From Bacillota bacterium (lineage in GTDB: Bacteria > Bacillota > Sulfobacillia > Sulfobacillales > JAIMBI01), in assembly GCA_021797815.1 (NCBI GenBank), contig JAJZYZ010000014.1, positions 1 to 46,574 on the forward strand: a stretch of DNA of 46,574 nt. The letters are read 5' to 3'. The stretch's first letter is position 1, and each line of letters starts with the position of its first letter. The position numbers were made by a program, and so were the translations under genes. This document shows, piece after piece, positions 1-46,574 of the stretch. Under the pieces are notes generated by a model. The model did no database searches, was not told the origin of the DNA, and saw nothing but the letters and a program-made list of their open reading frames with translations.

Positions 1-98
1 GTCTCGCGCCATAACCGCGCCCGTGCGCGCGGCGTGTCAAGTGTGTGCCCGGCTCCGGCCAGGTCCACCATACGGTAGGGGACCTGAAGGCGTTCTAG
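1..98 (-). pseudogene. 3' fragment of the S9-type peptidase gene, cut off by the IS
   Basis: Read on the minus strand from the IS junction, this stretch is open to the window edge and encodes LERLQVPYRMVDLAGAGH followed by about 15 more residues. This matches the end of an S9 prolyl-oligopeptidase-type catalytic domain, where the last catalytic residue is the His of a G-x-G-H segment. It is the direct continuation of the open frame that ends inside the IS at 1898. Removing the IS and one CTAG copy restores an uninterrupted frame (ASA-LERLQ). The gene continues beyond position 1, so its true C-terminus is not visible. The fragment has no start codon or promoter of its own and is probably not expressed. 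Confidence 0.8.
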
Positions 99-109
99 GG
101 ATCCTGTGA
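95..109. repeat. Left end of IS: CTAG target duplication plus 11-bp inverted repeat
   Basis: Positions 95-98 are CTAG, and 99-109 (GGATCCTGTGA) are the perfect inverse of 1898-1908. CTAG recurs at 1909-1912. Because the interrupted gene needs only one CTAG to stay in frame, CTAG is the duplicated target rather than part of the IS. Confidence 0.88.
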
Positions 110-1908
110 AAAACCCTCACCGAATGGCATGAGACCGCAGATTGCGGGACAATTGGATCAATCTGGATCTCGGAGGGATTGCCTTGCTGGGCCATCGACC
201 ATCCCAAACCTCGTTCGCCGATACGGATGAGTGGTACAAACGGATTCCGGCCCGCTCGGTGTGGGCCCAGATGCGGGCCTGGACGGCGGCGCACCTCCAC
301 GACGCGGACTTTGCCCACTGGTACGCGGAGACGGGGCGCCCGTCAATTCCGCCGTCTCTCATCGTGCCGCTCCTCATCCTGGCCTTGCGCCAAGGGTGGT
401 CGGATCAGGAGGCGGTGGACGCCGCCTTCTATGATGACCGGGTCAAGTTCGCGTTGGGACTCAGCCGGAGCCCGGAGATCACCCTGGACCGGTCGACCCT
501 GTGCAAGTATCGGGGGCGGTTGCTGGCGGTGGACGCCGACCGGCTGTTGTTGCGGCAGACGCTGACGGTGGCGGCCGAGGCGGGGCTGCTGGGGGCGGAG
601 GAAGATTTAGTCGATAGCTTCATGGTGGCGGGGGCCGCGGCGCGGCAAGGGACGCTGACCCTGATCCGCCGGGCCGTGGCGGCGGTATTGCGGCAGGGGG
701 CGGCGGACGGGATCCCGGCGCCGCCCCTCGAGCGGACAGACTACGCAGAGCGGCGCCGGCCCGCCATCCCCTGGGCCGACCCGGCGGCCCGGCAGGCGCT
801 CTTACAGGAACTGGTGACCGATGGCCGGACCTGTGGGGCGTGGTACACCGGGGCGCGGGCGGGATCCGAGAGTCTGCAGCAAGCAGTCCAGCTCCTGGCA
901 ACGGTGACGGAACAGGACATTGAGCCCGACCCGAACGGGGGCGTACGGATCGCCCAGCGGGTGGCGGCGGACCGGGTGATCTCGACCGTGGATCCGGCCA
1001 TGCGGCATGGCCGCAAGACGACGGCCACCAAGGTGGATGGCTACAAAAGCCATCAGCTCACGCAGAGCACGCCCCCCGCTCAGGGCGCCCGCCTGGTGAC
1101 GGCGGTGCTCGTCAGCCCGGCGAATGTCGCCGATGGGGACAGGCTGGCCGCCTTGGTGACCGAACGGGGGGCCCTGACCGGTCAAGTCCCCAGGCAAGTG
1201 ATGGGCGATACGGCCTATGGGCCAACGACCGTGCAGGCGGCGGTGACCGCCGTGGCCCCGACCACGACCGTGGTCGCCCCAGTCCCGCCCACCAACAACC
1301 ACGGCGGGTTGTTTCCCAAGACCGCCTTCTTGGTCGATTGCACCGCGGAGACGGTGACCTGTCCCCACGGCGTCCTGGTGGCCTACACCGCGGTACGCCC
1401 CCGGCAGGATGGGCGGCGGGTGGTCCGCTGGGCGGCGGTCACCTGCCAGGCCTGTCCCCTCCGCGCGCAGTGCGTGGCGGGCCCACGGCCGCGGAGTCTC
1501 AGTATTCGGGCCGATGAAGCGGTCATTCAGGCCGCTCGTCAGCAACAGGCCACGCCCGAATGGCAAGCCCGCTATCGCCGGCGAAGCCATGTGGAACATG
1601 TCCAGGCCCAACAAAGTCGGCACGGCGGTCGCCAGGGACGATACTGGGGCGAGCGGAAAACCCTCTGGCAAGAGCGCCTGGTGGCGGTGGCCTACAATAT
1701 CATGGAGTTGGCCCGCGTGGCGGCGCTGCCCAGGCCCGAGCCCGGACCGGGGGCGGTGGCGTGTGCCTAAATGACCGGCTGGGACGCCCCACAGCCTCTC
1801 ACGTTGCGCGATATCCCCTCGCTGGGCCCGATGATCCGGTGGTCTATCCGCACAGGGACCCGTGAGGCGGGGGATCGCCCCACCAGACAGTCCTAAATCA
1901 CAGGATCC
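99..1908 (+). mobile_element. Insertion sequence, IS1182-like, 1810 bp
   Basis: The element is bounded by perfect 11-bp terminal inverted repeats (99-109 and 1898-1908) and flanked by 4-bp CTAG direct repeats. It carries one transposase gene reading left to right. It lies in the 3' part of a minus-strand S9 peptidase gene and the interrupted frame can be rejoined exactly, so the ends are well defined. The intact ends, target duplication and open transposase frame suggest a recent insertion of an element that may still be active. Family placement rests on the transposase; I could not run an ISfinder comparison. Confidence 0.88.
142..1770 (+). CDS. IS1182-family-like DDE transposase
   Basis: This 542-residue protein has the layout of IS1182-type transposases. 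The N-terminal DUF772-like part (about residues 45-130) includes RPSIPPSLIVPLLILALRQG. A DDE catalytic core follows; likely acidic residues are D158 (LVDSFM), D356 (MGDTAYG) and E485 (HVEHVQ). Between the second and third lies a cysteine cluster (VTCPHG, then CQACPLRAQC), as in the zinc-ribbon insert of this group. The start is TTG at 142, the first start after an in-frame stop at 130; no convincing ribosome-binding site is visible, which is common for transposases. The frame is intact. The long opposite-strand frame inside it (802-1671) is a GC-driven shadow. Confidence 0.88.
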   Translation: MRDNWINLDLGGIALLGHRPSQTSFADTDEWYKRIPARSVWAQMRAWTAAHLHDADFAHWYAETGRPSIPPSLIVPLLILALRQGWSDQEAVDAAFYDDRVKFALGLSRSPEITLDRSTLCKYRGRLLAVDADRLLLRQTLTVAAEAGLLGAEEDLVDSFMVAGAAARQGTLTLIRRAVAAVLRQGAADGIPAPPLERTDYAERRRPAIPWADPAARQALLQELVTDGRTCGAWYTGARAGSESLQQAVQLLATVTEQDIEPDPNGGVRIAQRVAADRVISTVDPAMRHGRKTTATKVDGYKSHQLTQSTPPAQGARLVTAVLVSPANVADGDRLAALVTERGALTGQVPRQVMGDTAYGPTTVQAAVTAVAPTTTVVAPVPPTNNHGGLFPKTAFLVDCTAETVTCPHGVLVAYTAVRPRQDGRRVVRWAAVTCQACPLRAQCVAGPRPRSLSIRADEAVIQAARQQQATPEWQARYRRRSHVEHVQAQQSRHGGRQGRYWGERKTLWQERLVAVAYNIMELARVAALPRPEPGPGAVACA

Positions 1909-1912
1909 CTAG
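1898..1912. repeat. Right end of IS: 11-bp inverted repeat plus CTAG target duplication
   Basis: TCACAGGATCC (1898-1908) is the reverse complement of the left end and is followed by CTAG (1909-1912). The minus-strand peptidase frame runs into this end and meets a TGA formed by the IS terminus (1898-1900), so the truncated protein ends with the IS-encoded residues GIL. Confidence 0.88.
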
Positions 1913-3688
1913 GGCGCTTGCGAACTGGTGTGCCTCCGATGCGGGGAAGAGCTCGTCGCGCTCGCCGGCGACGAGCAGTGTTGGCGTCCGCACATGGCCG
2001 GCGTGGGCAAGCGGAGAGCGGCCGATGGCGAGCTCCATGTGCTGCCAGGGTGGACCCCCGATAAGAGCCTCGAACCAAGCGCGGCCGCTGCCGGCGGTTG
2101 TGCCGTAGAGGCTGAACCAGTTGACGGCGGGCGCCCCCATCACGGCGGCTTTAAAGCGATCGGTCTGGGTGATGGCCCAGGCGGCGAGAAAGCCGCCATA
2201 CCCATAGCCCACAATCGCAAGGCGCTTCGGATCCGCCAGCGCCGCCGCCAGATGTTCGTCCAGCACCGCCATCAGGTCCTGAAAATCACCGCCGCCGGGA
2301 TCGCCCACGACCCCTTCGCTGAACGCCGTACCATAGCTGGTGCTGCCGCGAGGGTTCGCCATCAGCACCAGATATCCGCGCGCGGCCAGAAGTTGCGCAC
2401 CTGCATGAAAAGCGGGACCGAAGCCACCGCCGGGTCCTCCATGAAGGAGGAGGACGGTGGGGTGAGGCGCCTCCTGGTGCGGGCGCACGCGAAAGCCGCT
2501 CACAGCGTAACGCCCCCCGCTGATGGTGAACGGTTCCGGCTCGATCACCGGTCGGCTTTGCTGACGGCCTGCGTGAAGATGGGTGCAGAGTTCGGTCCGG
2601 TCTTGCCAGCGGTATACATCGGGGGGCTCGGCAGGCGTGGCGCCCACGACCCACACACCGCCGTCGAACACGGCTAGATCCAGCACGGTAGGCGGAAGGC
2701 CCGGCAGTGCCTCGGGACGGTGGGTGAAATCCCGGAACCGGTACACGTCGGACCGGCCCTGGTTGGCCACGATGGCGTAGAGCGTTCCGTCGGACCCAAA
2801 CTGCAGTGGGTGCACGTCCAGCGACCCCGGGCTGCCGGGCAGCGACAGGCCCACGGGGCGCTCCCAGTGCGCGGTCACATCCACAACGCCACGGCGCCCG
2901 CCGAGCGCCATCCGATACAAATGGGGCTCGCGGGCGATAGGATGGTCCCCTTTGGGCACACCGGTAAAGACGAGCCCATCCCCCGCGGGCGGGACGGCGA
3001 TGGAACCGATGTGTCCGCTAAAGCCCTCAAGCAAGGTCGGCGCGGCGTCCGGCCGCAGGATCTGCAACACTTCTATCGGCCCGGCCGGGTCAAACGTGGA
3101 GGCGGCCACCACCAGGCTGCCGTCGGGAAGCCATGTTGGAAGACGATAAGAAATAGGGAAGCCGGGAGAGCCGGAAGCGGCGGCAAGTTCATGCGAGGTG
3201 CCGCCATCAACACTCAACAACAGCACCGATCCCCGGGATGTTGATCCGGCCGCGACGGCGAGGTGCTCGCTGTCAGGGGCCCAGGCCAGGTCGTGCACCC
3301 GGAACGGGGGCAGCGGAATCGCCGCCGCGACGGTGTCAGATGCGGCGTTGTCTAAACCTGTCACACGCAGGTAATCGCGGCGGAGGTCTCGATGGACGTA
3401 CACGAGCCGGCGCCCATCGGGCGAAAGCCGCCCGAGAATGTCGTGAGGCCCTCGAGTTAGGGGAGACAGGCCACCGGGGGTGAGACGGGCGATCCACTGC
3501 TCCAGGCGATTGTGGACCAGGTCCGGATGACGGAAGCCGGCTACCAGAGTGGACCCGTCCCGGCTGACCTGGAGCCCCCCGGGCACGGTCCAGTCGACGA
3601 CGGCCGCCGGCGTCCATCCCCCGAAGCTCCGGCTGCCGTCGTGGCCGGCGGCCTCTCGATCCTCTCGCTCTCCGTGTCCTGCCTTCAT
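1898..3688 (-). pseudogene. S9-family (acylaminoacyl-peptidase-like) protein, interrupted by IS and lacking the catalytic Ser
   Basis: About 596 residues remain. The N-terminal two thirds (to about residue 390) resembles the WD40-like beta-propeller of S9 peptidases. The rest is the alpha/beta-hydrolase domain, with the oxyanion-loop segment LLLHGGPGGGFG, the strand motif NPRGSTSYG and the acid segment AGERDELFP. The nucleophile elbow, normally G-x-S-x-G-G, reads VGYGYGGF: the Ser position (residue 496, codon GGG at 2201-2203) is Gly. The protein therefore probably lacked peptidase activity before the IS removed the His-containing tail. ATG at 3688 is preferred over GTG at 3697 because GGTGG lies about 5 nt upstream. 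It is likely cytoplasmic, with no signal peptide. The final residues come from the IS end. Confidence 0.85.
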
Positions 3689-4413
3689 GGTCGCCACCTG
3701 TCCCCATCCATTCGTGAACGTGGCGCGTTAAGTCTCGATGACTTCGGGACCGGGTGCCCGAGTTCCTGTGCACCTGACGGCCCGGGGTTTCGCCCGTCCG
3801 GCACCGTCGAGCTTCGGGCGCAAGACCGCAGGAAGCACGGGGCCTCTGTCCGTCGAATACGATCTCTCCGTGGGGTGCTTGTCAGACCGCTGGGGAAAGC
3901 GGGCGCGGCCCTCGGCATTGAGGCAGCGGCCGGCCGCGAGGTCCGCGTGGCTCCCATGCGCCTGGCAGGCCAGACCGCCGTCCCCGTCGCCCTGGCCAGC
4001 GGGGGACAGATCGGCCTCGTCGTGCGGACGCCGCCGGATGGGCCACCCACCATGCTGTCGGCGTCTCTTTCTATCCCGGCCTCCGTCGAATCGAGCAGCC
4101 TTCAGCATGCCGGATTCCGTCGGGGCGCAGACACTGGAAGAAGGTGTACACTGCCTTCTTGTAGTCGCGGTCAGGGTGGGCGCCGAAACGGCGAGAGAAA
4201 GGGCGAGTTGACCCAGTCCCTCACGCAATCGTCGTGGCATCAGTGGGGACGGCCGTCCCGTCGGGTGTGGCGCTGTGGGGGAAAACGACCTCACCACGAC
4301 GCCATCGGCCCGCTAACTCCAGTGGATCACATGGATCCCGGCGGCCGGTTCGCCGATCCGACACACGCATCGCGGCACAACGTTAGAATCACGGGCCGGC
4401 CGCGCGCCGGCGG
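3689..4413. other. No recognisable gene; possible degraded coding DNA
   Basis: Several overlapping open frames exist on both strands, but none has a ribosome-binding site or recognisable protein motif. A minus-strand stretch at about 4080-4200 reads RFGAHPDRDYKKAVYTFFQC, which looks more protein-like than its surroundings and could be a relic; I cannot assign it. The region separates the interrupted peptidase from the strong rplM promoter. Confidence 0.5.
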
Positions 4414-4442
4414 TTGACGCGGACAGGTCCGATAGCTAATAT
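4414..4442 (+). promoter_or_regulatory. Promoter of the rplM-rpsI operon
   Basis: TTGACG (4414-4419), a 17-bp spacer and TATAAT-like TAATAT (4437-4442) form a near-consensus vegetative promoter. Transcription would begin at about 4449, giving a leader of about 57 nt before the rplM start. Confidence 0.8.
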
Positions 4443-4448
4443 AGGTGT

Positions 4449-4505
4449 GCTCGCCAGTTGGCGCTTTGTGCCGACGGCGCATTTTTTGGGAGGGAGTCGA
4501 CCTTC
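4449..4505 (+). promoter_or_regulatory. L13-type ribosomal protein leader with terminator-like hairpin
   Basis: The leader holds a small hairpin (CGCC-AGTT-GGCG, 4452-4463) and then a second (TGTGCC-GAC-GGCGCA, 4467-4481) followed directly by six T residues (4482-4487). The ribosome-binding site GGGAGGGAG (4488-4496) begins right after the T run. Position and size fit the L13 autoregulatory leader known in Bacillota, where ribosomal protein binding controls the operon. Here the second hairpin looks able to stop transcription. Ligand and mechanism are inferred. Confidence 0.6.
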
Positions 4506-4937
4506 GTGTCCACGTTCATGGCGCGTCGCCAAGACGTCGTCCGCAAGTGGTGGGTAATCGATGCCGGAGGCAAGCCTCTTGGCCGCGTGGCCGTTGCTGC
4601 GGCCGTGCTCCTTCGTGGGAAGCACAAGCCCATCTACACTCCGCATGTAGATACCGGTGACCACGTGATCATCATTAACGCGGCCAAAACGGTGCTGACC
4701 GGACGCAAGCTCGACCAGAAGATTTACTTTCACCATTCCGGGTACCCGGGGGGCCTTCGACGGGTGGTATACCGGCGTCTCATGAGTGAGCGTCCGGACT
4801 TTGCCGTGGAGAGGGCGATTCGCGGAATGCTTCCGAAGACCAAACTTGGTCGGGAGATGTTCCGGAAGCTCCGTGTTTACCGAGGGCCCGAGCATCCGCA
4901 CGCCGGGCAGCTGCCCGACATCTGGGAGGTCAAGTAG
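4506..4937 (+). CDS. rplM: 50S ribosomal protein L13
   Basis: The 143-residue protein is full length for bacterial L13, a large-subunit protein that binds 23S rRNA early in assembly. Recognisable segments are [15 protein letters not shown] near the N-terminus, the [11 protein letters not shown] core and the C-terminal [16 protein letters not shown]. The start is GTG at 4506: GGGAGGGAG ends 9 nt upstream, and [15 protein letters not shown] matches the usual L13 N-terminus. An open frame reaching up to 4458 overlaps the leader and is not used. The stop overlaps the rpsI start by one base, indicating translational coupling. Expression is probably set by the leader just upstream. Confidence 0.97.
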
Positions 4938-5332
4938 TGGCGACCGCACTGCAGTTTTGGGGAACCGGCCGCCGGAAGAGGGCCATCGCCAGAGTCCGGG
5001 TCATGCCCGGCAGTGGCGAGATCCGTATCAATCGACGCCGTTTCGACGACTATTTCCAGTTGGCGCAGCATCGCATGGTAGTGGTGGAACCGCTGAAGGC
5101 GGTCAAGGGCGAGAGCCGCTACGATGTCATCGCCACCGTCCAGGGTGGCGGTGTGTCGGGCCAGGCGGGTGCGGTGCGGCACGGGATAGCCCGGGCCCTG
5201 GTCAGGATGGACCACAACTTCCGGCCGACCCTGAAGAAGTCAGGTTATTTGACCCGCGACCCGCGGGTGAAGGAGCGGCGGAAGTACGGACTCAAGAAAG
5301 CCCGCAAGCGTCCGCAATTTTCCAAGCGTTAG
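4937..5332 (+). CDS. rpsI: 30S ribosomal protein S9
   Basis: The 131-residue protein matches bacterial S9: an N-terminal [15 protein letters not shown] segment, an internal glycine-rich [19 protein letters not shown] segment and the basic tail ending in FSKR, which in the family reaches toward P-site tRNA. It starts with GTG at 4937, sharing one base with the rplM stop codon. The GGGAGG in the end of rplM (about 4924-4929) serves as its ribosome-binding site. A strong intrinsic terminator follows 8 nt after the stop, so rplM and rpsI form a complete two-gene operon. Confidence 0.97.
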
Positions 5333-5340
5333 TCCGAGAG

Positions 5341-5368
5341 CGGCCGCCGGAAGGCGGCCGTTTCGTTT
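5341..5368 (+). terminator. Intrinsic terminator of rplM-rpsI
   Basis: CGGCCGCC (5341-5348), loop GGAA and GGCGGCCG (5353-5360) form an 8-bp GC-only stem followed by TTTCGTTT. Confidence 0.9.
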
Positions 5369-5786
5369 ATATGCTGAGCATCCGCCGTCTGGCGCGGTTT
5401 TGATTCCGCGCAGGGCGTGGGGCCGCCGTCGTCGTGGGAGAGTGGGGCCGGACGTGGATCCGGCCGCCGGGTGCTATTTCGGTTGGGGGCTTGGCCGCGG
5501 TTTCGGCCGCTCGTGTCCCGACAGCCATGACCTCGTCCAGTCTGAGAGCCTCCCGCTGGCGCCGGCCCCGTCCGCCCGGGCGATGTCCACCACAACTCCG
5601 AGCCAGGAAGGGTCGAGCCGACGGGTCGTAGTTGAGGGAGACCGCGTGTGGTAGCCGCGCAGAGCGCTGGAGTGGAGGGGATGTGCCGGGCGTGAGCCCC
5701 GGCGCGGCGGAAGCGCTTGCCGGCCAGGCGGCTCGAGTTCACGCCCGCGCGGGGCTTGCCTCCCGATAGCTGGAAGACGCCCGCGG
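5369..5786. other. Intergenic region without a recognised gene
   Basis: About 420 bp between the rpsI terminator and the arginase promoter region. Short open frames occur on both strands but none has a ribosome-binding site plus a recognisable product. The notable structure is a 9-bp inverted repeat at 5687-5747, listed separately. Confidence 0.5.
5687..5747. repeat. 9-bp inverted repeat with structured interior
   Basis: CGGGCGTGA (5687-5695) and TCACGCCCG (5739-5747) are perfect inverted repeats 43 nt apart. The interior contains further self-complementary words (AAGCGCTT, GCCGGC). It lies about 40 bp upstream of the likely arginase -10 box. It could be a cruciform, a small structured RNA or a regulatory site; the function is unknown. 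Confidence 0.5.
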
Positions 5787-5792
5787 TATAAT
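5787..5792 (+). promoter_or_regulatory. Putative -10 box for rocF
   Basis: A perfect TATAAT (5787-5792) lies 24 nt before the arginase start. No good -35 box sits at 16-18 bp spacing, so the site may need an activator. The transcript leader would be only about 12 nt. Confidence 0.45.
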
Positions 5793-5810
5793 AGCCACCG
5801 GGGTGTACAG

Positions 5811-6710
5811 GTGACCAACAAGCACATCACCATTATCGGGGTGCCGCTGGATTACGGGGCCGATCGGCGGGGCGTGGACATGGGACCGAGTGCCATTCGA
5901 TACGCGGGTCTCCACGAACGCCTGCGTCGCGTCGGACACGAGGTGACCGACGTGGGGAATCTGCCGGTCCCCGTGCCCGAAAGCCGGCCGCCGGCTGACA
6001 CGCATCTCAAGTACCTGAGCGAGATCGTCAAGGTCACGCGGATTCTTGCGCGCAGCGTGGAGCGCGCTCTTTTGGAGGGGTCTCTTCCTCTCGTGCTGGG
6101 CGGCGATCACGCGCTGGCGATGGGCTCCATCGCGGGACTCACCCGCGTTCACAAGAATCCCGGCATTATATGGTTTGACGCCCATGGGGACTTTAACACG
6201 GACCAGTCTACCCCCTCGGGCAACATCCACGGGATGCCGGCCGCCGTCGCGACCGGGCTGGGCCACGCGGCACTGCTTGCGCCGTTCAAGGGCGCTTTTG
6301 CGCGTCCTGATCGACTCGTGTACGTAGGCACGCGCATCCTTGACCCCGAGGAGGCGGAGCTTATGCGCCGTCAGCGCGTGACCGTCTTCTCGATGTACGA
6401 CATCGACAAGCTTGGGATGCGAGAAGTCATGAGCCAGGCCATCCATGTGGCGACCGGCGGTACCGATGCGCTTCACGTTTCGTTTGACATAGACGCCGTC
6501 GACCCCGTCTACGCACCCGGATCCGGTACACCGTATGCGGGCGGCCTTACGGTGCGCGAGGCTCATCTGGCCCTGGAACTGGTAGCCGAGTCTGGCCTTA
6601 TGACCTCGTTTGACATGGCGGAGGTTAACCCGATTTTCGACGAACATAACCGGACCGGCATCCTGGCGGCCGATCTCATCGCGTCGGCGCTCGGCCAGCG
6701 CATTTACTGA
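5811..6710 (+). CDS. rocF: Arginase
   Basis: Arginase hydrolyses L-arginine to L-ornithine and urea using a two-Mn(II) centre in the cytoplasm. The 299-residue length is typical of bacillar arginases. All metal-binding motifs are present: GGDH (97-100), DAHGDFNT (D123, H125, D127) and SFDIDAVDP (D226, D228, D231). The C-terminal FDMAEVNP segment and the GTPYAGGLT loop favour arginase over agmatinase, where the loop differs. GTG at 5811 is chosen because GGGGTG lies just upstream. It is followed by an M20 amidohydrolase gene about 140 bp later on the same strand; both act on amino-acid-derived C-N bonds, but a shared operon is only an inference. Confidence 0.93.
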   Translation: MTNKHITIIGVPLDYGADRRGVDMGPSAIRYAGLHERLRRVGHEVTDVGNLPVPVPESRPPADTHLKYLSEIVKVTRILARSVERALLEGSLPLVLGGDHALAMGSIAGLTRVHKNPGIIWFDAHGDFNTDQSTPSGNIHGMPAAVATGLGHAALLAPFKGAFARPDRLVYVGTRILDPEEAELMRRQRVTVFSMYDIDKLGMREVMSQAIHVATGGTDALHVSFDIDAVDPVYAPGSGTPYAGGLTVREAHLALELVAESGLMTSFDMAEVNPIFDEHNRTGILAADLIASALGQRIY

Positions 6711-6853
6711 CCGTTCGCGCTCACACCCGCCGGATGCTCGGCGGGATGTTGCTGTTGATCGTCTCGAGCGAGTGCGGGCGAACGTCCGTGAGCAGCGAGG
6801 GAACCACCGTGGAACGCAGCAATCCCAAACAGGGCTTACAGAAGGGAAGCGGC

Positions 6854-8002
6854 ATGGACATCAATCCCCAGTACATAACCTGGCGGCGAGACCTGCATCA
6901 GATTCCGGAGCTGGCTTTTGAAGAGTTTGAAACCGCCGACTACCTCGAGCGGGAACTTCTCCGTCTGGGGCTGAGTCCCGTGCGCCTCGGCAAGACCGGC
7001 CTGATGGCGGACATCGCCGGTCGCGCAAGTGGTCCCACGGTCGCGCTCCGCGCCGACATGGACGGCCTGCCTCTGGTCGAGGATTCGGGCGAGCCGTTTT
7101 CGTCCCGCCATGAAGGCGTGATGCACGCCTGCGGGCACGACATGCATATGACCATCCTGCTTGGCGCCATTGAAGGGCTCCTGGCGCGGCGGGATTTTCC
7201 CGGACAGGTTCGGATCATGTTTCAGCCCTCCGAGGAACGCCCGCCTGGCGGTGCCCCGGACCTCATCGCTCGGGGAGTGCTGGAAGGCGTCGATGTCGTG
7301 CTCGGCCTGCATGTGTGGTCAGGGTTTCCCGTAGGAACGGTTGGGATCCGCCACGGCACCATGATGGCTAACTCCGACCGCTTCCGGATCCGCATTCATG
7401 GGCGGGGTGGGCATGGATCTGAGCCAGACACCGCCAAAGACGCCGTGCTGATTGCAAGTCAGATCGTCGTCAATCTGCAGACGATCGTGAGCCGTCGGGT
7501 GAGTCCGATGGAGGCCGCGGTCGTGACGGCCGGCACCATCCGGGGCGGGGTCACGTTCAATATCATCGCCGAGGACGCCGAAGTCACCGGCACTGTCCGC
7601 ACGCTTAATCATGGCACCCAGGCCCTGGTCGAGGAGGAAATCCGTGTGGTGGCGGAAAATACCGCCCGCATGCACGGCGCCACTGCCGAACTTGAGTATA
7701 TGTACGGCTACCCGGCCGTCATCAATCACGGGCCGGTTGTAGACGCCTGGCGCGCGGCCGTGGGACGGGACGCGCACTTCATCGAGCCCTCCCCGTCGAT
7801 GGGCGGAGAGGACTTTGCGTACTACTTGAAAGAGCGCCCGGGCGCCTTTGCTTTCTTGGGCGCGGCGCCGGACACCGAGGTGTTTCCGCACCACTCGCCG
7901 CACTTTCGTGTCAGCGAGGAGGCACTGCCGATCGGGGTCATGCTCCTCGAACGAGGGGCGCGGCACTTTCTGCAGCACCCGGAACAGGCGACGGCGCGCT
8001 GA
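6854..8002 (+). CDS. M20-family metal-dependent amidohydrolase (N-acyl-amino-acid hydrolase type)
   Basis: The 382-residue protein belongs to the M20D amidohydrolases (hippurate hydrolase, N-acetyl-diaminopimelate deacetylase, IAA-amino-acid hydrolase), which release an amino acid from an N-acyl derivative. Visible landmarks are the N-terminal RRDLHQIPELAFEE, ALRADMDGLP, the Cys/His metal site HACGHDMH, the QPSEERPPGGA segment with its catalytic-site Glu, GLHVW and the C-terminal SMGGEDFAYY. The dimerisation lid domain lies in the middle. ATG at 6854 is chosen because GAAGGGAAG lies just upstream and the family N-terminus aligns there; the frame is open further upstream to 6734. Substrate cannot be told from sequence. 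Its last 65 bases overlap the convergent pcp gene. Confidence 0.88.
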   Translation: MDINPQYITWRRDLHQIPELAFEEFETADYLERELLRLGLSPVRLGKTGLMADIAGRASGPTVALRADMDGLPLVEDSGEPFSSRHEGVMHACGHDMHMTILLGAIEGLLARRDFPGQVRIMFQPSEERPPGGAPDLIARGVLEGVDVVLGLHVWSGFPVGTVGIRHGTMMANSDRFRIRIHGRGGHGSEPDTAKDAVLIASQIVVNLQTIVSRRVSPMEAAVVTAGTIRGGVTFNIIAEDAEVTGTVRTLNHGTQALVEEEIRVVAENTARMHGATAELEYMYGYPAVINHGPVVDAWRAAVGRDAHFIEPSPSMGGEDFAYYLKERPGAFAFLGAAPDTEVFPHHSPHFRVSEEALPIGVMLLERGARHFLQHPEQATAR

Positions 8003-8603
8003 TGATGGCGTCAAGCGCCACCGTGAGCGCCTGACGGAGGATCTGGTAGGGCAGCGCCGGCTCCGACCCCCGCCGGACCTGCTCGACCAGAGCCGGCACA
8101 TGAACGAAGCCGACGCGGGTCGGGAGACCGGTCGTGGCCGCCGTGTGGGCCGCGAGATAGAACGAGTGGTTGCACAAGAACGTCCCGGCGGTATTGGATA
8201 TGTAACCGGGTACGTCGGCCCGCCGCCATGCGTCCCGGACGGCGGCCACCGGAAGCGTTGACCAGTAGGCCGCAGGCCCGTCCGGTGCAATCGGCCGTTC
8301 CGTCAGGGTGAGGCCGGCCTCGTCGGCAATCCCGTAGTCGGCCAGATTGATGGCGAGGCGTTCCACCGCCACCGCGCTCCGTCCGTACGCGAGTCCGATG
8401 CCGAGATACACATCCGGGCGATAGTGCAAGAGGAGTTCCGATACCTCCCCGACGGCCTCGGCCGAACAGGTCAGCACGCGTCCGGTGACGCGGGCCCGGT
8501 CCTCGGGGTAGGTGGTCTCGAGATCGTGCACCAGGCGCTCAGATGGATTCACCTCGTGGGTGCCGAAGGGGCCGAAGCCTTGCACGATCACTAGCGGCGC
8601 CAT
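7938..8603 (-). CDS. pcp: Pyrrolidone-carboxylate (pyroglutamyl) peptidase I
   Basis: This cysteine peptidase (family C15) removes N-terminal pyroglutamate from peptides in the cytoplasm. The 221-residue sequence has the catalytic triad at the classical positions E81 (VERLAINLADY), C144 (NTAGTFLCNH) and H168 (GFVHVP), plus the N-terminal GFGPFGTHEVNPSE signature. ATG at 8603 is set by GGGGAGG about 9 nt upstream. The C-terminal tail after about residue 205 is Ala/Pro-rich, and its coding sequence runs 65 bases into the convergent M20 gene, an unusually long antisense overlap. Confidence 0.93.
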   Translation of the reverse strand: MAPLVIVQGFGPFGTHEVNPSERLVHDLETTYPEDRARVTGRVLTCSAEAVGEVSELLLHYRPDVYLGIGLAYGRSAVAVERLAINLADYGIADEAGLTLTERPIAPDGPAAYWSTLPVAAVRDAWRRADVPGYISNTAGTFLCNHSFYLAAHTAATTGLPTRVGFVHVPALVEQVRRGSEPALPYQILRQALTVALDAIISAPSPVPGAAESAAPLVRGA

Positions 8604-8675
8604 AGTAGAGGTCCTCCCCACTCGCCTCGTGGGCCGTCTGGTGTGTCGGCCTCGTCGTGGCGGTTTCGAAAGCAG

Positions 8676-8681
8676 TATACT
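8676..8681 (+). promoter_or_regulatory. Putative -10 box of the lipoprotein gene at 8722
   Basis: TATACT lies about 40 nt before the ATG. No clear -35 box is seen at standard spacing. Confidence 0.35.
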
Positions 8682-8721
8682 CCCCATGATGACAGGAAAG
8701 AGTCCACCCTGGGAGGCGGCC

Positions 8722-9519
8722 ATGGGCATCGTACGGCGCATGAGACCTCTCGGTCTCCTGGTCCTCATCGCGATGCTGGCGACAGCCTGTGGACCGGCCT
8801 TTGTACTCCCGCGCGTTCATGTGGCTCCGAAGCTCAAGCCGGAGAGCGACCATGCCATCCGGGTGCTGACGGCCCATCCCACCCTTATCACCAAGACGGG
8901 TGTGCTGTCGGTGAGTCCCGGGCCGCTCACCCGCGGAAACCTGGAGGTTCTCGTTCAGCCCATCGGGGCGCGCAAGCGTGTGCTGGTGTCAATTGGCGGC
9001 CTCGATTACAAGTGGCTCCGCCGTTGGCAGGTGGCGGGCGATCTGGTTCTCCTGGAAATCGGCACGCCGCCGTCCGCCCACCCGAAGAGCAACGAGTATC
9101 TCCATGTCGTGCTGGTGGCCGATGCGCGGACAGGGAAGCTCCTCTATCAGGGCCCGGTGGCCATCACGACCATCGTTTACCTCGATCCCCCGTACCTGGT
9201 CAAGGCGGGGCCGGCCAGTCTGCTGGGCCGCGCCCAGGCGGTGTGGCTCATCAACGTCGTCGCCGGGCGCCAGATTCGCGTGCTGTTTCCGCCTAACACC
9301 GTCGGCGTCGGGGAGGTGAAGAGCGGCCGCATCGAGTATCTGGTGCGTACAGACGGCCGGCTCCACCACCGCTCCCTGGCGATCCCCAAAACGGGCTGGC
9401 TTCCCTACAAGAACGTCAGCATCCTGAGGGTGAGCACGACCGGCCGCCGATCGGAGACGGCAATCGGCCGTGGCGGCACGGAGGCCGCCACGGCGCCGCC
9501 GAGCTCCAGCGGACGCTAG
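8722..9519 (+). CDS. Hypothetical lipoprotein
   Basis: The 265-residue protein begins with a lipoprotein signal (positive MGIVRRMRPLG, hydrophobic stretch, lipobox LATAC with the acylated Cys at about residue 25), so it is probably anchored to the outer face of the membrane. I recognise no enzymatic domain. The mature part is rich in beta-strand-like segments (VLVSIGG, LHVVLVADARTGKLLYQG), which might reflect propeller or sandwich repeats. ATG at 8722 is fixed by GGGAGG at 8711-8716 and the signal sequence. The tail is Thr/Ala/Ser-rich. Its TAG stop overlaps the stop of the convergent YerB-like gene in a shared CTAG. Confidence 0.8.
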   Translation: MGIVRRMRPLGLLVLIAMLATACGPAFVLPRVHVAPKLKPESDHAIRVLTAHPTLITKTGVLSVSPGPLTRGNLEVLVQPIGARKRVLVSIGGLDYKWLRRWQVAGDLVLLEIGTPPSAHPKSNEYLHVVLVADARTGKLLYQGPVAITTIVYLDPPYLVKAGPASLLGRAQAVWLINVVAGRQIRVLFPPNTVGVGEVKSGRIEYLVRTDGRLHHRSLAIPKTGWLPYKNVSILRVSTTGRRSETAIGRGGTEAATAPPSSSGR

Positions 9520-10598
9520 CTCCCGAGCGTCAAATGGAACGAGGACGGAGCGGAGCTCGTGGGCACCACTTCAATCCAGGTCTGTCCGGGGTCGAAGGGA
9601 GCCGGCTGGCCGTCGGGCAGAAAGAACCGGGTCGGCTGCCCGTTGCCCGCGTTCTGCCAGGTGCCCCGATAGTATTTGTGCCCCAGGAACAGAAGCGCCT
9701 CACCTGACCCTGCGGTGTTGATGTTGATCCAGCGATCGCTGGTGTTCGGATCGGCCATGTCCAGAGACTCGGTGGTGTACTGGATGACCACGTTTGACGC
9801 CACGACCGGCTGGCCTGAATTGGTGCCCATCACCTGCGTGTAGCCGGTCCCACACTCCTGGCACTCCACCCACCGGGTAAAGCCCTGCCGCGAGGCGTCC
9901 CAGCGCCACTGTTCAAGTGTGTTCTGCTGGTTCCACAGGAGCGTCAGGGTGCTGTAGCGGGGTGTTCCCGGCTTCTGCCGGGCAAACGACCATTGGGGCT
10001 TCACCTTGGGCGTGCCCCAGGTCTTGCGTGCGAACGCCGCGAGCGTACCGGCGTCGGCAAACAGGTTGTGCGGTGGCGGCGCGGAGGTGCGATAGAACAG
10101 ATTTTGGTAGATGCCATAATCCGCGTCCACATTGTGAATGCCGTCGGCCGCAATGGCCGCGTAGGCGGGCGTGGAGCCGCCGGCATGAAAATAATCAGCC
10201 TTCCAGCTGTTCACCCAGTACACGAAGTAGGGCCGAGCGGAGCGAACCGGGCCAACCACCTTCGGGAAGCTTCCCCAGAAGAGCAGCATGAAGCGGCTAT
10301 AATAGAAATTCTCCGTGTAAGCCTCGTACACGACGTCGGCGCTCTGGAGGCCCGCCTGCGGCCGCGCATACTGGGAGTTCTCAACCATGACCGCGATAAG
10401 CGGCCCGTGTGCCGTGCTGGGCTTGCCGGTGAGCGGGTCAAGCCGCTGGGGGGAAGCGGATGAATGTTTCACATGCGGCCTGTGGTGGGAAGAAGAGGGA
10501 GTCGTGAAGTTGCCGGCGCTTTTCGCTCCGCATCCCGCGGCTAACAATCCGACCCCGACAGTGAGCGAAAGTGCCATTATCCGATGCTTGACGGTCAT
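9516..10598 (-). CDS. YerB-like lipoprotein (DUF3048)
   Basis: The 360-residue protein has a lipoprotein signal (hydrophobic MALSLTVGVGLLAAGC, Cys at about residue 23) and then a His/Ser/Pro-rich linker. The conserved DUF3048 opening follows (LDPLTGKPS, then PLIAVMVENSQYARPQAG), with GPVRSARPYFV and, late in the protein, a second domain corresponding to DUF3048_C. B. subtilis YerB is the named relative; its biochemical role is unsettled. The protein should be membrane-anchored outside the cell. A divergent promoter pair with a Fur-family gene lies upstream, and an inverted repeat overlaps the likely promoter. The start could also be the internal ATG at about 10577. Confidence 0.85.
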   Translation of the reverse strand: MTVKHRIMALSLTVGVGLLAAGCGAKSAGNFTTPSSSHHRPHVKHSSASPQRLDPLTGKPSTAHGPLIAVMVENSQYARPQAGLQSADVVYEAYTENFYYSRFMLLFWGSFPKVVGPVRSARPYFVYWVNSWKADYFHAGGSTPAYAAIAADGIHNVDADYGIYQNLFYRTSAPPPHNLFADAGTLAAFARKTWGTPKVKPQWSFARQKPGTPRYSTLTLLWNQQNTLEQWRWDASRQGFTRWVECQECGTGYTQVMGTNSGQPVVASNVVIQYTTESLDMADPNTSDRWININTAGSGEALLFLGHKYYRGTWQNAGNGQPTRFFLPDGQPAPFDPGQTWIEVVPTSSAPSSFHLTLGS

Positions 10599-10661
10599 GG
10601 ACAGCGGCCCGGCTCGACCGGACCGCTTCCCTCCCTTCGGTGGACTCGCGTTCTTCAGGAA

Positions 10662-10701
10662 AGTCTCATTTCACCATACGCGCGGCTTTTGAGACTCGCA
10701 A
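10662..10701 (-). promoter_or_regulatory. YerB-like gene promoter with overlapping inverted-repeat operator
   Basis: On the minus strand TTGCGA (10701-10696), a 17-bp spacer and TATGGT (10678-10673) form a plausible promoter. A perfect 7-bp inverted repeat, AGTCTCA (10662-10668) and TGAGACT (10690-10696), is centred on the -10/spacer region, where a repressor would block RNA polymerase. It does not resemble the classical Fur box. Confidence 0.45.
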
Positions 10702-10727
10702 CTTTAACGAATCTCCCGCTGGCGTGG

Positions 10728-10756
10728 TTGCAGGCGGCCAGGTGGGATCTTATGCT
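10728..10756 (+). promoter_or_regulatory. Promoter of the Fur-family regulator gene
   Basis: TTGCAG (10728-10733), a 17-bp spacer and TATGCT (10751-10756). Transcription would start near 10763, leaving ATG codons at 10779 and 10791 as usable starts. Confidence 0.5.
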
Positions 10757-10790
10757 CTTCCATATACGGATCGGCCAAATGAGGGAGCAC

Positions 10791-11240
10791 ATGCAGCTGG
10801 CGCAGGTGTACCAGCGATTGGAGGAGGCCCGGCTACGGGTCACGCCGCAGCGCCAGACTGTGTTGCGCCTCCTGTCCCGGCGACTCGCGGAGGAACTGTC
10901 GGCCGAGGATCTTCATCGGCTCGCGAGCGAGGACGGAGATCCGGTGGGATTGGCCACCGTGTACCGGACCCTCGATGTTCTGTTTGGGGTTGGCGTCCTG
11001 ACCCAGATCATGAACGAGGACGGGGTGAGCCGCTACCGGCTCAACGTGGAGACCCTGCAGCCGCAGCAGCATCTCATCTGCGTTCGCTGCGGAGACCTGG
11101 TGGCGATAACCCTCTCGTGGCTGAATGGACTCGGCGAGCGCGTGCACGCGGCCACCGGCTTCACCGTGCTGGACCACGAACTGAAGCTCTACGGGGTGTG
11201 CATGGCCTGCCAGGGGAGCGGACGAAGAGGAGTCGGATAG
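10791..11240 (+). CDS. Fur-family transcriptional regulator (Fur/PerR/Zur type)
   Basis: The 149-residue protein has the Fur architecture: an N-terminal winged helix (LRVTPQRQTVLRLLSRR, then the recognition segment GLATVYRTLDVL at about 53-64) and a C-terminal dimerisation and metal domain. Two CxxC pairs (C97/C100 in ICVRCGD and C137/C140 in CMACQG) would hold the structural zinc. Whether it senses iron, zinc or peroxide cannot be decided; the usual HxH cluster between the domains is poor. ATG at 10791 is chosen because GAGG (10781-10784) lies 6 nt upstream; ATG at 10779 or 10752 is possible. The next gene, the UGA-containing Spx/ArsC-like protein, begins 9 nt after its stop, so the two are probably co-transcribed. 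Confidence 0.85.
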   Translation: MQLAQVYQRLEEARLRVTPQRQTVLRLLSRRLAEELSAEDLHRLASEDGDPVGLATVYRTLDVLFGVGVLTQIMNEDGVSRYRLNVETLQPQQHLICVRCGDLVAITLSWLNGLGERVHAATGFTVLDHELKLYGVCMACQGSGRRGVG

Positions 11241-11249
11241 GAGATGCCC

Positions 11250-11585
11250 GTGAAGTTTTACGGCTACGCTCTCTGAAGCACCTGCCAGAAGGCGAAGGCG
11301 TGGCTTTCGCAGGCGGGGGCGGTCTTCGAGGAGCGCGACTTGATTCGTAGGCCCCTCGGCCGGCTCGAGGTGGAGGACATGGTGACACGCGTCGGGGGCC
11401 TGGACAACATCCTTTCCACCCGGAGTCCCGCCTATAAGAAACGTGCAGGCAGCGTCGGGACGGATGACGGGTGGCTCCAGGCCATGGTCGAAGAGCCACG
11501 CCTCATGCGCCGCCCCATCCTTGTTACGGAGCGGGGTGTGGCCGTCGGGTTCAATCCGGACACCTGGTCGCGCCTGCTCGGCTAG
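11250..11585 (+). CDS. Candidate selenoprotein: Spx/ArsC-family thioredoxin-fold protein with in-frame UGA (Sec9)
   Basis: Read through one in-frame TGA (11274-11276), this is a complete 111-residue Spx/ArsC/YffB-like protein: MKFYGYALUSTCQKAKAWL at the start, then TRSPAYKK and PRLMRRPILV, and ending in GFNPDTWSRLLG. These are the family landmarks in order. The UGA falls where family members have the first redox Cys of CxxC, giving U-S-T-C. No other stop or frameshift is present. A SECIS-like hairpin follows the UGA. GTG at 11250 is preferred because AGGAG (11239-11243) lies 6 nt upstream; ATG at 11244 would be only 0 nt from it. The gene directly follows the Fur-family gene. The protein would be a cytoplasmic thiol/selenol redox enzyme or regulator; arsenate reduction is possible but unproven. 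The alternative is a pseudogene with one nonsense mutation. Confidence 0.78.
11274..11310 (+). promoter_or_regulatory. UGA codon and putative bacterial SECIS element, gene at 11250
   Basis: The UGA (11274-11276) is followed after 15 nt by GCGAAGG (11292-11298), loop CGUGG (11299-11303) and CUUUCGC (11304-11310). This is a 7-bp stem with one G-U pair and an apical loop containing GU, placed 22-26 nt after the UGA. That spacing is within the range known for SelB-dependent bacterial SECIS elements. The same geometry occurs at 20780-20816. Confidence 0.7.
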
Positions 11586-11597
11586 GATTTCCGGGCC

Positions 11598-12191
11598 TCA
11601 CGAACGGACGAACGCGAGCAGCATGAAACGCGGAAAGCGCACCTCCTCCGATAGGCCGGTAGTGTGCCCCCGTACTTCGCTCAGACCTTCGAGGTCCACA
11701 AGCCGCCTGAGCTGCAGATGTGCGGCCAGACCCGCATCGAGATAGTTCTGAAGCGTACGGTGATGAACATAGGTTTTGATGCCGTCTGCCCACAAGCCCC
11801 GGCAGGGGTTTCGCGCGCCGGTCGCAAAGTAGTCGGCCACATGATGATGGATGACGGCGGCGTACGGATTATCGAGCGCCAGCACCAGGCGGCCGCCGCC
11901 CTTCAGCGTCCCTGCGAGGGTGGCGATGAACGCACGGTAGTTCCGTACATCACTCAAAACCAGGCAGCTTCCGACGCTGTCAAACGCCCCCTCTTCTTCT
12001 AGGAGCGGGCGGGTGAGGTCCGCGACCCGATAGTCGATGCGTCCCTCGATATCCTTCCTGCGGGCAGCGCCGATGAGACGCGGAGAGATGTCGATGCCGG
12101 TCACCCGGGCGCCCCGCGCCGCCAAAATCCGTGCCAGATAGCCGTCTCCGCAGCCCGTGTCCAGGACTCGCGCCCCACAAAGCGGCCCCAT
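11598..12191 (-). CDS. SAM-dependent methyltransferase (class I), N-terminal part behind an amber codon
   Basis: The 197 residues form a Rossmann-fold methyltransferase: motif I VLDTGCGDGYLARIL (about residues 9-23), motif II VTGIDISPRLI and the later GGGRLVLALDNPYAA. Target unknown. The usual N-terminal cap before motif I is missing from this frame. Directly upstream a TAG (12198-12200) interrupts what looks like the rest of the cap (DGDPFGILPAL, stop, EGMGPL). Either translation restarts at ATG 12191, where AGGAGG lies only 2 nt away, or the gene is damaged or read through. It ends 12 nt from the convergent Spx/ArsC-like gene. Confidence 0.7.
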   Translation of the reverse strand: MGPLCGARVLDTGCGDGYLARILAARGARVTGIDISPRLIGAARRKDIEGRIDYRVADLTRPLLEEEGAFDSVGSCLVLSDVRNYRAFIATLAGTLKGGGRLVLALDNPYAAVIHHHVADYFATGARNPCRGLWADGIKTYVHHRTLQNYLDAGLAAHLQLRRLVDLEGLSEVRGHTTGLSEEVRFPRFMLLAFVRS

Positions 12192-12320
12192 GCCCTCCTA
12201 CAGGGCGGGCAGGATGCCAAACGGGTCACCGTCGGCGCCGCCGGTCTCCCGCATGTCGGCCGCCGTGCTGGATGGGACAGCATACGGGTCGCAGTCACCG
12301 GGGGATGGGCCAAACTCCAC
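12192..12320 (-). other. Probable original N-terminal coding region of the methyltransferase, cut by TAG
   Basis: In frame with the methyltransferase, a GTG at 12320 has GAGGGG 9-14 nt upstream and reads about 40 residues (MEFGPSPGDCDPYAVPSS through GILPAL) before TAG at 12198-12200. Changing that single codon to TTG (Leu) would give LPALLEGMGPL, a typical pre-motif-I helix. This suggests a recent nonsense mutation or a recoding event. Confidence 0.5.
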
Positions 12321-12444
12321 TTTGCGTGACCCCTCTTCCCTCGTGCTTGCTTCTCAAACCAAATCGCGGAGCGGGCGCTCAAAGTTTCGGCGGGACGAAG
12401 ATGGGCACACCGTATGAAAAGATCGTAGGACATGGTGGGACCGC

Positions 12445-12450
12445 TATAAT
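12445..12450 (+). promoter_or_regulatory. Putative -10 box for moaA
   Basis: Perfect TATAAT 33 nt before the moaA ATG. No convincing -35 element at standard spacing. Confidence 0.45.
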
Positions 12451-12482
12451 GAGTCTCACATCAATCTTAAGGGGGAGACGTC

Positions 12483-13493
12483 ATGTCCATGGTAGCGACG
12501 ATGCCGACGACGGGTCCCCTGGTGGATCAGTACAACCGGGCCGTGAAGAAGCTCCGGGTCTCGCTCACCGACCGCTGCAACTTCCGGTGTGTGTACTGCA
12601 TGCCCGAGGACGCCGAATTCATGGCGCGTGACGAGCTTCTCACCGCCGACGAGATTGTCCGTGCGGTGACAGCGTTTGCACGCCTCGGGGTGGAAAAGAT
12701 CCGCCTCACGGGCGGAGAGCCGTTGATGCGGCCGGAAGTGGTGGAAATCACCCGCCGCATCAAAGAGGTTCCGGGAGTACGTTCGGTGTCGATGACCACC
12801 AACGGCTTCATGCTGCCGCACCGCGCCGCGGAGCTTAAGGAAGCCGGACTCGATGGGGTCAACATCAGTCTCGACACGTTGCGCCGCGATCGTTTCATTC
12901 AACTCGCGCGCCGCGACTATCTGGACCACGTGCTGAAAGGAATTTCCGCCGCGATTGAGTTCGACCTGCAGCCGGTGAAGATCAACACGGTGGTCATGCG
13001 GGGGGTCAATGACCAGGAGGTTCGCGATTTTCTCACATGGAGCCGCGAGCATCCGGTCGTTGTCCGCTTTATCGAGTTCATGCCGCTCGATGCCGACAAC
13101 ATCTGGGAGCGAAAACTGGTCTACAACCTGTCGGAGATTGTAGAGGCGGCGAATCAGATTGCGCCGGTGGAAGAAATCACCCAGGACAAGGCCGCGCCCG
13201 CCCGCACGTTCCGGTTCCTGGACGGGCAGGGCGAGTTTGGCGTCATCGCCTCGGTGTCGGAGCCGTTCTGCGAGTGGTGCGACCGGGTCCGCATAACGGC
13301 CGAGGGCAAGATTCGAAACTGCCTCTTTGCCACCGACGAGACCGATCTGCGTGAGCTCATCCGCGGCGGAGCTCCCGACGTGGACCTCGATCTACGCATT
13401 CGCGAGTCGGTATGGGCCAAGTGGGCCGGGCATCTCATAAACCAGCCCAACTTCGTGAAGCCGGAACGCACCATGCACCGCATAGGGGGCTGA
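12483..13493 (+). CDS. moaA: GTP 3',8-cyclase MoaA (molybdenum cofactor biosynthesis)
   Basis: This radical-SAM enzyme converts GTP to 3',8-cyclo-7,8-dihydro-GTP, the first step of molybdopterin synthesis. The 336-residue protein has the SAM [4Fe-4S] motif C32-x3-C36-x2-C39 (CNFRCVYC), LTGGEPLMRP, and the C-terminal cluster cysteines C263, C266 and C280 (CEWCDRVRITAEGKIRNC). The C-terminus ends in GG, required in the family for catalysis. ATG at 12483 is set by AGGGGGAG about 8 nt upstream. No other moa/moe gene is in the window, so moaA stands alone here, closed by a terminator. Molybdopterin would support enzymes such as formate dehydrogenase, itself often a selenoprotein. Confidence 0.96.
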   Translation: MSMVATMPTTGPLVDQYNRAVKKLRVSLTDRCNFRCVYCMPEDAEFMARDELLTADEIVRAVTAFARLGVEKIRLTGGEPLMRPEVVEITRRIKEVPGVRSVSMTTNGFMLPHRAAELKEAGLDGVNISLDTLRRDRFIQLARRDYLDHVLKGISAAIEFDLQPVKINTVVMRGVNDQEVRDFLTWSREHPVVVRFIEFMPLDADNIWERKLVYNLSEIVEAANQIAPVEEITQDKAAPARTFRFLDGQGEFGVIASVSEPFCEWCDRVRITAEGKIRNCLFATDETDLRELIRGGAPDVDLDLRIRESVWAKWAGHLINQPNFVKPERTMHRIGG

Positions 13494-13557
13494 CGGCGCG
13501 CACCCTCACCCTGGAAGCGGAGCGGCCAGACCGGGGGCGGGCCGCGGCCAGCTTGGC

Positions 13558-13583
13558 GCCGCCGCCTTCGGGCGGCGGCTTTT
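13558..13583 (+). terminator. Intrinsic terminator after moaA
   Basis: GCCGCCGCC (13558-13566), loop TTCG, GGCGGCGGC (13571-13579) and TTTT: a 9-bp GC-only stem with a stable UUCG tetraloop. Confidence 0.9.
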
Positions 13584-13762
13584 GACACGTCCGCGGCGGG
13601 TGTTTCCGCTCATGCGAAATGCGAGACCCCATAAGGGCCTCAGCGTTGGGTGCAGGCCAAGTGTCGGACGTCCCACTTGGGCGTCCGCGCCCCGCCCGGT
13701 GAATTCCCGTCTCCATCGGACGGGCTTCGGAGTGATATCTGAACGGCTCGCGCGGACTCGCG

Positions 13763-14611
13763 TCAGACCCGGGCGTAGCTCCGGAACAGTGCGTCCCTAA
13801 AGGCGGTCAGCGCGTCCGCCCGTTCACGGTCGGCATGGCTGTACACCTGGATGAGCCCGGTCAGCATGCGGACCAGCATGAAGCGGGTGGGTGTGGGACT
13901 CAGGTAGGCCGGATTGTAGCCGAATCCGTTGTTCATCAGGAACTGGACGCACTCGGCCCGGTTTAGAATGCGGCCTTCATGGAACGCATCGATAAACAGC
14001 GAGTCGTTGAACTGCAGGAGGAAGTGGCCGGGCATTCCAATGCCGACCACCGGGATGCGGAGCCGGCGAGCCACCAGCAGGTAGATGGCGGCCAGAGAGA
14101 TGGGCAGACCGAGCCGGCGATCGAGGACGCGGTTGATGTAGCAGTTATCCGGATCGTAATAATGCTCCTCGTTGCCACGGAACCCGAGTTCGCCAAACAG
14201 ATAGTCGTTCAGGCGCTCGACCAGATCCCGCCCGCGGGGCATGGGGTCAAGCCGGGCCCTCAGATCGTCGGCCATCTGGTTTAAGATGCCGGCATAGTGT
14301 GCGCGGTTTAGGTTGGGGTACGCGGATTCCGCAATCAGGAACGCGCCCTCCTCCAGATCCAGCCATGCGGACGGCAGAGCGGCAAAATTGTGGAAGCGCT
14401 CTCCGAGTTCATCGAGGCGCACGGTTTCAAGAATCCCGTACACGCGCGTGCGCACGTGGGGATCGGTGTCCTCGCGGGAGGCTTCCAGGAACGGCCGCGC
14501 CTGCTGGCGGGCCTCCAGAAGGGTCTTGCGGGCAATGCCGGCGGTCTTGATGTCATCGTCACCCAAGAGCACGATCAACGCCTTGATCTCATTGTTGGTC
14601 AGGGTGCGCAT
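13763..14611 (-). CDS. SirB1-like transglutaminase-fold protein
   Basis: The 282-residue protein matches the SirB1/YchA family (transglutaminase-like fold plus helical repeats). The N-terminal about 60 residues look like a HEAT-type helical repeat (DDIKTAGIARKTLLEARQQA). The central part carries the family segments NDYLFGELGFRGNEEHYYDP and NRVLDRRLGLPISLA, then GIGMPGHFLLQF and DAFHEGR. The His of PGHF and the Asp of IDAFHEG fit the transglutaminase-type site; the nucleophile position before VLDRRLG (Cys-Tyr-Ile-Asn in DPDNCYINRV) is uncertain. Function is not established in the family. ATG at 14611 is preferred over two upstream in-frame Met codons because GGGGGAG lies 6 nt upstream. Confidence 0.82.
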   Translation of the reverse strand: MRTLTNNEIKALIVLLGDDDIKTAGIARKTLLEARQQARPFLEASREDTDPHVRTRVYGILETVRLDELGERFHNFAALPSAWLDLEEGAFLIAESAYPNLNRAHYAGILNQMADDLRARLDPMPRGRDLVERLNDYLFGELGFRGNEEHYYDPDNCYINRVLDRRLGLPISLAAIYLLVARRLRIPVVGIGMPGHFLLQFNDSLFIDAFHEGRILNRAECVQFLMNNGFGYNPAYLSPTPTRFMLVRMLTGLIQVYSHADRERADALTAFRDALFRSYARV

Positions 14612-14778
14612 GGCCATCTCCCCCTTTGCCATGAAGGCCCGATTCCGTCCACTTCCCGTCTCTCCAGTATATGGGTACACGAAAGCCGGCGCACGACGCC
14701 GGCCCCGCCGTGCTATAACATTCGAGGAGCACTCGGAGATTCCTTCAGCGAGTCGGCGCGTCGCCGCACCCGCTGCCG

Positions 14779-15186
14779 TCAGACGTTCCACATGCCAGTC
14801 GTGAACGCCCGCCCGAACACCCCGAACAGGAAGAACATCAAGATGGCCAGCACGACCGGTTCATTGAACCGTCCGTAGTCGGATGTGAGCGTCTCGCGCA
14901 GGCCCCTGCCCGGTCTGAGCCCCCGCTCGATGAGCACGACGGCCAGCGCCACCGCGCCATACAGGTAATGGGTCCACGTGAGACCCTGATGCCGGGTGGT
15001 GAGAAAAAGGACCACCCCGATGGCGGCTTGTAGAAAGATGCCGCGCTCCAGGTGGGTCGCGCCCTTCCAGAACCGTTCGGGAAGGGCAGACAGCCGTCGC
15101 GAGCGCACGGCCTCGATCGCGAGTGCCAAAGCTCCCGCGAGCAAGATAATGGCGACACCCAGGTGTACATAAATAAGCCATTGCAT
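14779..15186 (-). CDS. Four-helix integral membrane protein of unknown function
   Basis: The 135-residue protein has four hydrophobic segments (about residues 4-24, 45-62, 72-85 and 110-130), suggesting a small four-helix inner-membrane protein. Conserved-looking polar residues sit near the second helix (HLERGIFLQ) and third (HYLYG). I do not recognise the family with certainty; small heme- or quinone-handling membrane proteins have a similar outline, but nothing proves this. ATG at 15186 is chosen over an upstream TTG because the first helix begins right after it. Confidence 0.65.
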   Translation of the reverse strand: MQWLIYVHLGVAIILLAGALALAIEAVRSRRLSALPERFWKGATHLERGIFLQAAIGVVLFLTTRHQGLTWTHYLYGAVALAVVLIERGLRPGRGLRETLTSDYGRFNEPVVLAILMFFLFGVFGRAFTTGMWNV

Positions 15187-15319
15187 CGGCGAAAATCGCT
15201 CCTTCGTACTTGCGCCCAAGAAGGTCTTCGCCTCCTGCCCCGAGCTTCCTGCCTCGCGGCTAACCTCTGCCGTTGCTGTGAATTGCCGCTCGTCGAAATT
15301 TATCCGCCGGCCACTCTCC

Positions 15320-15325
15320 TATAAT
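15320..15325 (+). promoter_or_regulatory. Putative -10 box for the FAD oxidoreductase gene
   Basis: Perfect TATAAT 40 nt before the ATG at 15365; the matching -35 region (AATTTA) is weak. Confidence 0.4.
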
Positions 15326-15364
15326 CAGAGAGTCGCAGGCAGTCAATCCGAAAGGGTGGCGCAC

Positions 15365-16474
15365 ATGCTCACGGATGCCGTGGTCGTGGGGGGAGGCCCC
15401 GTCGGGCTGGCGGTGGCGCTCACACTGGCCGGCGAGGGCGTGCGGGTGACCGTGCTGGACGATGAGAGCCCGCCCGATGCCAGGGCGTCCGGAGCCATCC
15501 CGCTGGCGGCGGTGGGAACGGAGCCGTTGACCGAGTCGGCCTTCCGCCTCGGGCGGGATGCCATGCTGCGCTGGAAGGCCTGGGCGGGTGACTGGCCGGA
15601 GATTCACCGCGCGCTGGTTCAGCCGGAGGGCCTCCTGGTCCTGGAGGACGATCGGGTACTCTCGATGGACCTCCTGCAAAAGGCCCGTGATGCCACCTGG
15701 GACGGGGTTCGGCGCCTTGATGGCGGAGAACTGGATAGCCTCCAGCCCGGCCTCCATTATGGAAGCGCGGTATACTTTCCAGACATCCTGCGGCTGGATG
15801 CGGAGGCGGGTCTGGCGGCCCTGCGAGAGGCATGCCAGCGCGCCCGCGTACAGATCCGCCATCATGTGCCCGTCCTCGGCCTGGAGATGAGGAGCACGCG
15901 GGTGCGGGGCGTGCGGATCATGGGCGAGGTGGTTCCTGGCGGTGTGATCATCCTGACACAGGGCGCGCTCGCGAGCCGCATGCTGGATACGCTTGGTCGG
16001 ATGCTGCCCCTGCGCAGCGTCCCGGAGACGTGGGCGCTCACGCGGTCGGTGGAGCAGGTGGGGCGCCCGATCGTGGCGAGCGGCATCACGGTCCGGCCAT
16101 CTCGCGGCGGGACCGCCGAATGGATCGCCCCGGCGCGCGTGCACGAGGGAGGAGCCCCCCGCGTCGATGCGGTGGAGCGGCTCCTGCAGCGGGGAGAGCG
16201 GGTATTTCGGGGCGCCGCCTCGAGCGAACTCCTGGCGGTGGGATACCGACTCACCACCCGGACCCCGGACGGCATTCCGTTTCTCGGACCGTGGCCGGAT
16301 CTCGAGGGACTGTTTATCGCAGCGGGTCTGCGAGGTCTCGAGTGGCTGTATGCGCCCCTATCCGCGGAGTTGGCCGCCGGGTGGGCTGTCTCCACCGAGA
16401 TTCCGATGGATCTGACAGCGTTTCGTCCGGACCGGTTCCGTCATGCCGACTGGCCCGACCCGGAACCCATCTAG
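15365..16474 (+). CDS. FAD-dependent oxidoreductase of the DAO / glycine-oxidase type
   Basis: The 369-residue protein starts with a dinucleotide-binding motif (VVVGGGPVGLAVALTLAGEG, about residues 6-25) and a following acidic strand end (VTVLDD), typical of FAD enzymes of the D-amino-acid oxidase fold. The C-terminal segment TPDGIPFLGPWPDLEGLFIA, followed by a Gly-rich helix, matches the second FAD contact of glycine oxidase (ThiO) and sarcosine oxidase-like proteins. It probably oxidises a primary or secondary amine; the substrate is unknown. ATG at 15365 is set by AGGGTGG upstream. The next gene starts 28 nt after the stop and may be co-transcribed. No thi genes lie nearby, so I do not call it thiO. 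Confidence 0.78.
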   Translation: MLTDAVVVGGGPVGLAVALTLAGEGVRVTVLDDESPPDARASGAIPLAAVGTEPLTESAFRLGRDAMLRWKAWAGDWPEIHRALVQPEGLLVLEDDRVLSMDLLQKARDATWDGVRRLDGGELDSLQPGLHYGSAVYFPDILRLDAEAGLAALREACQRARVQIRHHVPVLGLEMRSTRVRGVRIMGEVVPGGVIILTQGALASRMLDTLGRMLPLRSVPETWALTRSVEQVGRPIVASGITVRPSRGGTAEWIAPARVHEGGAPRVDAVERLLQRGERVFRGAASSELLAVGYRLTTRTPDGIPFLGPWPDLEGLFIAAGLRGLEWLYAPLSAELAAGWAVSTEIPMDLTAFRPDRFRHADWPDPEPI

Positions 16475-16502
16475 CCCCTATCAGCTTAGGAAGGACATAC
16501 GC

Positions 16503-17063
16503 GTGGACGAAATCTTGGCGTCTTTAGCTCAACTTGCGCGACTCACGGCCGGTGTGCCGCCCGCGCACCTGATGGCGGGATATCTGCTGGCGCAGCCGGA
16601 AAGAACTCGATTCGTGAGTCGCCTCGACCCAGAGGCGCCTCTCGGGATGGCGTTTGGGATTCACCGGCGCATTGAGGTACCGATGATGCCGTGGCAGGGC
16701 TTTATCCGGGGCGTCCCCATCCCGGATCCGCTTGTGTGGATCGATTCCGTGCGGGCGACCGCCCGCGACGCCATCGAGGTCAGGGTTTCCACCGACGACC
16801 TGGCGCTCACGAACCTGTTGGCTCCGGTCTACGCCCGCACCGGTCCTCGTGACGAACGGGTGGCCATCGAACGCCACATCACGAGCCTGCGGGCGGAGGT
16901 GGACCGGGCCCTTGATATCTACGCCGAGGTCAAGCGTCTTATGGAGGACCCGGATCACGAGGCTGACCGTGACCTTCCGCATTTTCTCAGCATGGCCGAG
17001 GGGCAGATGGAACAGCTTGGCCGAGAGCTCTCCCGCCTGAAGGCCCGGATCGAGGGACCGTAG
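16503..17063 (+). CDS. Protein of unknown function with C-terminal coiled coil
   Basis: The 186-residue protein starts at GTG 16503, preceded by AGGAAGGA. The first half is mixed alpha/beta with PMMPWQGFIRGVPIPDP. The second half, from about residue 115, is strongly helical and charged (ERHITSLRAEVDRALDIYAEV, split by a loop, then MEQLGRELSRLKARI), so a coiled coil is likely. I do not recognise a family. It follows the FAD oxidoreductase closely on the same strand, so the two may work together, but nothing in the sequence says how. Confidence 0.65.
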   Translation: MDEILASLAQLARLTAGVPPAHLMAGYLLAQPERTRFVSRLDPEAPLGMAFGIHRRIEVPMMPWQGFIRGVPIPDPLVWIDSVRATARDAIEVRVSTDDLALTNLLAPVYARTGPRDERVAIERHITSLRAEVDRALDIYAEVKRLMEDPDHEADRDLPHFLSMAEGQMEQLGRELSRLKARIEGP

Positions 17064-17099
17064 GCGAGAGGTGCTACGAAGGGGACCACGGGTGTTCCG

Positions 17100-17900
17100 T
17101 CACATCGTCGGCCGCGCCTGCGCGAAGATCCAGCGGTGACCGGCCAGATCTTCCGCTTCGTACGACCGGAACCCAGCTTCGTGCACCGGCCGTACGACCA
17201 CGGCCCCTTGTTCCCGGGCCCGCTCGAAGTGGATGTCCAGGTCATCCACGTACACCCAGAGCTTGACGGAGGACGGCGCACCGGTGTCAGCCCCGCGTGC
17301 GACGGTGAAGACCGAGGTTCCAACCCGGAACTCGATCCACGGGTTGTCATTGACGCCGTCGTCCAGCACATCGGGAGGCTCGAACCCAAACGCTCGGGTG
17401 AGCCACTGCGCGGCCGACCGCGGGTCCGAGTAGAGGACGACGGCTGACAGACGGGAGATGTCGACGGGAGTTCGGGATGCTTGCTCGCGACGCCCGATCC
17501 ACGATCCGAACCAAGGCGGGATCACCCGCAGCCAGTAAGTACTCTCCGCACCGGCCCCGTCGGGCAGAGAGGCAGTCACTTCCACCCGGCAGGATTCGCC
17601 AAGCGCCTCGAACACGACCCGAATCGTGGCCCCATCGGGGGAGACCCAGGCCAGGTCACTTCCCGGGTTCCAGTCGACGATCCGTCCGAGCGTCCTCATA
17701 TCGGAGCCGTCCTGATCGTACATCTCAAGCAGGCGCCCGCCCACGCCAGGCTCCATGCGCATGGCGACGGCGCGCGAGCTGTCAAAGAAGTTGACAGGGC
17801 CCCGCACCCACCACAGATCAAGCTCTTCGGTAAAGATGCGGAAAGCCTCGGCAGGCTGTACGGGGACCTCCACATGGACCTTAACGTTCCGACCGGCCAT
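17100..17900 (-). CDS. Fusion of SRPBCC (AHSA1-like) and VOC (glyoxalase-like) domains
   Basis: The 266-residue protein combines two small-molecule-binding folds. Residues about 1-140 look like an AHSA1/START-type SRPBCC domain (VHVEVPVQPAEAFRIFTEEL; GGRLLEMY; LGRIVDWNPGSDLAW). Residues about 155-266 look like a VOC/bleomycin-resistance domain (DISRLSAVVLYSDPRSAAQW; VYVDDLDIHFERAREQG; DLAGHRWIFAQ). It starts at ATG 17900, sharing one base with the ArsR-type regulator stop (TGATG), so the pair is translationally coupled. ArsR-SRPBCC pairs are common; a VOC fusion suggests a modified or sequestered ligand such as an antibiotic or electrophile. The ligand is unknown. A frame extending upstream to 17987 is the overlap with the regulator. 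Confidence 0.82.
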   Translation of the reverse strand: MAGRNVKVHVEVPVQPAEAFRIFTEELDLWWVRGPVNFFDSSRAVAMRMEPGVGGRLLEMYDQDGSDMRTLGRIVDWNPGSDLAWVSPDGATIRVVFEALGESCRVEVTASLPDGAGAESTYWLRVIPPWFGSWIGRREQASRTPVDISRLSAVVLYSDPRSAAQWLTRAFGFEPPDVLDDGVNDNPWIEFRVGTSVFTVARGADTGAPSSVKLWVYVDDLDIHFERAREQGAVVVRPVHEAGFRSYEAEDLAGHRWIFAQARPTM

Positions 17901-18238
17901 CACGCGCCGCCTCTCTCTCTTGTCTCCACGTGCCGCTGAAACGCGTGGAGCGCGGTCTCCCACTCGGTTCGGAGCTCGCGAAGCCAACTTTCGGCCTCCC
18001 CGATGCGGGCCGGGTCCAGCCGAAAAATACGGAGGCGGGCATCTTGAGCACCCCGGTCATCCCGTACCAGCCCCACCGTGGACAGGACCCGTAGGTGATG
18101 GCTCATGGCGGCGCGGGAGACGCCCGCCCGATCTGCGATCTCGCCGGCCGGGCGCGGCGCCTCCCTAAGAATCTCCAGGACCCGGCGTCTTGTTGGATCG
18201 GCCAAGGCGCCAAACACGGTGTTCAACTCGGCAGCCAC
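17900..18238 (-). CDS. ArsR-family transcriptional repressor
   Basis: The 112-residue winged-helix protein has the ArsR layout: LNTVFGALADPTRRRVLEIL, then PRPAGEIADRAGVSRAAMSHHLRVLSTVGL as helix-turn-helix (the recognition helix follows SRAAMSHHL) and the wing with RDDRGAQDARLRIFRL. The metal-binding ELCVCDL motif of classical ArsR is absent, so it belongs to the group paired with SRPBCC proteins and probably senses an organic ligand or acts without metal. GTG at 18238 is set by GAGGAG 6 nt upstream. It is the first gene of a two-gene operon with the SRPBCC-VOC protein and likely represses its own promoter. Confidence 0.88.
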   Translation of the reverse strand: MAAELNTVFGALADPTRRRVLEILREAPRPAGEIADRAGVSRAAMSHHLRVLSTVGLVRDDRGAQDARLRIFRLDPARIGEAESWLRELRTEWETALHAFQRHVETRERGGA

Positions 18239-18278
18239 AGAAGTCTCCTCTCGTAGAACGTTTACGAAGTATGAGATG

Positions 18279-18307
18279 ATCAAACACATGGTGAACTATA
18301 TAGTCAA
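18279..18307 (-). promoter_or_regulatory. Promoter and palindromic operator of the ArsR operon
   Basis: On the minus strand TTGACT (18307-18302), a 17-bp spacer and TTTGAT (18284-18279). The perfect palindrome ACTATATAGT (18295-18304) overlaps the -35 box and spacer, a natural site for autorepression. A second short palindrome (TGATCA) overlaps the -10 region. Confidence 0.5.
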
Positions 18308-18312
18308 GAGAG

Positions 18313-18335
18313 AAGGCGCTCTTGGCGAGCGCCTT
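18313..18335 (-). terminator. Terminator of the double-YbjQ operon
   Basis: AAGGCGCTC (18313-18321), loop of 5, GAGCGCCTT (18327-18335): a 9-bp stem. Read on the minus strand it is followed by TCTCTCTTG, a pyrimidine-rich tail, about 10 nt after the stop of the gene at 18345. Confidence 0.65.
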
Positions 18336-18344
18336 CGTCCGGTG

Positions 18345-19163
18345 CTAGTTGTCGTTCAAACCCAGCGTTAACGTCGGAGCCGGCACGGCCTGATCGACGT
18401 TGGCGCCGACAACGCCGGTACCGACCGCAAAGAACTCAATGACGTGACTCCCCCAGCCGTGATTGCGCTCCTGAATCTGGACGGCCACGATGCCATGCGC
18501 GCCAAGCTCCTGCGCCTCGGACTGCATGCGCTCCATGGCCAGTTCGCGCGCGTCGTACAGCGCCTGCGTGAAATTGGTCATCTCGACGTTCTGACCCACG
18601 GTGCGGAGTGACTGGGCCAGGGTCTGATGGGCCACGTGGTATACGCAACTGCCCATCACAAGGCCCACCGGCCGGTAGCCGGTCTTCAAGAGGGTCCAGA
18701 AGTCCTGGCCAGAAAGGTCGCTTGTGAAGGGCTTCCCGTGAGCCGGTCGGTGGCTCTCTCCGAGCGAACGAACCGCCGTGCCCACCGCCATAAATTCCGC
18801 GAGTCCGGCTCCCCACTCGTATCGGTTTACGTCCAGACGGACGCCAATGACGCCGTCAGCGCCCAGCTGGTCGGCTTCCTCCTCCATCCGCGTCATGGCC
18901 AGTTCACGGGCGTGATACATGGCGCCCGACAGGACGGTCATCTCTTCGTTCTGGCGAAACATCTGCTGTTGGTAGCCGATGTGGTAGATGGAGCTTCCCA
19001 CCACCAGCCCGAGAGGTTCGAACCCCGCCTCCCGCACCAACAGAAACTCGTTGACGGTTAGATCCGATGTCCACAGCCGGGAGCCGGCGGCAGACATCCG
19101 GTTTAACCGTTCGACCGCATGCTGGGGGAGGTCCTGGATGTTCTCCAGATTCCCGGTACTCAT
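18345..19163 (-). CDS. Protein with two YbjQ-like (heavy-metal-binding-like) domains
   Basis: The 272-residue protein contains two copies of a YbjQ/UPF0145-like unit. Each has a strand with PLGLVVGSSIYH or PVGLVMGSCVYH, a helix ARELAMTRMEEEADQLGADG or ARELAMERMQSEAQELGAHG, and a terminal strand AEFMAVGTAV or IEFFAVGTGV. Single-domain YbjQ forms a homo-oligomer of unknown function; here two units are joined and each has its own N-terminal extension. No signal peptide or membrane segment is seen. It overlaps the upstream double-YbjQ gene by 4 nt (ATGA) and is the last gene before a terminator. Confidence 0.8.
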   Translation of the reverse strand: MSTGNLENIQDLPQHAVERLNRMSAAGSRLWTSDLTVNEFLLVREAGFEPLGLVVGSSIYHIGYQQQMFRQNEEMTVLSGAMYHARELAMTRMEEEADQLGADGVIGVRLDVNRYEWGAGLAEFMAVGTAVRSLGESHRPAHGKPFTSDLSGQDFWTLLKTGYRPVGLVMGSCVYHVAHQTLAQSLRTVGQNVEMTNFTQALYDARELAMERMQSEAQELGAHGIVAVQIQERNHGWGSHVIEFFAVGTGVVGANVDQAVPAPTLTLGLNDN

Positions 19164-20143
19164 AGGTCTCTCACTCCTTCGGGGGCGTCCTTCAGCGACA
19201 GGATGGGAAGCACGCTCGGTCGCGGCGGAGCGCCGCTCCCGAGCTTACCGATGGCGGTTCCGGTCACGGTGAGGTGGAGGATGTGATCCCGGTGCGACGA
19301 GGATCCCATCCCCATGCCGTAGCCGCCCATGCCGTAATTGCCCACGGCCGGACGCTCCACTTCAATCTCTTCCACTTCCATGGACCACTCCGCACCCAGC
19401 ACTCCATCGGCGCCGGCATGGCGGGCCTGCTCACGCATGCCGGCCACCACGAAGTCGCGCGCCTCGTAGATGGCGCGCGAGAAATCGGGGATCTCCTGAT
19501 TAGACCAGCTCATCTCGCTCCATTCGGCTCCCCAGCTGGTCATGACGTAGTAAGCGGTGGTGGCAAAGGCCAGATCCATCGGGATGTAGCCGACTTGAAC
19601 CAGACGAGCGGTGTCGAGGGCGGAGAGAGTTCCAAGGAAGATCTGATGGGGGACCGGCACGTTGCCGAGACTCACGGCCGTCCCCATGGCGGTGAATTCA
19701 AGCATGCCGGCTCCCCATTCGGGCCGGCTTACTTTCAACGTCACCTGCACCACACCGTGCGCGCCAAGCGCCTCCGCCTCCATCCGGAGCCGCTCCAAGG
19801 CGTTATCACGCGCATCGGTCAGCGCCCGGGTCAGCGGCCGTACATCACCGTTCTGCCACGCTCCGTAGAGCCACTGGCTGCTGAAGGCGGGGTGCATGGT
19901 CGAGGAGCCCATGACCTGTCCGAGCGGGATGAGGCCAAGAGTACGCGCTTCCAGAAAATCGGCGACGCTGAGCGTGCTGGTCCAGGCCAGCTCATTGGCC
20001 GCCTGGCGCCTGAGACGGTCTTGCGCCTCCAGCGGCAAATGCCCCTCTTCGAGAGCCTGGATGCTGGCCTGCTGCCTTGCGGGGTCGGGGCGGGGCGCAT
20101 CCTGGCCGCGGGAGGGGGGTCGATTCCGGTTCCAAAAGGGCAT
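19160..20143 (-). CDS. Second protein with two YbjQ-like domains
   Basis: The 327-residue paralogue of the downstream gene. After a charged, Pro-rich N-terminus (to about residue 45) come two units: PLGQVMGSSTMHP with LERLRMEAEALGAHGVVQV and LEFTAMGTAV, then PMDLAFATTAYY with AGMREQARHAGADGVLGAEW and HLTVTGTAIG. The second unit carries a Gly/Met-rich loop (NYGMGGYGMGMGSS) before its last strand, unusual for the family and possibly a metal (copper-like) or flexible segment. The two genes overlap by 4 nt, so the products are coupled and may form a mixed assembly. Function unknown. Confidence 0.8.
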   Translation of the reverse strand: MPFWNRNRPPSRGQDAPRPDPARQQASIQALEEGHLPLEAQDRLRRQAANELAWTSTLSVADFLEARTLGLIPLGQVMGSSTMHPAFSSQWLYGAWQNGDVRPLTRALTDARDNALERLRMEAEALGAHGVVQVTLKVSRPEWGAGMLEFTAMGTAVSLGNVPVPHQIFLGTLSALDTARLVQVGYIPMDLAFATTAYYVMTSWGAEWSEMSWSNQEIPDFSRAIYEARDFVVAGMREQARHAGADGVLGAEWSMEVEEIEVERPAVGNYGMGGYGMGMGSSSHRDHILHLTVTGTAIGKLGSGAPPRPSVLPILSLKDAPEGVRDL

Positions 20144-20179
20144 CCGCTATCCCTCGTTTCGCTTTCGTGGCGCCGTCCG

Positions 20180-20560
20180 TCAGTTCAGGAAGCGCTCCAG
20201 CGCCTCGCGCGTGGACTCGCTCTCCTGGGCCTCCGACCACAGCGCCTGGGTCAGCTGCCCGAGCCAGTCTTGAAAGGGCATTTCGGCCGTTTTCAGCGCG
20301 ATGCCCCGCACTACCTTGGCCACGCGATGAGAAAAATGGCCGGCCTGGTGCGTGGCTACGAAACTTTCGTCACCCAGCACCACTTCCAGTTCGGCCAACG
20401 GGCGGCGGGACGCGAACGGAAGACCGCCCCGACGAATGCGCACCGCATCGGTCGGCAGGGCCTCCTGAAGCTTGGCGGCCAGCACCTCGTGAAAGGCCTC
20501 CAGGTCGTGGGTGTCCTGGCGCAGGCTTGCCGCCAGCAGATCAAAGGACAGTTCCGCCAT
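20180..20560 (-). CDS. Small protein of unknown function, first gene of the YbjQ operon
   Basis: The 126-residue protein is acidic and mostly helical, with a central beta part (ELEVVLGDESFVATHQAGH). I do not recognise the family. It starts at ATG 20560 behind a G-rich stretch and ends 36 nt before the first double-YbjQ gene on the same strand, so the three are probably one operon. The segment AEMPFQDWLGQLTQALW resembles an amphipathic binding helix. Its role, perhaps as a partner of the YbjQ proteins, is inferred only from position. Confidence 0.65.
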   Translation of the reverse strand: MAELSFDLLAASLRQDTHDLEAFHEVLAAKLQEALPTDAVRIRRGGLPFASRRPLAELEVVLGDESFVATHQAGHFSHRVAKVVRGIALKTAEMPFQDWLGQLTQALWSEAQESESTREALERFLN

Positions 20561-20603
20561 CGCACCCACCCCTTCCCACGTCAGCATGCACGTGGACGAC
20601 GCC

Positions 20604-20846
20604 CTACAGACCGAGAAGCTTGCGTAATTGCGCCTCATGGAAACCGATAAGAACCTGACGGTCGCCACCCTCCGTCTCGATGACGGTGGTGGGGGTGCTG
20701 CGCGATCCCAACTTAATCAACTCGTCCATGGCCGCCCTATCATCCATAATATCGCGATCCTCAAACGCGATGCCATTTCGAGAGAGCCACGCCCTCTCCA
20801 TCTCACAGGCGCCTCACCCGGGCTGGTGATAAACGATGACGCGCAC
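20604..20846 (-). CDS. Candidate selenoprotein: glutaredoxin-like protein with in-frame UGA (Sec11)
   Basis: Read through one TGA (20816-20814), this is a complete 80-residue glutaredoxin/NrdH-like protein. It has a first strand RVIVYHQPG, then the redox motif U-G-A-C, helix EMERAWLSRNG, strand FEDRDI, the cis-Pro loop RSTPTTVI and the Gly-rich end VLIGFHEAQL. The UGA replaces exactly the first Cys of CxxC. GTG at 20846 is set by GGGGAGGG about 6 nt upstream. Nothing else interrupts the frame. A SECIS-like hairpin lies 15 nt after the UGA. The gene follows dinB by 45 nt on the same strand and precedes the YbjQ operon. The likely role is dithiol/selenothiol reduction with low-molecular thiols or thioredoxin reductase. 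The alternative is a pseudogene with one nonsense mutation. Confidence 0.8.
20780..20816 (-). promoter_or_regulatory. UGA codon and putative bacterial SECIS element, glutaredoxin gene
   Basis: On the minus strand the UGA (20816-20814) is followed after 15 nt by GAGAGGG, loop CGUGG and CUCUCUC (20798-20780). This is a 7-bp stem with one G-U pair at the same place as in the element at 11292-11310. The two stems differ at pairs 2 and 5 by compensating changes, while spacing and loop are identical. Confidence 0.72.
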
Positions 20847-20890
20847 AAGGTCCCTCCCCATGCCTAAACATCGGATCGATCGTGCTCGCT

Positions 20891-20896
20891 ATTATA
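20891..20896 (-). promoter_or_regulatory. Possible -10 box for the glutaredoxin gene
   Basis: TATAAT on the minus strand, overlapping the dinB stop and lying within CGCTATAATAGCG. The -35 position (CCCGGA) does not match, so this is a weak call. Confidence 0.3.
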
Positions 20897-22115
20897 GCGG
20901 ATGCGGCTCATCCTCCGGGGGTTCCGGATTGCGCCGGAAGGTGGACGGGGTGCTTTCGCCATGAAGGGGGAGACGAGCCGGGCCGATAGCCGCGGTGCCG
21001 AAGCGGGCCCGAATCTGGTCGACGGTATCGGCTATCACCCGCTCCCGCGGATCGTCGAAGAGATCCGCCTGCTCGCGGGCGAGCCCACTTACCCCGAGTC
21101 CGAGAAGCCGGACCGGCTCCGGCTCTCTACGTGAAGAAAAAAGCTCCCGGGCCGTCTCGTAGAGAACTTCCTCGCCGCGGCTTGCTCGGGAGAGTGTCCG
21201 CTGGCGTGTGTGCAGCACAAATTCTCGGGTCTTGTACTTCAGGGTCACCGTGCGGCCGGCCTGTTCCTGGGCGCGCAGGCGCCCCGAAAGCTCATGCGCC
21301 AGCGCCCTCAGGTGAGGCTCAGCCTCGTGGGTGGTCGTGACATCGTGGGCGAGCGTCCGCTCGACGCTGAGTGACTTTTCTTCTCCAGCGCGGCGGATGT
21401 TCACGGGGGTGTCGTCGGTACCGAGCGCGCGAGCCAGGAGCACGACCCCGATCGCCCCGTATCGGCGGCGTAGTTCCGCCGCGGGAGTCGCCGCCAGGTC
21501 ACCGATGGTTTGAAGCCCTTCGCCCAAAAAGCGCGCGCCGAGCTTCGGACCCACGCCGTACAAGACCTGCACCGGCTTGGGCCAGAGTTTTCTCGCCACT
21601 TCATCCGGCCATAGAGTGGTGAGTCCATGAGGCTTTTCCAGGTCGCTCGCCTGCTTGGCCAGCATCTTGTTGTGAGCGATGCCGATGCTGACCGACAGAC
21701 CGATCTCGTCCTGAGCGCGGCTCTGGAGCACCCTGCCCGCCACGACCGGATCGTCCCCGAACGGGCGGAGCACCCCGCCGCCCATGTGGAGCCAGGCCTC
21801 GTCAATCGAGGCGGGTTCCACCACCGGGCTGAAGTCGTCGAAGAGACGCCGGAGGCGGCGGCTGAAGTCCTGATACAGGCGGCCCTGCGGGGGGATCACC
21901 TTGAGGTCCGGACATAGTCGTAGGGCCTGGCCGAGGGGCATGGCCGTGCGGACGCCGTAGCGGCGCGCCTCATAGGTTGCGGTCAGAACGATCCCGTGGC
22001 GCGTGGCGGGGTCGCCACCCACCACCAGCGGCAAGCCCCGCAGCGCGGGATCGACCGCCAGGTGGCAGGCGGCAAAGAAGGCATCCGCGTCGACGTGGAA
22101 CACCACCGCATCCAT
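20892..22115 (-). CDS. dinB: DNA polymerase IV (Y family)
   Basis: The 407-residue translesion polymerase has the palm catalytic residues D9 in FHVDADAFFA and D105/E106 in PASIDEAWLH, the YEARRYGVRTAMP segment and the little-finger domain after about residue 240. The C-terminus extends past the little finger with a charged tail; no clear beta-clamp motif is called. It starts at ATG 22115. No LexA-type box with both half sites is visible upstream. The 3' end carries a CGCTATAATAGCG palindrome that may include the -10 box of the following glutaredoxin gene. Confidence 0.93.
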   Translation of the reverse strand: MDAVVFHVDADAFFAACHLAVDPALRGLPLVVGGDPATRHGIVLTATYEARRYGVRTAMPLGQALRLCPDLKVIPPQGRLYQDFSRRLRRLFDDFSPVVEPASIDEAWLHMGGGVLRPFGDDPVVAGRVLQSRAQDEIGLSVSIGIAHNKMLAKQASDLEKPHGLTTLWPDEVARKLWPKPVQVLYGVGPKLGARFLGEGLQTIGDLAATPAAELRRRYGAIGVVLLARALGTDDTPVNIRRAGEEKSLSVERTLAHDVTTTHEAEPHLRALAHELSGRLRAQEQAGRTVTLKYKTREFVLHTRQRTLSRASRGEEVLYETARELFSSRREPEPVRLLGLGVSGLAREQADLFDDPRERVIADTVDQIRARFGTAAIGPARLPLHGESTPSTFRRNPEPPEDEPHPL

Positions 22116-22269
22116 GCACTCTTCGCCCGCCCGTTCGATATCGTCAACCTCACCCTAATCCTCCCGCTCACGAGCGGCAAGAAGTGAGGGACGACCTCTA
22201 TACTGACAAAGAGCGGCCCTCCCGGTCTGTGCGGGGGCGACCGTCGGAATCTCGGAAGGAGAGTGCCCA

Positions 22270-22608
22270 ATGGAGCTCGGAGTATTGGATCACGTCGCCA
22301 TCCGGGTCGAGGACCCGAAGGCCCTGCACGGGTTTCTGACCGACGTGCTGGGTCTTGAGCGCAGGGGGACCGACACCCGAGGGCTCTATGCTCTCCCGGG
22401 CGGCGTGACCCTCGCAGTTTTTCAGGTGGGCACCGAGGAAGGCGGGCAGGGGGAACGCGGCGTTTCGCGAGTGCCCGACCACCTGGCGCTCCGCGCGTCC
22501 AGCCTGGGCGCGGTGCGCGAGCGCCTCACGGCGCACGGCTACACACTGGACGGAGACATGGTGATGGCGCCCGGAGGGCTCTGCGTGCAGTTCGTAACCC
22601 GCGACTGA
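22270..22608 (+). CDS. VOC-family (glyoxalase/bleomycin-resistance-like) protein
   Basis: The 112-residue single-module protein has the VOC pattern: LDHVAIRVEDPKALHGFLTDVLGL at the start, with the metal-type His at HVAIRV, and DHLALRASSLGAVRERLTAHG in the second module. Function may be an isomerase, dioxygenase or ligand-binding protein; metal-ligand residues are incomplete by eye, so no activity is assigned. ATG at 22270 follows GAAGGAGAG. Its stop is 4 nt from the stop of the convergent hom gene. Confidence 0.82.
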   Translation: MELGVLDHVAIRVEDPKALHGFLTDVLGLERRGTDTRGLYALPGGVTLAVFQVGTEEGGQGERGVSRVPDHLALRASSLGAVRERLTAHGYTLDGDMVMAPGGLCVQFVTRD

Positions 22609-22612
22609 ACGG

Positions 22613-23833
22613 CTACAGCGGTGCGGGCGGTGCCTGAAGGAGGGCGCCGCCCCGTCGTTCGATGAGCAGGTGGACCCCGTAACGGTCCGCCAGGGCCAGC
22701 AGGGAACGGGCGTCCATGGGCCCTACAAGGCGGGCGTCGGGGTCGTGGGGGGTCCCGGGCGGCAATTGCCCCCACAAAGCATTGAGAGACCGGGGATTGA
22801 GCCCTACCAGGCGTGCCGAGAGGCGGGGGGACAGGACTTCGACCGGCTCCACGGGCATGAGATGTTCCACCGGGTCCGCTGCCCGGCGCGCACGGGCAAC
22901 CGCTACGAGGTCTGCCACCACCTGTGAGGCGGTGGCGTCTCCGCCGGCCCCGAGGCCCATGAGCGCGGTCGGTCCGCCCGGGGTGCCGTCAATCACGACG
23001 GCATTTTCGGCCCCCGACGGACGGGCCAGAAAGGCCGATGCGGGCAGGATGGCGGGGCCCACATACCCGGTGACGCCGTCCGTCGTCTCCCAAGCTTCCG
23101 CGACCAGCTTCACCCGTTCGTCCGGTCGGAGGGCGGCTCGCAGCATGCGCGGGCCGAGACGGGCAATGCCGGCACGCGGCCACGCTTCGGGGGGAACGGC
23201 GGCGCCGAACGCGAGCTGGGCCAGTACGGAGAGCTTTCGCGCCGCGTCGAGCCCGTCCACATCATCGGAGGGATCTGCTTCGGCGAAACCCGCCTGCCGG
23301 GCTTCCTCCAGGGCCGTCTCGTAATCGGTCCCGCCCGCGATGCGATCCAGCAAAAAGTTGGCGGTGCCGTTTAAAACGCCGCCCACGTATGTCAGGTGGT
23401 CGACGCGCCGCGAATCAAGGAGCGTCCGGATGATCGGCACCGCCCCGCCCACCGCGGCTTCGAACCGCAGGGGCGCTCCGTGCTGTTCGGCGAGAGCTAG
23501 AAGCGCGGGTCCGTGCCGCGCAAGAAGGGCCTTGTTGGCGGTAACCACCGGACGTCTTGAGCGCAGAAAGCTCGAAAGCACCGGAAGCCAGTCCTCTCCG
23601 CCGGCCAGTTCCACCAGGGCGTCGATACGGGCATCAGTCAGGACCTCGCCGACGTCGCGCGTGTAGCCGAAGATCGGGTCTGGGCAGTCGCGGACTTTTC
23701 GGGGGTCCCGCACGGCGGCGCGCAGAACGGTAACAGGCTCGCCCGCCTCCCGCGCGACGCGCGCGGCCCGGCCGTGCAGCTGGCGAAGGAGTGCCGCGCC
23801 TACGTTTCCGACCCCGATGAGCGCGATATTCAT
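22613..23833 (-). CDS. hom: Homoserine dehydrogenase
   Basis: Homoserine dehydrogenase reduces aspartate semialdehyde to homoserine with NAD(P)H. The 406-residue protein opens with the nucleotide-binding motif NIALIGVGNVGAAL, then has VTANKALLA, the catalytic-region signature FEAAVGGAVPIIRTL, and GVLNGTANFLLDRI followed by FAEADPSDDVDGLDAARKL. The C-terminal about 70 residues after VVADLVAVARARR are not a clear ACT domain. ATG at 23833 overlaps the metX stop (ATGA), so metX and hom are translationally coupled. Together they make O-acetylhomoserine, the entry to methionine. An upstream extension of the frame to 23887 overlaps metX and is not used. Confidence 0.94.
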   Translation of the reverse strand: MNIALIGVGNVGAALLRQLHGRAARVAREAGEPVTVLRAAVRDPRKVRDCPDPIFGYTRDVGEVLTDARIDALVELAGGEDWLPVLSSFLRSRRPVVTANKALLARHGPALLALAEQHGAPLRFEAAVGGAVPIIRTLLDSRRVDHLTYVGGVLNGTANFLLDRIAGGTDYETALEEARQAGFAEADPSDDVDGLDAARKLSVLAQLAFGAAVPPEAWPRAGIARLGPRMLRAALRPDERVKLVAEAWETTDGVTGYVGPAILPASAFLARPSGAENAVVIDGTPGGPTALMGLGAGGDATASQVVADLVAVARARRAADPVEHLMPVEPVEVLSPRLSARLVGLNPRSLNALWGQLPPGTPHDPDARLVGPMDARSLLALADRYGVHLLIERRGGALLQAPPAPL

Positions 23834-24906
23834 GAACGGTCGTCCGCAAGCGCCGTCTGCACGTCGGCCATAACCCGGCGCACCCACGCCTGCATGGGGG
23901 GCGAGTCGATGAGGAAGGCATCGTGGCCCACCTCGGACGGAATTTCGGTATAGCGGCTGTCCACCCCGGCTTCTTGGAGCCGTTGGTGGAGCCAGCGGAC
24001 GTCCTCCGGCGGAAAGAGCCAGTCATGGGTGATGCCCGCCAGCCGCACGGACGAGCGGATGCCGGCGTCCGGAGAGTCGCGGCCGGCATAGAGATCGTAC
24101 AGATCCATAGCCCGACTCATGCGCAGGTAGGTTTCCGCCTCAAAGCGCCCGGCCAGTTTGGTCCCCTGGTACTCAAGGTAGGATTCAACCTGGAACCGGG
24201 CCGCCTCCGGCGGTGCCGCGGGCCTGGCCCCCGACTGCCAGTCCCGCCCGAAACGCGTGGCCAGATGGCGGGACGACCGATAGCTCAGCATGGCGATCAT
24301 GCGCGCCACCTTGAGTCCGCCTTCCGGATCGTGATGTTTTACGCCAAGGGCCACCGCCGCCCGCTGGGCTTGATTTAGACCGATGCTCTGGGCTCCGAGG
24401 CTTGCCGTCGCGCCTACCGCCGCGGCGAGTCCCACGCGGTCCGGAAACAGGGCCGCCCACTCCAGCGCCTGCATGCCGCCCACGGAGCCGCCGATGACGA
24501 GCGCCAGACGGTCGACGCCCAGCGCATCGAGAGCGGCCGCCTGCACCCGGACCATGTCTTTCACCGTCACCACCGGGAACGCGGACCCGTACGGCTGTCC
24601 ATCGGGCGAAAGGCTCGACGGACCGGTGCTGCCGGCGGCGCCGCCAATCACGTTCATCCCGAGGACCCACCACTGCTCGGTGTCGATGGCGCGGCCAGGA
24701 CCGATGAAGGTGTCCCACCAGCCCGGCCGATCGCCGGGGCCGTGCGAGGCGACGTGAGCGTCACCGGTGAGGGCATGCGCGACCAGACAGGCCCGGTGGG
24801 GCCGGGGTAGGCCGAAGCCCTCCACCCGCACCGTCACCGGGCCGATGGACGCGCCGAGCTCCAGTTCGAGCGGGGTGGTTTGGTAAAGGAGCAGGTCTTC
24901 GATCAT
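23830..24906 (-). CDS. metX: Homoserine O-acetyltransferase
   Basis: This alpha/beta-hydrolase transfers an acetyl (or possibly succinyl) group to homoserine, the first committed step of methionine synthesis. The 358-residue sequence has VAHALTGDAHV, NVIGGAAGSTGPSS, the nucleophile elbow GGSVGGMQALEW (S141), DWLFPPEDVRWL and GHDAFL (catalytic His). ATG at 24906 has GGAGG 4 nt upstream; a longer frame to 24957 is not needed. It is the first gene of the metX-hom operon. The short upstream region shared with chdC holds a hairpin but no S-box or T-box. Confidence 0.93.
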   Translation of the reverse strand: MIEDLLLYQTTPLELELGASIGPVTVRVEGFGLPRPHRACLVAHALTGDAHVASHGPGDRPGWWDTFIGPGRAIDTEQWWVLGMNVIGGAAGSTGPSSLSPDGQPYGSAFPVVTVKDMVRVQAAALDALGVDRLALVIGGSVGGMQALEWAALFPDRVGLAAAVGATASLGAQSIGLNQAQRAAVALGVKHHDPEGGLKVARMIAMLSYRSSRHLATRFGRDWQSGARPAAPPEAARFQVESYLEYQGTKLAGRFEAETYLRMSRAMDLYDLYAGRDSPDAGIRSSVRLAGITHDWLFPPEDVRWLHQRLQEAGVDSRYTEIPSEVGHDAFLIDSPPMQAWVRRVMADVQTALADDRS

Positions 24907-24933
24907 CTGGCCTCCGGGTCTGGTGGGACAAAT

Positions 24934-24951
24934 CCCGCTAAGCGTAGCGGG
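24934..24951. repeat. Perfect inverted repeat between metX and chdC
   Basis: CCCGCTA-AGCG-TAGCGGG forms a 7-bp stem, 27 bp upstream of metX in the divergent intergenic region. It could be an operator or a leader hairpin. Confidence 0.55.
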
Positions 24952-25030
24952 CGTCACGGGGGGGTGTCAAACCGCGCCGTCTCGCGTGCTATTGTGGGAC
25001 AGGAAAAGTTTTTGAATCGAGGCGTCATCG

Positions 25031-25795
25031 ATGAGTGAAGCTCCCGAAACCCTTGAGGGCTCCTTTATCTGGCACGATTTCCGGCGGCTCGATCTCGACG
25101 CCTGGGACCGGCTCGGGGCCAGCGGGCGAGAGGCGGCGCTGGAGGCTCTCAGTCGCCGCATCCGCCCCTTGGAGGGACAACAGGACGGGAGGGAATCGAG
25201 CTTCGGTCTGTATCAGCTGGCGGGACACAAGGCCGACCTCCTATTCATGCACCTCCGACCGACGCTTGCGGATCTGGTGGCGCTGAAGGCCGAACTCCTG
25301 CCCGAGCCGTTCTTCCGCACACACCCGCCGGTGTACTCGTACATCTCGGTGGTGGAGCTCTCCCGCTACGTGGCGCGCGGCAATCCCGATCCCACTACCA
25401 ATCCGGCGCTTCGTGAGCGCCTGTATCCGTCTTTGCCCGAAACGGCCTATGTTTGTTTCTACCCCATGTCCAAGAGGCGAAGTGGGGAGGACAACTGGTA
25501 CACGCTGTCGCGCGACGAGCGGGCGCACATGATGCGCGGACACGGGGCCATCGGGCATCGCTATCACGAGCGCGTGACCCAGATCATCTCCGGTTCCCAG
25601 GGCCTCGACGACTGGGAGTGGGGTGTCACGCTCTACGCCGATGACGCGATCGACTTCAAGAAGCTTGTGTACGAGATGCGGTTTGACGAGGCCAGCGCGC
25701 GCTTTGCAGACTTTGGCCCCTTTTACGTCGGCCGCCGGATCGGATTTGACGAGCTGAGTTCCTGGCTCCTCGGATCGGCGCCCGATGCCCGCTAG
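25031..25795 (+). CDS. chdC: Coproheme decarboxylase
   Basis: ChdC (formerly HemQ) converts coproheme to heme b in the Gram-positive pathway, using H2O2. The 254-residue protein belongs to the chlorite-dismutase-like superfamily. The family signature PMSKRRSGEDNWYTLSRDER is present, with the tyrosine radical residue at Y157 (NWYTL). It continues as GHGAIGHRY and then GSQGLDDWEWGVTLYA. It starts at ATG 25031 with GAGG 9 nt upstream. Its last 11 nt overlap hemE. Finding it first in the operon with hemE, cpfC and cgoX identifies the coproporphyrin-dependent route. Confidence 0.95.
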   Translation: MSEAPETLEGSFIWHDFRRLDLDAWDRLGASGREAALEALSRRIRPLEGQQDGRESSFGLYQLAGHKADLLFMHLRPTLADLVALKAELLPEPFFRTHPPVYSYISVVELSRYVARGNPDPTTNPALRERLYPSLPETAYVCFYPMSKRRSGEDNWYTLSRDERAHMMRGHGAIGHRYHERVTQIISGSQGLDDWEWGVTLYADDAIDFKKLVYEMRFDEASARFADFGPFYVGRRIGFDELSSWLLGSAPDAR

Positions 25796-26825
25796 CGACC
25801 GGTTCTTGCAGGCAGCCCGCAACGAGCCCACCGACCGCGTGCCGGTCTGGCTCATGCGCCAGGCGGGACGCTACCAGCCTTCCTATCGGGAACTGCGCAA
25901 GCGCCATGGCATGCTGGAAATTGCCCTCTCTCCGCAACTAGCGGCCGAGGTGACCGTCCGCCCGGTACAGGACTACGGGCTTGATGCCGCCATTCTGTTC
26001 TCCGACATCATGGTGCCGCTGGGACCGGCCGGTGTCCGCTACGAAATCCGGGAGGGCGTGGGCCCGGTTGTGGAGGAACCGGTCCGCACCGGTGCGGCCG
26101 TGGCGGCCCTTGCCGTTTACGACGCGGCCCTGCGTGAGCCGGAGACGGCCGAAGCGGTCGAGCGGGCCGTGGCGGCGCTTGACGGGGTCCCCCTCATCGG
26201 TTTTGCCGGCGCCCCCTTCACCCTGGCCAGCTACCTGGTGGAGGGCCGACCAAGCCGGACCTACGCCGAGACCAAGCGCCTCATGTGGTCGCGGCCGGCC
26301 ACCTGGGGCGCGCTCATGGACGTGTTGAGCGACATCGTGCTGCGCCATCTCATCCTGCAGGTGAAAGCGGGGGCGGCGGCGGTCCAGCTGTTCGACTCGT
26401 GGGCGGGCGCCCTTTCCCCGAGTGACTACGAGGCGTCGGTCCTGCCGTACGTGCGTCGGATCTTTCAGGGTCTGGAGCCATATGGCGTGCCCCGGATTTA
26501 CTTTGCCGTGGGTGCTGGCCATCTGACCGCCTGCATGGCCGCCACCGGCGCCACCGTGCTCGGGGTCGACTGGCGGCAGGAGCTTTCGTCCGTACGCCGG
26601 CAGCTGGGACCCGAGCTGGCCCTGCAGGGAAACCTGGACCCTGTGGCTCTTCTGGCCCCATGGGCGGTGACAGAAGAACGGGCGAGGGCGGTCCTCGAAG
26701 GGATGGCGGGGGAACCCGGCTATATTTTCAACCTGGGCCACGGCGTCTTGCCGACCACGGAGCCGGATCAGGTGCTCCGCCTGGCCCGCTTTGTCCATGA
26801 ACCGAGATTCGCAGCCCATCGTTGA
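25785..26825 (+). CDS. hemE: Uroporphyrinogen decarboxylase
   Basis: HemE removes four carboxyl groups from uroporphyrinogen III to give coproporphyrinogen III. The 346-residue protein has the N-terminal signature PVWLMRQAGRYQPSYRELR, the ILFSDIMVPLGPAG segment with the catalytic Asp, GFAGAPFTLASYLVEGR and the C-terminal FNLGHGVLPTT. ATG at 25785 overlaps the chdC end by 11 nt. In the coproporphyrin pathway its product goes to CgoX. The spacing and overlaps indicate a single transcript. Confidence 0.96.
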   Translation: MPASDRFLQAARNEPTDRVPVWLMRQAGRYQPSYRELRKRHGMLEIALSPQLAAEVTVRPVQDYGLDAAILFSDIMVPLGPAGVRYEIREGVGPVVEEPVRTGAAVAALAVYDAALREPETAEAVERAVAALDGVPLIGFAGAPFTLASYLVEGRPSRTYAETKRLMWSRPATWGALMDVLSDIVLRHLILQVKAGAAAVQLFDSWAGALSPSDYEASVLPYVRRIFQGLEPYGVPRIYFAVGAGHLTACMAATGATVLGVDWRQELSSVRRQLGPELALQGNLDPVALLAPWAVTEERARAVLEGMAGEPGYIFNLGHGVLPTTEPDQVLRLARFVHEPRFAAHR

Positions 26826-26837
26826 GGAGCGTGTCAG

Positions 26838-27791
26838 ATGGCCAAGGGAATCATATTGATGGCGCACGGGGTGGCACGGGACATCGGCGACATCCCCCGG
26901 TACTACGCACACATCCGCGGATCGCGGCCCACCAATCCGGCCGTGGAGGCGGAGCTTGTCCAGCGCTACCGCGCGATTGGCGGGCATTCCCCCCTGATTG
27001 AGATCACCCGGAGTCTGGCGAGCGGGCTGGAGTCAGTGCTGAAGAGGCGTCACGGCGCCGCGGCGGCACGGGTGGACTATGGCTTTCGACATTGCGAACC
27101 GTACATCGCCGACGCGATGAAGGAGCTGTCCACGGATCCGGACGTCGCGGAGCTCACCGGCCTCATCCTGGCGCCGCACTACTCCGATATGAGCGTGGGG
27201 GCGTATATCCGGGCCGGGGAGGCGGCAGAGCTTCAGCGGCCGCTGGTCCGCCGCTACATTCTATCCTGGCATACCGAACCATCTCTGATCCGTCTCCTGG
27301 CCGCCCGGGTCGTGGAGGCTCAGGCGAGCCTCGGGCCGCTCGGCCGCGAAGCGGTCGTCCTTTTCACGGCCCACAGCCTTCCCGAACGCATCGTGGGCGC
27401 CGGCGACCCGTACCCGGCACAGGTTCACGAAACCGGGGAGCTGGTGGCGAAGTCCCTGTCACTGCCCCGCTACGGCTTTGCCTGGCAGAGCGCCGGGCGG
27501 ACGGCCGATCCCTGGCTCGGCCCCGATGTGCTGGAGCGAATTCGGGAGCTCAAGGCCGACGGTGCCGCGTCTTTGGTGGTCTGTCCCTGCGGATTCGTGT
27601 CGGATCATCTGGAAGTGCTTTACGATCTCGATCAGGAGGCGCGGACGGTGGCCCGGGACGCGGGCATCGCGTTTGCCCGCACCCGATCCCTTAACGACGA
27701 CCCGGCCTTCGCGGAGGTGTTAGCCGACGTGTTGGACCATGAAGAGGGCCGTCTTGCTTCCGAGACCCGGGTGGGCGGCCACCTTGCCTAG
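26838..27791 (+). CDS. cpfC: Coproporphyrin ferrochelatase
   Basis: CpfC (HemH) inserts Fe(II) into coproporphyrin III. The 317-residue protein has catalytic H179 (LFTAHSLPERI) and E259 (SDHLEVLYDLD), and the substrate-side segment GIILMAHGVARDIGDIP at the start. The WQSAGRTADPWLGPD segment is also typical. A fourth-cluster Cys set is absent. ATG at 26838 follows GAGGAG. Its last 53 nt overlap the first codons proposed for cgoX if that gene starts at 27739. Confidence 0.94.
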   Translation: MAKGIILMAHGVARDIGDIPRYYAHIRGSRPTNPAVEAELVQRYRAIGGHSPLIEITRSLASGLESVLKRRHGAAAARVDYGFRHCEPYIADAMKELSTDPDVAELTGLILAPHYSDMSVGAYIRAGEAAELQRPLVRRYILSWHTEPSLIRLLAARVVEAQASLGPLGREAVVLFTAHSLPERIVGAGDPYPAQVHETGELVAKSLSLPRYGFAWQSAGRTADPWLGPDVLERIRELKADGAASLVVCPCGFVSDHLEVLYDLDQEARTVARDAGIAFARTRSLNDDPAFAEVLADVLDHEEGRLASETRVGGHLA

Positions 27792-29184
27792 GGTGGCGGT
27801 GGTGGGGGCCGGCATTTCCGGTCTGGCTGCCGCCCACTATCTCCGGACCTTGGGCGGCGGAGCCGTCGAGGTCACCGTCTACGAGAAAAGTCCCCGGGCC
27901 GGCGGCGCCATCGTCACCGATCTAAGCCAGGGAATTCCCCTCGAGGGCGGGCCCGATTCACTTCTGGTTCGAAAGACGGCCGGCGTGGGCCTCGTGCGTG
28001 AACTGGGCCTCGGCGACAATCTGATGGCCACCCACCCCGGCGCCCGCGGAGCCGATATCTTTCACGAAGGCGTTCTTTACCCCATACCGCCCGGGCTCAT
28101 TGCCGGGGTGCCCAGTAGTCCGGCGGCGCTTTTGGACTCGGGACTCCTGGGCCCGCAGGGCAAGCGGGATCTTATGCGCGGCCGCCGGCCGCGGCCGCGG
28201 AGAGCCGGGGGAGATGTGAGCCTCGGTGAGCTGCTGGCCTATCATCTTGGTCCGGAGGTGGTCGATCGCATCGCGGCGCCACTCCTGTCTGGCATCTATG
28301 CCGGAGACATCTGGCAGCTTTCGGCACGGGCCACCTACCCGCAGCTTCTCGAGTGGGAGCAGCGCTATCGGAGCCTCATCGCCGGCCGCGCGGCCATGCC
28401 GCCCCCGCCCCCCGGTCCCCGCGCTCCCATCTTCATGACCCCGCGCCAGGGACTCGAAAGTGTGGTGCAGGCGCTTGTCGGGGCGCTGTCGCCACAGATT
28501 CGCCTCAATACGCCGGTGGACGCCCTGGTGCCGCAGGGGACGGAGTTTCAGGTCCATACCCGGTCCGGGGTGGATGTCGTGGACGCCGTCGTGCTGGCCG
28601 TGCCGGCGACGGAGGCGGCCCGCCTGTCGGCGGAAGTGGAACCGGCGGCGGCGGCTCTTCTCGGCACCATTCCCTATGCGCCGCTGGCGGTCGTGGGCCT
28701 CGTGTTTGACCCGGGCGACATTGAACTGCCGGTCGGAAAGACGGGAGCTCTCGTGCCCAAGGGAGAGGAGCTGTTCCTCACGGCGGCCACCTATGTCACC
28801 CAAAAGTGGCCCTATGGAGAGGAAGGAGCCGTTCCCGTGCGCGTGTTTTATGGCCGAAGCGGCGACGACCGGGCGGTGGCGATGAGCGATGAAGATCTCG
28901 CTGCCCTGTCGCTGACGGAACTCGCGCGTCTTACACCTGTACCCGGCTCTCCTCGCTATGTGCGGGTCTTCCGACACCGTCCCGGCATGCCGCAGTATAC
29001 GGTCGGGCACGAAGAGCGGGTGCAGGCGCTGGAGAAATGCCTGGGCGGATGGCCGCGTCTTCGGGTATGCGGCTCCGCATTCCACGGGGTAGGCGTGCCT
29101 GACTGCATAAAGGACGGGCGGGCGCAGGCGGAGGCTCTGATCGGGCAGTTTGCCGGTGGTTCCCCGGGCATCAAGCAGGCATGA
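27739..29184 (+). CDS. cgoX: Coproporphyrinogen III oxidase (FAD-dependent)
   Basis: CgoX (HemY) oxidises coproporphyrinogen III to coproporphyrin III using FAD and O2. The 481-residue protein has the FAD motif VAVVGAGISGLAAAHYL near the N-terminus, EGGPDSLLVRK, and the C-terminal PQYTVGHEERV with GVGVPDCIKDG. A short stretch at about residue 150 (RGRRPRPRRAG) is more basic than usual. The start is uncertain: ATG 27739 overlaps cpfC by 53 nt, while TTG 27784 (MPRVAVVGAG) is closer to the family N-terminus and overlaps by 8 nt. It is the last gene of the heme operon. Confidence 0.93.
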   Translation: MKRAVLLPRPGWAATLPRVAVVGAGISGLAAAHYLRTLGGGAVEVTVYEKSPRAGGAIVTDLSQGIPLEGGPDSLLVRKTAGVGLVRELGLGDNLMATHPGARGADIFHEGVLYPIPPGLIAGVPSSPAALLDSGLLGPQGKRDLMRGRRPRPRRAGGDVSLGELLAYHLGPEVVDRIAAPLLSGIYAGDIWQLSARATYPQLLEWEQRYRSLIAGRAAMPPPPPGPRAPIFMTPRQGLESVVQALVGALSPQIRLNTPVDALVPQGTEFQVHTRSGVDVVDAVVLAVPATEAARLSAEVEPAAAALLGTIPYAPLAVVGLVFDPGDIELPVGKTGALVPKGEELFLTAATYVTQKWPYGEEGAVPVRVFYGRSGDDRAVAMSDEDLAALSLTELARLTPVPGSPRYVRVFRHRPGMPQYTVGHEERVQALEKCLGGWPRLRVCGSAFHGVGVPDCIKDGRAQAEALIGQFAGGSPGIKQA

Positions 29185-29197
29185 CCCCCGACCGCTG

Positions 29198-29221
29198 TCC
29201 GCCCTGAGCGGAGCCCTTTTT
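29198..29221 (+). terminator. Possible terminator of the heme operon
   Basis: TCCGC, loop CCTGA and GCGGA (29198-29212) followed by GCCC and TTTTT. The stem is short (5 bp), so the call is moderate. Confidence 0.45.
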
Positions 29222-29375
29222 GGCTGGAGACGCGGCCACGGTCGCCATGGTCGGGCGAAAGCTCAGACGCCGGCCGTACGGGGGTTCTTGCGGCCCATCT
29301 CTCCGCTCGCTGTGCGGAACACCGCCGCGATCCTCTCGCGCCTGGGGGCGTGCGGCCGCCGGGTGGTGTGAGGGC

Positions 29376-29909
29376 CTAGGTGTCGTGCCACTCCGATCGC
29401 AGGAGACCGTAGAGCAGCATGTCGTGCGCCTCGCCGTCCCGGACCAGGAACGAGCGGAAGGCGCCTTCCCGGACAAACCCCAGGCGCTCGTACAGGCGGA
29501 TGGCGCGCGCATTGTAGTCGAACACGGTGATGGTGAGCCGTCTTAGATTCAGCTCGTTGAAGCTGAAGCGCAGCACGAGGCGCAGCACCTCGCGGCCATA
29601 GCCCTGGCCCCAGAAGGGGCGCCCGAGGGCGATGGAAAGGCCACCCACCCCCTGAAAGGGCAGGATGCCGTCGAGGCAGGCAACACCCATGACGGCGCCA
29701 TCAAGACCCCGAACCGTGAATACAAAGCCGCCCGGTGGGGTGAGACTTTCGTAAGCCGTCCGGATGGCTTCGACCGTACGGGGACGGGCCACATCGGCGT
29801 CGTACAGGCGGAGATATTCGCTGTCCTGCTCGAAGCCGGCCAGGGCCCCGGCGTCTTCGCCCCGGAACGCCGTCAGGGCGACACGCTCGCCATGGAGAAA
29901 GTCCTTCAT
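29376..29909 (-). CDS. GNAT-family N-acetyltransferase (RimJ/RimL-like)
   Basis: The 177-residue protein has the GNAT fold of the RimJ/RimL branch: ALTAFRGEDAGAL at the N-terminus, the acetyl-CoA loop FWGQGYGREVLRLVLRF (Q/R-x-x-G-x-G/A type) and the C-terminal ARAIRLYERLGFVREGAFR. It likely acetylates an amino group of a protein N-terminus, a small molecule or an antibiotic; the substrate is not visible. It starts at ATG 29909, 28 nt after the stop of an APH-type kinase on the same strand, so the two form a short operon, reminiscent of paired antibiotic-modifying genes, which is only suggestive. Confidence 0.87.
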   Translation of the reverse strand: MKDFLHGERVALTAFRGEDAGALAGFEQDSEYLRLYDADVARPRTVEAIRTAYESLTPPGGFVFTVRGLDGAVMGVACLDGILPFQGVGGLSIALGRPFWGQGYGREVLRLVLRFSFNELNLRRLTITVFDYNARAIRLYERLGFVREGAFRSFLVRDGEAHDMLLYGLLRSEWHDT

Positions 29910-29937
29910 ATGGCGCTCAGACTAGACTACAAGCGGC

Positions 29938-30792
29938 TTACAGACAATGGCCGGGCAAATCGCCGCCGTCCGCCCACAAAGACACTTCTTCCTTCATGCC
30001 GGCGAGCTGAGCCCGGGTCCTCTTTCCGGCCAGATCCCGCATCGTCGCGAGCCCCGCCCACACCATATAGGGCCGCATGGCCGGAAGCTCTCCACCCGCC
30101 TCTAGATACCCCTCGAGCCACTCGTCCAGGAGCCGGCATATCGCCGGGCGAAGCGGGGAGTCTTTGGGCGCGGCGTCGAGCCACAGGATTGACACCGTGC
30201 GGGCCACGTCACGCCGGTGGTCGCCCACCCCGGCGTTTACCCAGTCCAACACGCACGAAATCCTGTCCCCATCGGTGAGCAGGTTCAATGGATGGAAGTC
30301 GAGGTGCAGCAGGGTGGGCGGGCCGTCATCGTCACAGCCCGAAAGCGCCTCCTCTTCGGCGGCCGAATGGGGTCGTGCCCAGCCGGCGTCAAGCTCGGGG
30401 CCGAGGGCCAGTCGCCCCGTGCGGTGCAGGGCCGCCTGGGCGGCGCCGGCCTGACGGGCGAGAGCGGCCGCACTTCCGGAAGGATCCCCGAACGCTTCGG
30501 CCAGGACAGTCCCCGCCTCCCAGGTCGTGAGGAGAACCGACACGATGTTGGAGTCGGCGCGCCGGAGGACCCGTGGGCAGGGAACCTTGGCTCTGGCCGC
30601 CGCCTTGAGATTGCGAGATTCCCGGTCAAGAACCGCGGCGGCGGCGGGGGGGCCGTAGCGGAGCGCGTACACGCAGCCGTCTTCGTCATCAACGCGAACC
30701 ACCGGAAGCGAGGATCCGCCGGAGGTCCGGCCCATGGCACGAGGTGTCATATCCAGCACATCGAGTGCTGCCTCCAAAAGCGGCTCGTGCAT
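29938..30792 (-). CDS. Aminoglycoside phosphotransferase (APH)-fold kinase
   Basis: The 284-residue protein has the APH kinase signatures: LLHLDFHPLNLL (catalytic loop H-x-D-x4-N at about residues 170-180) and CVLDWVNAGVGD (metal-binding Asp). The N-terminal lobe has RESRNLKAAARAKVPCPRVL. Members phosphorylate aminoglycosides, macrolides, choline, homoserine or fructosamine; nothing here decides among these. It lies upstream of the GNAT gene. ATG at 30792 lies directly downstream of GGCGTTC rather than a strong ribosome-binding site, so the exact start is less certain. Confidence 0.83.
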   Translation of the reverse strand: MHEPLLEAALDVLDMTPRAMGRTSGGSSLPVVRVDDEDGCVYALRYGPPAAAAVLDRESRNLKAAARAKVPCPRVLRRADSNIVSVLLTTWEAGTVLAEAFGDPSGSAAALARQAGAAQAALHRTGRLALGPELDAGWARPHSAAEEEALSGCDDDGPPTLLHLDFHPLNLLTDGDRISCVLDWVNAGVGDHRRDVARTVSILWLDAAPKDSPLRPAICRLLDEWLEGYLEAGGELPAMRPYMVWAGLATMRDLAGKRTRAQLAGMKEEVSLWADGGDLPGHCL

Positions 30793-31134
30793 GTCCGAAC
30801 GCCTCCTGTCACGGACAGTCTACAGGACGGAGAGGGCAGCCGGACGCCGGCCGCTGGAGCCGGTTGCGGGATGGGCCGGACGTCGCGAGAAACGGGGTTC
30901 ATCATCGTGATCGTTATCGCCTGGGCGAAAGACGTCAGTACCGGTTCCACTGGTCAGCCGTGCCCCCATCTCTCCCGGTAGCGGCTTGGCGGACCGGTGG
31001 GATCCCCCTTTGCTTCCTGCCGGTGGTGAGGACGTCACCGTCTCCCGGCGGCGGTGGCGATATCATGTCGTTCACGGCCAGGCAGGATGGCTCCGGATGT
31101 TTTCGCGAAGAGGCGTGGAGGAGGCGAGGTTTAT
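30793..31134. other. Divergent intergenic region, no gene seen
   Basis: About 340 bp between the APH kinase (minus) and the NlpC/P60 gene (plus), with no promoter I would call confidently and no recognisable short gene. An open frame upstream of 31135 is in frame with the peptidase but lacks a ribosome-binding site. Confidence 0.5.
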
Positions 31135-32385
31135 TTGGCGGACCCTTACACGGACGAACGGCAGGGGGTTCCGGGCGTAATCCCACCGATGCGGACGGCC
31201 GAATACTGGGTGGCGCGCGACCGGGCGAGGGAGGGCCCTCAGGATCGGGCGGTGGCCGCGTCCCTGGTCCGGAGCGGACTCCTCGATTTGGACCAGGTGG
31301 CGTCACTGCCGGAACCGACAACCGTGCCCCAGGAGCCGCCGCCGGGCTTCCGGGCCGACGGCCGACCCTGGGATGCAGATGCGTGGCAAGGGCTAGTCCG
31401 TCGGCTCCAGCGAACGCGCGTGATCCCGGGTGACCTGGGAGTGACGGTGGGGCGCGTGAGCCTTCGGACCTGGCCTACAGAGGAGCCCGCCTTCCGTGAC
31501 CCACACGACCGGGAGTTTGATCGCTGGCAGGTGACCCGGGTCCACACGTGCGATCCCGTGCGGATCCTGGCCGCCACGGACGATGGCTGGCTGTTCGCCG
31601 CTTCGTCAATCGCTGCGGGCTGGATGCCGGCGGCCGGTGTGGCGCGTGCGGCGCGGGACATATGGGAAAGCCTGCGAAGACCCGTGGACCCGGTGGTCAT
31701 TGTCGGCGCGGGTGTGGTCACTGAGGCGGAGCCGTACCACCCGGAGGTGGCACACCGGTCCCTGGAATTCGGCGCCTGGCTTCCTCCAAGCGGCGAGTCC
31801 AATGTTGGCGGGCAGCACCGCATGGGTCACATCGGGGTGTTGTGTCCAGTTCGCCAACGCGACGGATGGCTTGAACTGCGGCCCGCGCTTATAAAGGATG
31901 ATGGGCGCGCACGCCAGGGGTTCCTCGCCTGTGAGCGAGCCTCACTCCTGCGGACGGCCTTCAGCCAGCTGGGCGACCGGTACGACTGGGGCGACCGTCT
32001 CGGCCACCACGACTGCTCCAGCCTCGTGATGGACGCGTACCGCACGATGGGGGTGCAGATTCCCCGCAACTCCCGGGTGCAAAGCCTTTTTCTGCCCCAC
32101 CGGATCCGCTGGACCCCGGCTGATGACATTCGGCGGCGCTTAGGGGAACTCGAGGAGGCCCGTCCGGGCGATCTGCTGCACATGCCGGGCCATGTTCTCA
32201 TGCATCTCGGCTCGGTGGACGGCGTGCCCTACGCGCTTCATGCGTTTGTCGGCTACGGGATGGAACAGGACGGTGAGACCGCGCCGGTGCTTGTGAACGC
32301 CGTCGAGGTCTCGCCGCTCACGCTCAGGACACGCCGGGGTCCGCGGTTCGTTGAGGTGCTGACCGGCGTGTCGAACATTCTCTAA
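31135..32385 (+). CDS. NlpC/P60-family peptidase with SH3-type domains
   Basis: The 416-residue protein resembles cell-wall peptide hydrolases with an N-terminal stabilising domain, a middle SH3b-type domain (about residues 120-230, with RVHTCDPVRILAATDDGWLF) and a C-terminal NlpC/P60 domain. The latter has the catalytic Cys in GHHDCSSLVMDAYRTMGV and His in GHVLMHLGSV. No signal peptide is visible, so it may cleave imported murein peptides in the cytoplasm like YkfC, or be exported another way. TTG at 31135 is chosen for the strong upstream GGAGGAGGCGAGG; ATG at 31087 and 31189 are alternatives. Its stop is 9 nt from the convergent quinone reductase. Confidence 0.8.
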   Translation: MADPYTDERQGVPGVIPPMRTAEYWVARDRAREGPQDRAVAASLVRSGLLDLDQVASLPEPTTVPQEPPPGFRADGRPWDADAWQGLVRRLQRTRVIPGDLGVTVGRVSLRTWPTEEPAFRDPHDREFDRWQVTRVHTCDPVRILAATDDGWLFAASSIAAGWMPAAGVARAARDIWESLRRPVDPVVIVGAGVVTEAEPYHPEVAHRSLEFGAWLPPSGESNVGGQHRMGHIGVLCPVRQRDGWLELRPALIKDDGRARQGFLACERASLLRTAFSQLGDRYDWGDRLGHHDCSSLVMDAYRTMGVQIPRNSRVQSLFLPHRIRWTPADDIRRRLGELEEARPGDLLHMPGHVLMHLGSVDGVPYALHAFVGYGMEQDGETAPVLVNAVEVSPLTLRTRRGPRFVEVLTGVSNIL

Positions 32386-32394
32386 AGCCGGTGC

Positions 32395-33345
32395 TCAGGC
32401 TTCTGGCAGGAGGACGATCTTGCCGCGTGCACCGGGCTCCATAACGGCCCGGTGCGCGGCCGGAGCGTCTCCGAAGGAAAAGCGCCGGCCCACATGGGGA
32501 TGCAGGGCACCTGTCTTCAGGCCATCGTAAAGCGCCCGGGCGATGCGGGCCGTCTCCTCGGTGGTGGTCCGTCCTGCCATCACTCCCACCAGAGACGCCT
32601 CGCGGCCCATGAGGTCGCGGGGCGTAATCTCGACCGTCCCGCGCGACCCGACCACGACGACCCGCCCGCCTGCCGCGGCCAGGGGGAGCACCCGCCCCAG
32701 TGACTCATGGGCGGCCATCTCAATGATCCCATCAAAACCATGCCCGCCTGTGAAGGCCATGAGGTCTTCGTACGCGTGGTGGTCGGCGGCAGCTGCGCCC
32801 TGCTCCCGCACGAGGGCCCTTCCTGCCTCGGTGCTGGCCGTGCCGACGGTCCTGAGCCCCGCCATGACGGCTAGCTGAAGGGTTGCGATGCCCACGCCGC
32901 CGCTTCCCCCATGGACGAGTACATAGGCCCCGGGGACGAGGCGGCCCGCGATGAAGAGGGCGCGATACGCGGTTACGTAGGGAACGCCGAGGGCCGCGCC
33001 CGCCTCGTAAGATACCCCTTCCGGAAGAGGGTGTACGCGCCTTGGTTCTGCCAGCGCCAGCTCGGCGTAAGTCGCGGTGCCCTGTACCCACACCCGATCG
33101 CCAACCTCAATACCGGTGACGCCGGTTCCCACCGCCTGCACCTCGCCGGCCCCATCACTGCCGGGCGTATAGGGCAGGTCTGGCAGGGAGGCATACTGGC
33201 CCGCGCGGATATATGTCTCCACGGGATTTACTCCCGCGGCATGAATGCGCACCAAGACTTCACCGGCGCCGGGTCTAGGGTCGGCGGCCTCCCGGACGGT
33301 CAGAACCTCCGGACCCCCGAACTGCTCCACCTGTATCGCCCGCAC
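32395..33345 (-). CDS. Zinc-independent quinone oxidoreductase (zeta-crystallin-like MDR)
   Basis: The 316-residue medium-chain dehydrogenase/reductase has the N-terminal FGGPEVLTVREAADPRPG, GVNPVETYIRAG, the YTPGSDGAGEVQAVG segment and the NADPH-binding HGGSGGVGIATLQLA. The structural and catalytic zinc cysteines of alcohol dehydrogenases are missing, as expected for quinone reductases. GTG at 33345 is set by GAGGAGG 8 nt upstream; the frame is open to 33396. It diverges from the cupin gene across an intergenic region with a T-N11-A palindrome, so both may answer to the nearby LysR regulator. Confidence 0.88.
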   Translation of the reverse strand: MRAIQVEQFGGPEVLTVREAADPRPGAGEVLVRIHAAGVNPVETYIRAGQYASLPDLPYTPGSDGAGEVQAVGTGVTGIEVGDRVWVQGTATYAELALAEPRRVHPLPEGVSYEAGAALGVPYVTAYRALFIAGRLVPGAYVLVHGGSGGVGIATLQLAVMAGLRTVGTASTEAGRALVREQGAAAADHHAYEDLMAFTGGHGFDGIIEMAAHESLGRVLPLAAAGGRVVVVGSRGTVEITPRDLMGREASLVGVMAGRTTTEETARIARALYDGLKTGALHPHVGRRFSFGDAPAAHRAVMEPGARGKIVLLPEA

Positions 33346-33383
33346 GGCAGGTTCCTCCTCTATCGTCAGACGGCGCTTGAATC

Positions 33384-33398
33384 CTATGAAAACCATAG
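33384..33398. promoter_or_regulatory. Candidate LysR-type regulator binding site
   Basis: CTATG-AAAAC-CATAG contains a dyad of the T-N11-A form (TATG...CATA) typical of LysR-type sites. It lies between the divergent quinone reductase and cupin genes, close to a LysR-family gene at 33881. Confidence 0.45.
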
Positions 33399-33447
33399 TA
33401 GCATGGGATTAGATAGTTATAGAGGTCAGTGCCGAGGAGGGGACGCG

Positions 33448-33855
33448 GTGGCGAGTGTACGCGATGTGCGAAGCGGCGCCCACTACACGGTGGGGGAGGC
33501 CGGCCCTCTGGCCGAGCTGGACGCCAAGCTGTTCATCGGTCAGCCGATGGGGTTTTCCAGCATGGAGGTGTCCTTGAATCGGATTGCGCCGGGCACGGGA
33601 TCTCCGTTCATGCACCAGCATCGGGAGCATGAAGAGCTCTATCTCTTCTTGCAGGGACATGGACAGTTTCTGATTGACGGCACCGTCATCCCGGTGGAGG
33701 CGGGAACCCTGGTCCGCGTGGAGCCGGAGGCCCGGCGTGCGTGGCGCAACAACGGTGACACGGATCTGGAGTTTATCGTGGTGCAGGCGAACCGTCATTC
33801 CCTGACAGGCCAGGACGGGGTCCGTCTGGAAGATAAGGCTCCCTGGCCCGAATAG
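33448..33855 (+). CDS. Cupin-2 domain protein
   Basis: The 135-residue protein is a single cupin barrel. The first metal motif is visible as HQHREHEELYLFLQGHGQF (H-x-H-x3-E type, with GHG nearby), then TLVRVEPEARRAWRN; the second-motif His is not clear. Such proteins act as dioxygenases, isomerases or sensors; the reaction is not evident. GTG at 33448 is set by GAGGAGGGG. It is followed 25 nt later by a LysR-family gene on the same strand, probably co-regulated. Confidence 0.85.
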   Translation: MASVRDVRSGAHYTVGEAGPLAELDAKLFIGQPMGFSSMEVSLNRIAPGTGSPFMHQHREHEELYLFLQGHGQFLIDGTVIPVEAGTLVRVEPEARRAWRNNGDTDLEFIVVQANRHSLTGQDGVRLEDKAPWPE

Positions 33856-33880
33856 CGGCCACCACCTCGGAGGAACTCGC

Positions 33881-34819
33881 ATGGATCTCGAAGACTTGGC
33901 CCTCTTTCGGGCCGTCGTTCGCTGTCAGAGCATTACGCGGGCCGCCCGCCTGTTCGGCATGACGCAGTCGACGGCCAGCCGCCATCTGCAGCGGCTCGAG
34001 CGCGCCATGGGCGCCTCGCTTCTGGACCGGAGCACCAGTCCGGTCCGGCCGACGGCGCGCGGTCAGCGTCTCTTGCAGTTTGCCGAGGTCACGCTCGACC
34101 GCTTCGAGGCATTGAGAGTCGAGACTGAGAACCCTGCCGACCAGCGGGGGGAGCTTCGCATCGGTGCCAGTTCGGCGCCGACGATGGGACCGCTGGGCGT
34201 GTGGCTCTCGGAGTTTGGCCGCAGCCATCCGGGAGTGAGGGTCCGGCTTTCCCTGGCGGGATCACACGCCGTGGAGCGCTCTGTCCTCGCGCATCATGTC
34301 GGCGTCGGATTTGTGGGGGGGACCCCCGAAGACTGCTGTCTTGATGTGCTGCCGGTGGCTCGAGATCGCATTCGGCTTATCTTGCCGAAGGCGAGCGCAC
34401 CGCAGGGAGCCGATGTGGATCCGGCCTGGCTTGGGGTGGCGGCCTTCATCGCCCGCGATGAAGACTCGGCCACCTGGGAAATTGTCCGCCGCCGCTTCGT
34501 AGAACGCGGTTGGGAACTGCCGTCGGAGCCGGTGCTGGTGGCCGATTCGGCAGAGGCGCAGCTGTCTGCCGTCCGCGCTGGGATGGGCGTCGCATTCGTG
34601 TCCGAGGCGATCCTGAGCCCGCAAGACCCGACTATCGTGGCGTGTGACGTCCGTGGTTTGAATCTTGAGCGCACGCTTTTTCTGGTGAGCGATCCGGCTC
34701 ATCTGCTGCGGGACCCGCTCAGTATGGAGTTTCGCCGCTTTATCGCCGAGCGCACGGCGCTTCGCGAAGAGGACCGGCCAGGGCTCCGGGTAGCGGGCGG
34801 CATGACCGCTCATCGCTGA
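33881..34819 (+). CDS. LysR-family transcriptional regulator
   Basis: The 312-residue protein has the LysR helix-turn-helix (LALFRAVVRCQSITRAARLF then TQSTASRHLQRLERAMGASL, about residues 5-48) and a periplasmic-binding-like effector domain from about residue 90 (GELRIGASSAPTMGPLGVWL; AVRAGMGVAFVSEAIL). Ligand unknown. ATG at 33881 follows CGGAGGAAC. It lies just after the cupin gene, and a T-N11-A palindrome lies between the divergent cupin and quinone reductase genes. It probably controls one or both. Confidence 0.92.
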   Translation: MDLEDLALFRAVVRCQSITRAARLFGMTQSTASRHLQRLERAMGASLLDRSTSPVRPTARGQRLLQFAEVTLDRFEALRVETENPADQRGELRIGASSAPTMGPLGVWLSEFGRSHPGVRVRLSLAGSHAVERSVLAHHVGVGFVGGTPEDCCLDVLPVARDRIRLILPKASAPQGADVDPAWLGVAAFIARDEDSATWEIVRRRFVERGWELPSEPVLVADSAEAQLSAVRAGMGVAFVSEAILSPQDPTIVACDVRGLNLERTLFLVSDPAHLLRDPLSMEFRRFIAERTALREEDRPGLRVAGGMTAHR

Positions 34820-34854
34820 GGCGAAGGCGCCACGATTTTTTGACTGAGTGAGGA

Positions 34855-35862
34855 GTGAGTGGGCTGCGCATCGCAATCATCGTGCCCGACGGGACGCCCG
34901 TAGCGGGCGGCAACTGGACGACGGCGCTCAGGCTCGAAGCGGGGCTTCTGGCGCGCGGGCATGACGTGCACTTCTCGTACCTGAAGGACGCCCGTCCGGA
35001 GGCGGCTGACGTCGTGCACGCTCTGAATGCCCGCTCGGTCGGTGTGCCGCTTCTGCGGGCAGGCCTCAATCCCGCGTCAGTACTCGTGACCTGGACCGGG
35101 ACGGACCTGTGGCACCCGGAACCTTTTGCTGACGCTGACCGGGATCTCTTGCGGATGGCGGCGGGCCACACCGTGCTGGGCCGCGACGCCATCGTGCAGG
35201 TAAGCCACAAGCTCGGTCTGCCCGCCGACGACATCGTGCTGGTGCCGCCCGGTGTCGACACCGAACGGTTTTCTCCCGCCGGCCCTCGGGTGGACCTGCC
35301 GCGGCCCACGCTGCTCCTTCCCGGGGCCGGACGACAGGAGAAAGGCACCCTCGATGCCATCGACCTGGTGGATGCCTTAAACCGGCTCCTGCCCGTTCAT
35401 CTCGCCATCGTAAGCCCCGCCCGGGACCCGGATTACTGGGGCAAGGTGGAAAAGCGTGTCATGGATTCGCCCGCGACGCATTGGTACGGCACCGTGGAGC
35501 TTCGTGAAATGCCGGCGTGGTATCGAGCGGCGGACCTCGTTATCAATACGTCCTACACCGAAGGTCTCTCCAATGCGCTGCTGGAGGCACTGGCATGCGG
35601 TCGGCCGGTGCTGGCGCGGGACATCCCCGGGAATCGGGCGCTCCTTCATGGCGCGGGCGCCGGTCGGCTGTTTCGCACGCCCACCGAATTTGTCGATTCC
35701 GCCACGGAGCTGCTGACCCAGGCGGACGCGGCGGAACGGCTTTCGAACCGGGCCCGTGCACACGTGCTCCGCCACTTCACACTCACGCGCGAGATCGACA
35801 GGTTTCTGGCGTTGTACCGCCGCATGACGGAAAGTCCCTGCGAACAGGGAGCCGGGCAATAG
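34855..35862 (+). CDS. GT4-like glycosyltransferase
   Basis: The 335-residue protein has two Rossmann-like halves of the GT-B fold. The N-terminal part has RIAIIVPDGTPVAGGNWTTAL and VTWTGTDLW, and the C-terminal part has VPPGVDTERFSP and LPGAGRQEKGTLDAI. The sugar-nucleotide signature EGLSNALLEALACGRPVLA (E-x7-E) is present. It likely transfers a sugar from a nucleotide sugar in the cytoplasm; donor and acceptor are unknown. GTG at 34855 gives the right N-terminus, but AGTGAGG is very close to it, so the start is not firm. The Nudix gene follows 41 nt after its stop. Confidence 0.86.
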   Translation: MSGLRIAIIVPDGTPVAGGNWTTALRLEAGLLARGHDVHFSYLKDARPEAADVVHALNARSVGVPLLRAGLNPASVLVTWTGTDLWHPEPFADADRDLLRMAAGHTVLGRDAIVQVSHKLGLPADDIVLVPPGVDTERFSPAGPRVDLPRPTLLLPGAGRQEKGTLDAIDLVDALNRLLPVHLAIVSPARDPDYWGKVEKRVMDSPATHWYGTVELREMPAWYRAADLVINTSYTEGLSNALLEALACGRPVLARDIPGNRALLHGAGAGRLFRTPTEFVDSATELLTQADAAERLSNRARAHVLRHFTLTREIDRFLALYRRMTESPCEQGAGQ

Positions 35863-35903
35863 CCGGGCTGCGTGATCCACGCGACCTCAGCGCCGCGGCC
35901 CTG

Positions 35904-36395
35904 GTGAAGCCGCGGCACTGCGCCGGGTGCGGGCGGCCCGATCCCTGGGAAGATGCCGGGCAGGGGCGGGTCCGGTGCCGCGCCTGTGGATTTGTCGTGT
36001 GGTCAAACCCCGTGCCGGTGGCGCTGGCCGTGCAGCCGGTCGGGGCGGGCGTGCTTCTGGTGAGGCGTGCGCAGGACCCGGGCCGTGGGCTGTGGGCCCT
36101 TCCCGGAGGGTACCTGAATCCCCATGAAGCGCCGGACGATGCGGCAGTCCGCGAGCTGCAAGAGGAGACCGGAGTCGGGGGCCGTGAGCCCCGTCTGGTG
36201 GCGGTGATGGGAGGTCTGCGGGACAACACCGTGATCATCGCCTACCGCATGGAACCGTTGACGGAGCTCGACCGACTCGTGACCGACTCCCCCGAAGAGG
36301 TGCTGGACGTGCAGGTGTTTCTGCTCGATGAGCTCCCGCTCCTCGCCTTTTCCGCGCACGAGGAGATTCTGGCGGCCGTCTTTCAAAACCCCTGA
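35904..36395 (+). CDS. Nudix hydrolase with zinc-ribbon N-terminus
   Basis: The 163-residue protein has an N-terminal zinc ribbon (CAGCGRPDPW and RCRACGFVVWSNP: C-x2-C and C-x2-C) and a Nudix box GGYLNPHEAPDDAAVRELQE, completed by ETGV (G-x5-E-x7-R-E-U-x-E-E-x-G-U). It resembles NADH-pyrophosphatase-like and ADP-ribose hydrolases with a ribbon. GTG at 35904 precedes the first ribbon Cys; no strong ribosome-binding site is seen and the frame is open upstream, so the start may be earlier. It closely follows the glycosyltransferase and may remove nucleotide-sugar by-products, which is an inference. Confidence 0.84.
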   Translation: MKPRHCAGCGRPDPWEDAGQGRVRCRACGFVVWSNPVPVALAVQPVGAGVLLVRRAQDPGRGLWALPGGYLNPHEAPDDAAVRELQEETGVGGREPRLVAVMGGLRDNTVIIAYRMEPLTELDRLVTDSPEEVLDVQVFLLDELPLLAFSAHEEILAAVFQNP

Positions 36396-37947
36396 CGGCG
36401 CGGTTCGAAGCTTCCCGCTGCCGTCGCTGGACTTAAGTCAAACCCTCCGCCGGCAGGATCCCTCCCCGAAGAAGGGACCTGCGCCGTCCCGACGCGTCGG
36501 GTTCGACCATCCCGCGATGGGTGTCCCTCTCTCATTCCACGCGTACGATGCGGCGTAATCCCCGTCGTCTCACGGCAGACCGATCGATTGTTTGTGGTCG
36601 TGCGGGTGTCGTGGGTTGACGGATGGGGGAGGGGGCAATCGAAACGCGTTCAGAGCGTCTGCGTCCACGCGCGCCGCAGCAGATCGACGGCCCGAGATGG
36701 CGGCCATCGCGAAAGCGAGGCAGCAAATCGACGCAGGCTGTCGCGAGCTGGGAGACTCCCCGAGGCGACGGCTCCCAGCCACCCAGGATAGCAGCGGGCT
36801 CGGGGCGTACATCCGATAGTGGACCCGACCCGTCGTCAGTGCGGCCCCTTGAAGCGGTCCAACGAGACGATGACCTCACAGAGCCAGGCTGGCGGACTCG
36901 CCTGACTCTTCGGCGAGATGGAAAGCGCCGCGGAACGGCTGCGGACGCGGCATGACCAGCTGTTCGCCGCCGCGACGCCTGACTCGCCCGGCGGGAAGGC
37001 GGATGCCGCCTTCGATGTGGATTGTGGGCGATCCCGGTCAGGCCTTCCGAACCTGTTCACGAGTCCCGCGTCGCGTGCGATGCGCGGAGCGCAAGACAAG
37101 CGTCCTCACCACAGGCTTCGTACGTTCAACGGTGCGGGAATGGCCATCGCCAACCCGATCTTCCCCGACCGACACTCCGGTGGCCGCCATCGTTGCCATT
37201 CCGCCCTTTACGAGGCGGTATGTCTTCGTGGAACGGAAAACCTCCGCGAAGCCCCTAATAGCTGGAGAGGCCCGGAGGACGCTCCGTTGGTGGGAGGGAT
37301 GGCCCTTACGAGCGTCCCCGTGCCGTCCGCCGACTCCAGGTGGGGCTCCGGGCCGGCGTCTTTGACCGCCGGCTGCCATGCTGGCCGGCCGGCTCACCCT
37401 GGACGCCGACGTCTTGGCCGCGCATCAGCCGCTTGGCCCCAGCCATGGGGAGGCGGTATGTCAAGCGATGAAAGAGGTTCCTTGAGCTTCTATAGGACGC
37501 GGGCGCTCACCTGGTTGCCATCCGACCGGTCGGCGTTCGCCAACTTCTCCACGTCCCGTACAAACAGAGACCTAAGCCGACCATCACTACAACCCATCTA
37601 TATGTCACGAGCGAGGAAGCGAGCCTCCAAGCACCCGGCTTGGATTGCGGAGTTATCTTGGGACTTGCAAGCGGCGATCTGGCGGAGCAGCACCACGCAA
37701 AACGGGTGGCCGACATTCGACCGGGTGAATCGGATGACCTGATAGTGACCTCGTACAGCCGGGGGATCCAATGTCCCACGCCCATCAGCAAGAGCCCGCT
37801 CCCCCCAACCACCCCGCCAACCTTCCTGGAGACCTGGTGATTAGTGGCTCGTGGACGACTCCTACGGGTTTCGGAGCGCCCAAACCTGTGGCCGGTGGTC
37901 CCCGCCGGGGACCGCGCTGGTCGTTCACCGTAACGCGACGTCCGGGA
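36396..37947. other. Decayed region without intact genes
   Basis: About 1.55 kb with many short overlapping frames on both strands, none with a ribosome-binding site and recognisable motif over a useful length. It contains a perfect 14-bp palindrome (CCCGACGCGTCGGG, 36488-36501). Near 37493-37610 there is a possible tyrosine-recombinase relic, listed separately. The lack of intact genes, in an otherwise tightly packed window, suggests an old mobile-element landing site. Confidence 0.5.
37493..37613 (+). pseudogene. Possible tyrosine-recombinase (integrase) C-terminal relic
   Basis: In one plus-strand frame, after a TAG, the sequence reads DAGAHLVAIRPVGVRQLLHV, followed by TITTTHLYVTSEE. This resembles the end of phage-type integrases (LxxAGxxLxxIQxLLGH, then TTxIYTHVT), with an apparent insertion and a lost G-H step. 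The catalytic Tyr would fall at HLYVT. Upstream motifs are not found, so this is at best a fragment. Confidence 0.35.
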
Positions 37948-38496
37948 TCACGGGGTTCCCCGGCGGGCGGTCTCGGTCCGCGGTTTCCCGTTACGGGTCG
38001 GCCCGGCTGAGGCCGATGGCGGCCGGGAACCCTTTTCGGCGGAGCGAAAGCCCGACCCGCGGGTGCTGACGATGATGCCGATTCCGGATACCCAGACGGT
38101 TACCAGTGCGATGGCCGGTGACGCATGCCACCATAAGGAGCCCATGGCCCATTGGGCCAGCGCATGGAGCGTCGCGAGCGCCGCCAGGGGGATCCACCAG
38201 GGACGCCCCCGGCTGGTGTACGCCACCAGGCCGAGCGCCGTAAAGAAGCTCAGCGACGTAGCGTCCGAGTAAAAGCCGACCGCCAGGATCCCGAAGCCCA
38301 GAACAGCACAGGCCCATAGCGCTCTTGAACCGCCGCGCCGATTGCGCAGGCCCACCAGGACGGTCGCAAGGAACAACCAGGCCCACGGCCACCAGATAAC
38401 CCACGGAATCTGGGCGTGGATGTGAAAGAGATGGTTGAAGGCAACAGCATCCCACACGGCCGCCACCGCGGTCCCGATGTAGAGGGCGGTCGGCAT
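37948..38496 (-). CDS. Integral membrane protein of unknown function
   Basis: The 182-residue protein has about five hydrophobic segments (near residues 2-20, 27-45, 55-70, 78-90 and 115-135) with Trp-rich loops (VIWWPWAWLFL; GRPWWIPLAAL; MGSLWWHASPA) and a basic Ser-rich C-terminal tail. I do not recognise a family. ATG at 38496 is set by GGAGCCCCGG. It lies downstream of the qox operon on the same strand, separated by a strong hairpin at 38576-38611, and may be part of the same transcription unit. Confidence 0.7.
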   Translation of the reverse strand: MPTALYIGTAVAAVWDAVAFNHLFHIHAQIPWVIWWPWAWLFLATVLVGLRNRRGGSRALWACAVLGFGILAVGFYSDATSLSFFTALGLVAYTSRGRPWWIPLAALATLHALAQWAMGSLWWHASPAIALVTVWVSGIGIIVSTRGSGFRSAEKGSRPPSASAGPTRNGKPRTETARRGTP

Positions 38497-38575
38497 CCGG
38501 GGCTCCGCTTGACTACTCAGGGCGCCACCCCCCTGGGCCACCTTACCGGCGGTCCTCAGGCTTCCTCTAAATGCT

Positions 38576-38611
38576 ACCGGTATGCCCGCGCAAGACGACG
38601 CGGGCACCGGT
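38576..38611. repeat. Strong 13-bp hairpin between qoxD and the downstream membrane protein
   Basis: ACCGG, a TA bulge and TGCCCGCG pair with CGCGGGCA and CCGGT around an 8-nt loop. No T run follows on either strand, so it looks more like an mRNA-stabilising or processing element than a standard intrinsic terminator. Confidence 0.6.
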
Positions 38612-38740
38612 GCGACGGAACGGGTTCAGTGGTCTTGATGCCGGTATGCCATCCGCTGTCGGGTCACGCTCGATCGGTGGGATAGATTATCGCCGTCCGC
38701 CGTGAAGGGGCCTTCTTCCGCCGACCGCACCGACGAGGGG

Positions 38741-39106
38741 TTAGGACACGCCAGCCTTGAACATCATGATCCAGACCGACATGCCGATCAGTCCGAGCGC
38801 GATGAAGAAGGCCAGCCCGAGCGGAACGATCTGCCAGGCGGGGCCGCGGCTCTCACGGATATGCATGAAAACACCGAGCTGCAGGGCGGCCTGGCCGACG
38901 GCCAGCGTCAGGATGACCGCGAGGAGCACGACCGGCGGCATGAGGTGACGGGTGACCAGAAAGAACGAGCCGAAAGTAAGGATGATGGAGCCCGCGTAGC
39001 CGAATACCTGGGCGACGGGAAAACCTTCCGCGTGGACACGCGGCTCGAGAAACGCGAGGCCTTCCTCCCGGGCGCTCTCTTCGGGCGCCGTCCGCGGTTC
39101 CGCCAT
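38741..39106 (-). CDS. qoxD: Quinol oxidase subunit IV
   Basis: The 121-residue protein has three membrane helices (VFGYAGSIILTFGSFFLVTR; VLLAVILTLAVGQAALQLGVF; LGLAFFIALGLIGMSVWIMM) and the HIRES motif after the second, the usual features of CyoD/QoxD/CtaF small subunits. It supports assembly of the terminal oxidase. ATG at 39106 follows GGGGAGA. It is the last gene of the qoxABCD operon, starting 25 nt after the subunit III stop. Confidence 0.9.
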   Translation of the reverse strand: MAEPRTAPEESAREEGLAFLEPRVHAEGFPVAQVFGYAGSIILTFGSFFLVTRHLMPPVVLLAVILTLAVGQAALQLGVFMHIRESRGPAWQIVPLGLAFFIALGLIGMSVWIMMFKAGVS

Positions 39107-39130
39107 ATCAGTCTCCCCTCTCGCAGCCTA

Positions 39131-39757
39131 TCAGCCGATCTTGCCGCCGAGGTATACAAACGTGAAGATGAACACCCAGACAATGTCTAGAAAGTGCCAG
39201 TACAGTGAGAACGTGTACAGCTTGCGCGCCGTGACCGGGGTGATGCCCCGTCGGGCCACCTGGAAGAGGAGCGTCACCGCCCACACGATGCCGAAAGTCA
39301 CATGGGCTCCATGGGTGCCCACCAGCACATAGAAAGCGGACAGGAACGCGCTCTGGTGCCAGGTGAGACCCTGGCCCACCATCGACGTGAAGTCGTGGAT
39401 CTCGCTTGTCACGAATCCGGCACCCAGGACGAGGGTCGCCGCGAGCCAGAAGAACAGCATCCGCGTCCGTCCGGTCCGCATCGCCCAGATGGCAAGTCCC
39501 ACCGTGAAACTTGAGGTCAGGAGCAGGAGGGTCTCCAGGAGCACCGGACCGTAATGAAACACCTGGGCCGGTCCCGGCGCCAGGGCCACCCGCGAGCGAT
39601 ACACGGCGTACGAGGCAAAGAGGCTGGCGAAGATGAGCACGTCGGTGACCAGAAACATCCAGAAGCCAGTGATCTTGATGCTCTCGCGGTCGTCTGCGAG
39701 TTCGAGGGGAAGCCCTGGGGCGAGCCCCGTCTCCTCTTCTGCCAGTGGAAGACTCAT
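39131..39757 (-). CDS. qoxC: Quinol oxidase subunit III
   Basis: The 208-residue five-helix protein belongs to the CyoC/QoxC type of subunit III. FWMFLVTDVLIFASLFASYAVY starts the first helix; GAGFVTSEIHDFTSM, VGTHGAHVTFGIVWAV and the C-terminal YWHFLDIVWVFIFTFVYL are typical. The Glu/His pair of the DCCD-sensitive helix is seen at SEIHD. Its ATG overlaps the subunit I stop by 4 nt (ATGA), so it is translated with it. Confidence 0.94.
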   Translation of the reverse strand: MSLPLAEEETGLAPGLPLELADDRESIKITGFWMFLVTDVLIFASLFASYAVYRSRVALAPGPAQVFHYGPVLLETLLLLTSSFTVGLAIWAMRTGRTRMLFFWLAATLVLGAGFVTSEIHDFTSMVGQGLTWHQSAFLSAFYVLVGTHGAHVTFGIVWAVTLLFQVARRGITPVTARKLYTFSLYWHFLDIVWVFIFTFVYLGGKIG

Positions 39758-41739
39758 GCCTGCAACCTCCCGAGCGAAGCCTCCGTGCCGCGAATCGCGT
39801 CTGCGCTGAGCATGGCGTGTTCTTCATAGTTGAAGCCGGAGTAGATGAGCGTACCAATCACGCACAAGAGGCCCAGAATGGCGACATACCACCACGAGAA
39901 CACCATGCCGAACCCGAACAGGAAGAATGACGCACCGAGCAAGAAGGGCACCGGCGTACTCTTCGGCAATTCGATGGCATGGATGTCCGAGGCCGAGAGG
40001 CTGTTGGCGAGTGTCGCGCCGGACTCTTTCATGGCCCACCAGGGGTCGCGGTCGTTGACAACGGGAATACGCGCGAAGTTGTACTCCGGCGCGGGCGAGG
40101 GGATGGCCCACTCGAGCGTGCGGCCGTCCCAGGCATCACCCGTAACATCCCGCTCTCCGTGTCGGAGGCTCCACACCACGTTGTAGACCAGGACCAGGAA
40201 CGCGGCCCCCATGCCGAAGGCTCCGATGGTGGAAATGACATTCAACATGTGCCAGCCGAGCCCGAACGGATACGTGTTCATCCGGCGCTGCATCCCCTCG
40301 AGGCCCAACAGATACTGCGGGAAAAATGTCACCCAGAAGCCGAGGAAGAAAAGCCAGAAAGCCCACTTGCCCTGATGTTCGTCAAGCTTCATCCCGAACA
40401 TCTTGGGCCACCAGTAGTACATCCCGGACAGCAGCCCGAACAAAGTTCCCCCGATAAGGACGTTGTGGAAGTGGGCCACCAGAAAGTACGTGTTGTGGAA
40501 CTGATAGTCCACCGGCACCGTGGCCAGGATGATGCCGGTGGCGCCACCGATCACGAACGTGGGGATAAACGCCATCTGGTACAGCATGGCCACGGTCATT
40601 CGGATGCGGCCGCCCCACATAGTGAAGATCCAGTTGAAGATCTTCACGCCGGTAGGAATGGCAATGAGCATGGTCGACAGGCCGAAAAACGCGTTGACGG
40701 CCGGGCCTGCGCCCATGGTGAAGAAGTGGTGCACCCAGGTTCCGTACGCAAGGAACATGATGGAAACCAGTGAGGCCACCATGACTTCGTACCCGAACAA
40801 ACGTTTGGACGAGAAGGTAGCGACCACCTCGGAGAAGATGCCGAAGGCTGGCAGCACGACGATGTAGACCTCGGGATGGCCGAACAGCCAGAACAGGTTC
40901 ACGTACATCATGGGCATGCCGCCGTGGCCGAGCGTAAAGAATGACGACTGGAAAAGGCGGTCGATGAGCGTCATCGAAAGGGCCACCGTCAGCGGTGGAA
41001 AGGCGAAGATGATAAGCGCCGAGGTCATGAGCGCCGACCAGGCAAATAGCGGAAGCTTCATGAGCGTCATCCCGGGCGCGCGCATGCGAAGGATGGTGAC
41101 GACAAAGTTGATTCCGGTCATGGTCGTGCCGATGCCGGCAATCAGCAGCGACATCAAGTAGTAGTTCTGACCCACTCCGGGCAGGAAGACATTTTCGCTG
41201 AGCGGGGGGTAGGCCGTCCAACCGGCGCTTGGCGAACCACCCACGACGAAGGACATATTAAGCAGGAGCGCGCCGAATGCAAAAAGCCAGAAGCTCATGG
41301 CATTGAGCCGGGGGAACGCGACGTCGCGCGAGCCGATCTGGAGCGGGATGACCGCGTTGAACAGAGCGAAGATGAACGGCATGGCCATGAAGAAGATCAT
41401 GATGGTGCCGTGGGTGGTAAAGAGCTGGTCGTACTCAAGCGCCGACAGGAGGCCCTGATGCGGCAGGGCCAGCTGGGTTCGCAGCATGAGGGCATCGACC
41501 CCGGCCCGAAACAGCATGGCCAGCGCGCCAATTAGATAGAGGACCGCAATCTTCTTGTGGTCGACGGTCGTGATCCACTCGGTCCAGACGTGGCGCCAGC
41601 GTCCTTTGATGATGAGAATGTAGAACAGGATGGCGCCGGTCGCGATGATGAGCACATCGGCACCGAGCTCCGTTGGCCGACGGGTATTGGCCGGGAACAG
41701 GGTGTGGATGAGATAGAGCATCCAGCCGGGCAACGCCAC
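39754..41739 (-). CDS. qoxB: Quinol oxidase subunit I (heme-copper oxidase, A-type)
   Basis: This 661-residue catalytic subunit reduces O2 to water at a heme-copper centre and pumps protons. The heme and CuB ligands are present: FTTHGTIMIFF, FGHPEVYIVVLPAFG with the cross-linked His-Tyr, VHHFFTM, and VAHFHNVLIG. YEV after the FGHPEVY helix and DHKKIAVLY near the N-terminus match aa3/bo3 quinol oxidases. About 14-15 membrane helices are expected. GTG at 41739 is set by GGGAGG 8 nt upstream. It is flanked by subunit II upstream and subunit III overlapping downstream. Confidence 0.97.
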   Translation of the reverse strand: MALPGWMLYLIHTLFPANTRRPTELGADVLIIATGAILFYILIIKGRWRHVWTEWITTVDHKKIAVLYLIGALAMLFRAGVDALMLRTQLALPHQGLLSALEYDQLFTTHGTIMIFFMAMPFIFALFNAVIPLQIGSRDVAFPRLNAMSFWLFAFGALLLNMSFVVGGSPSAGWTAYPPLSENVFLPGVGQNYYLMSLLIAGIGTTMTGINFVVTILRMRAPGMTLMKLPLFAWSALMTSALIIFAFPPLTVALSMTLIDRLFQSSFFTLGHGGMPMMYVNLFWLFGHPEVYIVVLPAFGIFSEVVATFSSKRLFGYEVMVASLVSIMFLAYGTWVHHFFTMGAGPAVNAFFGLSTMLIAIPTGVKIFNWIFTMWGGRIRMTVAMLYQMAFIPTFVIGGATGIILATVPVDYQFHNTYFLVAHFHNVLIGGTLFGLLSGMYYWWPKMFGMKLDEHQGKWAFWLFFLGFWVTFFPQYLLGLEGMQRRMNTYPFGLGWHMLNVISTIGAFGMGAAFLVLVYNVVWSLRHGERDVTGDAWDGRTLEWAIPSPAPEYNFARIPVVNDRDPWWAMKESGATLANSLSASDIHAIELPKSTPVPFLLGASFFLFGFGMVFSWWYVAILGLLCVIGTLIYSGFNYEEHAMLSADAIRGTEASLGRLQA

Positions 41740-41793
41740 GTTTAATTCCTCCCGTCACTCAACCTGCGCAAGCGAAATCAGGGTCGCAGAGAG

Positions 41794-42714
41794 TCAACCC
41801 TTGCGGGGATCGTTGTGCATGGGCGTGTACATACCGCCCCGAAGGACGAACCCCGTCTTGGTGCTGGGGAAAGTGGAGGCTGGGTATGCTCCGTAAGAAC
41901 TCTCCCCCACTACGTTGAACGTTAAGAGCCGGTGATAGTCCCCGAGCGTCATCGGCGCCGCGGTTCGGTGCAGTCTTCGGGCCCAGGCCGCGAACTTGGC
42001 CGGCGACACGGCCTTCACGTGAAAGAACATGGCGGCAAATCCGGTGCCGGAGAAGTTTCCGCTGTGGCCCCAGAACAAACCGGGATGACTGGCCTCGAGC
42101 CAGAGCGGCAGGACGCGTCCGGGCATGGTGTACTCCATGCCGCCCAGCTGCGGGACCCAAAAGGTGTTCATGGGCGAGTCGGCGGTCAACTCGAAAAGCA
42201 CCGGCTTACCGGTAGGAATGACGAGATAGTTGACCGTCGCGATATGTTGGCCCGGATACTCAAACAGCCACTTCCACTGCAGGGAGGTGACGTCGATGAC
42301 GACCGGGTCGCGCGTTTTAGGTAGATGTGCCAGCTGGTAGGTGACGCCTACCGTCGGGATCGCGATGATCGTCAGGAGAATGGCAGGCACGATGAACCAC
42401 AACGGCTCCAGCAATCGGTGGCCATGCCAGTTCGGCATGTACGGCGCCCGGTTGCCGGGGCGGTCCCGGAAGCGAATGATGGCGATGGCGTAGAGCACGA
42501 ACACCGATACGATGACGATGCCCATGGCGATTCCGGCCAGCTCGAACAGGTGAAGCTCCTTGGTGGCGACCGGCCCCGCCGGTCTCAGCAAAACATACTG
42601 CGGACCACACCCGGTTGTCAGGAGACCCACAAGGAGCGCCGCCCCGAACAGCCAGCGACGGCGAGAGGACCGGCCAGGAAATTTAGGCAGGGGCGCCTTA
42701 TCCGAGTCCACCAT
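41794..42714 (-). CDS. qoxA: Quinol oxidase subunit II (no CuA site)
   Basis: The 306-residue protein has a lipoprotein signal (LFGAALLVGLLTTGC, Cys at about residue 36), two membrane helices (FELAGIAMGIVIVSVFVLYA; LWFIVPAILLTIIAIPTVGV) and an extracellular cupredoxin domain (VTSLQWKWLFEYPGQ; FELTADSPMNTFWVPQLGG). The CuA segment, normally with two Cys, reads GHSGNFSGTGFAAM: both cysteines are absent. The enzyme therefore takes electrons from quinol, not cytochrome c. ATG at 42714 is set by GGGGAGGGAG 8 nt upstream. It is the first gene of the qoxABCD operon. Confidence 0.94.
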   Translation of the reverse strand: MVDSDKAPLPKFPGRSSRRRWLFGAALLVGLLTTGCGPQYVLLRPAGPVATKELHLFELAGIAMGIVIVSVFVLYAIAIIRFRDRPGNRAPYMPNWHGHRLLEPLWFIVPAILLTIIAIPTVGVTYQLAHLPKTRDPVVIDVTSLQWKWLFEYPGQHIATVNYLVIPTGKPVLFELTADSPMNTFWVPQLGGMEYTMPGRVLPLWLEASHPGLFWGHSGNFSGTGFAAMFFHVKAVSPAKFAAWARRLHRTAAPMTLGDYHRLLTFNVVGESSYGAYPASTFPSTKTGFVLRGGMYTPMHNDPRKG

Positions 42715-42788
42715 GCCGCACGCTCCCTCCCCGGAACAGTCCGCTTCAGGGTAGCACGTGAAACCCATTATGTTTCCATACCGACATG

Positions 42789-42800
42789 AAGTTTAAACTT
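42789..42800. promoter_or_regulatory. 12-bp palindrome upstream of qoxA
   Basis: AAGTTTAAACTT is a perfect palindrome 75 bp before the qoxA ATG. On the minus strand it ends about 20 bp before CATAAT, a possible -10 box. It is a likely operator; no known consensus is matched. Confidence 0.45.
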
Positions 42801-43183
42801 TGGCCGGAGACTGTCGCCTGCAACTCGTGTGGCAATTGGTACATCATCCGCTCGTCCCCGCCGCTCCGGTCGCCTCTCAGAAATCGTGGGCACCTGCTTC
42901 GGACTCGCGGTCGAAAAGATCCCGTCGATACCGAAAGAGGCTTGGTATCTTAATGGGAGCACGACCATGACGGCGTTACGGTGGCGGTCATGCTGCACGC
43001 AGACCGCCGGCGGGTCCGATGGGGCCGCATGCGGCGCAGTCATGCGAAGAGCGGCAGTTGGAGGCCGCCTCATTAAGAAGACGGCGGCGATGAAGGCGGC
43101 GCTCGTTTCTTCTTGCCGAACGTTGTGGGAGGTGGTTCCCTCAAAGAACTACGACCCCGGCCAACATGACTCGGGAGGTTTTC
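42801..43183. other. Intergenic region between qoxA and the Asp-box lipoprotein
   Basis: About 380 bp. A 6-bp inverted repeat (GATACC 42927-42932, GGTATC 42944-42949) is the only clear structure. No gene with ribosome-binding site and known motif is seen. Confidence 0.5.
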
Positions 43184-45139
43184 GTGAACGGAGTTCCGGC
43201 CAAGGCATCCGGTCTCCTTATCTTATTAGGACTCGCGACCGGCTGCGGCATGCCCGCCGCCACCCCTCACCACCAGCGCTCACGGGCGGCCTCCGCCTCC
43301 CCGGCAGCGCAAGCATCTCTGAACGGCCCCACCCTGGCCCGCATGCAATGGACGGGACCCGCGCACCCTCAAGACACCAGCGCGCTTCTGGGAGGCGTGC
43401 CGGACGGCGGCGTCGTGGAGACCGAAGGCAACCGGGTAAGGGTAGGACACGCCGGCTCGTGGACGGATTTCTCTTTTCCGCCGACCATTCTGGCTGGCCG
43501 GGCCGTGTTCACCACGGCGGCCGACGGCATGGTGTACGTCCAGGACATGACCAATGCGGGCACGTCCTTCAGAGCGTATCGAACAACCAACGGGGGCCAA
43601 ACATGGAGCCTGCAGGCCACGGGACTCGGGGCTCCCGGCGAGGGTCAGCGGGTGGTTCGGTACGGGGGCACGTTCTATGCCGTTAACTCACCCGGGCAGG
43701 TGACAGTCTTGCCAGGTGAGGGTGCTGTACTCATGAGTCAGGGCGGCATACACTGGGCGACCGTGCCCGGCCTGCCGGCCAACTTTACGGCCACCGGGCT
43801 TGCGGAGGGGCCCGGCGGCACACTCGTGATTGCGGGTGCGGTCGGGGCTGCCGGTGAAATCCTGCAGGGCCGCCCCGGCTCTTTCCGGGTCGTCCTGAAG
43901 GCGCCGGAGCCTCTCGCCGATGTAGCGGTTCAGGGGCTTTTCGGACTGGCCGTGGGCGGGTCCCCGCCCATCCCCGGCGTATCCGGCGACACGGCCGGCC
44001 AGGTGGTCTACGCCAGTGCCGACGGAGGCGCTCAGTGGCGTCAGGTCGAGTCTGCGACGCACACCGCCTCTAATCTAAGCCGTGTCTTCCTCACCCCGGG
44101 CGGCACCGCGTACGCACTTGCGGGCGAGGTGGCCGCAGGGGCCAACGGCCCTGGATATCTGGCCCTGTATCGGAGTACTGACGGAGGCAAGAGTTTCGTG
44201 CCCGTCCTCAAGGGTCAGCTGGCCGGCGCCTTCGCCGTTTCGTCCTCGGTTATCTACGCCGCCACCCGAAACGGACCGCTGTGGGAGTCAACAGACGCGG
44301 GAGCCAGTTGGACTCTAGCCGGCTCGGGCACGCTTCCGGTGGACTGGGCGACATTCTTATCGCCCACCGTCGGATACGCGGCCGTGAACACGGGCCTCGG
44401 CGAGGTGCTGGTGAAGACCGAGGACGGGGGCCGGTCGTGGGTTTTCCTTCGAAACTTGGGTCCGGACTTTCCCATCGCCTGGTTCACACCCCGGTCCGGC
44501 GTCGTGGTGACCGCGGGCGCCCGTCTGGCGAACATCTCAAGTTCGACCCTGACGGCCATGTCCGGTCCCGGCAGGGACGGTCCGGGGGTCGCTGCGGCCG
44601 TCTTCATCTCGCCGTCTGACGGCTACGCTGTTACGGCAGTGGAAAAGGGTCCCGCCGCCCCGACCCTGTATGGCACCCGGGACGCGGGCCGGAGCTGGCA
44701 GGCGCTTCCAAGCCCCCTCCACAACCTTTTCGGTCTGACGGCACTTGGTCGTGACGTGGCCGGGACGTCCGGGAATCAGTGGGAGTGGTCGTCGGACCAG
44801 GGCCGGGTATGGCGGACCGGGACGCTTGGCAAGACGGCTTCGCCGGGACCCGCCGCGCTCAATCCCGATGGCAATCTCTGGCTCGTGGGATTTGGGGGAC
44901 CCCGCATGACGCCGACCGTCTGGGTCGTCCACCCCGACGGTCGGTTCCGCCGCTATCCGGCGCCGACACTCATCAACCAACTGGGGTTTGCGAGCCGGCT
45001 CTTTGGTTTCATGGTCTCGGCTACGGGTACGTTGTACGTCACCGACAACGGGGGCCAGGTATGGACCGCGACGGCCATAACAATGCGCCACGCCTTATTG
45101 TGGTCCATGAGCGCAGGTATCGGCGCCACGGCACGGTGA
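43184..45139 (+). CDS. Large secreted lipoprotein with Asp-box (BNR/YCF48-like) repeats
   Basis: The 651-residue protein has a lipoprotein signal (LILLGLATGC, Cys at about residue 22) followed by at least eight Asp-box repeats of the S/T-x-D-x-G-x-x-W type. Examples are TTNGGQTWSL, SADGGAQWRQ, STDGGKSF, STDAGASWTL, TEDGGRSWVF, TRDAGRSWQA, SSDQGRVWRT and TDNGGQVW. This predicts a seven- to eight-bladed beta-propeller like sialidase or YCF48 domains, anchored outside the cell. No catalytic residues of sialidases are evident, so it is probably a binding or structural protein. GTG at 43184 is preferred over ATG 43166 because GGGAGG lies 5 nt upstream. Confidence 0.83.
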   Translation: MNGVPAKASGLLILLGLATGCGMPAATPHHQRSRAASASPAAQASLNGPTLARMQWTGPAHPQDTSALLGGVPDGGVVETEGNRVRVGHAGSWTDFSFPPTILAGRAVFTTAADGMVYVQDMTNAGTSFRAYRTTNGGQTWSLQATGLGAPGEGQRVVRYGGTFYAVNSPGQVTVLPGEGAVLMSQGGIHWATVPGLPANFTATGLAEGPGGTLVIAGAVGAAGEILQGRPGSFRVVLKAPEPLADVAVQGLFGLAVGGSPPIPGVSGDTAGQVVYASADGGAQWRQVESATHTASNLSRVFLTPGGTAYALAGEVAAGANGPGYLALYRSTDGGKSFVPVLKGQLAGAFAVSSSVIYAATRNGPLWESTDAGASWTLAGSGTLPVDWATFLSPTVGYAAVNTGLGEVLVKTEDGGRSWVFLRNLGPDFPIAWFTPRSGVVVTAGARLANISSSTLTAMSGPGRDGPGVAAAVFISPSDGYAVTAVEKGPAAPTLYGTRDAGRSWQALPSPLHNLFGLTALGRDVAGTSGNQWEWSSDQGRVWRTGTLGKTASPGPAALNPDGNLWLVGFGGPRMTPTVWVVHPDGRFRRYPAPTLINQLGFASRLFGFMVSATGTLYVTDNGGQVWTATAITMRHALLWSMSAGIGATAR

Positions 45140-45160
45140 CGGTCGCGACGGCGTGTTGTT

Positions 45161-45439
45161 CTATACGGGAGCGACCGGGGCCGTACCCGGCGGAGCGTCC
45201 AGCGGCTCAACCTCGACGGCACGCACGGTCTCGCGGAGCACGTGGCCGTGTCGACGCTCCAGGCGCTCAAGCGCACCCGCATCATGATGGTCGCGGTAGG
45301 GCTTCTCCATATCGGGGGACGACATCCGACGGCGGTAGGCGATGACGAGCGGGCCGAGCCCCACCACCGCCACCAGGAGCAGGATTAGCCCCAGGCGGAT
45401 GATGTCGCCGGCCGTAGCAAGCGCGACATGAGGAGCCAT
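45161..45439 (-). CDS. Small single-pass membrane protein of unknown function
   Basis: The 92-residue protein has one hydrophobic helix near the N-terminus (DIIRLGLILLLVAVVGLGPLV) and a charged, His-rich C-terminal part (DHHDAGALERLERRHGHVLRE), probably cytoplasmic with a helical segment. Start at ATG 45439, with AAGGAGG 5 nt upstream. No family recognised. It converges with the Asp-box lipoprotein, 21 nt from its stop. Confidence 0.72.
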   Translation of the reverse strand: MAPHVALATAGDIIRLGLILLLVAVVGLGPLVIAYRRRMSSPDMEKPYRDHHDAGALERLERRHGHVLRETVRAVEVEPLDAPPGTAPVAPV

Positions 45440-45718
45440 TGAATCCTCCTTACCGGTCTCGAGAAGGCCACCGAGTACCGATGAACGGTCCAAATCCACT
45501 CATCATCCGATTCGCGTCTACGGGGTCATTTATGACTTGGGCGTTGTTGACCGATAACTAAACGCGATCGTAGAAGGTTATTGACAGATCATATTCTGCA
45601 TGACAGCCGCGGCTCCTCCTGGAGAAGGCCCGCAATAAAAGGTTTTCCTCGGGGCGACTCCCGAAGTTGTGGCGGCCTCCCGGTGCGGAGGATGTCCAGA
45701 AGTGCGGAGGGTGGTGTG

Positions 45719-46270
45719 ATGGGCGCGGACACGGCGTTTCAGGTCGTGGTGCTGAACGGTGGCTCCAGCTCGGGGAAAAGCAGTCTTTGCCGTGCGTTTC
45801 AGAACCTCCGGCAGGAGACCTGGCTCAGGGTGGGCGTGGACACGGTTTTCGACATGGTGGCGCCGCGGGTGGCAGAATCCCTGATCGGGGCCAATGGGAC
45901 GGTAAGTCTCGAGGTGGAGGAGTTTCGGAGGGCCGAGGAGTTTTTCAGACGGGGCGTGGCCGAGATGGTGCGGGCGGGCGCTCGCGTCCTGATTGACGAG
46001 GTGTTCCTGTCCGGCCCTGCGGGTGCAGACCGCTGGCGCGAGGCGCTCGCGGGCGCGTCCATTCTATGGCTCGGGGTTCGATGCGACCCGGCTGAAGCCG
46101 AGCGGCGCGAACGCGCGCGGGGCGATCGCGTGCCTGGCATGGCGAGAATTCAGGCGACGCTTGTGCACCGGGGGATGCACTACGACCTCGAGCTTGATAC
46201 CACTGCCACTGACCCGAAGAGTCTTGCCGAAGCCCTGGCCGCGCGCCTTGCAAGCAGCGGCCAGGGCTAG
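45719..46270 (+). CDS. P-loop kinase of the chloramphenicol phosphotransferase-like type
   Basis: The 183-residue protein has a Walker A motif GGSSSGKSSL (about residues 14-23), an acidic base candidate in VGVDTVFDM, and VLIDEVFLSGPAGADRWREAL, the layout of CPT-like phosphotransferases. In Streptomyces venezuelae such a protein phosphorylates chloramphenicol; homologues elsewhere have unknown substrates. ATG at 45719 is set by GGAGGG 7 nt upstream. An upstream open frame to 45581 is unlikely to be used. It converges with the M61-like gene, 6 nt away. Confidence 0.8.
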   Translation: MGADTAFQVVVLNGGSSSGKSSLCRAFQNLRQETWLRVGVDTVFDMVAPRVAESLIGANGTVSLEVEEFRRAEEFFRRGVAEMVRAGARVLIDEVFLSGPAGADRWREALAGASILWLGVRCDPAEAERRERARGDRVPGMARIQATLVHRGMHYDLELDTTATDPKSLAEALAARLASSGQG

Positions 46271-46276
46271 GATGAC

Positions 46277-46574
46277 TCACGGGCTCTCTGGCCACGAGGC
46301 GTGCAGCCAGTCCGTGTAGAGGGCGCGCTCGGCCGGCGTCGCCGCGTCATCCCGCCGGATCCGGTAGGTGTCGGGCGGCGCCGTACCCACGGTGACAGAC
46401 GCCGTCTCAAGCCGCCCCCGCCGGAACAGCTGCACCGTGACGGGCGTCCCCGGCGCGTAGTCCGCCCGGACCCGCGCCGTCAGATCCTCCGGGGTCGTGA
46501 TGCGAAGCCCGTCCAGGGCCACCACCTCGTCGCCGGGATACAGCGCGCCCGCCGCCGGCCCCGGGTCGTCCACG
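46277..46574 (-). CDS. C-terminal part of a PDZ-containing M61-type peptidase (truncated at window edge)
   Basis: About 98 residues are visible on the minus strand; the gene continues beyond the window. The piece holds a PDZ domain (GALYPGDEVVALDGLRITTP; then VRADYAPGTPVTVQLFRRG) and the tail YRIRRDDAATPAERALYTDW, typical of the C-terminus of glycyl aminopeptidase-like M61 enzymes. The peptidase domain itself is outside the window, so the identification rests on the tail and PDZ. Confidence 0.7.
   Translation of the reverse strand, partial: VDDPGPAAGALYPGDEVVALDGLRITTPEDLTARVRADYAPGTPVTVQLFRRGRLETASVTVGTAPPDTYRIRRDDAATPAERALYTDWLHASWPESP

Follow-up and report, generated by a model that had tools for sequence, protein, structure and literature searches.

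A probable selenoprotein gene on the Spx side of the ArsC superfamily in Sulfobacillales

A reading frame interrupted by one TGA, just where a CxxC-type motif begins, raises the question of whether this codon is a lesion or a selenocysteine (Sec) codon and, in the latter case, what the protein could do. Such a frame is found at positions 11250 to 11585 (plus strand) of the window, i.e., the whole stretch of 46,574 nucleotides analysed here, which comes from a member of the Sulfobacillales. When TGA is read as U, it gives a protein of 111 residues, VKFYGYALUSTCQKAKAWL...TRSPAYKK...RRPILVTERGVAVGFNPDTWSRLLG, followed by a TAG stop. The TGA at 11274-11276 is the sole interruption of the 111-codon frame and corresponds to residue 9, the equivalent of Cys10 of Spx. 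Translation bears out the preliminary description of the locus, which had reported one in-frame TGA at the first redox Cys of a 111-residue Spx/ArsC-type frame and the landmarks TRSPAYKK, RRPILV and GFNPDTW, all of which are present. GTG at 11250 suits as a start better than the alternative in-frame ATG at 11244, because the Shine-Dalgarno sequence AGGAG (11239-11243, plus strand), which overlaps the stop codon of the upstream Fur-family gene, leaves it a 6-nt spacer. The whole reading favoured here, a functional selenoprotein gene whose product acts as a mono-selenol reductase, is held at a probability of about 0.63. Judging from sequence comparisons, decoding of UGA 11274 as Sec is, taken by itself, almost certain; once this is granted, an enzymatic (reductase) role is probable.

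The gene was sought by protein search in 61 genomes, 42 of them from the same order. It is present in 36 of these 42 order genomes (13 genera), and all 36 order-mates that have it carry a single TGA, always in the same column. The six order genomes in which it is lacking are G007, where selA and selC are present, both members of genus g12, which also have no selA above the cut-off, and three genomes that are 59-63% complete. G048, which belongs to the same class and lies outside the order, carries the Sec gene with its TGA in that same column and makes up, with the order members, the set of 37 Sec genes used below. Downstream of the TGA, dN/dS ranges from 0.06 to 0.29 in ten close pairs, and the frame beyond this codon is therefore used; one pair (L041/L153) with a dN/dS of 1.1 was discarded, its members differing by an indel and having been compared without a gap.

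A family-profile search of 154 genomes of the class yielded, outside the order, 20 further members with a TGA and 12 without a stop, G048 being the one among them for which the column of the TGA is established. A scan of named public genomes added 20 Sec members, mostly from Syntrophomonadaceae and other Bacillota, alongside 54 Cys members, numbers that are not frequencies since the scan was seeded from query peptides. In the tree, which has few columns for its number of rows, a branch supported at 99% (SH-aLRT) has all Sec rows but one on the same side. The sequence L125 (JAUMWO010000005.1) lies inside the Cys branch and carries a single TGA at the first-Cys column but no SECIS core (GGCUUGGCU), which may reflect either a separate origin of Sec or an error. 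A second family member of genome G122 (G122:C26:2118-2453) has TAG instead of TGA inside the match.

A GU hairpin at a distance compatible with SelB had been announced after the UGA, and it is indeed there. The upper hairpin of this putative SECIS element, GCGAAGGC-GUG-GCUUUCGC, occupies positions 11292-11310 (plus strand), with the GUG loop at 11300-11302 (GU at 11300-11301). Bacterial SECIS (bSECIS) criteria are a loop of 3-9 nt with a G within its first two positions, a stem of 4-16 bp, a distance of 16-37 nt from the UGA and an MFE of -7.5 or lower (PMC13188914). The hairpin falls within all of these bounds, with its 3-nt loop, 8 bp, 23 nt between UGA and loop, and -9.8 kcal/mol for the 19 nt folded by themselves. 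The 47-nt fold that follows the UGA reaches -22.0 kcal/mol (z = -2.45 versus shuffles). Folding energy alone is nevertheless weak as proof of a SECIS element, the mean z over the 37 genes being -0.8 versus synonymous-codon shuffles.

Comparison among the Sec genes reveals that the octamer GCGUGGCU downstream of the UGA is kept in 37/37 at a fixed distance. Within the stem, GC, AU, GU, CG and UA pairs interchange, with 21 double-changed cells versus 6.3 when shuffled. The covariation score is 0.246 versus 0.120 for shuffles (0/500), and the structure beats every slid version; two basal pairs of the stem are retained in only half of the sequences. Far more telling than folding energy appears to be the codon control provided by the Cys homologues. 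Alanine codon 8 is GCG in all 37 Sec genes (order plus G048) and in 18 of 20 other Sec genes, versus 14 of the 54 Cys homologues with the identical CQKAKAWL peptide (37/37 versus 14/54, Fisher p 3e-14, ignoring phylogeny). In the same way, about 6.6 of the 8 stem positions are paired in Sec genes versus a mean of 3.5 of 8 in these 54 homologues. Because the latter encode the same peptide without the hairpin and mostly without GCG, the SECIS element is not explained by coding alone. The residues encoded at its loop, A17-W18-L19, are all invariant, and the RNA hairpin may, through this loop, have helped to fix them.

The search for the Sec machinery, which the preliminary description had called for, was only partly successful in the source genome: selB (332 bits over cut-off) and a selD of the Sec type are present, while selA and tRNA-Sec (selC) were not found in the source assembly. 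The selD gene (L016, G000:C15:19166-20098) itself has an in-frame TGA, at SGUGCK. The hairpin after this UGA looks different and departs from the SECIS consensus of the Sec genes, and the SECIS model is for this reason not a general detector. The congener G001 has both selA and tRNA-Sec(tca). Its selA stretch matches the source genome only from 5597 on, where contig C126 starts (base 1), and the match of its selC stretch stops at 4412, at the last base (39888) of contig C1; on these congener stretches, selA lies at 3467-4753 and selC at 5234, both just past the ends of the source contigs. Since contigs end beside both loci, the two absences were rejected as evidence against Sec decoding and probably correspond to assembly gaps, not to loss. 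In the congener, the tRNA-Sec gene was located at the ends of two contigs (end of G001:C70, start of G001:C175). Over the 61 genomes, 34 have both the Sec gene and selA, 3 the Sec gene only, 13 selA only and 11 neither, a co-occurrence with p 0.001, uncorrected for kinship.

The window also holds a second putative selenoprotein gene, at 20604-20861 on the minus strand, which was found with the SECIS model (E 0.007). Its translation, MGRDLVRVIVYHQPG-U-GACEMERAWLS..., is a glutaredoxin-like protein of 85 residues with a GUGAC motif (PF00462, 42.8 bits over 22.9) that scores below the NCBIfam UXX-star cut-offs. The UGA lies at 20816-20814 and the same SECIS core (AGAGGGCGUGGCUCUCU) at 20798-20780. 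A syntenic copy occurs in the congener (G001:C34), together with a paralogue at G001:C221:855. The SECIS model also matched at G000:C34 and at G000:C82, these hits not resembling Sec genes.

Two readings would dispense with Sec altogether. A lone TGA for TGC or TGT is the expected product of one sequencing error at the Cys codon or of one nonsense mutation in a decaying gene. Such an accident is extremely improbable, given that the same TGA occurs in 36/36 independent order-mates, that selection downstream of it is purifying, and that the SECIS element is conserved in the RNA beyond the requirement of the protein; the earlier argument against a decayed gene is thus upheld. Reassignment of TGA (code 4 or 25), the residue being Trp or Gly, could account for the in-frame TGAs of selD and of the glutaredoxin-like gene as well. 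It is even less credible, since all three TGAs stand at catalytic Cys/Sec positions, SelB is present, and the neighbouring moaA and methyltransferase gene end in TGA. The initial view of the locus as a candidate selenoprotein gene is supported by the order-wide Sec column, the bSECIS criteria, selB and the Sec-type selD, and by the selA and selC of the congener, whose places correspond to probable assembly gaps in the source genome.

The window protein belongs to the ArsC superfamily (PF03960, 58.6 bits for a gathering score of 24). Its sequence is closest to Spx (E 1e-14), then to YffB and ArsC-like proteins, and its AlphaFold model (pLDDT 96.7) has Spx 3gfk as best PDB match (TM 0.87). With the Spx/MgsR model TIGR01617 (cut-off 75.05), it scores 72.9, its sibling of G001 80.5 and three other order-mates 73.2-74.3. 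NF041106 ArsC_rel_Se_1 (cut-off 85) gives 27.6 bits, and 20-33 for the relatives, and TIGR00014 arsC (cut-off 106) gives 35.5 bits. The protein thus appears to lie on the Spx side of the ArsC superfamily without being established as a Spx; the former label of Spx/ArsC type fits in this sense, except that the C-terminal tail and K62 of Spx are lacking. Residues Y6, U9, A15, A17-W18-L19, P35, S59, E82-P83-R84-L85, R88-P89 and G100 are invariant in the 37 proteins. At the position of the second Cys of the CxxC, C is found in 24 of them, S in 9 and A in 4; the 13 with S or A have no Cys at all. The motif, described at the outset as USTC, therefore keeps its invariant Sec and becomes Uxx(C/S/A), the second Cys being dispensable. 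R88 is the equivalent of Spx R92, a residue in contact with a sulfate ion in the crystal structure of oxidised Spx (PMC2801614), and by analogy an anion pocket beside the Sec is plausible.

As had been noticed early on, the Sec gene follows a gene for a Fur-type regulator. This ORF (10584-11240, plus strand), whose true start is uncertain, encodes a Fur-family metalloregulator (PF01475, 87.5 bits, E 9.5e-25) with the Fur domain at residues 82-203. A Fur-family homologue is found immediately upstream of the Sec gene in 34 of 36 order-mates. This adjacency suggests that the two genes are co-transcribed and points to a metal or peroxide control of the Sec gene. A DUF3048 (YerB-like) gene (9516-10598, minus strand) stands beside the Fur-family gene; a homologue at this place was seen only in family f1.

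In the proposed mechanism, SelB and tRNA-Sec would deliver Sec at UGA 11274, the hairpin 11292-11310 presenting its GU apical loop 23 nt downstream. The product would be a thioredoxin-fold protein whose nucleophile is Sec and which bears the invariant Arg R88. Its selenolate would attack an oxidised substrate, which could be a disulfide, a peroxide, or an oxidised metalloid or sulfur species, and the selenenylated enzyme would be resolved by an external thiol or, where one exists, by the second Cys. The UxxC of the window protein could still form a selenenylsulfide. In the 13 Cys-free proteins, the selenol would have to act by itself and rely on an external partner for its resolution, as the thiol of monothiol glutaredoxins does. 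If transcribed together with the Fur-family sensor, the Sec protein would be tied to iron or peroxide stress.

A selenoprotein of this family could also be a Spx-like regulator, in which selenenylsulfide formation would switch binding to the alpha-CTD of RNA polymerase. The nearest solved proteins in sequence and fold are Spx, the nearest characterised relative and itself a regulator, and the Sec protein is the sole superfamily member found in most of these genomes. Furthermore, the R92 position is invariant, the R60 position is R or K in 32/37, and the G52 position, absolutely required in Spx for the alpha-CTD contact (PMC2801614), is Gly in 31/37. However, K62 is kept in 0/37, being replaced by Pro (34/37) or Thr, and the protein ends where the C-terminal tail of Spx begins. 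The intramolecular CxxC switch of Spx is not found either, Sec replacing the first Cys and the second being often lost, and it cannot be general when 13/37 have neither a second nor any other Cys. Such a regulator is a minority prospect, rather unlikely. Somewhat more doubtful still is a selenium-dependent Spx acting as a lone-Sec sensor, which would be oxidised by peroxide, resolved by small thiols and work with the Fur-family sensor of the same operon. Membership of Pfam ArsC could also suggest a Sec-dependent arsenate reductase, and marine metagenomes are known to encode true ArsC proteins with Sec, of the form UxxS (PMC1088965, PMC13188914). This role is improbable, as the TIGR00014 score is only about a third of its cut-off and the gene conserved next to it belongs to the Fur family and is no ars gene. 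In E. coli, ArsC holds arsenate by R60, R94 and R107; of these three Arg, only the equivalent of R94 appears invariant in the Sec proteins. The reductase remains favoured by the combination of a lone invariant Sec and a plausible anion pocket.

Within the ArsC family, cd03032 is the subdivision that we take to be that of Spx. Reports of ArsC-like proteins with Sec go back to 2005 (PMC1088965, PMC1794560, PMC2398784), in keeping with the mention of selenoproteome surveys in the preliminary description. For example, the GOS selenoproteome includes an Arsenate reductase 2, with UxxC, under cd03032 (PMC2398784), and reviews list a UxxC "arsenate reductase-like protein" under NF041106. These proteins share with the window family a Sec at the first redox position and an ArsC/Spx-like fold, whereas the window family scores far below the NF041106 cut-off, can dispense with the second Cys and is coupled to a Fur-family gene. 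The UxxS arsenate reductase (TIGR00014; PMC1088965) is likewise an ArsC superfamily member with a Sec nucleophile and Ser for the second Cys, but the window protein is not an arsC equivalog. Spx/MgsR (TIGR01617), with B. subtilis Spx, is the best match in sequence and fold, Cys10 corresponding to Sec9 and R92 to R88; the window family differs by this Sec, by the frequent loss of Cys13, and by lacking K62 and the C-terminal tail. The UXX-star glutaredoxin-like selenoproteins (NF041212) are also short thioredoxin-fold selenoproteins, but have only about 70 residues, without the ArsC/Spx helical insertion and the RRP motif. A search of mostly open-access literature found no earlier report of this Bacillota branch; for Sulfobacillus, it brought up mentions of a Sec formate dehydrogenase and of PrxU.

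The kind of selenoprotein is thus known, but the family appears to form a branch of it, closest to Spx within the ArsC superfamily, that no model had covered before; the dispensable second Cys, the Fur-family coupling and the second selenoprotein of the window also appear to be new. Standard ORF calling stops at the UGA and NF041106 does not catch the family, so that annotation may easily overlook this selenoprotein, found across the order, or reduce it to a fragment of 81 residues. The same-peptide Cys homologues provide a clean control for SECIS elements. The family also offers a natural experiment on the use of Sec: Sec is fixed and the Cys that would resolve it is lost, whereas a dithiol mechanism would predict the opposite. 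If the regulatory role were true, RNA polymerase would have in this protein a redox sensor based on selenium.
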